Source of the DNA: Collybia mongolica
Lineage: Eukaryota; Basidiomycota; Agaricomycetes; Agaricales; Clitocybaceae
Direction of reading: 5' to 3'
Assembly (NCBI GenBank): GCA_013420905.1
Contig: JAAXNY010000020.1
Span: 124,001-188,000, forward strand
DNA length: 64,000 nt
Both the position numbers and the translations under genes were made by a program. The first letter of the stretch is position 1. Every line of letters begins with the position of its first letter. The notes below the pieces were generated by a model. That model was not told the origin of the DNA, did no database searches, and saw only the letters and a list, made by a program, of their open reading frames with translations. Below, in pieces: positions 1 to 64,000 of the stretch.

Positions 1-814
1 CTGTCATGGGAGAAGCAGAAGGGCTGATGCCAGACTATGTGGAAGCAAAGTGGTGCCCAGACTGGCCAAAATGGCAAGAGGCCATCAGGCAGGAAATGCA
101 CATGCTAGAAGCTAACGGCACCTGGGAACTTGTGAAGCATCCACCTCCCGGCACCAATGTTGTTGGCTACAAATGGGTCCTTTACATCAAGAAGAATGCT
201 GCTAGTGAAGTTGAGAAGTACAAGGCACATCTTGTTGCAAAAGGTTTCACCCAGATTCACGGCATCAACTTCAACAAGACATATGCACCCATCACATGCA
301 TGTTGTCGTTTTGCCTCATGCTCGCACTAGCTGCTCAGAACAGATGGCCCATAGACACATTCAATTTCAACAGTGCATTCCTCAATGGAGTCCTTGGAGA
401 AGATGAGGTCATGTACCTCAAACAGCCTGTGGATCAGGCAAAAGCCGACCCCAAGGCATATGTCTTTCAGCTGCAAAAGGCATTGTATGGACTCAAGCAG
501 GGTGCAAAGAATTGGTATGACACACTGTGAAATGCACTGGGAGACTTAGGGTTTGAGAGAAGTGAGGTGGACCACGGAGTCTTCTTCAAGAAGGAAGACA
601 GCAAGTTGATAGTCATTGTCATTCACATTGATGACTGCATCACCACAGGAACATCTGTAAAACAAATTGCTAAGTTCAAGGAGGACATCAACCAGGTGTA
701 CATGATGACAGACCTAGGACCAGTCCATTGGATCCTTGGTATCAAAGTTACTTGCGACCTTCCCAACCACACACTCTCGCTATCCCAACATGCCTACATT
801 GACTCCATCCTAAC
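1..814 (+). pseudogene. copia pol fragment: reverse transcriptase
   Basis: The reading frame starting at or before base 6 encodes the copia RT domain. Recognisable blocks are the EAIRQEM and GTWELV start of RT, the YKARLVAKGF-type block (here YKAHLVAKGF), FNSAFLNG, the LYGLKQ block and the active-site block ending IDD (about 618-632). A TGA at 528-530 breaks the frame, which then resumes in phase up to the hAT insertion at 815. This is family knowledge plus direct reading; the copy cannot make a full protein. Confidence 0.85.
807..814. repeat. hAT target-site duplication, left copy (ATCCTAAC)
   Basis: The eight bases ATCCTAAC occur immediately before the hAT terminus and again at 1517-1524. 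Removing 815-1524 rejoins the copia frame at this point, which confirms the insertion site. Confidence 0.9.
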
Positions 815-1516
815 TAGGCTATAGCACAGGTACTCCCGCGGGTATGACAAGGTTGACCCATACCCATACCCACACAGGTAGCAACCTGTCAACCCGCGGG
901 TAGAATCAGAGCGGGTATGGGCAGGTAGCGATGGGTTAGGGTTCCCGCGCAGGTTTTTGCAGTAGACAAAAACATATAGTAAAACTAAGCTCGAATCCTT
1001 AACAGTTCCCCCAGCTTCTCTAGTTCAATTTTCCCCTGGATTTTGTCCAGTAAAGCAATGGCCTTAACATCTCAATGGTAATTCCGGCTATGGACCATAT
1101 CGACACGTACTTCACCAACGCGATCAAGCAAACTAGTGGCAACAACCCAGCAATCCAAGCAGCCATGAGAATCGCGAAGAAGACACTTAATCGTTATTAT
1201 TTGCTCACGGATGCTTCAGAAACTTACCGGATTGCTATGGGTGAGTCTTCTTTATTCTACAATCGCTCAATTGCTGATCATTGTCTCGTTTCAGTTCTAC
1301 ATCCTCGACACAAGCTCGCGTACTTTAAACATGCATGGTCAGGAACCGTGCGCTATCTACAATATGGGTTGAGTACGGGATACAAAGATCTGGCAGCACT
1401 ATCTATGGTATGGGTTGAGTACGGGTTATGGGTTACTAGAGTATGACCCGTACCCTAACCTGTGGGTACCCATACCCGCGACCCCCACGGGTTACCCATA
1501 CCCATGCTATAGCCTA
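815..1516 (+). mobile_element. hAT transposon remnant, 702 bp
   Basis: The element has matching termini: TAGGCTATAGCA at 815 and its reverse complement ending at 1516. It is flanked by the 8-bp duplication ATCCTAAC (807-814 and 1517-1524). Eight-bp duplications and short terminal repeats are hAT hallmarks. Subterminal regions at both ends are rich in repeated CCCATACCC/GGGTATGGG motifs, the kind of transposase-binding clusters hAT elements carry. Inside is a C-terminal transposase fragment. It is an internally deleted copy that could only move with transposase supplied elsewhere. Confidence 0.9.
1075..1420 (+). pseudogene. hAT transposase C-terminal fragment with an intron
   Basis: The frame from 1075 reads through a stretch typical of basidiomycete hAT transposases, including a VLHPRHKLAYF-type block. 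That block becomes continuous only if a 54-nt segment starting GTGAGT after 1240 and ending TTTCAG at about 1294 is removed as an intron. The DDE catalytic part is absent, so this is a remnant, not an active transposase. Confidence 0.7.
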
Positions 1517-1524
1517 ATCCTAAC
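1517..1524. repeat. hAT target-site duplication, right copy (ATCCTAAC)
   Basis: This is an exact copy of 807-814 directly after the hAT terminus. The copia coding sequence resumes from here. Confidence 0.9.
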
Positions 1525-2268
1525 CCAGTTCAATTTCAACAATTTGAAGCTGGTATTGATGCCCATGGACACCAACGTCGCCCTCAGCAAGTCCCAATGC
1601 CCCACTGCACTTGCGGATATTGCATGCATGTGAAACATGCCTTATTGCAAAGCCATTGGATTGTTAATGTACAATGGGAATACACCCCAACATTACATTC
1701 ACTGTGTCTACTGTTGCACAGTTCTGCGACAACCAGGGATGGGTCCACTGGGAGGCCATGAAGCGAATCTTTTGGCAATGGGAAGGAAGGCCTGGAAGGC
1801 TTTGTGGATGCAGACGGAGCCTCACAGGAGCACAGGCATGCCATCTCCGGCTATGCCTTCATTGTGGATGGAGGGGCCGTGTCATGGTCATCAAAGAAAC
1901 AGGAGCTTGTCACTCTGTTGACAACAGAAGCCGAGTACATGGCAGCTACTCACACTGCCAAAGAAGCAATGTGGCTGTGCCGTCTTATCAGTGAGGTCTA
2001 TGGACCAATTGACGGTCCACTCACTGAGCCCACCACCCTATACAGTAACAGCCAATCCACCATTGCACTCATGAAATCTGGTTTGTACCATGCACGTATG
2101 AAACACATTGACATATGCTACCACTATATTTGCTACATTGTCAAAGCCGGAAACATCAAGCTCATCTACTGCCCCACTGATGACATGACTGCTGACACCC
2201 TGACAAAAGCACTCCCCAGTGTGAAAGCAAAGCATTTCACACATGCACTAGGGCTATCAACTGTTTGA
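1525..2268 (+). pseudogene. copia pol fragment: RT end and RNase H
   Basis: This continues the copia pol after the hAT insertion. The block LSKSQCP (about 1584-1604) follows RT. A TGA at 1631-1633 and two frameshifts (between about 1660-1680 and 1790-1805) break it. From 1804 a clean frame encodes RNase H, with FVDADGA, TTEAEYMA and the C-terminal DMTADTLTKALP block, ending at TGA 2266-2268. The third catalytic region reads YSNSQS where copia RNase H normally has Asp (D to N, a G-to-A change), so the enzyme would be impaired even apart from the breaks. Confidence 0.85.
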
Positions 2269-2323
2269 GGGGGAGTATTGGAGAATATTTGGACATATGC
2301 AATCTGTCATGCCCTGCCGTGTA

Positions 2324-2535
2324 CAGTAGCTCAAAAAACTGTCCTAATGTTTGGTCATTTTATAATGATTTACTTATAACAGAGTACAGGGGATTAATAT
2401 CATTCTGAGAAAAATATATATAGTACTACACCATATTAGCTTTAAAATGAGCCCTTACTTTCCTTATTTGAATAAAAACTCATTTCATAACAAATTGAAC
2501 AAAATAATTACTCATTGGGACAGTTTTTTGACCTA
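2324..2535. repeat. Tc1 left terminal inverted repeat
   Basis: This 212-bp arm matches the reverse complement of 3730-3943 with few differences. The outer motif CTCAAAAAACTGTCC recurs at the inner edge (about 2510-2535) in the opposite orientation. Confidence 0.9.
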
Positions 2536-2683
2536 TGCTTAATTTTGGCAAGATCTTTACTGCAGCAAGCTTTAACATCATGTGATGTATTGTGGGAACA
2601 ATAAACAAAGTCATGTGACCATGTTGATATAAATTCAACATGTTTCCATCATTACAATCATTCTTTCCTTCCCCCATCATCCC

Positions 2684-3703
2684 ATGAGACCTACATCTTC
2701 TACCCAATGCCTTTCTGTGATCTCCCCTCTTCAAGAAGGCTATACCTTGTGTCAGATCCAGTCCAAAACCACTCTGGGAAAGTCTACCATTGGGAGAATC
2801 AAGAAGGAACTGGATATGGACAAGGAAAACCACAGGGGGGAACGTCCTTCTAAGCTCTCTCCTGGTGACAAACGGTCAATTATTTGACAAATCACCACTG
2901 GAAGGCTTGATAATGCTGTAGAGGCCACCCATTTCATCAACCAAACTCTTCCCAACCCTGTCACACCCCAAACAGTCAGGAATGCACTCAAAAAGAATGA
3001 CTTTTGTAGTGTTGTCAAGAGAAAACGTCCTCTTCTCAAAAAGGCTCATTGACTGCAACGTCTTCAATGGGCAAGATACCATGAAAACTGGACAGTGGAG
3101 GATTGGAAAAGGATCTTATGGTCAGATGAGGTCAAAATCAACAGGATTGGGTCAGATGGAAGGACTTATACTTGGAAGAAGAAGGGAGAACCACTTTCTA
3201 ACAGAACCACCACTCCTACTGTCAAACATGGAGGAGGAAATAATCTTATGGTGTGGGGTTGTATGGGGTGGAATGGAGTAGGAGTGCTTACAGAGGTCCA
3301 GGGGATTATGAATGCAGACCAATACTGCCAGATTTTGGATGGGGGAGTAGTGGAAAGCTTTGAAAAGCTGGAGATGCCAGAGGGAGAGAGGATGTTTCAG
3401 CAGGACAATGACCCCAAACATGCATCCAACAAGGCAACCAAGTGGTTTGAAGACAACAACATTGATGTTATGGTCTGGCCAGCACAATCCCCTGACATCA
3501 ACCCCATTGAACATCTCTGGGTAGTATTGAAGAAGGCACTTAAGAAATACCCAACAGCCCCCAAAGGAGTACATGAGTTGTGGGATAGGGTGGTAGTGGA
3601 ATGGAATGGAATTCCACCAGAAACATGCCAGACACTTATAGAAAGCATGCCTAGAAGGGTTCAAGCAGTTATTAAGGCAAAAGGTGGTCATACCAAGTAT
3701 TAA
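2684..3703 (+). pseudogene. Tc1-type DD34E transposase, two in-frame stops
   Basis: One frame runs from ATG 2684 to TAA at 3701-3703, with in-frame TGA codons at 2885-2887 and about 3050-3052. The N-terminal part is a helix-turn-helix domain followed by a GRPSKLS-like linker (here GERPSKLS). The catalytic domain shows WSDEVKI (first Asp), QQDNDPKH (second Asp) and NPIEHLW (Glu), with 34 residues between the second Asp and the Glu, hence DD34E. Both stops fall where relatives usually have Arg and fit CGA-to-TGA changes. No other frame break is visible, so inactivation looks recent. Confidence 0.92.
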
Positions 3704-3729
3704 TTGTGTAAATAGAGACTTTGGAGATG

Positions 3730-3943
3730 TAGGTCAAAAAACTGTCCCAATGAGTAATTATTTTGTTCAATTTGTTATGAAATGAGTTTTTATATTCAAA
3801 TAAGGAAAGTAGGGCCTCATTTCAAAGCTAATATGGTGTAGTATCATATATATTTTTCTCAGAATGATATTAATCCCCAGTACTCTGTTATAAGTAAATC
3901 ATTATAAAATGACCAAACATTGGGACAGTTTTTTGAGCTACTG
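3730..3943. repeat. Tc1 right terminal inverted repeat
   Basis: This 214-bp arm is the inverted partner of 2324-2535. The inner edge starts TAGGTCAAAAAACTGTCC and the outer edge ends at 3943 before the duplicated TA. Confidence 0.9.
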
Positions 3944-4174
3944 TACATCACACATGCCTGTAAACAGACAATGCTCTCTTAGCTTACCTCTTTCAATTTC
4001 TATTTCATTGATGGTCTTGTAGCATAGTTACCCACTAGCTTGGCTCACAGTTAAATACCGTAGATGCCTGTCATACCACCTCAGTCCTGTTCTACGTTGA
4101 CTGAGGTGTGTACTTTACTTACAGCTTACCAAACTCACTTACTGACTACCCACGTAGCATAATCTATTCCAATA

Positions 4175-5689
4175 GGTACACTACAATATACAGAGCCCCG
4201 TTCTACATTGACTGAGCATTATCTATTCCAATTGTACTGTACCCATGTTGGGTGTATTAAAAGATATTGGTGACTGGTAGAGACAGTTAACAATAGGATT
4301 TCCAATACCATTAACATTTGTGAGCAGAACAGCCAGGAACAGTCCCCGCATACCATGGCAAATGGAGTTGTGTTCTCATGATGTGTTGTGGACAAGAGCT
4401 CACCTGAAGGAAAACTAGCCAAGTTTCACTAAGATCATTCTAGTTTTTTGTGGGTTGCAGAATTGCTCTACTCAATGTCCAATATGTTATATACCCTTAC
4501 TGGGGCTGCTTTAAATATTTGCATGATGGATTTTGTGATGAATGGTCGACAACATGTGAATTGCAAGTGACTTGTGAAAAACTGACCCTGGCTTACATCA
4601 GTGTTTATACAAATTTCTTTTCGTGCTTGTACATGCTTGTACAAGCTTGTACAAGTCCGAAAAGTGTGCAAACGAACAGCTGAAAAGCTATGTCTGAATT
4701 TCAACAAGTTCTCAACACAAATTTGTTTGAAATTTATTGCTTCTCCAGTAGTGTGCTTAACAACATGTTGACTGGTCTCAGGATATCCCCACAGCCTTCA
4801 CCTACATGTTTCCGAGCACAGAACATGCACTGTGTTTACATACCATCGCCATTGCCATCACAGATGGTGACAATGTAATTCGGAACTATGGGCTGACTTT
4901 TGATATGTAGGATCAACTTACAGGTGAACTTCATACTCAATACATTCCTGAAGACCAACTACAAACCTAGTTTGGGTATTGGAGCTGTATTGTGATGCCA
5001 CACATAGGAAAAACTTTCAGAGGAAACTTGCAGACTTGTCGTCAAGCCGAAAAGTGCCGGAAAGTGCTGAAAAGCGAACAAGAAATTTGTCATCTTACTG
5101 ATGCTAGTGGAGCAGGCTAGCTAAGTACATATGTCATAGGAATATTTTAATAAATAACTCAGGGATGGTCACGTCACACCAAGCCGTGGACCCCAATTGA
5201 TGGAATCAATTTGAAAAACACAAAACAGACCATGGTCCTGGAGGGCAACGGTACTGCCCCAGCTAATTGCAATTGGACAGGATCACAGATATGTCAAACA
5301 AACTCTGTTGCATTGCCACACACCTCTGTTAGTTAAAAAATGAGCCCTATGTTCTTTCTCTGATATTCTCTTTGTGAGTTCCTTCCTCTAGATGGGGAAC
5401 GCATGCTTAAAAATTCATGATCATTGTCACCGCAGGTCCGTCTCGACGGTCTCATCTGCAACAACTCCGTGATGATGTTGTTTTTAGCCATTTAATCCCA
5501 TGTCGGTTGAAAACAGAACCTTTTGTGTAGATGCATAGAATTGGTCAACTAAATGGAAGTAAAAATTGACCAACTACGCTACATGAATATACCCAAAACG
5601 GAAGGAAAAATTTGCCATAACAGGCAGCTGGACCGGGCCAACTCCTGATTGGACGAATTTTTTTTTTAGCATCAATTGACTAACAAGTG
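4175..5689. other. No gene seen; AT-rich decayed DNA
   Basis: Only short unconserved frames are present. It contains a partial copy of the LTR tail (4192-4231) and the palindrome cluster at 4626-4655. A short inverted pair TTGGTCAA/TTGACCAA lies near 5552-5585. It is probably old transposon or intergenic remains. Confidence 0.5.
4626..4655. repeat. Tandem palindromes CTTGTACAAG
   Basis: Two perfect adjacent copies of the 10-bp palindrome CTTGTACAAG (4636-4645, 4646-4655) are preceded by an imperfect third copy (4626-4635). No function is assigned. Confidence 0.8.
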
Positions 5690-6158
5690 TTACCTTCCTG
5701 ACATGTCATCAATGTCATCCCTTGCGCATTGTGTGATGTTTATTAAACTTTGATTGTGAACCAAAAACCAACAGGTTTCTGCAAGGACATACATAACTTT
5801 TGCCCAATCCCATGTGGGCATCTTGAAGATGATATTGACTTCAGATGTAAACTGGGTGCTTAAATTTTTGGCAAAGTTTGGGTTGGGTTGAGGTTTCTGA
5901 TGAGATGGAAGGGGTGGTTGGCTTCGGGGGCTAGCATTGTGTAAATATTGTTGGGAGTAACAAATATACTTACTACCAGTCATCCAAGTACAGTACTCCA
6001 ACTATTTGGTGTTTGAAACTTGATACATTTGAGCCTAATTCTGGCTTTTGTATGCTTTGACACCACTGTTCATAGGTTTCAGGATTGACCATAGAACCGA
6101 AGGACCTCAAGCTGGCCCCGGCTCCTTGGAATTCCGGGAACCTTTCCTTTGTCCACAA
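5690..6158 (-). other. Unrecognised ORFs, possible decayed gene
   Basis: Two overlapping minus-strand frames (5690-6001, 103 codons; 5973-6158, 61 codons) contain protein-like stretches, such as a proline-rich SQPPLPSHQKPQP segment and a tryptophan-rich segment near 5780-5810. They could be exons of one decayed gene. I recognise no domain, and the coding case is weak. Confidence 0.2.
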
Positions 6159-6729
6159 ACTCTTTTACAACACCATTTGGTAGGTAGCTCAATGGGCTCC
6201 ATTGACACAAAATAGTCGGCTTGTGCTTTTATGACTGTGGTTTGACTGTAAATGTAAAATTGTTTGCGTCAACTAGAGTCCAGATTGATCCTCGTGGTAT
6301 TGACTCAATGAGTTGATAGATATACCAGTGCTCTGGAGACGCCTCCTCTTACAATAAGTGGTAGACTACCTCTTGTTAGACAATGACAAATGCGTTTGGT
6401 TTGGTCCGTCTGAGCACCTCTGCATGGCATATGTGCAAAATCTATGCATGGGCCAACAATACTACAAGTATTTTTAACCTAAAACACTCACCTATTCCAG
6501 GTCAGCCAGTCAGAATGATGCATTGAATTTTTTTTCTTTCCGTCTATATAAAGGCTGTATCATATATATATGGAATTCGGTTAAAGTGGAAGGAATGGTG
6601 GTGTAGCCTACAAAAGAGCTGGTATGTGATCAAAGAAAATTAAAGATGAGAGAAGATGCTAAGATCAAGGAACTGCACATACAGAGGTAGACCAATTAGT
6701 CCTTTTCTCATTAGGATGTCATTGATGCT

Positions 6730-7190
6730 CTAGTCACCAATAGCACCTCTCTTGAAGGAACCTAAGACAAGAGGGAGGGGCTTTGGTATAGATTTGACAA
6801 CTCCTTTGTACCATGATAAGATGTCCAAAGACTTTAAGCAAGTAGGGGGTTTTTTCTTAAAATCTTTGATGGTGTCAATGTTGTCCGGGTCCTCTGTGCT
6901 GTTGTCAGTCCGAACACCCCAAGTCTTGTTTGTCTCCAGTGGACTCGTGGTGCTCATGGCACTACGCTTGCCTGTGAGCCGCGCATCCCCCATTTCTGCT
7001 AACCTTTCATCCTCAGGTATGAGCACTAGTCTGTCTCCATCCTCTGAGAAACGAGGTGTCGTTCCAAGTACAATCTGGCCAGAGGGAAGCTCAAAGGTGC
7101 TCACATCCTGATTTGAATTGGGGATAGAAGAGTGCGTGGTTGGAGTGCCATATATTGCAACGGGCCAGTTCTTTGAGAATGTGGTATCAC
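6730..7190 (-). other. Unrecognised minus-strand ORF
   Basis: A 124-codon frame (6730-7104) stays open further upstream to about 7190. The product is hydrophilic, with an acidic N-terminal half (FSEDGDRLVLIPEDER) and a basic C-terminal part, and composition looks protein-like. No domain, signal or splice pattern supports a function. It may be a relic of an unknown mobile element. Confidence 0.25.
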
Positions 7191-8463
7191 AATGAGATTG
7201 ATGATATATAGGACTGGGTTTGGCGGTTCAAGTGCCATTATGCTGGTTCATGGCAATGTTCTGAATATAGGTTTCTTTCGATTTTTCAATCATTTCGAGG
7301 GATGGATCCCACTGTCATATTCCTATGATTTCTGCAAATATTGTAATGGGTTGCTGTTGGTACATACTGAGTGGCACAATTCCGGCCAATTGAGGGAGGT
7401 TGCAGAGGAGAGAGAATGGTATTGAGGAGAGGGTATCAATGATAGGGAACGGCTCCAGATTATCAATACCAGGACAATTCTTGTGAGAATACGTGCAATA
7501 TTTTGCTGCCACATCGTCACCCTCATTTCTTATGAAAGGGGTCAAGCTGTCCATGGCGTGGCAGCAATGTTTTGTGACTGGCACTTCTCCGAAGACCTGA
7601 AGTACTGGTGAGGTATATTATTGAGTGAATGAAGGTGAGTACTCACCTCCTCATACAATGGTCTTCCGTGATCACCTCTTCCAGCCTTCAGCTCTGAAAT
7701 CCTCCACTGATGTAGATCCTGCTCATAGGCAAGAGTTCAGGCCAGAGTATCTTCGTGAAGGAAGAGCGTCATGAGCAGCAGCCGTATGTTCATCGCTGTG
7801 TGGTGCTTGATATTGACTTGGCACTAATTAGAAATGTGATATGAAAAGAAGGCGGGATGTACTTGGTACAATATTTTCCCGTACTTCAGCGGGATGTTGG
7901 AGGTGTTGATCCCGATGTAGATTGCGGGCAAGCATTCTTGAAAGCTAATGGGCATATCTCTAGCATTATTACACAGGCTTCACTGGAAAGTTTACTTACA
8001 TGCCAATTTAGGGATCTAAGGCTACATCCAGGACGTGAAACCATTCCACGATATCCAATGTATTTATGATGACGCATCTTTTGCCGCTGTATAAAATATT
8101 CTCATCGCGTCGAGCTCCTCCTGGGGTAGCTGTGCCTGGGGTGGTCGTTCGGATTGTTGGGGTTGTCATGATGAAGAGTAAAGATATGAGTAATGGAGGC
8201 TAAATCCCGACTGGTCAGGCAGTAGTGAGAGGTCGACTTGGGTTATGGCAGGTTATGGTGTGAAACTGAACTTATGACTCCCCAAACTCTGGCAGTCAAG
8301 AAGCAAAGATCAACATCAGGCTGAGAGATGGTAAGTGAGCCTGGAGGCAGTTCAGGATTGAATTGAGTGCTCACCAGATGGAAAACAGTACTGATATGAA
8401 TCCCCACCCCCTATCTGAATGAGAAACATTGACCTATCTGATATAACCCCTTTATCTGTCCTA
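7191..8463. other. No supportable gene
   Basis: Scattered short frames on both strands (for example 7315-7584 minus and 7857-8069 plus) show no recognisable domain. The last base, A at 8463, is the left target base of the Helitron-like chain. Confidence 0.4.
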
Positions 8464-8794
8464 TACATTAAAACAGAACGGTGTTTTGACCCTGGCTAAG
8501 CTGACTAATAGAAAGATGACTAATATTACTAATCAACTTCAATGACTAATCAACTTGCCTCTGCTTTGAGTTTAGGTAAGCTCTGAGCACCTGATCGGTC
8601 ACATGACTCAAAAACAGCGCACAAATATCAATATCAATATTATTATGTATTTACCACTCTTGATATTACTTACAAGGAATAAGATTGAAATAATAATGGT
8701 GGCTATTATGTTGGAAAACTGTAGAGTTGGCAACACTGCAATAATATATTATTTACTGCCACCCTTCGTGCCGAAGGCACGGGTACTATGCTTG
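8464..8794 (+). mobile_element. Helitron-like unit 1 (short type, 331 bp)
   Basis: It starts TACATTAAAACAG and ends with hairpin CGTGCCGAAGGCACG (8767-8781), then CTTG at 8791-8794. It has no coding capacity. A second copy of identical length forms unit 9 at the other end of the chain, differing at about six positions. Confidence 0.8.
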
Positions 8795-10138
8795 TCTGTA
8801 TCTATAACATATGGGAGAGTCAAGGTGGGAATTGTTCAAGGATGAGTCAGCATTGGTCAGCATGACTAATATTTGTCAACTATTTGTAATCACTCTCAAA
8901 ACCTTCTCTTATACTCTGCTGCACATGACTGTACTGATCATGTGACCCATTCAAAACATCGGTCAATCCCACCCATATAAAATTTCTTTCTATGATCTGC
9001 TCAACCAGGGATAAGCTATAATGAGAACAACTACAAGAAAACAGTTTGCATTGCTTCACACCCCTGCTGTTGGAGTGGGTTGTAGTAGTAAGTAATTAGT
9101 ATCAAACTCAATATTTCTGCTCCTTTAGTAGTGGGTTCTGTCTCTTTACTTTTATAGCTCCAGGAGGGGCATATGAGGTGCTCTTGCAGGTTTTCTACCT
9201 GACCCCATACAGGCATGGATATCTGTCCAGCCTGCAGGAACCTGTGGGAAACAGGCCTTGGGGCCCCAAAAGTAAGGCCCCACTCAAAATAATGAAAAGA
9301 TTCTATTGTGATCATAATTTGTTCCTTGGCCATTCTGAAATTTGTAGGGTTATGGATCTATGGGCCAGGGGAACAATATCTGTTGGAATACCTGTGCCAT
9401 GGGCTAATTACTGTAAAAAATGATACAGGCACAGAAAAATGGTAGTTGATAGTTGTAAATGCAACCCTATGTCATGCTGTGCTAACCCAAGGTTGGCCAG
9501 AATGAGATCTTGCAGAGGAACCCAAAGGCATATTTAAGAAGTCAGGTAAAGGCTGTCTACTTACCTAGCAGAGGGGAATACTCTGCAGATCCTCTGCTAG
9601 GGGTCTCTATTCTATATACTTATTCTAGATAATAGCTATGAAGTCCCATTGTTGCCATGTGGCTCAGGGTTACAAGGTACATATATTATATACAAGCAAG
9701 TCATTGTGCTCTGATGGTTATGCAAAAGTAGGCATAAGGGTGGCAATACTGGGCATCACAATAGCAGGGTGTACAGGTGCCAATGGCAAGAGGTGCTAAT
9801 AGCAGAGGTGTGCTGACAGCAGGGTATCTGATGAACAATGAGTGAATGTTGATATTGAGAGTTGTGATAGTATATTATTGGGCATTCCCTCTACAATATT
9901 ATGGAAGGTACATATAATTCCACAGGTGTTGGGGATCTGACCCACACTCTAACCCAGGTGAGTCTAATTTCAAGCACTCATGGCAAGTAATTGCCAAGAT
10001 CACAGGTAGTTAACAGATATAAATGTTACATACAATATGAGCACCTCAATGTCTACCCATAGATTAGTAGTAGCTCATATACTTTCCTTCAAGCAAGCAT
10101 TGTATGGCACCGTGCCGAAGGCACGGGTCTTTAGCTTG
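8795..10138 (+). mobile_element. Helitron-like unit 2 (1344 bp)
   Basis: It begins TCTGTATCTATA right after unit 1's CTTG and ends with hairpin CCGTGCCGAAGGCACGG (10110-10126) and CTTG (10135-10138). An internal 11-bp inverted pair, CCTAGCAGAGG/CCTCTGCTAGG, lies at 9564-9601. No coding sequence is recognised. Its last 130 bp are shared with unit 8. Confidence 0.65.
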
Positions 10139-12518
10139 TATATTAAAGAGTACCAGGAACGTGGGAATTGATTGTGACTAATCCTGACTAAGCGCTGACT
10201 AAGTCTGACAAAGCAGCAGAAAAGTTGTCTTTTAAGTAGAGTGCTGACTAAGGATGACAAAGCCAAGAAAAATTGTCAAAGTCACATGCTATGTCACCTG
10301 TTCAAGTCACCTGCTCAAATCACCTGCTCAAACCAGCTCAAGTCACCTGCCTCAAAACACAACATAACCATCACATCACATGACCTCTAAAGCATATCAA
10401 AGTCAATAAATATTAACCCATTTGTATGCACACTTCTTTATAAATTTCAGATGCTCAAACTAAATTATAAAAAATACATTCAAATGGTGCTATTGCTCAT
10501 GAAATTACAGGCAGACAAAAATCAAAATGTCTTCACCTGACCAATTCTGATATAAAGCCTTTAATGCACACAATATATTCCAACATTACAAACCCTATTT
10601 TAATTACATCATATTACATTATATTGATTTTAAAAAAATGTTCTATCCAGGTCATAATCACATGCTAAGTCACCTGCCTCACAACAACATAATCACCTGC
10701 TTTACAGCACACTATAACCCCAACTAAAGTGGACTAAAGTCAACAAATATTATCTGTTATCCTTAACTTTTTTGTGTATGTATACTGCCTGACAAGTTTC
10801 AGATGCTCAACTAAAACAGTAAAATAGGTATTTAAATGGTGCTACTGCTTATAAATTACAAATCAAGAATATACAGACAAACATGGAAATGTCTTTACCT
10901 AATCAATTCTGCCATCAAGCCTTTAATCAATGCAATGTATTCTAAGATTACAAATCCTGTTTTAAAACCTGATAATATTTTATACACCAAAAAAAACTCT
11001 CTTTCCACCAAATACAATGATATAAACTCTTCCAAAATACTGGAAATAATTTCTGGAAATGCTAAGGTATGCATACCACATTATAAATTCTATTGCACAT
11101 GACAGAATTGATGGAGCCACAGCAATGTACTCCAATTGAATACTTGAACTCTATCCATGGATCAGAGCTATCTCTTTCTAAGCTTATATTTAAAGCAACT
11201 GGAATCCAGTGCAAATGATCAAGTGAAATAGTGTAATTGATTAAAAGAAAATATAATGGGTAGAAACACTGATTTCAAGAATTTGAGAAGAACTGATATT
11301 TGTTAAATTAAGCCAATGATAATTACCTTTTCATGATGGATTATGTATGGCAACTAACAAATGTGGTAGGATAATAACTATACAATGTTGAATCTGACCT
11401 TAGACTATTTGTATCCACTGTTTGAGTTACAGTTCAACCAAGTTATATACATATACATGATTGTTTATCTGCAGAGGGGAAATGTAGACATAATTATAGC
11501 AATAACACAAATATGGATGTGCCAGGGTAGGTTTGTAAAACCAGGAAGACAGGGTAAAATAGGATATGACAATAATGCATAAGGTGGTTGACTAACTGCT
11601 GAATTGGAATAGTAAAGGGCCATATCTGGAAGCAGGACTGAGGTGATATTATGAAAATTGTAGGTATAGGAGGTAATAGGGCTCTAACCATTTAGTATTT
11701 GTTTATAAAATGGTGTAAACTAAACATTTACCAAATAACAAGAAGGCCATTGAGGACAGAAAGACTCAAATAAACATTAATGCATCAAGTAAATGGTAAT
11801 GGACCATCAGCAAACAAATGATGAAGTTCGAAAAAATCTAAGAGGCCTTGGCTGTCTTTCATATAAGTACATATCTCCTTAACAGCCATGGAATGGATAT
11901 TTATAAAATATGCCAGTTGTCATTTGCCAATTATAGGAAGCTATATGATGTAAATATGGATACAGCATGCTGTAGTATCACCATCCCACCACTCATAGTG
12001 ACCATTTACTACTGTTTGTTTACCAATTGTTTAGCATTTAGATAGGTGGTGAGTAAACCAAACAGAAATGGTAAACAGTAAACAAATGAAACAATTGGAG
12101 CCTTAAGAGGTACAGAGTGATTATAAATATAATATGGGCTATATGAATGAGATAGAAATAAAAATGGTAAGCTGAGTGTGTATGTTTTGTTTCCATGCAT
12201 GTGCAGTAGGGTGCAATAGGATACAATAGAGTAACTGGCTCCAAAGAAGTTCCAAGATAAAGACAAGGATTGAGGTGCAACTGAAGTGATACAATGTGGG
12301 GTTTTATAGGATATTGGGTTATATAAAATGCTGGATACAGTATATAAGATTCCTCTATGAAAGTGAAGGCACTGACTAAATTTTTGAGATGTGATGTGTG
12401 ATAAAAATTCTGGAATGAAGGGGGGGTCTGGGGGCAGAGCCTCCAGCAAGCCAAGGATTTGTGATGAACCATGGCCCAGTACCACAGTGCCGTGGCATAG
12501 CCATGGGCCATAAGCTTG
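10139..12518 (+). mobile_element. Helitron-like unit 3 (2380 bp)
   Basis: It starts TATATTAAAGAGTACC, followed by CTGACTAAG repeats and a TCAAGTCACCTGC tandem tract. It ends with an imperfect subterminal palindrome (12428-12446), then a terminal hairpin around 12489-12505 and CTTG (12515-12518). It contains two decayed copies of a helicase segment. Unit 6 has exactly the same length and the same internal order. Confidence 0.75.
10798..11180 (+). pseudogene. Decayed Helitron helicase fragment in unit 3
   Basis: Translation shows a degraded version of the segment preserved in units 5 and 7: NPVLKPDN, then YNDINSSKILEI (matching GDVDSLNKKVLDM), then IEYLNSI...SLSKL (matching VEYLNVI...PLSKL). 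It is full of stops and shifts. A second, more degraded module lies just upstream at about 10446-10620. Confidence 0.6.
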
Positions 12519-13686
12519 TCCTATACATTAAAACAGAATGTCTGTCCTATACATTAAAACATCTGGGTGTTTTGACCCTAGCTTTGCTGACCTAATATTT
12601 GCTTTGCTGACTAAAAATATGACTAATCAGAGAAAGATGACAAATATTGAACGGATGCCTGAAACAGAAGCAGGCGGCATTTGCCATCAGACACATCATT
12701 TAGTCATGTGACCAAAAAGCGTCCAGCATCAAATTTGTATAATGTGTGCCCTCAGGCTTCTAACTACTAGCTCATGTGTCCATTTGTTGCTGGGATCTGG
12801 AAGTGGTGTCATTCTTCTTTCTCCCCTCTCATAGAACATTTTGGAAAGGTCAAATCAATTTGATAAAGTTTCATGGCCATAGCCTGTTGATTACAAAATA
12901 CTTATCAAAGCATGCATAATAGTTTTGAGGCTCAATTGAGGTATACAGGGAAATATATAAGATTGTGTGCAATCTAGAGAGTGCCTTGATTGTAGGCAGG
13001 AACATATCACATGTATTTGTTATGAGACTAATTACCATCTCATTTACAAAACTAAAAGCCATAATCATGATTCATTATCTATCCTTGCCACAGTAAAAAT
13101 AAGAATGAAGCAGATGAATCTCTCCTGAAATACCAAGGTATTTTGTTGTAAATTTCAATTTTACAGTTGTTCCTTAGAGTGGTATGAGGCCCCTGGAAGC
13201 TCCCCTATATATTTGGAGAAGTTTTTCACCAGAATGGGCCTTAAATCCACTATATGGGCCAGGGCTTATATCATAAAACATATTTTAGTGCTTTTTGAGG
13301 ATTGTGAATCTGGGCTCTGGCTCTTCTCAAACTGAAACAGATCAAATGAACCAGTGACCCATTACTTGGAAAAAATCCTCAAGGAAGGTCTGAAATCTGC
13401 TATATTTAGGCCAAGGATTTTGCCAGAATCACTCAGATCTACTATTTTGGGCTGGGAAAATCATCATTTTGGGAGTCTCAAATCCACAAAAAATTCCCAA
13501 ACATATAGGGGAGCTTCCAGGGGCCTGTGGTATGGGGGAAAAAAAACAATGCCATTTGTTGCCAACTGCAATCCACACTCCAGTGACCATATATCTGGAA
13601 CTCCCTTTATATATTTGTGTAAATATTATTTGCCCTCAGAATGGACAAGCCACCCCCCCGTGCCAAAGGCACGGGTAGTAAGCTTG
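12519..13686 (+). mobile_element. Helitron-like unit 4 (1168 bp, includes a MITE)
   Basis: Its 5' tip TCCTATACATTAAAAC is present twice (12519 and about 12545), 26 bp apart, as if one 5' end had landed on another. It ends with hairpin CCGTGCCAAAGGCACGG (13658-13674) and CTTG (13683-13686). A 340-bp MITE with its duplication accounts for 348 bp. No coding content is seen. Confidence 0.7.
13187..13526. mobile_element. hAT-like MITE, 340 bp, nested in unit 4
   Basis: Inverted repeats of about 30 bp begin AGGCCCCTGGAAGCTCCCC at 13187 and mirror at 13526, with the outer 24 bp perfect. The 8-bp duplication GTGGTATG flanks it at 13179-13186 and 13527-13534. There is no transposase; the 8-bp duplication points to a hAT-type mobiliser. 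It inserted after unit 4 was in place. Confidence 0.88.
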
Positions 13687-15697
13687 TCTGTCTATATTAA
13701 AGTACTACGGCCGTGTGAATTTGATTGTGACTAATCCTGACTAAGCGCTGACTAAGTCTGACAAAGCAGCAAAAAAGTTGTCTTTTAAGTAGAGTGCTGA
13801 CTAAGGATGACAAAGCAGGAAAATTGTTGAAGTCACATGCCATGTCACCTGCTCAAGTCACCTGCTTAAGTCACCCTTAATTACCACAATAAATTCTAAC
13901 ATTACATATCTTGCTTTAAAAACTAATACATTATATATTTAAAAAAAAATCTATCCAGGTAACATGCTAAGACACATACTAATCACCTGATCTGCAACAC
14001 CACATCACATGACCTCCAAAGCGGACTAAGTCAACAAATAACAAACAATACCTATTAACCTTAAGCTGCCTCATAAATTTCAGATGCTCAAACTGGAAAA
14101 AAAAAAGTATTTAAATGGTGCCACTACCCATAAAATTACAAATCAAAGTAGAACATGGAAAGCATGCAGATAAAAATGGAAATGAGTTTATCTGAGCAAT
14201 TTGGTTGTTAATCCATAAATTAACATAAAATGTTCTAACACTACAAAGCCTGCTTTAAAATCTGATACATTCTATTTTGAAAAAATTACTCTCTGTCTAA
14301 CCCTATCTTTAGAACAATAGGAATCCAGTGCAAATGAGTAAGGGAAATAGTAATACATGGTTGAGAGAAATATTATAGGTAGAAGAAACATTGATTCCAA
14401 GGATTTTGAATAGAGCTGATCCCTATCAAATTAGAGCAATAACAACTAACTTTTCACATAATAATTTGCAAATGTGATAGGAATTGACTACACAATATTG
14501 GACAGCATTGTTGCCTTTGATGCAGTCAACTGGCTATTCCAAAATATTAGAGGAGATGATAGAGCCTTTGGTAGGCTAATTATAGTATTTGATGGTGCAG
14601 ACTGTGGGTGCCTGTCTTATGCACTCCCCACTGTGGGGATGAACTTCAAATACTCAAACTAAAGAAAAATCTGTACTTATATGGTGTTACTAATGATAAA
14701 ATGAGACTTTCCAAATGGCAAATTGAAATTGGCCATGGGAAGCTTACAGATGGCAATGGAAATGTCACCTTACCTAGCCACTTTTATGATGCTGAGAATA
14801 CTGTGGAGTCTCTAACTGACACATTATATCCTGACATTGGAAACCCTGTTCTAAAACCTGATACATTTTACCCTGAGAGAGCTATTCTTTCTGCCAGAAA
14901 TGGTGATGTTGACTCTCTCAATAAAAAAGTACTGGATATGTTTCCTGGAGATGGCAAGATGTACCACAGTGCAGATTGTATTGCATATGAAGGAATTGAT
15001 GGAGCTGAAGCAATATACCCTGTTGAATATCTGAATGTTATCAATGTATCAGGGCTACCTCTATCTATGTAAGCTAACTTAAAAAGTGGGGTGCCATGTA
15101 ATGATATTGCACAATTTGAACACAGTTGATAGTCTTTACAATGGGTCAAGGGAAATAATAACATGGACAAGCAACCATATTGTAGAAGTATAGTTAATTG
15201 GGAGGCAAAATGATAGGCATAAAGAAATTATCTCAAGATTCCAAATGATGCCATCTAATAGCCTGATAGCTTTTAAATTGGCATGGTCACAACTGCTTTT
15301 ATAGCTGGGATTCTGTATGACAATTAACCAATATCAAGGGCACTGATTACACCAAGTTGGACTTGACTTTAGATCTCCTGTAGTTATACATGGGCAGTTT
15401 TATATTGTGATTTCACAGGTAATATTGGTACATGGAATCAAAGCTATGATACCAAATACTGTAGACAATAGGGTCACTTTAACAGTAAAGATGTTCCTTT
15501 GGAGTAGAAGTATTATATGGATTATGATTTGAATAGGGAAAAAAGCCTACATCCAAAATATTGAAATTGAACATAGAATAAAGTATTGAGACTAAGATGG
15601 GGGTCTGGGGGCAGAGCCCCCAGCAAGCTGAAGGTTACGTGGTAGAGCCATGGGTGAGTGTAGCAGTGCCGTGGCGTAGCCACGGGCCATAAGCTTG
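13687..15697 (+). mobile_element. Helitron-like unit 5 (2011 bp)
   Basis: It starts TCTGTCTATATTAAAG, followed by CTGACTAAG and CACCTG repeats. It contains a well-preserved helicase C-terminal fragment. The perfect subterminal palindrome CTGGGGGCAGAGCCCCCAG lies at 15605-15623, the terminal hairpin at about 15667-15684 and CTTG at 15694-15697. It is closely related to unit 7. Confidence 0.78.
14638..15490 (+). pseudogene. Helitron (RepHel) helicase C-terminal fragment, unit 5
   Basis: The frame ending at 15072 contains GDVDSLNKKVLDMFPGDGK and YPVEYLNVINVSGLPLS, a signature block of the SF1/Pif1-like helicase of Helitrons. A 4-bp insertion near 15066, relative to unit 7, shifts the frame. Decayed sequence continues to about 15490. 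There is no Rep nuclease domain and no N-terminal helicase motif, so it is non-functional. Confidence 0.85.
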
Positions 15698-15839
15698 TCT
15701 GTCTATATTAAAGTACTACGGCCGTGTGAATTTGATTGTGACTAATCCTGACTAAGCGCTGACTAAGTCTGACAAAGCAGCAAAAAAAGTTGTCTTATAA
15801 GTAGAGTGCTGACTAAGGATGACAAAGCAAGAAAATTTG

Positions 15840-15935
15840 TTAAAGTCACCTGCTTAAGTCACCTGCTCAAGTCACCTGCTCAAGTCACCTGCTCAAGTCA
15901 CCTGCTCAAATCACCTGCTCAAACCAGCTCAAATC
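15840..15935 (+). repeat. 13-bp tandem repeat, TCAAGTCACCTGC type
   Basis: About seven to eight near-identical copies of TCAAGTCACCTGC sit in the 5' part of unit 6. Units 3, 5 and 7 carry shorter versions at the corresponding place (about 10290-10350, 13830-13875 and 18210-18320). Copy number varies between units. Confidence 0.85.
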
Positions 15936-16384
15936 ACCTGCCTCAAAACACAACATAACCAGCACGTCACATGACCTCCAAAGCGCACAAAATCAATAAA
16001 TATTAACCCATCTGTATGCACACTTCCTCATAAATTTCAGATGCTCAAACTATTTTATAAAAAATACATTCAAATGGTGCTACTGCTCATGAAATTACAG
16101 ACAGACAAAAATGAAAATGACTTTTACCTGACCAATTCTGCTATAAAACCTTTAATTCACACAATATATTCCAAACAAACCCTATTTTAATTACATCATA
16201 TTGCATTATATTTATTTAAAAAAAATGTTCTATCCAGGTCATGATCACATGCTAAGTCACCTGCCTCAAAACAAACATAATCACCTGCTTTACAGCACAG
16301 GATAACCACAACTAAAGTGGACTAAAGTCAACAAATATTATCTGTTATCCTTAACTTATTTGTGTGTATATCCTGCCTGACAAG

Positions 16385-16760
16385 TTTCAGATGCTCAACT
16401 AAAACAGTAAAATAGGTATTTAAATGGTGCTACTGCTTATAAAATTACAAATCAAGAATATACAGACAAACATGGAAATGACTTTACCTAATCAATTCTG
16501 CCATCAAGCCTTTAATCAATGCAATGTATTCTGAGATTACAAATCCTGTTTTAAAACCTGATACATTATACACTAAAAAAAACTCTCTTTCCACCAAATA
16601 CAATGATATAAACTCTTCCAAAATACTGGAAATAATTCCTGGAAATGCTAAGGTATGCATACCACATTATAAATTCTGTTGCATATGACAGAATTGATGG
16701 AGCCACAGCATGTACCCCAATGAATACTTGAGCCCTATTCATGGATCATCACTACCTCTT
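16385..16760 (+). pseudogene. Decayed Helitron helicase fragment in unit 6
   Basis: This corresponds to the unit 3 fragment and shares its stops and deletions, so the decay preceded the duplication. It again shows blocks equivalent to NPVLKPD, the SLNKKVLDM region and EYLN. Confidence 0.55.
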
Positions 16761-18077
16761 TCTAAGCTTATATTTAAAGCAACTGGAATCCAATGCAAAT
16801 CATTAAGTGAAATAGTATAATTGATTTCAAGAACTTTGAATAGAACTGATATTTGTTAAATTAAGCCAATATCAATCACCCTTCTATGCTGGATTATGTA
16901 TGGCAACTAACAAATATGGTAGGACAATAACTACACAATGTTGGATCTGACCTTAGACTATTTGTATCCACAGTTTTGGGTTACAGTTCAACCAAGTTAT
17001 GTATATATGATTGTTTATCTACAGAGGGGAAATATGGACATAAATATAGCAATAACACAAATATGGATGTGCAAGAGTAGGTTTGTAAGATCTGGAAGAC
17101 AGGATAAAATAGGATATGACAATAATGCATAGGGTGGTTGACTAACTGCTGGATTGGAATAATAAAGGGCCATATCTGGAAGCAGGACTGAGGTAATATT
17201 ATGAAAATTGTAAGTACAACAAAGCCCCAACCATTTACATAGTTTTTTTTATAAAATGGTGTAAACTGAACACTTACCAAATGATAAGAAGGCCATTGAG
17301 GACAAGAAGCACTCAGATAAACTTTAATGCATCAAGTAGATGGTAATGGACCATTTGCAAACAAATGATGAAGTTTGAACCAAATCTAAGAGGCCTTGGC
17401 TGGGTTGTCTTTTATATAAGTACATACCTCCTTAACAGTTGTGTTTTGACAGCCATAGTATGGTTATTCATAACATATGCCATTTGCCAATTACAGGAAG
17501 CTATATAATATAAGTATGGATACAGCATGCTGTAGTATCACCACCCCACCACTCATGGTGACCATTTACTACTGTTTGTTTACCAATTGTTTAGCATTTA
17601 GATAGGTGGTGAGTAAACTAAACAGAAATGGTAAACAGTAAACAAATGAAACAATTGGAGCCTTAAGAGGTAAATAGTGATTATAAATATGATATAGGCT
17701 ATATGAATGAGATAGAAATAAAAATGGTAAGCTGAGAGTGTATGTTTTGTTTCCAGGCATGTGCAGTAGGGTGCAATAGGATACAATAGAGTAACTGGCT
17801 CCAAAGAAGTTTTAAGATAAAGACAAGGATTGGGGTGCAACTGAAATGCTACAATGTGGGGTTTTATAGGATATTGGGTTATATAATATGCTGGATACAG
17901 TATATAGATTTCTCTATGAAAGTGAAGGCACTGACTAAAATTTTGAGATGTGATGTGTGATAAAAATTCTGAAATGAAGGGGGGGTCTGGGGGCAGAGCC
18001 CCCAGCAAGCCAAGGATTTGTGATGAACCATGGCCCAGTGCCACAGTGCCGTGGCGTAGCCATGGGCCCTAAGCTTG

Positions 18078-20406
18078 TATATATTAAAGTACCAGGAACA
18101 TGGGAATTGATTGTGACTAATCCTGACTAAGCGCTGACTAAGTCTGACAAAGCAGCAGAAAAGTTGTCTTTAAGTAGAGTGCTGACTAAGGATGACAAAG
18201 CAAGAAAAGTTGTTAAAGTCACATGCTATGTCACCTGCTCAAGTCACCTGCTTAAATCACCTGCTCTAATCACCTGCTCAAATCACCTGTTCAAACCAGC
18301 TCAAGTCACCTGCCTCAAAACACAACATGACCACCACATCACATGACCTCCAAAGCGCACAAAATCAATAAATGTTATCCCATTTGTGTGTACACTTCCT
18401 CATAAATTTCAGAAGCTCAAACTAAATTTTAAAAAATACATTTAAATGATGCTACTGCTTATAAAATTTTACAAATCAAAAGCAGACAGACAAAAATGAA
18501 AATGACTTTACCTGACCAATTCTGATGTAAAGCCTTGCATTCACACAATATATTCCAACATTACAAATCCTGATTTAATAACATCATATTACTTTATATA
18601 TTTAAATATGAAAAAAAAACATCTATCCAGGTATCACATGCTAAGTCACCTGCCTCAAAACAAAACATAATCACCTGCTTTACAACACAGGATAACCACC
18701 ACTAAAGTAGACTAAGTCAACAAATGTTATCTGTTATCCTTAACTTATTTGTGTGTATATTGTCTGACAAGATTCAGATGCTCAAACTAAAACAATAAAA
18801 TAGGCATGTAAATGGTACTACTGCTTATAAAATTACATATCAAGAGCATACAGATAAAAACTTAGAAATGACTTTTACCTGGCCAATTCTGCTATCAAGC
18901 CTTTAATCAACACAAAATAATCTAACATTACAAACCCTGTTTTGAAACCTGATACATTATTTTGAAAAAAATACTCTCTGTCTAAGCCTATGTTTAAAAC
19001 AATTAGAATCCAGTGCAAATAATCAAGAGAAATATCATGGGTAGAAGAAATATAGGTTCCAAGGATTTTAAATAGAGCTGATCTCTGTTAGATTAGAGCA
19101 CTAAAAACTTTTCACTATAGATGTATGACAATTTACAAATGTGATAGGAAATGACTATACAAAATTGGACAGCATTGTTATGTCTTTAATATAGTCAACT
19201 GGGTGTTCTGGAATATTAGAGGAGGTAGTAGAGGCTTTGGTGGGCTGACTGTAGTATTTGATAGTGACTGCCAACAAACCCTACCTGTTATCCCTAATGG
19301 TTCACATGCACAGGCTGTGGGTACCTGACTCATACACTTCCCCACTGTGGAATGAACTTCAGATACTCAAAATAAAGAAAGATATGTGCTTATATGGTGT
19401 TACTGATGATGAAGTCAAATTTGTCAAATGGCAAATTGAAGTTAGCCCTGGGAAGCTTACAGATGACAACGGAAATGTCACATTACCTGGCTGCTTACAC
19501 AGTGCTCAAAATACTGTAAAGTCTCTAATTGACACAGGATATCCTGACATTGGAAACCCTGTTCTAAAACCTAATACACTTTACTCTGAGAGAGCTATTT
19601 TTTCTGCCAGAAATGGTGATGTTGACTCTCTCAATAAAAAAGTACTGGATATGTTTCCTGGAGATGGCAAGATGTACCACAATGCAGATTGTATTGTATA
19701 TGAAGGAATTGATGGAGCTGAAGCAATATACCCTGTTGAATATCTGAATGTTATCAATGTATCAGGGCTACCTCTATCTAAGCTAACTTAAAAAGTGGGG
19801 TGCCATGTAATGATATTGCACAATTTGAACCCAGTTGATAGTGTTTGCAATGGGTCAAGGGAAATAATAACATAGACAAGCAACTATATTGTAGAAGTAT
19901 GGTTAATTGGGAGGCAAAATGGTAGGCATAAAGAAATTATCTCAAGATTCCAAATGATGCCATCTAATAGCCTGATAGCTTTTATATTGGCATGGTCACA
20001 ACTACTTTTATAGCTGGGATTTTGTATGACAATCAACAAATGTCAAGGGTACTGATTACACCAAGTTGGACTTGACTTTAGATCTCCTGTAGTTATACAT
20101 GGGCAGTTTTATATTGTGATTTGACATGTAATATTGGTACATGGAATCAAAGCTATGATACCAAATACTGTAGACAATAGGGTCACTTTAACAGTAAAGA
20201 TGTTCCTTTGGAGTAGAAGTATTATATGGATTATGATTTGGATAGGGAAAAAAGCCTACACCTAAAATATTGAAATTGAACATAGAATAAAGTATTGAGA
20301 TGAAGATGGGGGTCTGGGGGCAGAGCCCCCAGCAAGCTGAAGGTTACGTGGTGGAGCCATGGGTGAGCATAGCGGTGCCGTGGCATAGCCACAGGCCATA
20401 AGCTTG
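18078..20406 (+). mobile_element. Helitron-like unit 7 (2329 bp)
   Basis: It starts TATATATTAAAGTACC. It carries CACCTG repeats, three copies of a helicase-derived module and the best preserved helicase fragment of the chain. Palindrome CTGGGGGCAGAGCCCCCAG lies at 20314-20332, with the terminal hairpin and CTTG at 20403-20406. Confidence 0.78.
19352..20190 (+). pseudogene. Helitron (RepHel) helicase C-terminal fragment, unit 7
   Basis: An open frame to 19791 covers NPVLKPN, GDVDSLNKKVLDMFPGDGK and VEYLNVINVSGLPLSKLT. Past the stop the same frame continues with KVGCHVMILHNLNP, CNGSREIIT, MPSNSLIAFILAW and MTINKCQGY (helicase motif VI region, normally TINKSQGQS), then QVGLDFRSPV and HGQFYI. 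Several stops interrupt it. This order matches the C-terminal third of Helitron helicases. It shows that the chain derives from an autonomous Helitron. Confidence 0.9.
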
Positions 20407-20619
20407 TTAACAGGTATAAATGTCACATACAAACAACCTCTGATATGTGAGCACCTCAATGTATATCCATAGATTAATAGTAGCTCATATGCTTTTCCTT
20501 CAAGCATGAGCCTATCATATCAAATTAAAATTATATATATTATTTGGATTAACAATTGTGCCAATTAGTGGGATAAAGCATTGTGTGGCACCGTGCCGAA
20601 GGCACGGGTCTTTAGCTCG
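20407..20619 (+). mobile_element. Helitron-like unit 8 (213 bp, 5' truncated)
   Basis: It matches the last part of unit 2 (10010-10138) but has extra internal segments. It begins in mid-element at TTAACAGG and ends with hairpin CCGTGCCGAAGGCACGG (20591-20607) and CTCG (20616-20619). No 5' tip is present. Confidence 0.65.
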
Positions 20620-20950
20620 TACATTAAAACAGAATGGTGTTTTGACCCTGGCTAAGCTGACTAATAGAAAGATGACTAATATTACTAATCAACTTCAATG
20701 ACTAATCAACTTGCCTCTGCTTCGAGTTTAGGTAAGCTCTGAGCACCTGATCGGTCACATGACTCAAAAACGGCGCACAAATATCAATATCAATATTATT
20801 ATGTATTTACCACTCTTGATATTACTTATAAGGAATAACATTGAAATAATAATGGTGGCTATTATGTTGGAAAACTGTAGAGTTGGCAACACTGCAATAA
20901 AATATTATTTACTGCCACCCTTCGTGCCGAAGGCACGGGTACTATGCTTG
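20620..20950 (+). mobile_element. Helitron-like unit 9 (331 bp, copy of unit 1)
   Basis: It starts TACATTAAAACAG directly after unit 8's CTCG and ends in CTTG at 20947-20950, after the same hairpin as unit 1. About 98 percent identity to unit 1 over the same 331 bp indicates recent movement or duplication. The flanking T at 20951 begins non-repetitive DNA. Confidence 0.8.
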
Positions 20951-22665
20951 TACTACTTAGTGACAAGTCAAGGTCGTTGGTTAAATAATGAATGAGTTTA
21001 CATAAGGCTTTCGGAGTCAAGCCGACGGCAGCCGGCTCACCTGTGCCTTCCACCATCTTTGCTGCTGTCGTCCATGCCGCGGGCACCCCCCAAATGTTCT
21101 AGCCCTGTTTCAATACGGGGATGCCTTCACCCATCGCTGTCTCCCTCCATCCGCCATCGCGATCAAGTAAATCTGAATGTTAGAACCGTGAGCTGGTCTG
21201 TCGTGTGCCACCGCGATCTACCTGTTGCCTTAAGCCCTGTTCGCGCCGACCGGACTAGCAACGGTTCCTTCCTCCACAGTCCTATCTCTGTAACGTTAAC
21301 ATGTAATCATCCTTGAACAAGCTAACTATTTTATTCTGTCTTTTCCTCTTCTTTTTGACCTTCTACACAGAACACCTACCTTTCCTGTCTACTTCCTGGC
21401 ACTACTGCATCCCGAAACGGCCGCGCAGAACCTGAACTTGTGGGCGCGCCTACACATCCGTGCTAGTGAGTGGACTGCCGCACTACACAGTCGGAACGCG
21501 ACGGTCCACAATACGATGTAGGACCACCTAGTTTGGGTGAATTTTAGTGCAGCGCTGGCCAGGCCACGGCTTCTCTTCGCATCACTGGTTTTTCGCCCCA
21601 TGTTGTTAGAATAGGTCATCTTCAGCTCAGTGGCATGGCGCAACATCCGGGTCAACACTTGCTCATCATTCTAAGTTGTTCATTGCCACCTACCCCATAC
21701 TTCTCCTCTTGTCACCCTCGTTATCGTGCCTTGTTGCTGCCCACTCGTATCAAGCCAGGGGCACATATAGATTCACTCCCTATTGCTTCTCTTGTTTTGT
21801 GCGTATCTCAATAGATGTGCTCCTGCAACCCGAAGACTGTTTATGCTGACCACGACTTTCTTGGGCAATTGATTGAAATTTCCGATTCAGTAGTGTGATT
21901 TATACATTTTTTTAACCCAACACAGCCCTTCCCTTGACACGACTTGATGTCGTTTCTTGATACCTTGATAAGGGCAGCGATATCTTGTACTAGATTTGCC
22001 CCCACTGTTCGTCGACACATGACGGGCCTCCAGTACTATCTTGGCTTTCCGGAGACGTGGTATGGCCTTGTCGCACAGGAACGAACGCACACTTCATAAG
22101 GACACAGGTATACTTAAAGCCACAATCATTCCGCCTTCACAAATAGCACGGCATTGCGTTGTCTGGTTTTCTTCTGAACGTCAAGATGGTTCTTGACGCC
22201 ATGCTCGGTAACGGCATTTGGCCTCAGTGTTGCAGTAAGATTGCTCTTCTGGTATGCAGACTTCCATAATTTTCTTATGCTTGAGATCTCGTAGACCCTA
22301 TCACACCGAACTGGACGCGAACTCTGAAGACGTTAGGACTTGAGGCACAACATCCCGAGTCGTGACGATTGAAGTTGCTGAACCATACACCCTCATAGCA
22401 GGAAAATTATGCCACCCAACCGTGTTCCCTTGGTTGTTCTGAGGGACTTGGACATTTGGCTTGAAGTCTTGAATTGTCTTGGGAAAATCCGTCTTTCTGT
22501 GGTAGTCGATACTTCCATTCCACCCCATTCCACAGGGACATCTGAAATGATATGCTAAAATTCCGAGATCTAAACAAAGGTATATGATCAAAACAAATCC
22601 AAGCGAAGGCAACCAAGAAAAACTAGATCAAAATTCGAAGAAAGGTGGGAGTGGGGGAAAAGTAG
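20951..22665. other. No supportable gene; junction to gene-dense block
   Basis: Base composition becomes more GC-rich here than in the array. Short frames such as 22301-22612 (minus, with a hydrophobic start) have no recognisable domain. Part of this is presumably the 3' flank of the RdRP gene. Confidence 0.4.
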
Positions 22666-25600
22666 CTATGACTTGCCACCGTCGTTCCGCTTAAGGAACC
22701 TCTGGAATTGCGCTGTAATTGCCTTGGCTTCGTCGAAGGGGCGGGTCGAAGGAGCAACGCCTCTCGAGTCTGCATGCGCCTTGATGTCGCAGATCTGCCG
22801 GAAAGCAACATTGAATGCAAAGGCGCCGCTGCTTAGATGGTACGCATAAGAGGCCTTTACTTCCTCAACATTGCGGATGAGCAGAACGCCTGGAACGTCG
22901 CGTGCATATTGCTGGGCTGCTGCAAGCATAGAGTCCTTCTTTTCGCGCCGAGGCTCTTTCTGCTTCTGCGGCGAAGGGTTGTCAGACTTCGCGCATGCCG
23001 CTTTAAAGGCATCGAATGCAGATTCGACATGTTTTCTGATGAGGCTGAGCTCCTCCGAGAAAGCATTCATCTTCAGTTCCTGCGATACCCTCCGAGCATG
23101 GTCCGAAGCTAGATTGAAAGGAGCCTTAAGGTCTGGATCGGCAGCAGTATGATTCTTGATACCCGAAATCTCGTCGTACTGGCGAAGTAGTTCATGTCTT
23201 GCATTAGTTCCTGCAAGTAGGAGTGAGTGCAAGATAAAAGGCTTTGTCGATGTGGAGCTGGGGTTTGATGGAGCAGGTATCTTGTGCGCGAACTTGCTTC
23301 TGTCTTTCTCAAAGATACCAGGTTTGAGCCGAAGGCCCGTTTTGCTTGAGTCAAGTAGTATGTTGAACCTGATACCTCATCGATCAGCAAAAAGCTGGCA
23401 GGAGCGGCAACAGAGCCACATACATATAGGCCATTCGGACAGCTCTACGATCAGCATAACCATGCTTGAAAACAGCATAGTCGTGAAACGTTGAATAAAG
23501 TCCCACTTTTGAATCATTGAGACCGAGCAATAAGACCTGTTGGAAAGCTGTCTGGGCCTCTCGGGATGACAGCGACATGGCCCGTTCGGCAAATGCGTCT
23601 ACGGATTCTACTTGACCCTCAAAGTTGTCCTTCTGGAGGTTTATAGGCATTTCCGTGAGAGGCTTATTCTTAAAAGGTTCTACGAGAGCGGTTTCTCGGA
23701 TGAGGAACAACTCGTCTGTGTACACATCATCAGTATCTGTATGGGGTTAGCCAGACGTCCACCCACCTCCATCATAGTCTATTGGGAAGTTACTATTTAG
23801 CTTCGCACTGGGCACAAAGAACGATTTACGCGCCTCCTCCGCTTAACATGCTGGCAGGGCTGAAATACCCTTTTGTCGATACGATGATCACATCTGAATA
23901 ATGGAGCAGCTCCGGGACGTCAACGGCTTTCATCTACAAGACCTGTTAGTTGATGTAGATGGGTGTGAATGGAACAGACCTTCTGAATATCCGAGGGGAG
24001 ACGGACAGGATACCTACGACAAGTGGGCTAGTGTTATGTACTTGTCTGTCGAACTGTCAGGAAACATACCTTCCAACCTGAAATAACGAGCTTTGAATTT
24101 GAGGACAACCGGTAGAGAGTAAGAAAGACATACTAGTACGTCACCAGTGACGACGTTGAAGGCTGTCTGAGTGTCAGGATTTATCATAGCCTGAGACGAT
24201 CGGTAATAAACTTGTCCTTCTTCTAATATACCGAGGGGATCTAGGGAAACATTAATGATGGCAAGGCTAATCGCTGAAAAGAAGATGCACCAGGCACGAC
24301 AAATGCAGTCAAAGACTGTGGAAGGGGTATCTGGTATTTCTCGACTGTAGATGTGATCTTCTCCTTGGTGATATAACGGAGTTTATCCCGGAGGAAAGGA
24401 GCCTTCTCAGGACAAAATCCTGATTGTATCATCTCCAAAGCGGTTTCGTGCATACCCAAGGGTACTAAATGGGCGTGACCGTTAGTATAAACGAACTCAA
24501 TGCAACATTAATCATGCTTACGACCGCTGTACTCGGATCTGCCCGTATATGTGGGCTTCGTCAGCTCCTCCAACGCCTCTTTGAGGGCAGCATCTTTGTC
24601 TGTCATGCCCACGTCGTCGTGTCCCCGTTCACGACCTGTCAATCCTAGAGCCCGACTCAGACCAGCAGTCGACCTCTGCAGCCTCGTTCCAGACACATTG
24701 CCAAGTCTATTTACTGTGTTCCACAACGCAATCATGGCCTGCGGTCCGTTCCACTCCATCAACGGTTTCACTTCGTCAATCAGGCCATCGACCATCAGCG
24801 TCACGAGAACATCATGAGGGATCCCATTGTGTGCAAGGTTGACGATGCTTTGTTTCGACAAATTAGTTGATGTCGGAGGCCCCGAGATGCTCAGTAGATC
24901 CAGAATTCTATGGGCTCGGTCAAGGGGATAATTATACACGATCTTCGATTGGGATTTTCGTATCCAGATTTTAGGTTCGGGGTCGTCATCAGTTGGATGG
25001 ATTATCCACAACCCTTTACCACCAAACAATCGCCCTTGGATAGCCGTCATACGGATTGACTGTCCCAACTTTTTCGCAATTTCGCGTGCAGCCGCAGCAT
25101 TAATGAGGCCACAGCCGTCGGTCATGGTTTTCTCGGCAGGTGCTTTACCGACCTTTGACCAATCCCATGCATCTGCGAGGATATGTAAGGGAACAACTTC
25201 AGACAACATGCCTCCACTTACAAATATCATCAATGAGAAATATATTGTCCTCCTCAAAAAGGAGCACGGGATAGGAATTGGAGAGGGCAAGCGCAAAACG
25301 GGTAGCCCATTTACTGATAGGCTGGAAACATAAGTGAGATCAAGAACAAGCTCATGCAAGGATACGATCTACATTACCTGTTTTCTATTCAAGTCAACGG
25401 GATTATGCCAAGCGATAATATCTGCAAAGGATTTGCGGTATTGATCGCCACACCACAGTCCAGGCCGCCGCTCGTCCCAGTTTTCATTAGTTTCCACCAT
25501 ATAGACACTGCTGTCCTTTGCGTGAAGAGGAACGAATACGCGACCACAAAGAATAAACTTCTGAGAGAGATATTCATAGATACTTTGTTGCTCATTGAGC

Positions 25601-27675
25601 ACAAGCTCATCAGGAACGCGAAGTTGAATTATGCGACGGGAGCCAAGATATCGGGCCAGTCGATGGGACCGTCTCTTCTCGGGGATGTCAAGCTGAATCT
25701 GATATCCATCGTCTCCCTTCACAACACGCGCGATTTGTTGTATCCGACCTCCATACCAGTCCGGTGCCCCTTGCCATTCTCCCTTCAGACCCAAGCCCCG
25801 CTCACTGTTATCCAGGATTGCGAGCTGCTCGCGGTCGAATTCTTCCCTATAAACAACACGTCAATCTCTGGCCCGTTAGAGCTGGAGATAATAAAGTATA
25901 CCACAGAGCAAGGTCAGGTCTTCCCCGAAGAGGATGATCAAGGATGATGTTCTTCACCCTGTAGGCAACAGCAGTATCAGTCCCTTTGAGTTTTCCAACC
26001 TTACTTTCGACTTGGTCCCATTTCCAAAGTCCTAATGTGATGCCCCGAGCAAGCTCATACTGTACTCCCCAAGATATTTTCGCTCCATCCAGAAGTTTTT
26101 GAACGCGTCTGTTGTGAGCTATGACACTATATTTAAGATCGACCCCGATCCCTCCATTTAAGAACTCTGTAACAAAGTTTTTTGTCTCAAGCGGAGGGGG
26201 GCGGGGTGCTTCAGGAAGTGTTTTCTTCGCTCTGGACGGTGTCATTGGTGGCATGGCTGGTGGGCGAAATGTGTCTTCGTCGTCGTCATCGTCACTGACA
26301 TAAATCGGGGGCGACTTAGGACGGATGGCGCTGTGAGTCAGAGTAGGAGGGGGAGGCTTCTGATTTGGTGGTGTTCGCTTGGAGGGCCGTGTAACTGGGG
26401 GTGTTTGTGTGTCATCCCGGATATCGATAGACATAGGCTTATCCCGGGTAGATGATGGACGCGACGGACCAGGGGGCTGAGTACGGAATGAAGGAACCGA
26501 AAGGGGTATCGTGGGAGCGCTGAAGACATCATCCACATCGATTGGTGATACCAGCGGAGGAACTTTGATAGGGCGGGATGACTCCTTGCCCCGGGCATGA
26601 TGTGAAGACATGCGAGTGTGCAAAGTACGGTCTTCCAGCTTTCGGTACTTTGTTGGCGATCCAGCCGAGGTCCTGGAGTCGGCATCACGCTTCTTGCCCA
26701 GAGAGTTGGTCGATGTAAAAGAATTCATGGACGAATTTGACCAGTCTGAACGTGCGGCAGCGAGGGAATACATTGATGACACGGATGTTGTGGGTGATTT
26801 GGTGTTGAACATAAATCCTTCGTACGCTGATGACATGTCTGAATCCGTCAGAACTAGAAGAATAATCAGAACCAGTATCCCCACGAATAATACGACGCAC
26901 GCGCGGACACTGAATGGACCCACATCAGTTTGCGATACTTAATCTCTAAGAAGCTAGCCGAACCTTCATTACGATCCGTCTCTGAACTTTCCTCGTCTGA
27001 TGATTCAATAATGACGATCTTCGCTGGCGCTTTTCCCTTCACAAAGGTCGGCTCTACTATATATCGATACCTTGGGGATCTTACCTTTCCTGAAGAGTCT
27101 GGAAATAAACTCTTCTTGACTGTGTTCGGAGAAGGCATTTTCTCAGAAGTTTTACCTAAAGTGATTGTTAAACCCATAATCGATTACGGGCCCCAAAAGA
27201 CACGTACCAGGCGTCTCAGAGAGCTTTATACTGGCTAAGGTTTGACTGATGAGGTTGTACCGCTTTACCGAGGACGTTGTAGCTCGGACAGTTGGCAGCT
27301 TGGACGGAGTCTCCGTGAGTGTCGAGGAGGAAGAAACTGAAATAAGCATCTTCAATAACACGCTCTATGACTCTGCATTATGAGAGTAGGCTTACCACCC
27401 CGTGACGCAGACACTATGTAAGATGAGCTGGGATTGGTCTTTTTCGGCTTTTCAGGAGACTTGAGATATTCTATGAGGGGAGTTAAGCAGGACGATGGTA
27501 GTGGATCGCGAAAACTACATTACCGATGGTATCCAATGCTTCGAGGTATTCTGCATCATCAGAGCTCTCAGAAAAGTATGCATCCGAATCCGTCTATAAG
27601 GACCACGACGTCAGCTCCAGATCTATCTAGATTACCCACGATACCACGCACAGATCCCTTCGATGAGCGAAACAT
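22666..27675 (-). CDS. RNA-dependent RNA polymerase (QDE-1/Rdp1 family)
   Basis: It encodes a cellular RdRP that makes double-stranded RNA for small-RNA silencing. Translation of minus-strand exons gives WGVQYELARGI (about 26050), SHRLARYLGSRRII (about 25640), a KWATRFALALS block (about 25320), MTDGCGLIN (25108-25125), GRLFGGKGLW, then VPELLHYSDVIIVSTKG and a SGG-DYDGD active site. The DYDG codons sit on a 12-nt exon (23767-23778) between a 55-nt GC-AG intron and a 51-nt GT-AG intron. The stop is at 22666-22668. The start is uncertain: ATG 27675 opens a run of plausible small acidic Ser-rich exons, while an alternative Met is at 26836. The N-terminal part before about 26300 is Pro/Ser-rich and probably disordered. 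One exon join near 26930 is unresolved. Confidence 0.93.
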
Positions 27676-28336
27676 GACTCGACGTGACTCGTTCGGAATT
27701 GGAAATGATACCGTCGCGGACTTATGCAAATCACAAGTTTAACAACGCGGCGAGTTTCATAGAAACCAAGATAGTAGAGGTTCGATATACAAGAAATAAA
27801 CCAGCCAAGGGCGGGGGGAAGTGTGTATCGCACGGCAGGGAGGATGCACAAGGGGTGACTAGGTGAAATAGTAGGGAAAAGTCCGAGGCGAGTTCAAAAC
27901 GTTCATATATGTCGCAAGGCCTAGCCCAATTCGGGCGATTGTGACACCAGAAGGTCGCGTGTGCGTGAGTTTGTGACATCTCGCGTCCCTTGATTGACGC
28001 GCCACAGTGCAATGCAAAGGTACCCGACCGTCACTAGAGCTTGTCTGACATGTTGCAACCTACTATTGATTTATTGGCTTATCTGTATGGTAATAGACAC
28101 TATGTTTGACAACAATATTACGACATTTCAGACGTATAAGCATTATACACATACCCTACTGACTCTCTATTGCGGTGATAAACCGGCTTTCGCGCCGACT
28201 TCATGAAGGAGATATGGAGCAAAACATCCAAATGAATTGTTGCATCTCACAAACACTGCAACCAGGGTGGTAGAAATACAGTGACTGATACAACCATCAA
28301 CATCCATAGTTCAAATAATCAAAAAGCCCTGTCATC
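27676..28336. other. Intergenic; no gene seen
   Basis: This lies between the upstream dioxygenase stop and the RdRP 5' end, both on the minus strand, so it should hold the RdRP promoter. No motif stands out. Confidence 0.5.
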
Positions 28337-29794
28337 TCACGCCCATTTCTTGACGTCTTCCGGGGAAGGGCCAATGGGATCATCTGAAGCAGCAAGGTTA
28401 CACTGATGGAACGCCCGAACCTGGTCTGGTGTGAACGCCCCAACGACCGTATGCAGTACGCCGCGGTTATGGAACAGGATAAGATCATTCTCGTGCCTAG
28501 AGGGGAGATATGTCATAAGCGACAAATTAGCCGTAGCGTTTGACATACCAATCATGAGGGTACACCAACTGGGGTTGTTCATCAAGAAGGTGTAAGTAAC
28601 GGGAAAGCCGTGCTCACCTTTGGCGTGATAGCAGGCCTTTGCATCTTGTACAGAAGCTCTCTGACTTCTTTCAGTTCGGTGAGATGGGCACCATTCGGGA
28701 ACAAAGCCCCTTCACGTTTGGCGCCCACCGGGAGGGGGTCGACAAGCAATTCTGCAGCCCCACAAGGGTGGACCTCAAAATGCAGTTCTCCGGTTGTCGT
28801 GTTCTTCCAAAGCTATACAAGGAACACATCAGATAAATATGACGTCCCCGAGTAAATGAGGCTTACAATCGGGAAGGTCTTGAGCTTGGCCTCTTCCCAA
28901 GGCGGGAGGTCATTAAGGGGCAACTCCAATCCCTCAGACTCAATCCCAAGAGCATTGGGCATAGCGTGCGCAGGGGCCATCCACACGTATGGGTGAGGCG
29001 CATATTTGACCTTCGATCTCACCGCCAGACTCTTTAGTTCGGGCGGAAGCATGTCGAACATAGTCTTCCCTGACACGAAAGCAGTCGTCCCAAGGGGAAC
29101 TGGCAGTTCATCGCCCGTCCCGTCATCATATCTGCAAAGCTGTGAAGGTCCTTTAGGAACTACGAGCCCATAAAGCGTTGTTACTCTGGGCGGAGACAAA
29201 TCGTACAATGCAGCGTCGATATGCCATCGATAAAAACGAGTGACACCCTTTGCTTCATCTTCGGGGGATACTTTGGTTTTGTGGAAGGTAGTGTGGCTAG
29301 GATGCTTGAGCTTCGCCTCCGCAAGGCCTTCGTGATTGTATACAGTGCCGTTCCCGATGAGCTGGACCTGGGGAACGCGCGGAATAGTTTTGAGATCAGG
29401 ATGCAGGATTGACTTCTTGGTGCCTTCGGTCTTATTATTCCCGTGCCCATAGTCCCCAGATTTGGGATCGAAGGCCTGACCAGAACACTCAATGACCGAC
29501 ACCAGCTGATTGCGATTCCGACTTACCTTTGTGAGAGCATACTGCTGCTCCGGTGTCATTGAGACATCGCGAAATAGGAGGACCGAATGCTAGACGTCGA
29601 AAGGGATGAGCTTCTGGCGTTTCAAAACAACCAAGTGCAGCAACCTTGTACAAGGCGTCATGGATCTCTGCAAACCGTTCCGATCCAGGATCAAGGGTTG
29701 CTGGGTTGACGCCTTTCACTTCTCGGCCAAAGTCGACGAACTTGGAAGGGTCTGCTGAAGGTGGTAGAGGTAGAGGAACAAGCTCGATAGCCAT
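28337..29794 (-). CDS. TauD/TfdA-family 2-oxoglutarate dioxygenase, xanthine dioxygenase-like
   Basis: It is a Fe(II)/2-oxoglutarate oxygenase. Six exons join cleanly: 29645-29794, 29527-29589, 28867-29475, 28618-28812, 28549-28568 and 28337-28496, giving 398 aa. The Fe-binding HxD is in FYRWHIDAALYD and the distal His in FHNRGVLHTVVGAF, which begins just after the last intron. Exon 5 is only 20 nt and completes the PHDWHEND block. The RWHIDAALYDL and FHNRGVLH blocks resemble fungal XanA xanthine dioxygenases, which turn xanthine into urate, but other TauD enzymes remain possible. No signal peptide is seen, so it is likely cytosolic. Confidence 0.88.
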
Positions 29795-30170
29795 TCTGTA
29801 TGCTGCGGGATGATGTTAGGATGCAAGAAGTTAAAGCAGAGTCTTAGTCGGGTCTGCCATCATACATCTAATCCAGGCCGGGTCACGAGCATGACAGAAA
29901 TCACAGGATAATCAGTATGCGAGAGGAACTTAAGCCCCACTGTCGGATCTTCATGCCGTCAACGCCAAATACATAAAATCGTATTAACCTTGCGTCGGAA
30001 ACGGTGTCAAGGCCCGAAAGAACACAGAAGCCTAAGATCACAGAAGGTACTGCTCAATAAGGCGAGCATGGAATATCGTTTCATGTTTTGATATGTTGCA
30101 TGGGGCATGAAAGCAATAAACGAACATACAACCAGCCGGTAGTAATAGAGAACATTGCCAATCGATCCAT
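29795..30170. other. Intergenic; no gene seen
   Basis: This is the upstream region of the dioxygenase and the 3' flank of eL21, both minus strand. No recognised motif. Confidence 0.5.
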
Positions 30171-30814
30171 CTAGATTGTCGTCTCGTAAGGAACAGGTAC
30201 AATGGTCAGCGGGGCATTCTGAGAGGTCGAGACGGTGCGTGCCTCCCGGGGCAGCGCTGGTACACGCCTCAAGTTGATGCGGTCTGTACCAAGCCTGATC
30301 AGAGGGCTTCATAGAGAAAGTTTTTTAGGTCAGAACTCACCGCCCTTTGCCTTTGCAGCAGCATGCGCATCGTGGTTGCTCTTTACCCGGTCCAAGAACT
30401 CCTGTCGGCATTTTGAATGGCGGACGTGCTCAACGCGGAGGTTGACACGCTTCTCGATGTATCGGTTTCCGACGACCTTGTACACAATGACACCAACAGC
30501 AGATGCAGTGACGTTGTAGACGATTCCGGTGCGGCTGCAAACACTTGTTAACAAAGATCATATTTACATGATTGGACTTTGGACGCACCCATGGTAGTAT
30601 TTGTGGGGCATACCCTTTTGTTGAGAGGCATTGGCCTTGATATCGACGATATCTCCGACACGGTAGTTGACGAGGAAAGTGGAGAGCTTTGTTGGGCCGT
30701 TCTCTGCAATGGAAATCAATAATCGTTATCTCTATATGGATTCGATTGCGCACCCTTGAATCCCCTCTTGAACATGTGGCGCGTCCGCGCGCGGTAACCG
30801 AATGAGTGAGGCAT
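30171..30814 (-). CDS. RPL21: 60S ribosomal protein eL21
   Basis: It is a structural protein of the cytosolic large ribosomal subunit. Four exons (30754-30814, 30589-30703, 30341-30534, 30171-30283) give 160 aa, the usual family length. It starts MPHSFGYRARTRHMF; the central blocks YRVGDIVDIKAN, GMPHKYYHG and SAVGVIVYKVVGNRYIEKR are near-invariant in eL21, and the C-terminus PALPREARTV...PVPYETTI is fungal-type. Introns are 50, 54 and 57 nt. It is divergent from uS4, with 252 bp between the start codons. Confidence 0.97.
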
Positions 30815-31066
30815 CTTGAGGTCTGGGTATCTGGTGAGGACAAATCAATAATTCGACAATATAAACGGCGTACGGAGGGCTTGGTCGTTGGCGGGGTCGA
30901 CGGTGAGAGCTGGCTCAAATTTGGATTTCCGGCAAACTCCGGGTGGCTGAGGAGTGGTCCTTTACAGTTGTGGCGCAGAGCCTAATCATGTTTACATTAC
31001 TTTGGTCATTCTAGATTTGCTGAGCTCGTAAACACCAGTCCTTGGTCGACTTCCTCAAGACAAAAA
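30815..31066. promoter_or_regulatory. Shared divergent promoter of eL21 and uS4
   Basis: The 252 bp between the two start codons must hold both promoters. A segment starting GTACGC and ending ACCAG, upstream of the eL21 ATG, looks like a possible 5' UTR intron. Shared control of two ribosomal protein genes is inference from layout. Confidence 0.7.
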
Positions 31067-31918
31067 ATGCCCAGGTAATGTTGTCGTTATTCGTTCATTA
31101 AGTAGGGCGTTAACGAACTGTCATCTAGGGCCCCGCGGAATCACAGCAAGACGTGAGCATTTCACTTGAAGATCCACATTAGTGGAGGGTTGCAATCGTG
31201 CTGATCAAGCCGTGCCCCATTATTATAACTTTTACAGTTACAAGGTCCCTCGTCGACCTTTCGAATCGGCTCGTCTCGATGCCGAACTAAAGGTCCGCAC
31301 ATTGCACTTCAACGCTGTTCGCATCTTTGACTGTCAGCTTGGCGCGTTTTTTTCGCCATAACAGCTTGCTGGCGAGTACGGTCTCCGTAACAAGCGTGAA
31401 ATCTGGCGTATCGCCCTTATTCTATCCAAAATTCGTCGTGCTGCTCGTGAACTTCTCAAGCTCGATAACAAGGATCCCAAGCGTCTCTTCGAGGGTAACG
31501 CCCTGATTCGCCGACTCGTCCGTATCGGTGTATTGGACGAATCCCGCATGCGATTGGATTACGTGTTGGCCCTCAAGATCGAGGATTTCTTGGAGAGACG
31601 CCTGCAAACCCAAGTGTTCAAGAGCGGCTTAGCTAAGAGCATTCACCATGCCAGGACTCTCATCAGGCAGAGACACATTCGGTGCGCAAACGTATAACTA
31701 CTCGCGATAACCATGGCCTCATACCCTGGATCTCATACAGCGTCGGAAAGCAAATTGTCAACGTTCCCTCTTTCGTCGTCCGTCTTGACTCCCAAAAACA
31801 CATCGACTTCGCCCTGACATCACCCTATGGTGGAGGCCGTCCCGGCCGTGTCAAGCGCAAGCGCGCCGCTGCTGCCGCCAAGAAGGAGGAGGGTGGTGAT
31901 GAAGAGGAAGAAGAGTAG
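31067..31918 (+). CDS. RPS9: 40S ribosomal protein uS4 (S9)
   Basis: It is a small-subunit protein that binds 18S rRNA early in assembly. Five exons (31067-31074, 31129-31152, 31238-31292, 31365-31681, 31741-31918) give 193 aa. It starts [20 protein letters not shown]; the [34 protein letters not shown] (S4 RNA-binding domain) and [18 protein letters not shown] blocks are typical. The tail is acidic ([10 protein letters not shown]). The first two exons are only 8 and 24 nt. TAG stop at 31916-31918. Confidence 0.97.
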
Positions 31919-32642
31919 ATTAAATCCAGTCTACTATCTCTACTTGCTATGTATCATAAGATTTCTCCACGCTCTTATGCTTATGATCCATGCCAAATTC
32001 AATCAGGGTTGGTGTACTTCTGATACCATTTGCTACCTGCTTTTCCCACTAAGTTCGGATTCGCATGTTAGACATTCGCGAAGCTGCGACGGGAGGGTTC
32101 CCCACAGGAGTTTGTTCCCGAACTGGGTAAGTCTCGGGTCGTAGTGTGTAATCCACAAGTCTTGTTGTTTAAAGCCCATGTTTCGGGTTCTGTTCTCAAG
32201 TGTGTTGCTTTTAGTAACTTCTGCAGTTTCCAGTATTGATGAGTCTGTTAGTGGTAGAGGGCACTATCTCCTAGGGAAGGCTGCTGCCATCGCACCTTGC
32301 GTCCCGGGTCTTTTAGGAGCAGCACCTACCTTCGTACTGTATTTGCTCACTCTGTCAATAAAGGGGTCCAGCCACTGCATTCGACGTCTATGAACGGTTA
32401 AATATGTAGACGGCCCAATGATGGTCAGTTGGTACTATTCAATAGCATCAACTCTCCAATTACTACATACCAGTACTTGCATGTATAATAGAAAAATTAT
32501 GATACCAGTTCAAGTAGAACTGGAACTGGGTCGTATCTAAACCAATGTTCGCCAGAAGCCAGGTCGCCGATAATGTATAACAATAATTTATGCAGGTCGG
32601 TGTCGAATTTTCGTTCTTATAGGTTTGTGTAGAGTATGCAAC
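31919..32642. other. Convergent intergenic region
   Basis: This lies between the 3' ends of uS4 (+) and the mannosidase (-). Short frames only; no recognised feature. Confidence 0.5.
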
Positions 32643-35288
32643 TCATGTGAAGCCAGTTACAACCGTTGGGTTGAATATGGGTAGAGGATGTGCCTATGAA
32701 TTAAATCAGCAAGACACCTAAATGTGTCGGCGATAAAAGTCAAACCTCGGTGTTGAACACAAACTCTGCGATGGAGCATTAGTCAGAGATGCCATGATTA
32801 TGATGAATAGGACGTACTGTCTAAGGGTAAAACGCTCGAATCGTCGAAGAGGAGGTAGAGGTATTTCAAAGTCTCGCTCTATTAACAGGTATCAGCATGA
32901 CACCCAAAAGTATAGGAACAAGCAGACCATAAGGAACGTTTCCATTCTGTCTTCGAGCTTCGCGGGAAGTTCATCAACGTTGACAACGGTTGCATATCCG
33001 CCTGTTTCCACTCGACAATGCTTTTCGATTGACTGAAAAATTCTCCACCCGTGCTCACGGTAGCGTGGATCGCCAGTAAGGCGGTAAGCTATGAACAGTG
33101 ACTCAACAGTTTCTGGGCTATAGTATATCGTCGTCAAAAGAACGCGAATAGTATTTCATTCAAACGCACCGAAGCATATAACGAGCATCATACGGAGGAA
33201 ACGCGCCTGGTCTAAACACTTGACGTTGGGAATCACGATAAGCCCCAGTGAAGAAGGACCTACTGTGCGCCTTTTATGTACCAGTCGGAAGGTGCCATGA
33301 CGATTCCATCCATACCATCACTTGGTATCCTAAAATGTACAACCTCTGGGGAAAGTCCCCTTGTGAATGAACGACCATGTCAGTCAATGTGGGTATTATG
33401 GAATATAAAGACCTTGTACGTTGCGGTATCGTGCGTATCCAGGCACGTTTTGACGAGATCCACTCCGGTTTGCCAGTCCCGCTTCCCGTATTCTGAGAGC
33501 TCATCCGCACGGGGAGGCACAGAGACTCGTTGGACGTTCGTTCCAGTCTTCGTAGCACCCAGCATTAATGAGCCCCCGAAAAAGCAAGCCAAGTGATCTT
33601 GCTTGGGTACTAAACGCCATGATCTACCCCCCATAAATGTCAGCGAAGTGGTATAAACCGTAGCCAAACCTACATTTCACCACTGGGATCCTGCTCGGGT
33701 ATCAGTTCTGAGGTGTACGTCATCTTCGAATTGCTGCTTTTTTGTACAATATTTTTGTGTATGGCGTCCATCGCATGGTCGTACATCTGTAGAAGCGATG
33801 AATAACATGCAGGTTTGAATGGAGATGTATAGCGACCCACTTCACGGTACACGGCTTCGGAACCGTTCTGTGGAGGCCTCAATTAATGTCATTCCGTAAA
33901 GCACTCTTGCTAATAGTGGCCTACAGTTTGGATGTATTGTTTTCTGTTGACAAGGTTAGACATATAATACGACAGATATAAAGGCCGGGTACTGACAATA
34001 AATACTCGTAGAACGAATCACCACGGGCGCCTAGCCGTATCGCAGACGTTTCATATTGTCCCAGTTCGACGCTTGGACCACCATCAGTACGTTATCTGGG
34101 GCGACATGCAGGAGAACTGACTTCATGAAGATTGATGCAAGCCCATGTGGTAGTCTCGCAGCCTTTATGACACGCATGACCTACATTTTGCCGTATTCAT
34201 ATAAATATTGTGAAGGGTGAAGGTTGGGATAAGCAACATACGTTTTCCGCCTTCTGCCAGTACACCTCTTTACCAGTCAGGTAACTTAGGTATCTAAACT
34301 CAAGCTGAAGGGTAGCAATTTCAGCAGTACTGACAAGCCCAGGGAACTCTTTATTTGCGACAGCCTCCCCAGTCGCCAGATTGACCATTGTCTGAGGCAG
34401 TCCAGAGGGGGTGTCGAAAGCGGGTAATATCCTATCTGCAAGGTCAACGGCTTTCTCGAGGAAAATCGGGTCTTCTGAGGACAGGTGGTACGCTGAGAGA
34501 AGACCACCAATCACGCGAATAGTCGTCTATATCGCATATAAGCGCCACATAATCTTAGATTTGGGGAGAACGGTAGCTACCTCAAACGTGCTGAAATGAT
34601 CATCTCGATCCACGGACATCTGGTTTGCCACCCAATCCCGCGCACGGCCGTACTCCTCCTGAAGACCCATTACCAACATGGTATCAATGGAGTCGATCAC
34701 TGTGTAGCCAATTCCACCAGTGTGCGACAGGTTCGATCCTTGCTTGCTGATCGGGTGGTATTCATCGTCGCCCATAGCGTCCCGCTCTGCAGAACTTCAG
34801 CCTCGGTGTTCTCCCGCTCCAAATTACGTTCCTCACCATATGCAAACCACGCATGCTATGCATAGTATTTCCTTCTTAGATGATATAACAAGAAACCAAG
34901 GCAAGACTGCGAACCTTGAAAGCAGAAACCACTGCATCCCGCTTGGGTATATCAGCATATAGCTGCGTAATTGATGGTGTGCCAACCCCGAGCTTCGAGG
35001 GCTCGAAATGGTCCGAGAATCCGATCCACGAATCCAATAAATTCACAATAAGTGTTGGGTTCTACATGGAATCAGATGTTAGCGTACAAACGGCAAAAGA
35101 CGTATACGCACTAGATACGCAAATAGTATACCCCCGGCAAGTACGACCAAGGACAATAACGTCGTATGCCTCTGCCAGTCTACATCCTGTGCATCCTGCA
35201 GTGGGGTCTGCTCCTTGCGAGGGCCTGCCTCAGAACTTTTGGACTGCGTCTTTGCCCGCTTCTGCTTGAGTATTTGTGTTTCTGTCAT
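32643..35288 (-). CDS. GH47 mannosyl-oligosaccharide alpha-1,2-mannosidase
   Basis: It trims alpha-1,2-mannose from N-glycans in the ER/Golgi. The N-terminus (35288, MTETQILKQ) is short and cytosolic, followed by one membrane segment (TTLLSLVVLAGGILFAYLV), a type II anchor. Luminal GH47 motifs appear in order: DSIDTMLVMGL (about 34690), GARGDSFYEYL (about 34020), DHLACFFGG (about 33590), LRPETVESL (about 33120, created by splicing) and FVFNTEAHP (about 32670-32750, split by an intron; the Thr binds Ca2+). It ends at TGA 32643. There are many short introns. Key acidic residues are present, so it is probably active; ER versus Golgi subtype is not decided. Confidence 0.93.
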
Positions 35289-35909
35289 CTTGCGGCTCAG
35301 ATGTATTAAGAGTTCTCAGGTCCGAGTTGATGATAATGGAAAGGGAAATGAATGAATCGAGGCCCAGGTTAGACCACAGTAATCATGACACGGATCCGGT
35401 AGCTATTTTGTTCGCCGGTATTTTGAAGGTTCCGGCCGCTACAAAACTGAAGTTCGATGTTCAACGTTCAGTACTCCGTCTCTAGCTGAGATTCATACAT
35501 ATATTCAAGGAGAATAGGATAATCGATTATTCAGCGACTACAAATAAACAGTCCTCCGACACCTACAAGATCTCCAAAGTAAAAGAGTGTGGGTCGAACC
35601 CTCGTGAATCCAAAACGTACGCAAGGCGGATGGGGGCCGGTATCGAACAAGCCCACGAGCACACGTCAAGGGATCATCTAAGTATGTAAAGAATGGTATA
35701 GAGATAGGGTGGATGGGTGTGTGCGTAGGAAACGGGAATATGCTGATTAGTCCAAAGTCCACGAGAAAATCAAGCCCTTGGATAAATGAAGGGAAAGCAA
35801 AGAGTTCCAGATAAAGGATCAAAGTCAATTAAAAGGCAATTAATGGTGTTTCGTGTCAAGATATGTTCATGACAATGCAATGCGATAATCGTAGCGGAAC
35901 CCAGGGTGA
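35289..35909. other. Intergenic; no gene seen
   Basis: This separates the mannosidase start from the chitin deacetylase stop, both minus strand. It should hold the mannosidase promoter; nothing recognised. Confidence 0.5.
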
Positions 35910-37972
35910 TTATAGACGTGTCAAGACACCCATAGAGCCAACGAAGGCACCGATAGCGCCAACTAAGAGAGCAGGCCAGGTTCCGAGGGGTGCTGTCGGG
36001 AGGTCACCGTTGAAGGGGACGTAAGGCGTCGCCGCGGCGCTAGTAAAGGCGCCACCAATACCACCGCCAGTCAAGTTCGCTCCGTTGGGCTATGGGACAA
36101 GTAACATATTAGAAACATGCAAACGCAGCTGGGGTCCACTTACCCCAATTGGCCGCGAGTTATCTGCGAAAGCACATTTGTCCGACGTGCAGATACACTT
36201 TCCGCCGATAGGGTCCCAGAAGGGTGTGGAGCAGTTCTGGGGAACTATAAGAAAAGGTCAGTGTCATGTCACATGACGTGAGGCATCAAGGCGAAAACGC
36301 ACGTCGGAAACGAGAGCTCTCGCCATCAGGAACCTTCTGAGGAGGGTTTGGATTGTTCGGAGAGGGTGGAACCTCGGGACAACCATACTATAACACCAAG
36401 TCACGTCAGAACAGACAACAGCAGATTCAGTAAAGAGACTACGCACACAGGTGTAAAACGGGAAGTCACTGAAGGCACAGTGTGCAAGAAGGCCGTTTTC
36501 ATTCTCGGGCATTCCGTTACAGATTTTCATGGATGAATCAACTTGTGGTGTCGAGCATTTGAGAGAGCCAACTTGGTCCAGCTGGGATACGGGCACAGGG
36601 TGCCGAACCCAATCGAGGAGCTGTTCGTTCGACACAATCCAGACTACAGAACAGTTTATTGTCGATTCTTGATGTGATCAATGATCGCTTACCATTGGGT
36701 TGTTCTTGTGCCCAGTCTAGGAAGGCATTGATCATCGCAATGGTTGATTTTCCAGTAGGAGAACCGGGATACGAAAGCTAGATATATAGTTCATTAGTGT
36801 GGGATGTATATAGAGTGAAGATACTTACCGAAACATGGATGGGATGAGTGTACAGACCAATTGGCTGGCGGTTGCCGTTGTAATGATCAGTGAAAGTCTT
36901 CTGCATGTATTCCAGAGTGGCCGAATCATTTGACTTTGTAGCACCATTTGCCGCATCCCTAATTACATGGTTAAATTACGTAAAATGCTGGGTAATGTTG
37001 CTGGTTCACTTACAGCCAAGGGTCCATCAAATGCGGGCCAGCAGCACCCTTGTTATCGAAGAAGGAATACATCGGGATCTCCCAGAAGCCAGGGAGCTTT
37101 GGTTCACCCTTACACGTTCCGGGGACGGACAAACAGTTGTTCGCCATACCATTGTCTAGCGTATAGGGCCAATATGCATCGGTGTTCGGGTCAGTGACAG
37201 GGACGGAAGAAGCAGAACTGGAATCATATGTAAACTGGGATTCGTATAGGATTTTCAGGGTTTCTACTGAATAGGCAAGGAACGGCGCGCGGAACCCCTG
37301 AATCTTGTTTAATGGGATACCAGCAAGGGCGTTAAGTGCGATAAGATTGCCGTTGATTTCGTCCGCTGGTGGTGTTCCCACATGGGTCATGCTACGTTTT
37401 GAATGTTAGTATCATGTGGGAGGGATATATATAGAATGCTCACGTGTGGTCCGCAATTTCATTCCCAGCAACGTACCAATCTACATTGGGTTGGAGTTGA
37501 CATAGGTATGGAAAGTGCATGTGGGCCTTGGTACTTACCTGTAATGAGGGTGTAGTTGGTGTAATTGAGGGACGCGAAGTATGTCATTTTCGGTTGGCAG
37601 CCGTTGGGGTTCTTCCGGTGCGCGAGGAACTGGTTAACGGCATCGAGTGTGTACGATTGAACAGCATCATCGGCGGTAAAAACGATGAATTGGGGTGTAT
37701 CAGACTGCATTAAACATTGATCACATCAATGCTGCGAATCACAAAGCACCTAAGCAACGAGGAAAAGCGACGAAACTCACGGGCTTGATGCCACCTGGCG
37801 GGCTGGTACTTGCACAATTACATGTCGGTAGCTTACACTTTGAGGAGTCGCAAGAATACCCCAAGGACTCTGGGCTGGTAGTGGGACCGTCGAGAGAACC
37901 GTCCTGAGCAAATGCCAGTAATGGGGCCAATGCAAGGAGAGCAGCGGGTAACATGGCCGTTGTGAGGCGCAT
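35910..37972 (-). CDS. Chitin deacetylase (CE4), GPI-anchored
   Basis: It removes N-acetyl groups from cell-wall chitin to give chitosan. Signal peptide MRLTTAMLPAALLALAPLLAFA (37972 downward); then a Cys-rich SCDSSKCKLPTCNCAST segment; the CE4 motif 1 reads VFTADDAV instead of the common TFDDG but keeps both Asp (about 37670); the metal-binding HTMTH is formed across an intron (about 37386-37445); RAPFLAY is motif 3 (about 37280). A second Cys-rich region follows (about 36180-36500). The C-terminus is Ala/Gly-rich with a hydrophobic tail (ALLVGAIGAFVGSMGVL), a GPI signal. Stop at 35910-35912. It likely acts at the wall or plasma membrane. Confidence 0.9.
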
Positions 37973-40504
37973 CGTCGTCTAAATAGGCCTTGAGCGGGTC
38001 AGGGAGGTGGAGGTCGCCCAAGACGATGAAAGAGGGGCAGCTCAAGCTCGGTAAAGCCTGAGAAGAGGGGGGAAAGACGAGGAACAGGTAAAGGAGTAGT
38101 AAAAGTTGGAGGATCGAAACAAACAAGAGCCTGCGGCGACAAATTTCCGGGACACCCCTCCCCTCGGCACAGATTTGCTGACTCAGCCGGCACGTCTAAG
38201 ATTAGAACGCATTCCCATGCTTCGGACTTCGACGTTGGAGGCGAGGCAACCCAACCACGACAAATATTCATGAGCAATGAACAACATTTTTAGGTGAGTC
38301 TCACCTATAATTGCGTCCCTCGATCGCGACGCGTGCTAGTGCTAATCTTGGATGGACCAAAATAACACTCAGGCTCAAAATTGGCTCATAATAACTCAAT
38401 ACATTAATGAGACTTTTCCACCCCGATTCGACCCTTCAATCCACCTAGCAAACTTTCATAGACCCTACGAACGAGTGCAAAGGCTTAAGCCATATTCATG
38501 GTTTTGGAGCAGTGAGTCAACCACTTCTCTTTCGAATCATATTCAATCCTTCTGGAGATGTTGGATAACCTTATATCTAGTGGCAGAGGACGCTAAAGGG
38601 GGCCACAAGCCGTCTTAGGAATCACGCACATTGAAGTTAAAGACATTCCACCTGCCAAGAACTGTCTGTGTTTTGGTGTCTCATATATATAATGATTTGG
38701 CGACGTCCCAAGGCCTGTGTATTCCCAAGGATTGATCAAAGTTATGGGTCAGCAGCGTTAGCAACCACCAGGTGGTCATGGAACAAGCGGCGAGGCCCCC
38801 TCTTGTCTCAAAGATATACGCCATCGAGCCTTCCCAAAATGCTAGAAGCGTGCACCTAGATAACATTCCATCGTCGTGTTGAATTGAAGGGCCTCAAAAA
38901 ACGACCGAATAATCAACCCTAGTTCTAACAATGGTGAGGTACGGCGGCTACTTCTTAGGATTTTTAGTTATACTTAACCTGACCTCATATTTGTTGCAAT
39001 AGGGTCGTCGTATGACACTCAACACCTCCGATCGGTAGGAATATGTAAGGACGTAATTCGCCCTTGAAAATGTTACCCTAACGAGCTCCGTCACCGATAT
39101 GTAACTGAGCCCCAATCGTGAGGTTTCTAACCCACCGTACCGTTTCTGATTAACGTACCATTCTTCAAGTCTACATAATAGGAGATCCAAGCAATCCGAG
39201 AGGGGTTATCCCTACCCAGTGTAAATCCAAATCTCAGCCATGGCTTATACATGTTACATTTAACATGCAAGAATCAACACCCCTACCAATGATTGAGAAG
39301 CACTCACGCGAGGGCTTTCAAACTTGAGATGGTATTCCCCCTCCACTACACCTCGTTTCGTCGGTTCCCACTTTGTCAGATATCGAGTTCACGCTAGAAT
39401 GTGTTCTACGTTGACTCTTTGTGTTGTTTCGGGTGCAATTGCTTCTCTGAGTTCACTGGGACCCGAGAAGGTACAAACCACCATTTCCTTTAGGCCCTTT
39501 TGCACTTCCACTCCTTGGACATCTTTAACAATACCACCAACCTGCCAAAAATACCACGAACAAGGGAAACCTTATGGTGTCTGATTTACTATGGGGGGAA
39601 CGAGGCCTCCAATTCTAGTTCACGGGACCGATAGATGACATCATCCACTTGCACGCACCAACACGGTCCTACATTGTATTCAATGGTGTAACAACTGCCG
39701 TTGACCTCGAGGGAAGGAACTAGAACTACACTGATAGGCCTCCGTTTCTGGTTTTCCGACTGTAAGTGCTCCTCATCTAATATCTAGATCATAAATTCCA
39801 TACATCCAAGTTGGGTTTTTGTCCAGATGTTATCAGTTCTACGGCATGGGAGTCGGCTTCAATTTGCACCCAAGGATGATACAATAATACTTCAACCCGA
39901 AAAAATACATTATTCAAACCCGGGAGGCGCGCATTCTACTGCACAACCTAGCATCAACACCGGCAAACGGGATGGTAACATATCCCAGCGAGTCAACCAT
40001 TGTCAGCGTGGGGTAATACTTTTTCCGGCGTTTACTTTCGGCAAGATTTCAATCATCTTGTGCACTATCTTTGGGCCATGTCTAATAAAGACGAGTATCC
40101 TGAAATTGCGGAGGGTGTCTGGTGCTTTGGGAATTGCTGTTCATCGGGTGGAACCCAAATCAAATTTTTTTTCCTTGTACGTCCAACTCTCATGTCTATA
40201 TCACTTTTGATTAAGCATTTCAGTGCAACATCGCGCCCAATGAAACTGCTTGATCCCTGATAACACAGGCTGATATTTTATATAAATATCGAATATCAGG
40301 TCGCACGTACAGCTCAATCTGCCCGTCAGGTGACCTCTGTCATAGCAGAATGCGGAGTCGTCATCTGGGTTGAATGTCGGACTTAGGTGGTAACTGTTTC
40401 GAGCAGGGACTAGTTAGAGCCAGTGGGCGGTTCATATATTGGGTCAATCTGTTTCCAGAGCCTTATGAAGAAGTTATACCCGATACTACCTATATGCGCA
40501 CACT
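37973..40504. other. 2.5 kb without a supportable gene
   Basis: This is upstream of chitin deacetylase (its promoter side) and downstream of the methyltransferase. Frames up to 128 codons (39827-40210 plus) show no domain and no convincing splice structure. No repeats were recognised. Confidence 0.45.
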
Positions 40505-41737
40505 TCACCCCGCCCACCCAATCTTAAATAACCTATACCCACTCTCATCTACTCTCCCAACACCGTCTATCTTTTTCGCCTCTTCCTTATCCAAGACCGC
40601 CAAAACTGGGCTACTTGATTTCAAAACGTCCGGAGAGTCAGGAAACACGTCATGAACAGTATTATCCAACCCTTCATGGCGCCCCGTCATCCTGAGGGCC
40701 ATGATCATCCAAAAGGTGCCGCCTTCAGGGGCGTCTACACAGGGACGAGCGAGGAGGCGCTCGACGCATCCCTTAATCCATCGTGCGTGGTCAGGATGGT
40801 ATATAACATCGGCGGCGAGTATCACATCGAACGGACGGTCTAGTGGCAACGAATACGAAGGGAACTCCCAGTCGAGTTCGTGTACCGTTACAGGCAACGG
40901 ATCACAGGTAGGGAAATTCATGGATACGTTCGCTGACAAATTGGCGAGGACATCAGGATGGTAGTCGGTCGCGATCATCAACGGTGCGCTTTCTCGCAGA
41001 ATTTTCGCGGCTACGATACTAAGCAAACCCGTACCCGCCCCGAGTTCCAAGACGCGCAACGGCTCCATACCATCCGAGGTTAGGGAAAATTTATCAGGTG
41101 CTGCACACATCTTTTCGGCAAAGATAATGGCGCTCCCCCAGCTCTGCAGGCCGACCGAGGTATGGTCGTCTTCTAGCATGGTATCGTTCAACTCTACTTC
41201 GATTGAAGGACCATGCTCCGATAGGAATGAGAACGAACGAATGTAGCTTTCTTCGTCCTCGCCTCCGATGAAAGCGGATAAAATTGAACTAGCTTCGTCG
41301 AGAAGCTCTGTGCGTATGTTTTGTTCGCCTTGGCATGTTGGAATGCTAGCCCAGGTGTCGGCGCGTGCTACGAAGCCTGTGACCCACTTTATAGCAAACG
41401 AGCGTTCTAAAGAATCGGATCTAAGAATTTCCCAAGTTTCATCCACATCCCCTGGGCCGCGGATTACCCCCAACTCGGTTGAGGTTGGGTCCTCGTCCTC
41501 TTCTGCAGATGCGTACCCGGAATCTGGAACAGATTCATCGTGGATGAGCGTTGCTAGCTTGCGTTTTGGCAAGGAAAGTGCTATCGGGACTGGGGGCGGC
41601 CAGTAAAGGTCCCGCAAGTTTTGCAAAGCATGCACTATATTCTGCGTAGACTGGTTGGAGAGCCGGCCGAGCGGTGGTAGGAAAGCTGTTGGTGGTGTAA
41701 AAAACGACCGAGTCGAGGGTGGATTATGTGTGTCCAT
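40505..41737 (-). CDS. METTL21-type protein lysine methyltransferase
   Basis: It is an S-adenosylmethionine-dependent methyltransferase (Methyltransf_16 family), 410 aa in a single exon, unusual here. The first 200 residues are variable and acidic. The fold starts at VGLQSWGSAIIFAEKM, followed by the SAM-binding VLELGAGTGLLSIVAAK (motif I), ATDYHPDV (motif II), and FDVILAADVIYHPDH, a family signature (post-motif II). No signal peptide or membrane segment, so it is probably cytosolic or nuclear. The protein substrate (for example an elongation factor or chaperone) cannot be told from sequence. Confidence 0.88.
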   Translation of the reverse strand: MDTHNPPSTRSFFTPPTAFLPPLGRLSNQSTQNIVHALQNLRDLYWPPPVPIALSLPKRKLATLIHDESVPDSGYASAEEDEDPTSTELGVIRGPGDVDETWEILRSDSLERSFAIKWVTGFVARADTWASIPTCQGEQNIRTELLDEASSILSAFIGGEDEESYIRSFSFLSEHGPSIEVELNDTMLEDDHTSVGLQSWGSAIIFAEKMCAAPDKFSLTSDGMEPLRVLELGAGTGLLSIVAAKILRESAPLMIATDYHPDVLANLSANVSMNFPTCDPLPVTVHELDWEFPSYSLPLDRPFDVILAADVIYHPDHARWIKGCVERLLARPCVDAPEGGTFWMIMALRMTGRHEGLDNTVHDVFPDSPDVLKSSSPVLAVLDKEEAKKIDGVGRVDESGYRLFKIGWAG

Positions 41738-42034
41738 TATTGTAGTTTTTCTAATAAAAATTGTCGGATCTGTATCTGGGATCTGGATCTATGTGTGTCT
41801 GTAAAAGGAATACGGCATCGAGGAAATTCTAGGGTATGTTCTAGGAGTTGTCTATGGTGAAAGAGGAACCCGGGGTTATCGTGCAAGGACAGGCATCGGG
41901 AGGGAAAGGAGGTGGGCTGAAAGTAAAGCTTTCGAGACAGCGCGCCATTTTAATTATAAGGTCGAAAAAAAAATCCGCCCACGTGTGCGAGGGTGAACGG
42001 AGGTTACTGACCAACACTGGCAAACAACTTCCCA
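41738..42034. promoter_or_regulatory. Divergent promoter region, methyltransferase / Gon7-like gene
   Basis: 297 bp separate the divergent start codons. A CCACGTGTGCG segment (about 41979) contains the palindrome CACGTG. Sharing is inferred from layout. Confidence 0.45.
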
Positions 42035-42340
42035 ATGCCTTCCGTGTCTTCCGCGATAACGATCAGCTACGAACTGAAGCCTCCAGTGGTAGTAGTGGCA
42101 GAGGGGCTGAGCGCATCTAAAACTCAACAATTTCCCATAAACACTAAACCGTCAGAAGGACAAACAAAGTTTTATAACTCCCTACACCTGGCGGTGGAGG
42201 AGGCCAGAAGCCAGCTGGGGAATGATTTGACTGCGTGGCGGGATGCTGTGGGAAAAGGTGAACTCAATAAAGAGACACCCAAGACGTTGAAGTATGATGC
42301 AGATGAAGAAGAGGAAGATGACGAAGGCGATCAGGCATGA
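42035..42340 (+). CDS. Gon7-like EKC/KEOPS subunit candidate
   Basis: This is a single-exon 101-aa protein. It has a beta-strand-like start (AITISYELKPP), a central helix YNSLHLAVEEARSQLGNDLT, then AWRDAVGK, and a strongly acidic tail (DADEEEEDDEGDQ). The NDLTAWRDAVGK block and size fit the fungal Gon7 family, which works with the KEOPS complex in tRNA t6A formation. The match is from memory of the family and is not strong. It is divergent from the methyltransferase and ends 111 bp from the stop of the convergent mitochondrial uL2m. Confidence 0.5.
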   Translation: MPSVSSAITISYELKPPVVVVAEGLSASKTQQFPINTKPSEGQTKFYNSLHLAVEEARSQLGNDLTAWRDAVGKGELNKETPKTLKYDADEEEEDDEGDQA

Positions 42341-42451
42341 AGGTTTGCATTCCGAACGTGACTTGCTCTCACAAATTTGACGTTAAAAATGAAGGCTGCG
42401 CCCATGTTATTAAAAGAAATAGCTATCGATAAAATACTGAGAACATCCCAT

Positions 42452-43722
42452 CTAATTAGCGCGCTTTTCCTTTCCTCTTGGGCGTTCACGTATAACCATC
42501 TTATTGCTGTTCTTTGGTCCTTTTGGACCAGGCTTCCTCGTCCTCGTACCCTTCGTTCCCCAGCCCCAAGGAGAAACGGGGTGTTTGTTAGACTTTGACT
42601 TTCCACGACCACCACCGTGAGGATGGTCGTTTCTATAGATAATTCCTGTTAGTTGAGTGATGCAAGTATGGGTAAGATAAAATAGACGTACGCATTCATT
42701 GCAACACCACGCACGGAAGGCCTCCATCCCAGCCACCGTGACCTGCCGGCTTTGCCCAAGTTTATACTTTTCCAAAGGGGGTTGCTGACTTTCCCAACGG
42801 TCGCGCAACATTCTTGAAGGATCTTGCGCACTTCACCACTCTGCAGTCTGACCTGAGTGTACCTCCCAGCTGGCTCATGAGCAATGACTTGACCGAATGA
42901 ACCGGCTGAGCGAACGAGAATGCCTGGGCCATCAGGCTTGAGTGCAACATTATGCACAACGGTCCCGGGAGGAATCAGTTTGAGTGGCAAAACGTTTCCA
43001 GGCTTGAGTGTCATGGTACGAAGGATACCAAGCGCGAGCGATTGGGCTGATGATCCCGTGTCTTCAGAAGTGTTGTTCTCTTCAGATTTTTGGAGCGTTT
43101 TGACTTGTTCAATCGACACGTCGAACCCCGGCACAAAACCGTCAGGTATTCCTTGCCTAAAACTCTGAACCTCATCACCAGCTCTCATGCCCTCTGTGGC
43201 AATGATATAACTCCACTTCTTCATCCCCTCAACGTTAGGATCCCGGTTCCGCACGAGGGCAATGTGTGCGGACCGCCCTGGGTCGTACTCGATACGAACG
43301 ACATCGTGTACTCCAGGCTCCTCACGTTTAAAATCTAGCGTCCGTATACGCTGTCTGTGGCCCCCTCCGCGATGCCGCACGGTAATTCTCCCGTGTGCGT
43401 TTCTACCTCCAGTTTTCCGTTTGGGAATGGTGAGTAACCGCACAGGCCTGCCTTCGTAGATATGTGGGTTCAACGGTCGTTTAAGGTGGCGGATACCAGG
43501 AGTCACAGGTTTGTAGGTTTTGAATAGGGATGCGGTGCGAGAGAGAGCTGTCTCCATCTCCGTGTTTTTTTTATTCTGCCACATAGCAGTAGCATAGTTG
43601 CACGTCTGAGTTTGCACTGGCGTCTGCGCCCACCGTGGAACTGTAGCAGCAGATGACCGGCCTGCTAAAGGTGCTAGGCATGTCCGAAGCAGCGCTGTGC
43701 TGCCTCGAACTGAGGACAACAT
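42452..43722 (-). CDS. Mitochondrial ribosomal protein uL2m
   Basis: This is the large-subunit mitoribosomal protein at the peptidyl-transferase centre. Two exons (42692-43722, 42452-42632; 59-nt intron) give 403 aa. The N-terminal 40 residues are Arg/Ser/Ala-rich without acids, a mitochondrial targeting peptide. Hallmarks: [20 protein letters not shown] and, across the intron, [18 protein letters not shown], where L2 has the NPVDHPHGGG block with its functional His. It ends in a basic tail ([10 protein letters not shown]). An inserted Ser/Glu-rich segment ([12 protein letters not shown]) sits in the middle. It is divergent from RVB2, with 105 bp between starts. Confidence 0.95.
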
Positions 43723-43827
43723 GAGAAAGTTGGTTAGACCGGGAAAGGAAACTGAGGCAAAAGTTTGTTTGGCTCAAAACAGCCGACGACGCGCCTTGAA
43801 CAATTCTTGAACACCAACTTTTCGATC
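43723..43827. promoter_or_regulatory. 105-bp divergent promoter, uL2m / RVB2
   Basis: Only 105 bp separate the two start codons, so both 5' UTRs and both core promoters must fit or overlap here. No TATA box is obvious. Confidence 0.7.
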
Positions 43828-45595
<1,768 letters not shown>

Positions 45596-46239
45596 CATAG
45601 AGGATATGTCCTGGTAATCTTTCCTATTCAGGTATTCGTTTATTGATGCTAACCGGCTATCCTCTTTAGTTACCACATATAGTGTATAGATAGCTATGGA
45701 CCAGTCATACGATCATGAATGTTTCGAAAGCCTTGGGTAATCATTTAACAGTCACCATGATCATCCACATAGTGTACAGCGCCAATGGTACCCCATCGTC
45801 GTCACTTGCCGGGATCCAAGCATCTATTTAGCATGGTAATGACCATAAGTAGCCTCGAAGCTGATACTCTTGACATCTTGCCATCTGCTCAACGAGTGAG
45901 AACCATGAGAGCTTATTGCTCCGATAAGCCCCCGCGAATTCAGTGATTTATTTTCAGGATATGTACAACTGTCATGATATTCTTCTCGGGGTACGTGTCT
46001 AACGGGGTTGAAGAGTTGACGCTATGGTCGTGCGCGCTGGCAGTCTATCGCAGAACGTTACATAACTCCCGAATAGGTCTGACCACCCCAGTCTCTTCTG
46101 ATCCTAGATCCTTCCTATAACCCGTGGGGCCTGTGCCACTGCCTCAAAGATCCTCCCATCCACCTGACATGGTGGGATTCTTTGTCCATTAATACAGTTT
46201 AAAAGAACGGCCTGTGCGTGTCATTTCCCGTCCCCCACA
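45596..46239. other. Intergenic; no gene seen
   Basis: This is the region between RVB2 and the small six-exon gene, both plus strand. An AT-rich segment TTAATACAGTTTAAAAG at about 46189-46205 may be the core promoter of the next gene. Confidence 0.45.
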
Positions 46240-46876
46240 ATGTCTTCGGTAAGTCACTTCCTTTAATAAGCAATTGTCATGCTTAATGTTTGCTTTTTTG
46301 GCCAGAATACCTCCAAGCCTTCCCAAAGCCGATTCATCTCAGCGATGAAGAAAGTGGGACGCTCGAAACCAGAGCCTGTACGTCCATGTCCTAGCCTCGT
46401 TGGGGACTTATCTTAAGCCGTTACTATGGGCTTTGCCAGTCACCTCAACTATCCCCAGCCTACGTTCTCGACCTCACGCTTGTGGATTCCCTGGTAAACT
46501 TCATCAATGTCGCTGTGCTCTATTTTCGACCAAGCTCACTGCTCTTCAGGCTACGTATCCTGTCGCTCAGTCCCCTGTCGATTCCGTCGGGTCCTCGCAC
46601 AGCGTACGCTCAACCTCACTCCTCATTGAGTATTTCGATCTAAGCTTCTGTCTTGCAGGGAGACCAACACCCCTCATATCAAGAACCAAATTCGGTATGA
46701 ATTGTGATATTGCGTACTAGTGTTATATTGCACTGATAACCATCTAGGATATGCTCGATATGGAAAACATGGCATGGGGACTACCACCATCGACCTTATA
46801 CCAAGGGTGGATGTCTTCAATCCTTGCGCGTCGAGATCCGGAAAACCAAAGGAGAAAAGACCGCAAGATGACATGA
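46240..46876 (+). CDS. Small six-exon protein, 117 aa, unrecognised
   Basis: I assembled this from splice signals: exons 46240-46248, 46306-46377, 46440-46493, 46550-46603, 46659-46694 and 46748-46876. All five introns are 46-62 nt, canonical GT-AG, and all lie between codons (phase 0), so the frame stays open throughout; that is hard to get by chance. The product starts MSSNTSKPSQSRFISAMKKV, with a basic N-terminal helix, a Ser/Pro-rich middle and a C-terminal block rich in Met, Trp and charge (MENMAWGLPPSTLYQGWM then RRDPENQRRKDRK). No signal peptide or known domain. It is convergent with the next gene, 75 bp apart. Confidence 0.7.
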
Positions 46877-46951
46877 CACGACAGAACGTATGACATACCC
46901 CACAGTAATGGACAGACAATATCAACTTGAAACGAATAGGCACATATGTAG

Positions 46952-48133
46952 TCATCCAAAGCGCTTGGCCATCTGTTGGAACATGTCCATAGTTGCCTTG
47001 ATTATGATCGTAATGTCAACAGAACGACAGCTGTACTTATTATCACGAACACATACCTTCTCTTTATCCTTCAATATGGTGGCTCGTTCCTTCATAGCTG
47101 ATACCTTCTCTTCGGATTTCTGCTCCCGACGGCTCTTCACAGCATCTCGCCTGGCAATCCTGACAGGAACATCAATACAAAACTTCAATGAGAACAATAA
47201 CGAACGAACTGTGCCCTGAAACTGTCCCCACCACCGAGCAGTGTTGACTCATCCGCCTCAAGCCCGTCATCGCCCTTATCTCGGAAGGCACGATCAGAGT
47301 CTCTCTTTGCCCTCTTCTTCTCCAGCATGCCTTCACGGCCAACCTCGCGAGGTGCAATTTCCTCTAGTCGTTCCTTCGCCTCGAGCTTGTCTCTCTTTCG
47401 TTTATAACTCCTCTCTTCTTGCTGATTCTCTGCAACCAACTCCCGAGCGAGGACGAGGTCAGATGCTGAGGGTAGTGTGGGGCCATGGACACGGCCTGGC
47501 CCGCCTCCGGAACTCGTCCCAGCCTGTGAAGGTGGCTCGAGCTTATATGTTGCGGCGGCGATTTGTTGCCGTGCTGATCGTAGTGCTTCCTCGTCAGCTC
47601 GGGTTGCTTTCGACGCGAAAGACCACTTGTATCCTGTCTGGGTTGTTGCCTCTATTGTTATAGGGTCTACGCCTTTATACAACGAATCTAACAGAGACAT
47701 ATTAGCATTCGCAGAGAGCAGCAGGGTGTTTAACAAGCTCACTGGGCAGCTTTCCTCTATTCCAAGCCTATGATATTACATATGAAGCTGGAGTTGAACT
47801 CATATCGCGTGTCGCACCTTTACGAACTTGCGAAAGTAGCTGTTTTGGACATTAGGACCCACCGTAGAAAACTATTAACATACTCACCTTCTAGCCCTAT
47901 CTCCGGATAATTCATCGAAGTACTGAGGTTGAATGAGGTTAAATATGAGGAAAGAGACACTCCTTGGAAGAATTGACCTTCCCCTTCTCATCCTTCAACC
48001 AAATCCTGAATTCGCTGCTCTTTTGAAAATAATCTGACTCGGATATAGGTGAAGCATCATTGGGCAATTTGGCCTCTGGTGATCTCGAGCGCCGTGGAGA
48101 TCTTGACCTGGAAAGTCGGTGGTGGGATGGCAT
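46952..48133 (-). CDS. SR-type / coiled-coil nuclear protein, conserved but unnamed
   Basis: Seven exons (47978-48133, 47888-47922, 47840 down to 47818, 47743-47767, 47210-47687, 47057-47159, 46952-46996; exon 3 is 47818-47839) give 287 aa. It starts MPSHHRLSRSRSPRRSRSPE (SR-like), then SESDYFQKSSEFRIWLKDEKGKYFDEL continuing across splices into ARSYFRKFVKAWNRGKLP, a conserved helical block. The C-terminal half is a charged coiled coil with GREGMLEKKRA, LGGGDSF and ATMDMFQQMAKRFG. The pattern suggests an RNA-processing factor; I cannot name the family with confidence. An in-frame Met at 48172 is an alternative start. Exons of 22, 25 and 35 nt hide the gene. Confidence 0.85.
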
Positions 48134-48740
48134 CGTATGAGTCCAACGCCCGTTGTGGCTCTCGACCGTCAAGATGTCTTGTCGGTGAAATCGCGGGCCA
48201 AATGTCGGGCGTTCGGGGGCCCTTGGTAAACAACATACGACAACGCGAAATTAGAAGTAAACTCCGACGTAAAACAACTCAGCGAGTCTAAAATTCCTAG
48301 GTTCCTTGATCCATACCATTCGGGGCCCTTCAAGTGCATGGAAAGACTTCTAAGGCAATTGAATCGCTCCTGCAAAGTTACAACCAGTTGTTTTGACCAA
48401 CCACCTTTTGTTCACGTTCAACAGTACTTTTCACCCAGAACCAGCTCAAAATGGAGAGGGGTAGATTCGATGAATTAATACAAGGCATGCATGAATTACA
48501 GATGGTGGGGTATTGTATACTGGGGTGTAGTATTGTGCAGATATATACTATATACCTTGACTAGTACACTTTGATGAAGACAGAATTAAGGGGTGCGTTG
48601 AAGCGGCACAACGAAAGAAAGCGTCTGCCAGGAAAGACCGATATTGATGTTCCACTATGGTATTGTTTGGAAACCGAAAAGCCAGGGGAAAAAGTAGTGA
48701 TGATGGTCACATTGCCGTAGAGATCCAAATACAACATTGG
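48134..48740. other. Intergenic; no gene seen
   Basis: This is upstream of the SR-type gene and downstream of the zinc-finger gene, both minus strand. No recognised motif. Confidence 0.5.
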
Positions 48741-49937
48741 TTAATTTGCGAAGCCGACAGGGTAGCGTTGGTGGGCGGGAGCCACGTCGTACTTTCGGGA
48801 GGGGGGCGGAGACTGCGAGATCTCCGTTCGGAGCGACGAGACTGCCATATTGGTGCCAAAACTCGTTCGCTCAGATGTTGAAGGATAGGGTGTGGGGTAC
48901 TTCATGAAAGAAGGCGTCTGATGAAAGACCATCCTCCGCGCCTGCCTGATGGATGTCTCACAAACTTTGTTGACAGAAGAATGAACATGCGGCGACTGAT
49001 TTTGTGTGGGTGAGGGCGGTGGAGAAGATGATGACCGCTCTGGCGATGATTGCTTCGGGCTTGCTGTCTCCCTGGTCTGCGAAGAGCGGGCGGTCTCTGG
49101 CACTTTGTGTACCTTGAGATGCTGCAAAAGGTTGTCGTGTCGATTGAAGTGTTTGCCACAAGATGGATAGTCACATTCGAAGGCTAATGGGGAGGAAATT
49201 GTTTAATGCGCTAACTCCGATGCCGTTGCAACGTACGTTTTTCGTGAGTATGAATAGAACGGATGTGTCTTTTGAGATGCTCGCCACGATTAAAGCATTT
49301 GCCACAACTTTCCACTTTACAAACGTATAATCGTGTTTCCTTGTCGCCATTGGTATCGGTCCCGAGTTTGGTGGGCACCCTTCGCCCCCGACTTTTTTTT
49401 GTTAGATTCGGAACGGGGATTGGGAGAGCAGCACGCGACCGGGGGCCACGCTTATCTGTACTTGTAGACGAAGTCGACCCGTCCATGAACGTCAACTGAG
49501 TGGGCGGAAGTATGGAGGCCGCCGGGTGTTCAGGGGCTTCGCGCTCGGGTGGCGGGGTTTCTTCATACTCCTCTCCTGGAGCGTCTTCATCCTCAATATC
49601 AGCGACGGGCTCAGCAGGTAGCTGATATTTCTTCCGAGAGACAGAAGGCTTTTTTCGCACCTCCGATGGAGGCGTCTCATCTGGGCGTCTTCTCTTGGGT
49701 ACGCGTCCAGTCTGGGAACGAGTGAGCGGCCGGTGCGATGGGGATGGCCCACCTGAGGTGAGATGTCGATCGATGGATATTTTCTCCTTAACAGTGCCTG
49801 TTTGTGTTGCAACCTACAAAACCCTCAAGTCAGGAGCGCTGCGGGTAATACCATGTTCGTAGATAACCCACATCTCCTTCCTGAGGAGCTATCTTTTCTA
49901 CTATCTGTCGCACGATTTCTTCTTCCATCCCATCCAT
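48741..49937 (-). CDS. C2H2 zinc-finger transcription factor, two fingers
   Basis: It is a predicted nuclear DNA-binding regulator of about 360 aa in three exons (about 49872-49937, about 49238-49815, 48741-49185). Exon 1 encodes an acidic helix (MDGMEEEIVRQIVEKIAP). The middle is Pro/Glu-rich, with a basic NLTKKSRGRRVP block. Finger 1 is C-x4-C-x12-H-x4-H (YVCKVESCGKCFNRGEHLKRH), finger 2 C-x4-C-x12-H-x3-H (FECDYPSC...HLKVH), joined by HTHEKPF across an intron. The GEHLKRH and RHDNLLQH contacts resemble Msn2/Azf1-type fungal factors. The C-terminal tail is Ser/Pro-rich. The exon 1 start is chosen because it is in phase after a GTGGGT donor; a Met further upstream (50015) is possible. Confidence 0.9.
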
Positions 49938-50227
49938 TTCCCTGGACCCTTGAGCAATGACTATCGCTGTTTTTTTTTTGAGTGCCGAATGACAGGGGTG
50001 CTGTAGAAGCACCAATTTGAAAAAAAAAAATCAGTAGGTATCTGTACCTAAGAAAGAGCGGATTTCAAGAAATTTGTTATAAAATTAGCTCCAAGCGCGA
50101 TACTGGCGCGACTGGAGTCGAAGATGAGGTTGAAGGCAGTAAGAGGTCGAAGAAACCTTCACCAGCTAAGCCCCTGAGTTCACCCTTGGCGGGGCTTTTC
50201 GACGGAAGCTTTTTTTTTCACACCCAA

Positions 50228-50245
50228 CACGTGAAACGGCACGTG
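50228..50245. promoter_or_regulatory. Paired CACGTG sites upstream of the zinc-finger gene
   Basis: Two CACGTG palindromes at 50228-50233 and 50240-50245 have starts 12 bp apart, about one helical turn. They lie some 290 bp upstream of the zinc-finger start codon. CACGTG is the core of bHLH (Pho4/Cbf1-type) sites; binding is inferred. Confidence 0.5.
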
Positions 50246-53200
50246 GAAGTAGGCTTGGCAAGCCTCATACTTATGGTCTCGGACTTATAATCGACTAGAC
50301 TGCAGTCCGTCGCACCGTCTGCTCTTTGTTGCAATAGCCCACAAGTTTCGTAGACCCCGAGATAATTACGGAGGCTTAGATCCTCGCCGATAAAATGTGC
50401 GGTATACAACGAGTTCAAGCCGAAACCCAAAACTGACATCAGTCTTGTACGTGCACACACAACTCCAGGTCAGTTCTGATGGCGTGCTACGGTTTACAAG
50501 TTCAAAGCACCTATATCTCTGTTCAGAGATCAAACGCTTACCTCTTGACCAACGCAAGCTCGGGCTTTATTCGGTCATACCCTGAAAGCTCTCAGCACAA
50601 CTACACGAGTCCTGAAGAACGAGAATAAGGCAATTCGTATGTCCACGGATATCTGCACTCCTGGTCTTCTATAACTAGTACGCGATGCCGATCCGGAACC
50701 CAGTTCCAAAACCGCAACTGCTTGATGGTGAGCCAGAGTATCGGTGGAGGTGGAGGGTGCGTTAAAGAACCCGTACCCACAGACGCCATTCCTCCAGCTC
50801 TTCACACTCTCATCTGAGAACTGACAACCGTTCTACATTGGGCATTCGTTTCCTCAAGACTCCCATTTTCTCGCAGAAGGTGAAGGCCTCTCATCGTGAC
50901 CATTGATGATACTGCTCAAATTACAAATACTGATGGGCCAGTTTCCATGATCTTCTCTGGCTGGTTCTGAAACGGAACACCTTTTGGAAGTTAAGAACCT
51001 ATGGGATGCCTGCGGTAGTCGGACATAGCCGCATTCTCCACCTGACTTTTTGGGACTGCTCAGTCCCAGTCCTCAGAAATCCGAAAGTTATCCTTGGGAA
51101 CTGAGCGTCGGAGTCCATTGGGGACAGCGCATCTCATCATGTGAGCTATTCGGACCTGATAACGATTTCGGGCCTGCAAGGCCTGAAAGGCGTCTGTCAA
51201 ATCCTGGCGCCTAGGCATCGCGGCAAACGTCATCGATAACGCGTCCAACACCTCGGGATCGGAACCAAGTTAACACGGCTGGGGTAAACCTCCAGACCAC
51301 GTTCTCATATCACCACGGTTGAAGTAGGACCCTACCGCAGCCGTGGGGTTCTAATTCCTTTCCGAGTAGGGTGAAGTTTGTCCCCCGCCGACATCCCGCG
51401 CTTCGGTGAGTGTGACCAGAATCACCCAACTCCCTCGTCGAGTCGCATCGACTCGTTAGAAATCCAATCGTTGCCCATATAGTCACCTGGACTTCATGAA
51501 ATCTAACCTTCTGGGGAGGCCATCTTGCTTTGTGTACGTAGGACGTCGCGAGCTTTATACCCCCGCTAAGACTTGTTCCGTCAGATACCGCCTCCAATTT
51601 TATCCTCTACTGAGCAAGGCCCTGACTCAGAAGCCCCTCCTTACGTGACGTATCGACCCATGCGTCCTTTAGAACCAGTTCGTCTGGCTTTTTTTTTACA
51701 TCACGGCGGTAGCGTTACGGATATGGATTCATTTGTGCCCTTTTGCTAATGGGGCTGTTTTTCTCCCTGTCGACCAGTACCAAGCACTTATCATTGTCAA
51801 CAACCGGGACCTAAAGGGCTGGCGTGAATACGCGAATAGTTAATTAACATATGTGTCGAGCATGAGCCTCGATTCGACGAACAAACGAAACCCTAGATCT
51901 AGCCTGTGAGCTTTCACGTTTCCACCCGCGTTTGCTTACTCAACAAATCCACAGGCCCCTTGGAGGTTATGGTGGTGGCTTTTCATGGATCAAGTTCTCA
52001 TTGAACTCGAGAACAGTAGCGGAATCATCATTTTTCACTGAGGCCATAGTTGCTTCGTATTTGTAAACAGCAACCAGTACGCGCCACACCGCCTTCTCCC
52101 GTGAGTATTCAACGTCCTGTGCTCAGCACACGCGTCAATTCACGTAAATCTCGCGTCGATTTGCCTAACCGACGAACCCGAGATCATGTACAAGTGCCAC
52201 CTGAGTGCCGCCGCAGCCACAAGTTATACACGTGGCGGACACAACAATGGCAGGCTCGTAGCCTCATGGACATATACTTGACAGTCAAGCTATCTTGTAT
52301 CCTCGATCCTGGTGCGAAGGCTGTAATCGGTAAATAACTTTCAAGCAAAGGCATGATTAGTGAAAGAACCTAGAACCTCCGACCCCAGGTGATGTGCTTC
52401 CTCAATGCCATTCGTCTGTCATTGTTGGATCCTGACACAGCCAGATCAGTCTCTGACTCACCCTCTAGTAGACAACATTCCAGACTAGTATAGATGACAA
52501 GCAGAGGACCAGAAACTTGGCTGCTCCCAAAACATCGTTAAAGTTAAGGTTCGGAACTGGTTCCCCGTTGTGAGATAATTTACGTCATTATCTTTGAACC
52601 GTTCACAGCTAGATTAACCAGAACGGAACCACATATGAATCATGACCCATGGCCTACTTCTCCACTTCTTCGATCGACATTACTCCAGGTTTATGAATAC
52701 CCCGATAGGTCTGTGTCGCGCACCAATCACTGTCGTCGGTGTCTTCTTTATGACGGTCATGTGCCTCGTGCACTAGGTAAATGATTAAATGATGGTATTG
52801 TTACGAACACGGATAGAACTGCCATCTGACCCTAATGCGTAGTGACGGAACTAACTGATGATCAAGTTCCATTCTGCCTGGTATGAGCCATTGTTGTGTG
52901 AAGACATACTCATTTATGAGCGAAAACTGATGTTGAACTATTGTTATTGTCACGATTTCGCCAGCTCCTGCTTCTTCTAATTCACACACGGACCGATGAA
53001 AGCTCGTCCTCCGCGGTCGTTCGGTTCAGCCCACTCTAGCTTTAGGCCGGCTTTGTGCCATGAACGCCCACACCGATATCGATCGCCTTATCTGACTTAT
53101 ACGGGCGGAGTAAGAAACTCGCTCTATCTTCTCGACGGGAAGTTATGTCCCTCAGGTACTTCTCAAAGAGCTGAATAAAAATACCTATGCGTTTGGTGCT

Positions 53201-56200
53201 TCGCCAACAGAGTAGCCCTTTTTAGGTTCGGCAAATTCTCCCGTCCTGACCTCAACCCCGAGCCCGCGACGTAATTCCAGATATCCTTCAGGTATTCAAA
53301 CAAAGCACTTACCAAATCGGATGACACTGATTGGGCTCTCTTCCAGCTATGGTATCTAATCAATAAACTATCTGATAATCACATATATATTGTGTTTTGC
53401 ATTGTAGTGAAATAGTGAGTGCTGTCGAGTTGCTCAGCTGGTGGAGTCTGGTGCTTCACCTGGTACCAAGGCTAAATCGAGTGAGAAACCAGCATAGCGT
53501 CCCAGAAACTGAAAGGCAACTTGACCATCACGAACACAACCACCTGTGGGAAGCTATACAAGCCCCAGCATTCCTATCTCCTTGTATCTCCCGGGCTCTC
53601 CCGGTACGCGAATTGAGCCTGGTAGTTTCCAGCTCATCAACTACGCAAAACCCACACCGGCATGCTCAGCTCCACATACCTGCTTCCGACCCTTACACGG
53701 CAACTCTTCATGTCTGGACTTCCAGACTTCGAGTGAGGATCCATTACGTTTGCGTGTTCTTCTTTATGTTCAGCCCACCGACCACGTCCGACTAGTATCG
53801 TTATCTTCATCGATTCTAAACCGAACAACTTCATCTCTAGACTGGCAGCTGATCGCAGGCCGGCTACCTCGGACTTGCCACCAAAGCACGAACGCGGTTG
53901 TAGCGTGGCGCGTCTTTCACGTTAGCTCGATGAGCCGAGAAGCATGGTTGATAGCAATGTATGTCGAAACACGATCGGAAATTTTGCTGACTTATACTTC
54001 GTAGTCGCATTGTTCCAAGGTTTGGCATTATTGATGACGCTTACTCAAATTTCCTGCATTTTTTCGCCAGCACGTCCAAAGGCGTATCGGTGACCCTACT
54101 ACGTTGCTGTCGTCCATTTCCTTTTGTCCTAGCCTCCTAGCTTAATAGTGGAAGGTGTAGCAAGCCACAGGGTGCTGTTTTGACACTAACTTTAAATAAG
54201 CTCACCATGATCACGACCACATATAGTAGTGTCCCTCGGGACACTGATTATTGCCACCATTGGTATATACTGAATGGACAAGGCCATTTGAGTGTGGTTC
54301 TTGTGACCATACTGAGTTTGTCTAGCTCCAGTCTCTGAGATCACTGAAGTCTAGATTTTGGTGTGGCTCTGAACAACAATAAAACCCGCCCGACGGATGG
54401 CGTCACAGGCCCTAGTTTTCGCGAAAATCCCGCATGGTTCCCCGAATATTTGAAATACACTACTTCTTTTAGAGGGCGGGTTGAGGCGGGTTTTAGGCAG
54501 GTTGCCGATTTCCAACGTAGGTCTGAAGTCACTCAGTTATCGAAATGCTCGCCCCTCTCACGTTTCCGAAAAATAAAAATTTCAGCTACTGGTTTGTACC
54601 CCACGTGTGGACTCAGCGTCCAGACAATCTGAAGTCTAGTGCACCAAGACGTCGTTAAGTGTGTTTCTTGGATCAGTGGTCTAAACTATTTGCAGGGTAG
54701 CGCACCACGCGGGACCGCATCGAAAGGCATGGGACCTAACCGAACTGAATGCAGTGGTTTGCCATGAAGTGAGAAGGGTAGGTGCTACGGAACTTGTACA
54801 TCTCGAATTGGTTCACCATCTTACTCGAGTACTAGGTGTGTTGGCGATAGGGTTTGTGGAATTAACATGGCGGCTATCTTAGACTATATCTGTACCCTCG
54901 ACCATAGAGCTGAATAAAATCACATTTGGTACCTTGATGTAAAACCTTTTGGCCGTCGGGTTTTCTGTACTTGCGTTTGTTTAAATACCGGTAGAATGTC
55001 ACTGCTCTGAAATTTTTGCATCTCATCCCGTGAGGCCAACAAATATCATCTTTGTCATGGCGTGCGCACCAAAAACGACGGGTCGAACACAAGTACTAGT
55101 TTGACGTACATAAATCAAGCACTGTCACAAATTGGTCTTCCAAAACGCCGTATGTGCTCAATGAGCAGTTTTTAGTTGTGAGTTCAAGAAATTTGAGTCT
55201 ATATTGAGCACAATCGTTAATTGATTTATTGGCATGTGTATTATATCAGATACTTCACCATGTCGTGAAGAAGTAACAATGTTTTGTCGTACGCCGAGTC
55301 GCATGGAATATCCCCGATTCGGTTGTCGCAGTTGTTGTCTGCGTTTTTTTTATTCCTTGACGAACAGATGACTAGACGAATATGAGCGGCGGCATGTATA
55401 TATGCAGATAACTAAAAGGGCAGTAGTGGGACTGGTACCCGTTTTGTATTTGAATTACGCCAACTGAGTTTAGCATAGACGAAATAGCCTAGTAGAGGCC
55501 CGGCTTCCCGGACCCGGTAATCCGGTAAGTGTGTTTTATTTAGTTGTAGTTGTATGTATTTGATTACATCTTCAATCTTTAGCATGCTGGGAGTTCGTGA
55601 TCTGGATCTTAGGCGCTTCTTTTTGGACCTGGCGGTGATTAGAATAAGAAGCGGATTAAGCAGGTACAGTGGCTGAAGGGTATTGGTCTTCGAGCTTGGT
55701 ATTCAAGGTTGGCGGGAAAAAAAAAAAGCACCGTGTCTGAACGAATAAAAGTAAGAAGTTTCGAATTCCAAGTTCATAGCCAACAGATCGTTCACATTTT
55801 TGTCATAATCAGATCCGTCATCAGAAGGTATGACTCTGTATGACTCAACCACCCGAAATTAGTTGATGTTCTTCATATAATTCGGGCACTTAAATGAATA
55901 ATTAGGCGCACGTCGTTTTCATCTAGAAGTGCTTGTATCTACCGAAGAAATGTCCCAAATTCCTCACATTTCGCACGTTTCAGCGAGCCAGGTTTGTGCA
56001 GCAAGAAGTTGGAGCTATATCAGATCAGCGATTGTGACTGCGAAACCGAGATACTAATGCAGTATCACGGCACTGCGAATCCACGAACGAGCGCTCATGT
56101 GTTGAAGTAACTTATAATGCTCTAGTTTTATCATGCGCACCACACATGCCCCCGCACCTGACTTAGGGGACGGTCTAGCTAGGGAAGAGGCTATCGAGAG

Positions 56201-57212
56201 TTGTGACTGCCTGGAAAGGCCAGATAAGGCTGGTGTTTTGCTAACTTGCAGTTGGGGATACGATATGCGCTATCGTCCTCGGACTCGGGAAAGAAGTATG
56301 GCGCTTGAGCCACGAGATACCGTGACCGCGAGTATCATGTCCGGATAGACGCTATATTAATTACATCAACGAGGTGGTAGCGCTTCTATATAATCCTCGA
56401 ATAGTCTATCACATCGAGTGGCGAGCATTACCTACATGTCGATCTCCCGTGTCCCAGGGCACACCTTCACCGGAAAGTCACGATGACATACAAATTCACG
56501 CGAAGGAAAGTTTCTTTTATTGGCGCGCCCTGGAGGGCAGTTGGTATAGGGAATCCGCCCAACAATGTACCGAATATCGAGTAGAGAACGGCCTCACGAG
56601 CATCAACTGAGAATCAAGGTTGAGTGGAGTACAAGGCTTCCGCGTCAACCGTGAGATGAACACGCGTGCAAGGCGTACGTCAGTTGGACTGGCGCGGTAA
56701 GAAGCATAAAAATGTCCTACGCAGGAAAGCGTATCTGATGGGCTGCTAGATTTCCATATCACCATCAGGTTCGTCGATCACTGAATGCTCCAGCTCGTCC
56801 GAGAGCCATCTCGAGCTCGCCAGTCCATCGACTTGAATGTACACTACATGCTGTAATACACGCATGGATGGAGCCGCCGACGGACGTAAATTTAGCGGGA
56901 AGTGCCATGCGGCAGGAACGCAAAGGTTCTGGATTATATCAAGCTATATCAGGGGAGTGTGCCGCGCCGCGCGGCAGCACAACAGTTTCACTTGGACAGC
57001 AGGAATCGAGCAGATAGCCCTCTCTTGGAAGGGAAAACTGGAGCACAAAAAAAAACCAAGCCAGGTACAAGTCATAGTCTTGATAGAAAGTGCTATCTAG
57101 TCGCAGGTTGAACAGGGTATACTGGTCCGCCAGTGGAGGTAATACTGTGAGTTCCACAATGGTCGGGAGTACACAGTCGCAATTGTGTGGATACCAAGTC
57201 GACATTTTCACT

Positions 57213-57232
57213 CCCCCCCCCCCCCCCCCCCC
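57213..57232. repeat. Homopolymer of 20 C
   Basis: An uninterrupted run of 20 C on the plus strand. Length may be inexact because of sequencing slippage. Confidence 0.85.
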
Positions 57233-60200
57233 GTCCATGTTCATGTGGGTCGGGGAGGATTGTCGAAGCTAATATGCCGTGACGCAAATCAAGGAACAGC
57301 AGTCTTTAAAAGTTATGGCAGGTCGCGTTACCTCACAGCGCGAGTACTATGGGGGATTTGCCAATACCACGTCCAGCTAATGCCAGGTTATTGTTATCCA
57401 CCCACTGACAGCTAACAAACTCTCAGGCCCAACATCGCGACGTCACTGGGCAAATAAGCTGAGATATTTATGGCTCAAAGCCGTTGCTGAGCAAGCTGGG
57501 AATATTCTTCCATAGGACAGATATATCTGAGTCTAATCTAGCGTTTAATCAGCATCCGAATAATCAGATCCTCGGGGAGAGGAGCGTCCTACACGTTATA
57601 CGCCACCGCAGTCACATGGCTCGCATACTTGAAGTTTGAGTACTGTTTTTGGGTATCCTCAATAGCTCATTCGACCTGCCAGATCACACATTCGCAGCCA
57701 TCACAATCGAAGCTGGGAGAAACATTCGAACAGAGAGTGCCGTCGGGATCCATACGCCGTCAATGTCGGCATGCATTGTTACCCGCTGCGTTATTCTCAG
57801 GAAGCTCTTGATATGGCAGGTCTCCAGGTCCTTTGTGCTTCTTTCTTCGTTAATTATCGAGATTCGAAATATCCGAGGGGTATTTCTTTCTGGCAAGGAC
57901 CAATTTGCCTGGGAGTGGGGCTGTGGTTTGATATCATCCATAATCTCCCCGATTTTCGTCTCCGTCTTTTGCCCACCATCGTGTGCTCTCCTCGGTATTC
58001 CGTAACTTGGCCATTCATCCTCTAAAGGTTGAACGTCAGAAATTCGCCAATATCAATCTGTTGTTTCACATACCCACCTCCACGCCATGAACACGATCCG
58101 TTCATTTTTCGTTCCGACATGTTCGACGAAAAAAACAACCCCAACGTGTGGAGGTGCCAAAGTCTTCCGTTCGGCTCCACATCGCAAAGATCAATTCAAT
58201 GTGTTATGCATCCCTCCATATTCCGAACCATCATTTTTGCCTCCAAAGTTAACGCAGAAAAACTTCAACACGGGGATTGGATTGACATCTGTCCCTTCGT
58301 CATTCGAACTCTATTGAAGTGGCTGAATAGGTTTCTGTCTGCTCACCTCGTGTTCATGACTCATCATCTGTCTTGTTCGTTTGATGTTTGATGGGAAAAA
58401 AAGAGGGAAAGACGCCAAAGCGTATGGTTTGGAGCCACCGAGACGCCTGGAGTTCTTGTTCTATATGGGGCTCGCCGACAGCTGCGCGCCACCTACCGTC
58501 TCTCCCCTGTTCCCTAGAGCTTCAAACATTTACTGACCATCATTCTCATCTTTCGCACAGCCATTTTCGAGGTTCGAGCAGTGATTAGCGCCCACGAAAA
58601 TACAATACAACGCAGCCAAAAATGGGATAACCACGTGTGAGCGGGCAGGTGGATCGGGCGCTAGGAAGGAGATGCTTGATTTGATTGAATGTGGGTATAA
58701 CAATGTGTAAGCGCGTATTCTTTGCGAAAATTCCGACTATGGCGCGATTGGCATTCGGGTGGGGGTGGGTGCTCGACGTCCCGGGGAGTTCGGGGGCGAA
58801 GTAAATGCCTCGCTCAAGGATCCCTTCCGAGCCTTCGAAGTTCGGAGGGGGGTGGGTGGTTGTATGATGTGTGTTGTAAGTTCTGCACTGAAGGCTTCTA
58901 TTGTTGATAGGCGTGAGGGGGTCTAAGCGAAACAGGAGAGAAGGCAACGCGTGAGGGAATATCGATATATTTCAGGGAAGTTTGTCGTATTTCCATCACA
59001 GTGTGGCGTCGCTACCCTGCGCGCTGGGAAAATCACAAGGAAGAGGTTGTAAATGGCGAAAAAAAAATAGGAGGGAGGTTGGATGAATATAGTGTTGTTG
59101 CACCTAGAACTTGGGTGGCTGCTGATGTAGGGAATACCCCGTTCGTCGCCGCCCCCTTTTGTGGCGCATTTGGGATTTCGAGTCCTGGAACAACCATCGA
59201 TAATCGATTAGTGAGATCAGCACCGGGGATGGCGGGCAGCAATCGCTACCAGATGCCCAGTACCTGCTGTAGACGGCCTGTTGCGGGGTGAAGTGGATGA
59301 TGGGGAGGAGAACGGGGAGAGATGCAGGGCTCACTCGCGCGACTCCCATGAGCTACGTTGACAACGTGGCTAGGAGGGGATCGCCATAATGACGTCGCCA
59401 ATGCCAATGCCATTCGCGGAGTAGAGATCGGTTTAGGCTTTTGCCGTATTTGGCCTATCGATAGAAATAGAACAAAGCATTGTATAACGAATACTTACAG
59501 TGGATCGCGCACGGAAAACGTGGTTCTAGTGTCCAGTACCACCTGCCATCTTGACGGCCCCTTCTCTATCAGCATTATGGACAGCCTCAAATTCAGATCA
59601 CGGTACGTACGGATATTTTTGTAAAACCGTCGATCTTGATTCGGTGACATTGTGAGATTTTGAATACTGAGAAAGAAGGACGGAAGAGTTGAAGGCTGGA
59701 ATTTTGGATGCGAGATCAATGCCGATACCAGTGCATCTAATTGAGTTGTAGAAGTGATTGTGTGATGTTAGTTGTCAATATTTCCATCTTCGTGACTCTG
59801 GTTCGTCTATTGTATACTATTCCCTGTTTCCGTATTCAACGAACCGAGTCGTCCTCCTCCGCCGTCGACAGTGACCTATATCAAGTCAGCGTTCCACCTA
59901 TCGGAAAATCACGTCTCGAGCCTGGGACCTCGCGTTTCGATTCACCCTTTGTGCTTCTTTAGAGCTCCTCTCCGCTGCGAGGAGACCGTTGCATATTTGT
60001 TATGTCGTTCTGAGACCATTTGGTAGGACGGAGAACCGAGGACTTGCCAGTGGAGATGTCGAGAACACAGTGCTGGGAATGACGGCATAGCAAGCCACAT
60101 TGATGCGGATGCGAAGATGTCGAAGTGACGAAGCGTATGCGAGAGTGCTCCTGGCCTAGCCCACTGTGACAGCAGAATAACGAGACAAGTACATTTCGCT

Positions 60201-62011
60201 GATGCACCACGTAGTGCGGGCGATTGACACGTCCTTCGGGGAGACTCCGAACTGCGACGCGAGCCTGAGCTCAGAGTTGAGAATTTCCCAAGTGCCTTCA
60301 ATACACGATCAAAAAAACGCCGAACGTGCACGATCAACACCACCGTACGTATACGCACATCACAGTCTGCAAGTATCGTGCCGTGACGCACTGTGGTTCT
60401 TCCAGGACCGGGTTCGGTTGTGAAAAATAATGGACAGACCGTTGGCTTTGGTATACTGCATGATGCCGCAGTACCGAATAGGGCCCAGATCTGAAACCCA
60501 TGCCGCCGGCGACCTCCTTTCCTGCGGTAGAATCCTTGCAACTTGGTATCTGTAATATCCGGAAACGCGGAACGTTAACATCAGTTAAACAAGAAGGCAG
60601 GACAGACAAGAGCGAGTCACGTCAAATAAATTGCACTGGCGGTGCCAAGGTCGGGGGGTCGGCCAGGACTTACGCGTTCGGATCAGCGTCCCGGACATGA
60701 ACATGCTTTGATCAAATTTTCTTTTTTTTTTTTTTTGGGCGTCTAATGGAGGCGCGCCTATTTCGGGGGTGTGGAGGAGCAAATGGAATATCAAATACGT
60801 GTATAGTGTGATGATGATGGAGGATGGAATTCAGGAACGATTGTCTGGATTGATTTATCAAATCATTGAGCCCTAGTCTCCATGGTTCAAGTTGGTGGCT
60901 TCCCGGCTGCCTGCCTGCCACTAGTCAAAACTAGGTCTTTGGAGTTGTGGTGTTGTTGGGACGACGACGATGATCTCGTGAGACCTTCGACGAACATTGT
61001 CATGTCCCATTTCGTTCAGGGAAGACCTGCAATGCGGGTGGTTGGTAACGTGGATGATGTATTAATAAACTCTCAGGTCTACGAAGTCTGATTGGGACGT
61101 ATGATTCATTGTGGCGGTCGGTATATCGACATGGCTATGGAAAACAGGCACTACTGGACGACGAGGACGAGGAGGTAACCGGGTACACTCTCAGTGATGC
61201 GAAAACGGTAGCCCTGCAGTCATGACATACCCGAGAGGGATTGCCCGGTATCCCTAGATTTTGTATGGGACTCAACAAGGGCCGTGGCATTGTGAAACTG
61301 AGGAGAGCTTATGTCCCATGCATGCCGAGATCGAGGCGTTAGTGCCAGTTTGTATGCTAACATACCGGGACGCGAGGAGAAGAGGGTTGGCTGTAGGTCG
61401 CTAGGGCCACAATTAGTGTCGGCACGATGGCGAAATGCAGAGAAGACACCGATAGTCGCAAACGGTGCTCATGACCTCAGATCGGGGGGAGCGAGATCGG
61501 AGATGGATCATGGATTGGAGGAATTTGAATTCGGAGCGTGCGGGGAGACCCTGGTTGAGATTTGAGATGGTTGCTGTGAGGAACGGGTATTTTTACTCGG
61601 AAGGATGGTGTCCGGTGCGTGATGTACGGGCCCCAAGTCGTGCCCAGCACACCAATATACAAGCAACAACTTTTACATACCGCATACGAAAAAAAAAATT
61701 GAATGCATGAGGTGAGACTTATAAATTTTCAAGTGGCTGTGCAGTGGAGGAAATATAGTTGAAATCCAAGAAAGGAAATATGTGCCCGTGCTAGTGGGGC
61801 CAGTACGATCTGAGATAGCTTAATTTGGACGGAGAGTTGGTTTGGTAAGCGAGTCAAATCGAACTCGTCCGTACCTAGTTTGTTGCAGAGATCCAAGATC
61901 GATCGACAATTTGTCCAATCAACCGTACTTTAAAGGTGACCTCCTGCTCCCTCATAAACCCCATTCCTCTCTCATCCCTTGCGATCCAACTTGCTCTCGA
62001 CCACTCAGGGT

Positions 62012-62019
62012 TATATATA
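62012..62019 (+). promoter_or_regulatory. TATA box of the regulator gene
   Basis: The sequence GGGTTATATATACAAG has a TATA core, about 350 bp upstream of the ATG at 62364. A pyrimidine-rich leader (CT tracts at about 61930-62360) follows, as in many fungal promoters and 5' UTRs. Confidence 0.55.
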
Positions 62020-62363
62020 CAAGTGCTAACCCATATCTGCTTGTACGCAGATATCTCTCGCAGTCTCTCAGCTCATCGCTCACCTCAGTGTCGATCACAC
62101 CCGGTGCCAAGGTGCGATCTGACAATCGATTTCAAATCCCCCATTATTGACCACATCTTTATTTCTTTCCCAATTCCACACTCGCAGGCACTTTTTTTTT
62201 CCCTCTCTAGTTCCTTAAAGCACCCTCTGTCCACCCGTCACCGGAATTTGCCCCCGGTCCAAGTTCGCGGCGACTCTTCCGTTTACCCGCCAGCCCTCAA
62301 ATGCCCTTCCGAGATTTTGAAACTCACAAGATTACCCCGCACTCTGTCTCTTTTCTCCCAGCT

Positions 62364-64000
62364 ATGCCCGCCCCCATCAGTCCGACCTACACTACTTTCT
62401 CTGTCCCCTCACCCTTCTCCTCTGGTTCAAGCACCTCCTTCCCCACCCGCAGTCCGATATCGGAGCCTTTTGACTCAATGTCAGACCACGAGCACCATTC
62501 CAGCGAACACGCTGTTATTGCCAACGATTATACCGTCGGCTATCCTAGTTCGCTTCCAAGATATAACGAGATGCCGTACATTAGCGGCCATGACCTTGAG
62601 TACAACATGATGAACTGGTCTACTCCAGACGTTGCTATGCCGAAACGCCAGCAGCCCCCTCCACACCACTTCCAGCAACAGCAGCAACAACAGCAGTACA
62701 CCCAGCATGTCCCAGCACATACACTGCCAAACAATATAGAGCGGATCAAATCCCTCTCATCTATGTATATCTCCCCCAACTCGTCTTCCACTTACCAACA
62801 ACAGCATCGCTCCCCCACTATCCACTCCCCCATCCCCATCGTCCCGTCTCATATCCCGTCTCACACGGCCCGAATTCAACAGCCCCATTCTCCACAGCGC
62901 CTCCCCCGCGCTCCCATCGCCAACGATGCCCTTTTCGACGTCGACTGGCAATCCTCGGCCCCTCCACCCCCCCACAACGCCCAATTTTCCACCGGGGCCG
63001 GGTACACCAATTACGCACAGCCTGAGCCTATCCGTCGCACCGCGTCAGATTTCACCGGCAGCTTCCGCGTTAAGCAGGAAGACACATTCTCTCCGCTTGG
63101 TAATTTCGTCCCCCAGTCCCAAAGCCCACGTCAGGCCCACATCTTCGACCTCTCCGCACATCCACACACCCACATCCAGTCCCAACAGCACCAACACCAA
63201 CAATCTCAATCACCACATACCCAGCCATCCTCGCTGTCTCCACCATATTTTTCGCGTGCACCACCGCTCCAGACCCAGCAGCAGCAGTTCACAATGCACC
63301 CCGCCGATCTCTCACCCTCTACCCTCTCTGATGCATGCGTGCGGTATGACGGTTTCGGCAGCAACGCGGGGGAGTACGCTCCCGCGCCACCAGCCGCGTG
63401 TGAGTTCGGCCCGCAGCATCAGGGCTACACCGCGTACGTCGGCTCGGTGGACTCGGGGTACGCGGACGTGTGCGACCCGCGCTTCGTGAGCGGGAAGGGA
63501 GGCGAGTGGAGGGGCGGCGCGGAGGCGATGTTCGTCGACGACGTACACGCCATTGGGGGGTGCGATGGAGACGCCGACGGCGAGGCGGATCTCGAGGGGG
63601 ACGCGGACGCGGAGGGCGAGGACGACCCGGAGGGGTACACCTCGTCCCCCTCGTCGTACCAGCAGCAGCAGATGCAGGACGGCGCGAGCCACGAGAGCCC
63701 GGACGGTTCGCTTGCGCATGAGGCGGGCTCTGAGGCCGATGGCGAGGACGACGGGGAGACTGGGGAGAGCGAGGAGGATATCGACGACGCGCGCGACCCC
63801 GAGTTCGTGCTTCGCCGGCGTCCGCGCCGGCACACGTACACCGCGATGCCCGCCTCCTCCCATGCCGGCGCGTACTCCTACACCGAGGGCCGCAGCCTCC
63901 GCTCGACCCGCTACAACCCGTACCCGCCATCGCCCACCGCCGAATTCGACTTTGCGAGCGCGCAGGCGCAGCCCTTGCGCTCGCGGCGGTCGTACTCACG
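62364..64000 (+). CDS. Q-rich, acidic regulator-like protein, N-terminal 545 aa (runs off edge)
   Basis: This is the longest reading frame in the window: ATG 62364 opens 545 codons without a stop or intron to the last base. It starts MPAPISPTYTTFSVPSPFSS. It has poly-Gln runs (about 62668-62695 and 63271-63290), many SP/TP sites, His/Gln-rich tracts, then a strongly acidic Gly/Asp/Glu region (about 63560-63790), a basic LRRRPRRH patch, and RSTRYNPYPPSP. GC content, especially at third positions, rises sharply after about 63300. Composition is that of a transcription regulator with disordered activation regions; a DNA-binding domain would lie beyond the window. The Met at 62364 follows a CT-rich leader and is the first in frame. 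The function is inference. Confidence 0.8.
   Translation, partial: MPAPISPTYTTFSVPSPFSSGSSTSFPTRSPISEPFDSMSDHEHHSSEHAVIANDYTVGYPSSLPRYNEMPYISGHDLEYNMMNWSTPDVAMPKRQQPPPHHFQQQQQQQQYTQHVPAHTLPNNIERIKSLSSMYISPNSSSTYQQQHRSPTIHSPIPIVPSHIPSHTARIQQPHSPQRLPRAPIANDALFDVDWQSSAPPPPHNAQFSTGAGYTNYAQPEPIRRTASDFTGSFRVKQEDTFSPLGNFVPQSQSPRQAHIFDLSAHPHTHIQSQQHQHQQSQSPHTQPSSLSPPYFSRAPPLQTQQQQFTMHPADLSPSTLSDACVRYDGFGSNAGEYAPAPPAACEFGPQHQGYTAYVGSVDSGYADVCDPRFVSGKGGEWRGGAEAMFVDDVHAIGGCDGDADGEADLEGDADAEGEDDPEGYTSSPSSYQQQQMQDGASHESPDGSLAHEAGSEADGEDDGETGESEEDIDDARDPEFVLRRRPRRHTYTAMPASSHAGAYSYTEGRSLRSTRYNPYPPSPTAEFDFASAQAQPLRSRRSYS

Follow-up and report, generated by a model that had tools for sequence, protein, structure and literature searches.

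The chain of Helitron-like sequences at positions 8459–20950 of the window (the whole 64,000-nucleotide stretch of Collybia mongolica DNA that was analysed) is probably a stack of mostly independent non-autonomous copies, in which newcomers landed in, or next to, the 5′ termini of residents in the same orientation. Tandem Helitrons are already known; the extent of the chains and the directional scars are new.

In the chain, seven Helitron-type units whose 3′ ends are intact follow one another head to tail, and behind them come one 5′-truncated and one 5′-trimmed unit. As described in the initial annotation, all nine (U1–U9) lie on the same strand, and every unit ends in CTYG followed by T (3′ ends at 8794, 10138, 12518, 13686, 15697, 18077, 20406, 20619 and 20950; CTTG at eight, CTCG at 20619, T next in nine of nine). 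The units, the stubs and the scrap are all on the + strand. Nine units without a spacer, starting at 8464, had also been described; the chain and its nine 3′ ends are real, but U1 begins at 8459, a 26-nt scrap lies between U3 and U4, and U8 is only a 213-nt 3′ piece. U1, a non-autonomous type C Helitron of 336 bp (8459–8794), runs from TCCTATACATT through a hairpin to CTTG, and its native start, TCC, is seen at unrelated left flanks. Left of it stands a directly read TCTG stub (8455–8458), the same letters that open the 5′ end of the downstream neighbour; this stub is also found left of U4 copies elsewhere whose right-hand neighbour is an A/B unit. A second stub, TCTGTA (8795–8800), equals the six letters that U3 lacks at its 5′ end, and TCTGTA plus TATATTAAAG gives the intact A2 5′ end TCTGTATATATTAAAG. 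U2 (type D, 8801–10138) runs from TCTATAACATATGGG to CTTG; its start was placed from copies elsewhere, most family copies with a 5′ end beginning at query 5–8 (query 7 being 8801). U3 (type A2, 10139–12518) lacks its first six letters, its 5′ end having been checked against other A2 starts. The scrap (12519–12544) comprises 22 nt identical to a U1-type 5′ end and then TCTG, and is not part of U4, most copies of which align only from query 20–30.

U4 (type C, 1142 bp, 12545–13686) is 99.7% identical to a copy at C8:2326279, which sits after a U5-type unit, and 99.6% identical to a solitary copy at C6:1345218. U5 (type A1, 2011 bp, 13687–15697) belongs to the youngest family seen, with many 99–100% copies. 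U6 (type A1, 2380 bp, 15698–18077) has a 98% relative at C12:227100-229444, and U7 (type A2, 18078–20406), which lacks its first four letters and starts TATATATTAAAG, a 97% relative at C5:3927834-3930158. U8 (20407–20619) consists of the final 213 nt of a U2-type (type D) unit; its first letter is a T internal to type D (cf. window 10014), and it ends in CTCG. U9 (type C, 20620–20950) lacks its first five letters, TCCTA, and is 98% identical to U1.

The termini bear out the Helitron-like identity first assigned to the units. The 5′ ends begin with TC (TCC in C units, TCTATAAC in D units, and TCTGTC or TCTGTA in A units), some residents being trimmed at insertion sites. None of the nine 3′ ends is the canonical Helitron CTRR, all being CTTG or CTCG. 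A hairpin with a 7- or 8-bp stem and a 3-nt loop was present approximately 12 nt before the 3′ end in six of nine folded 3′ slices, and with an interrupted stem in a seventh (20376–20406); in U1 and U9, for which the folded slices ended short of it, the hairpin CGTGCC-GAA-GGCACG is readable by eye. The folding energy of two of the seven hairpin slices (12488–12518 and 18047–18077) was no better than that of shuffles (z about −1). A PF14214 profile search of the genome gave 40 matches (pieces), 37 of them above the cut-off. One ORF, at L067, matched both PF14214 (1.3e-54) and PIF1 (1.7e-10); an endonuclease domain was not found among its four Pfam matches in 1182 of ~1722 aa. Putative autonomous partners, RepHel elements of 5.9 kb at ~C1:910027-915967 and ~C4:2187091-2193019, have A-type motifs at both ends. 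In all 63 flanks read, and at 104 of the 108 pattern matches found in sequence pieces, T is the base right of the 3′ end; the base left of the insertion is mostly A or G, with T in a few. Target-site duplication was absent at host repeat R (L002 and L015) and in a nest on C8; beside residents, some insertions are bracketed by 4-, 8- or 12-nt repeats of the resident's terminus.

That the units are separate mobile elements, as first proposed, is supported because their borders recur elsewhere and the 5.9-kb RepHel-ORF elements share their termini. Shared borders were found for the families of U1 (36 matches in its own genome), U2 (at least 72, with 40 of 157 candidates scored) and U4 (at least 104, with 40 of 123 scored), and those of the U5–U7 types recur at copies elsewhere in the genome. 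Head-to-tail chains are common in this genome and not, as had been thought, unusual. Among the 104 main-type (A-type) 3′ ends examined out of 124, 82 directly abut the 5′ end of a unit in the same orientation (one after a 12-nt stub); the census is approximate, the other 20 ends being absent from both the listing and the window, and it breaks up the chain in the window itself. By chance, 0.0003 abutments would be expected for 104 ends in 46 Mb, assuming ~300 unit starts, which is our own estimate. The fair count of orientation comes from the 63 right flanks read, where 42 had a same-orientation 5′ end and one an opposite one (C6:1203937); the other 39 neighbours were located by coordinates in a search confined to the same strand. 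The chains are unlikely to be an assembly artefact, since the 46 Mb are assembled in 26 contigs and like junctions occur at many loci.

The direction of insertion could be read from five joints with clean scars, in which the newcomer lies inside the resident's first 4–11 nt and the missing letters stand on the newcomer's far side; these scars therefore indicate insertion into the resident's 5′ end. In the window, TCTGTA precedes U2 and TATATTAAAG follows it; at L043, U4 lies between TCTG and TATATATTAAAG, and at L058 between TCTGTA.. and TATTATAAAATAC. At C8:1273038-1283331, B-type units interrupt a D unit between ACATA and TGGG, and that D itself lies inside a C unit cut between CTATTA and TGTT. 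The fifth scar (C5:2293060-2286972) reads TCCTA, then A1, A2 and D, and then TACATTAAAACAG. Among 16 U4 copies next to an A/B neighbour, 13 carried 5′ letters of that downstream neighbour on their far side, compared with none of 24 others (Fisher 5e-8); C10:2228186 and C4:1362336, which lack their 5′ ends, and three short incomplete matches were excluded from this count. For loci read directly, the figures were 7 of 8 compared with 0 of 10 (2.5e-4). Three U4–A joints had no stub (L038, C12:226083 and C9:1821264). Among A2 starts behind CTTG, 12 of 20 were without their first two or four letters. Best identities elsewhere suggest a roughly leftward-young order in the window, with 88, 97 and 98% for U3, U2 and U1, and 97, 98, 100 and 99.7% for U7, U6, U5 and U4 respectively, the U3 value coming from 28 of 227 candidates scored, so that a closer relative may be missed. 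Joints at the exact terminus (39 of 44 for A1, 7 of 20 for A2) carry no direction, and we infer that most of them arose by the same 5′-end route.

Repeated insertion at 3′ ends had been offered initially as one origin of the chain. Serial insertion is upheld by our results, but the idea that new Helitrons mostly insert at a resident's 3′ end, between CTYG and T, with chains growing rightward, appears unlikely given the five 5′-trimmed residents with matching far-side stubs and the association of the U4 stub with the downstream neighbour. Although the T after 63 of 63 ends is in keeping with such a route, no leftover of a 3′ end was detected in the 63 short flanks. When 108 ends in sequence pieces were searched as well, two possible 3′-end leftovers were found, at C11:2386658 (TAAGCTTG, where a complete A-type tail stands left of that U1 too) and at C8:1273030 (TTGCTTG), so 3′-end insertion probably also happens. 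Moreover, U5 looks younger at L040–L042 (0–0.2%) than the U4 on its left (1.5–2.75% from the nearest of the 24 U4 pieces compared, where sources may be unsampled), which would favour 3′ insertion there.

The other origin suggested at the outset, rolling-circle read-through past weak terminators, would have copied whole runs with neighbours moving together, and we regard it as improbable for the chain as a whole. At four U4–U5 pairs, the U5 copies are 0–0.2% apart (99.8–100% identical), whereas the adjoining U4 copies differ by 3–5% (95–97% identical to each other), and because of this inequality U4 and U5 did not travel together. Read-through or co-mobilization was thus rejected as their main route. 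Both the U4–U5 and the U5–U4 order exist, and the copies 99.6–99.7% identical to the window U4 have host DNA on their right, although the order U4-A1-A2 does occur at three C5 loci. Read-through may apply to U8–U9, a shared composite: the joint, CTCG followed by TACATT, recurs at C5:2287489-2286972 (96% identity along 518 bp), where the right flank is a different one, and fits bypass or duplication. An origin of the array as a concatemer, or by unequal-crossover duplication of one element, is least probable of all and was rejected; U3 and U6 are 88% alike and U5 and U7 82%, but different types stand side by side, each type occurs in other surroundings, and divergence is unequal at the four U4–U5 pairs.

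Two explanations have been given for tandem Helitrons, namely rolling-circle concatemers and serial insertions. In maize, an adjacent pair of different elements reported in 2008 with HelitronFinder has a head-to-tail joint, CTAG followed by TC, from which consecutive insertion was inferred; both orders were discussed in the relevant part of that report and the order was left open (PMC2267711), whereas here many pairs are available, some with stubs giving direction. Three tandem copies in Metarhizium acridum were read as 5′-end insertion twice or rolling-circle replication, and short duplicated 5′ termini in the FoHeli/Metarhizium elements were put down to self-insertion; their ends are non-canonical and Helitron2-like, and the parts of the paper that bear on this give no genome-wide abutment rate (PMC5148889). 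Head-to-tail arrays in Myotis, silkworm and plants are ascribed, where these papers cite them, to terminator bypass or circular intermediates (PMC4067079, PMC5876387 and PMC5148889), but in this genome adjacent units are unlike in both type and age. By description, our units resemble Pleurotus ostreatus HELPO2, for which the pertinent sections give a T[C/G] 5′ end, a CTTG 3′ end, a subterminal hairpin, an A/T target, a RepHel of ~1400 aa, no target-site duplication, and frequent landing in AT-rich stretches where other Helitrons already sit; these sections describe intact non-autonomous copies for HELPO1 only, and the word 'tandem' is absent from the main text (PMC4289320).

In the 5′-end stacking that we favour, non-autonomous copies would be moved by the 5.9-kb RepHel elements of the same family and would repeatedly enter a resident's 5′ terminus, or the sequence next to it, at an N–T step and in the resident's orientation. 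Each insertion would bring the CTTG of the newcomer up against the start of the resident, whole or slightly trimmed, and any cut-off 5′ letters would come to lie left of the newcomer. We propose that Rep, by nicking or melting the left terminus of the resident, might open a one-stranded landing site; this would account for the fixed orientation as well. More tentatively, the termini of the residents themselves, chiefly the left one, may steer target choice: Rep would nick or melt the 5′ end, as in the first step of transposition, and the incoming circle would be captured on the same strand, so that Helitrons could be each other's preferred, orientation-specific landing sites and a few of a resident's terminal letters could be left or duplicated. 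If general, 5′-end capture would be a self-limiting rule, with newcomers piling up in old copies instead of genes, and would also generate composite elements that carry several 5′ ends. The dozens of junctions in this genome, some with readable scars, make direction, offset and orientation measurable. Against this model, TCTG stands on both sides of U4 at A1 residents (L040, L041, L042 and L060), and likewise at the U1–U2 joint of the window, and at L008 a 12-nt 5′ piece flanks U1 on both sides. Such repeats need duplication or doubled leading letters; alignment starts suggested a single TCTG at some solitary A1 copies, and two were compatible with a doubled TCTG.

We sorted the nine forward-strand Helitron-type units of the chain (U1–U9) into types by their 5′ ends, namely TCTGTCTATATTAAAGTACTA for A1, TCTGTATATATTAAAGTACCA for A2, TCTGT[CA]TATTATAAAATACAG for B, TCCTATACATTAAA for C and TCTATAACATATGGG for D. 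A TCTG stub (a few letters matching the 5′ end of a unit further downstream), read directly from window position 8455, stood immediately left of U1 (type C, 8459–8794), and a TCTGTA stub separated U1 from U2 (D, 8801–10138). Then came U3 (A2, 10139–12518), a 26 nt scrap (12519–12544), U4 (C, 12545–13686), U5 and U6 (both A1, 13687–15697 and 15698–18077), U7 (A2, 18078–20406), U8, which is a 3′ piece of type D (20407–20619), and U9 (C, 20620–20950). U4 carried a 40 nt inverted repeat (92%) with arms ~260 nt apart (13187–13526), found in many U4 copies. By eye, the A-type units held decayed pieces resembling the C-terminus of the Helitron helicase (11034–11184, 14827–15067 and 19540–19784).

The initial annotation had treated the units as separate elements, and searches of the 46 Mb, 26-contig assembly containing the window (G000:C20:124001-188000) bore this out: unit borders recurred in other copies and were those of the window, apart from borders redrawn in this analysis, one of them because most U4 copies elsewhere aligned from query 20–30 rather than 1. 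There were 36 matches of U1-type, 72 of U2-type, 104 U4-type pieces among 40 scored candidates, and many U5 copies at 99–100% identity. Judged by coding content, autonomous relatives are present in this genome. The PF14214 profile had 40 matches, 37 above the cut-off; two elements coding for RepHel (Helitron Rep plus helicase), at ~C1:910027-915967 (ORF 1722 aa) and ~C4:2187091-2193019 (ORF 1718 aa), ran from an A1 start motif to a GCCACGGGCCGTAAGCTTG end, and the L067 ORF contained both PF14214 and PIF1. Among the RepHel matches listed, most of which bore no species name, the named relatives included Candolleomyces, Lyophyllum, Coprinopsis, Amanita, Mycena, Phanerochaete, Psilocybe and some plants. 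A second, more distant group of PF14214 matches, in extended open frames of 1144–2497 aa, was located at C11:2096844, C11:190369, C10:2277930 and C11:2064467.

The A-type 3′-end pattern GCCRYRGGSYNTAAGCTTG matched 124 times in the genome compared with 0 for the control. We examined 104 A-type ends (100 of these matches plus the window's four), with the right neighbour taken from coordinates for 39 (≤18 nt), from 50 nt flank reads for 63 and from the window sequence for two (U6–U7 and U7–U8). A same-orientation unit start directly followed 82/104 ends (of type A in 37 cases, C in 27, D in 11 and B in 7), the rest being followed by a truncated D (n=1, in the window), host repeat R (n=7) or other sequence (n=14). 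Within the last group, the end at C8:1278012 ran into a truncated D, that at C6:1203937 into an A 5′ end of opposite orientation, that at C4:756453 into the inside of an A unit and that at C8:1863452 into eight C-start letters. The first base to the right was T in 63/63 flanks read. CTTG lay ≤13 nt ahead of 64 A starts (control 0); the genome total of A starts was 109, with 55 of the 100 listed preceded by CTTG. GG-type ends abutted a unit start less often than A-type ends, in 9/26 (L031, L038, L040–L043, L053, L058 and L060) of a sample of the 30 loci L031–L060 minus four with U1-type ends. Two Helitron pairs with equal spacing and the same flanks lay in opposite orientation at C11:283142-286385 and C11:419379-422622, probably an inverted segmental duplication, and may have counted identical junctions twice in these tallies.

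As pointed out in the maize Helitron study (PMC2267711), a CTTG–TC joint by itself gives no order of arrival. Order is readable from asymmetric joints. TCTGTA, absent from U3, stood precisely left of U2, which places the insertion of U2 six letters into U3. The same kind of joint was found as TCTG–U4–TATATATTAAAG (L043) and as TCTGTA then TCCTA–U4–TATTATAAAATAC (L058). In a nest at C8:1273038-1283331, a C unit was broken between CTATTA and TGTT; the break opened with the D stub TCTATAACATA and a B start next to it, and a further B start came after the CTTG at 1275192. D resumed as TGGGAGAGTC behind the CTTG at 1278012, and its CTCG led into the rest of C, TGTTAGAAAAC; D was also split internally near query 1104 by ~3.8 kb. 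At C5:2293060-2286972, A1, A2 and D lay between the C stub TCCTA and TACATTAAAACAG; since the D–C joint equalled that of U8–U9, D was probably earliest, with A1 and A2 entering later on its 5′ side. The first two or four letters were missing in 12/20 A2 starts behind CTTG, two of which may be a single event via the C11 duplication (283142-286385/419379-422622).

For U4, an alignment start at query ≤23 was taken as TCTG on its left and checked against directly read loci, where TCTG was present in L040, L041, L042, L043, L053 and L060 and absent from L033, L036, L039, L045, L046, L049, L052, L054, L056 and L057. The stub occurred in 13/16 U4 copies whose right-hand neighbour began as type A or B (7 read, 6 from coordinates; stubless in L038, C12:226083 and C9:1821264) and in 0/24 others that kept their 5′ end and for which no A neighbour was listed (Fisher 5e-8); the unread ones among these 24 may have a B or sequence-variant A neighbour. 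For read loci only, the counts were 7/8 compared with 0/10 (2.5e-4).

Some signs were contrary. Where U4 had an A1 neighbour, TCTG occurred twice, left of U4 and at the A1 start, and at L008 the 12-letter TCTATATTAAAG flanked U1 on both sides. Either the residents had doubled terminal letters, of which a start with TCTGTCTGTC at C8:3393735 is one example, or a few letters were duplicated on insertion at the resident terminus. At L036 (C4:1362317, − strand), a U4-type unit sat cleanly between A and T of another U4 in opposite orientation and brought with it a further 19 letters repeating 5′-end sequence (TCCTATATCCTATCCTATA), and thus insertion can bring such letters into an otherwise clean site. 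U5 copies at L040–L042 appeared younger than the U4 on their left in a comparison with part of all U4 copies, which would argue in the direction opposite to 5′-end insertion. At 3′ ends, a scan of 108 pattern-matching ends in the pieces examined gave T as next base in 104/108 and a second GCTTG before T close behind in 2/108. One (L009, C11:2386658) had U1 then TAAGCTTG, with TAAGCTTG on both sides of U1 and a complete A-type tail also on its left; the other (L024, C8:1273030) had an A-type end, then TTGCTTG and then a C that was trimmed. Each may be what remained of a 3′ end after an insertion struck it; no such leftover was detected in any of the 63 short right flanks (50 nt each). Scars at 5′ ends outnumbered those at 3′ ends, which are probably targets too.

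Taken at the level of sequence, the joints demonstrate serial insertion on the same strand, and the clean asymmetric ones place the insertion sites between N and T within the resident's 5′ end; we infer that most exact joints formed by this route. We propose that Rep, acting on the left end of the resident, provides a strand-specific landing site for the newcomer. A target that is simply AT-rich would not explain the orientation: the 63 flanks read held 42 5′ ends in the same orientation and 1 in the opposite; opposite-oriented nesting within other units does occur (L036, L014). Alternatively, neighbours may have moved jointly. This fits U8–U9, whose joint and both sides matched C5:2287489-2286972 (96% over 518 bp) with differing right flanks; a C unit containing D was either copied whole past D's CTCG end or duplicated. 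For U4 and U5, joint travel was ruled out: U4 units of L040, L041, L042 and L060 were 95.0–97.3% alike compared with 99.8–100% for their right-hand neighbours, and the window U4 was 99.7% and 99.6% identical to copies bordered by host DNA on their right side, showing that the two moved separately.

Earlier work (PMC2267711, PMC4289320, PMC5148889, PMC5876387, PMC3789558 and PMC4067079) had already put forward paired and arrayed Helitrons as well as their insertion into 5′ ends. A literature search with limited coverage of subscription journals found no published case of most ends of one family abutting another unit, nor of stub-based ordering.

Host repeat R (AACAAATAGTATATATAATTTG...) was a recurrent Helitron target (L002, L011, L015; right flanks C6:1774270, C2:463818, C11:1525381 and others), entered at several T positions of one AT stretch, cleanly at L002 and L015 (both flanks read). 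At L054 (C11:852112, − strand), an element lay within the loop of an inverted repeat, its left flank CTTACGTTTGTCAACTATGCT being the reverse complement of its right flank AGCATAGTTGACAAACGTAAG.
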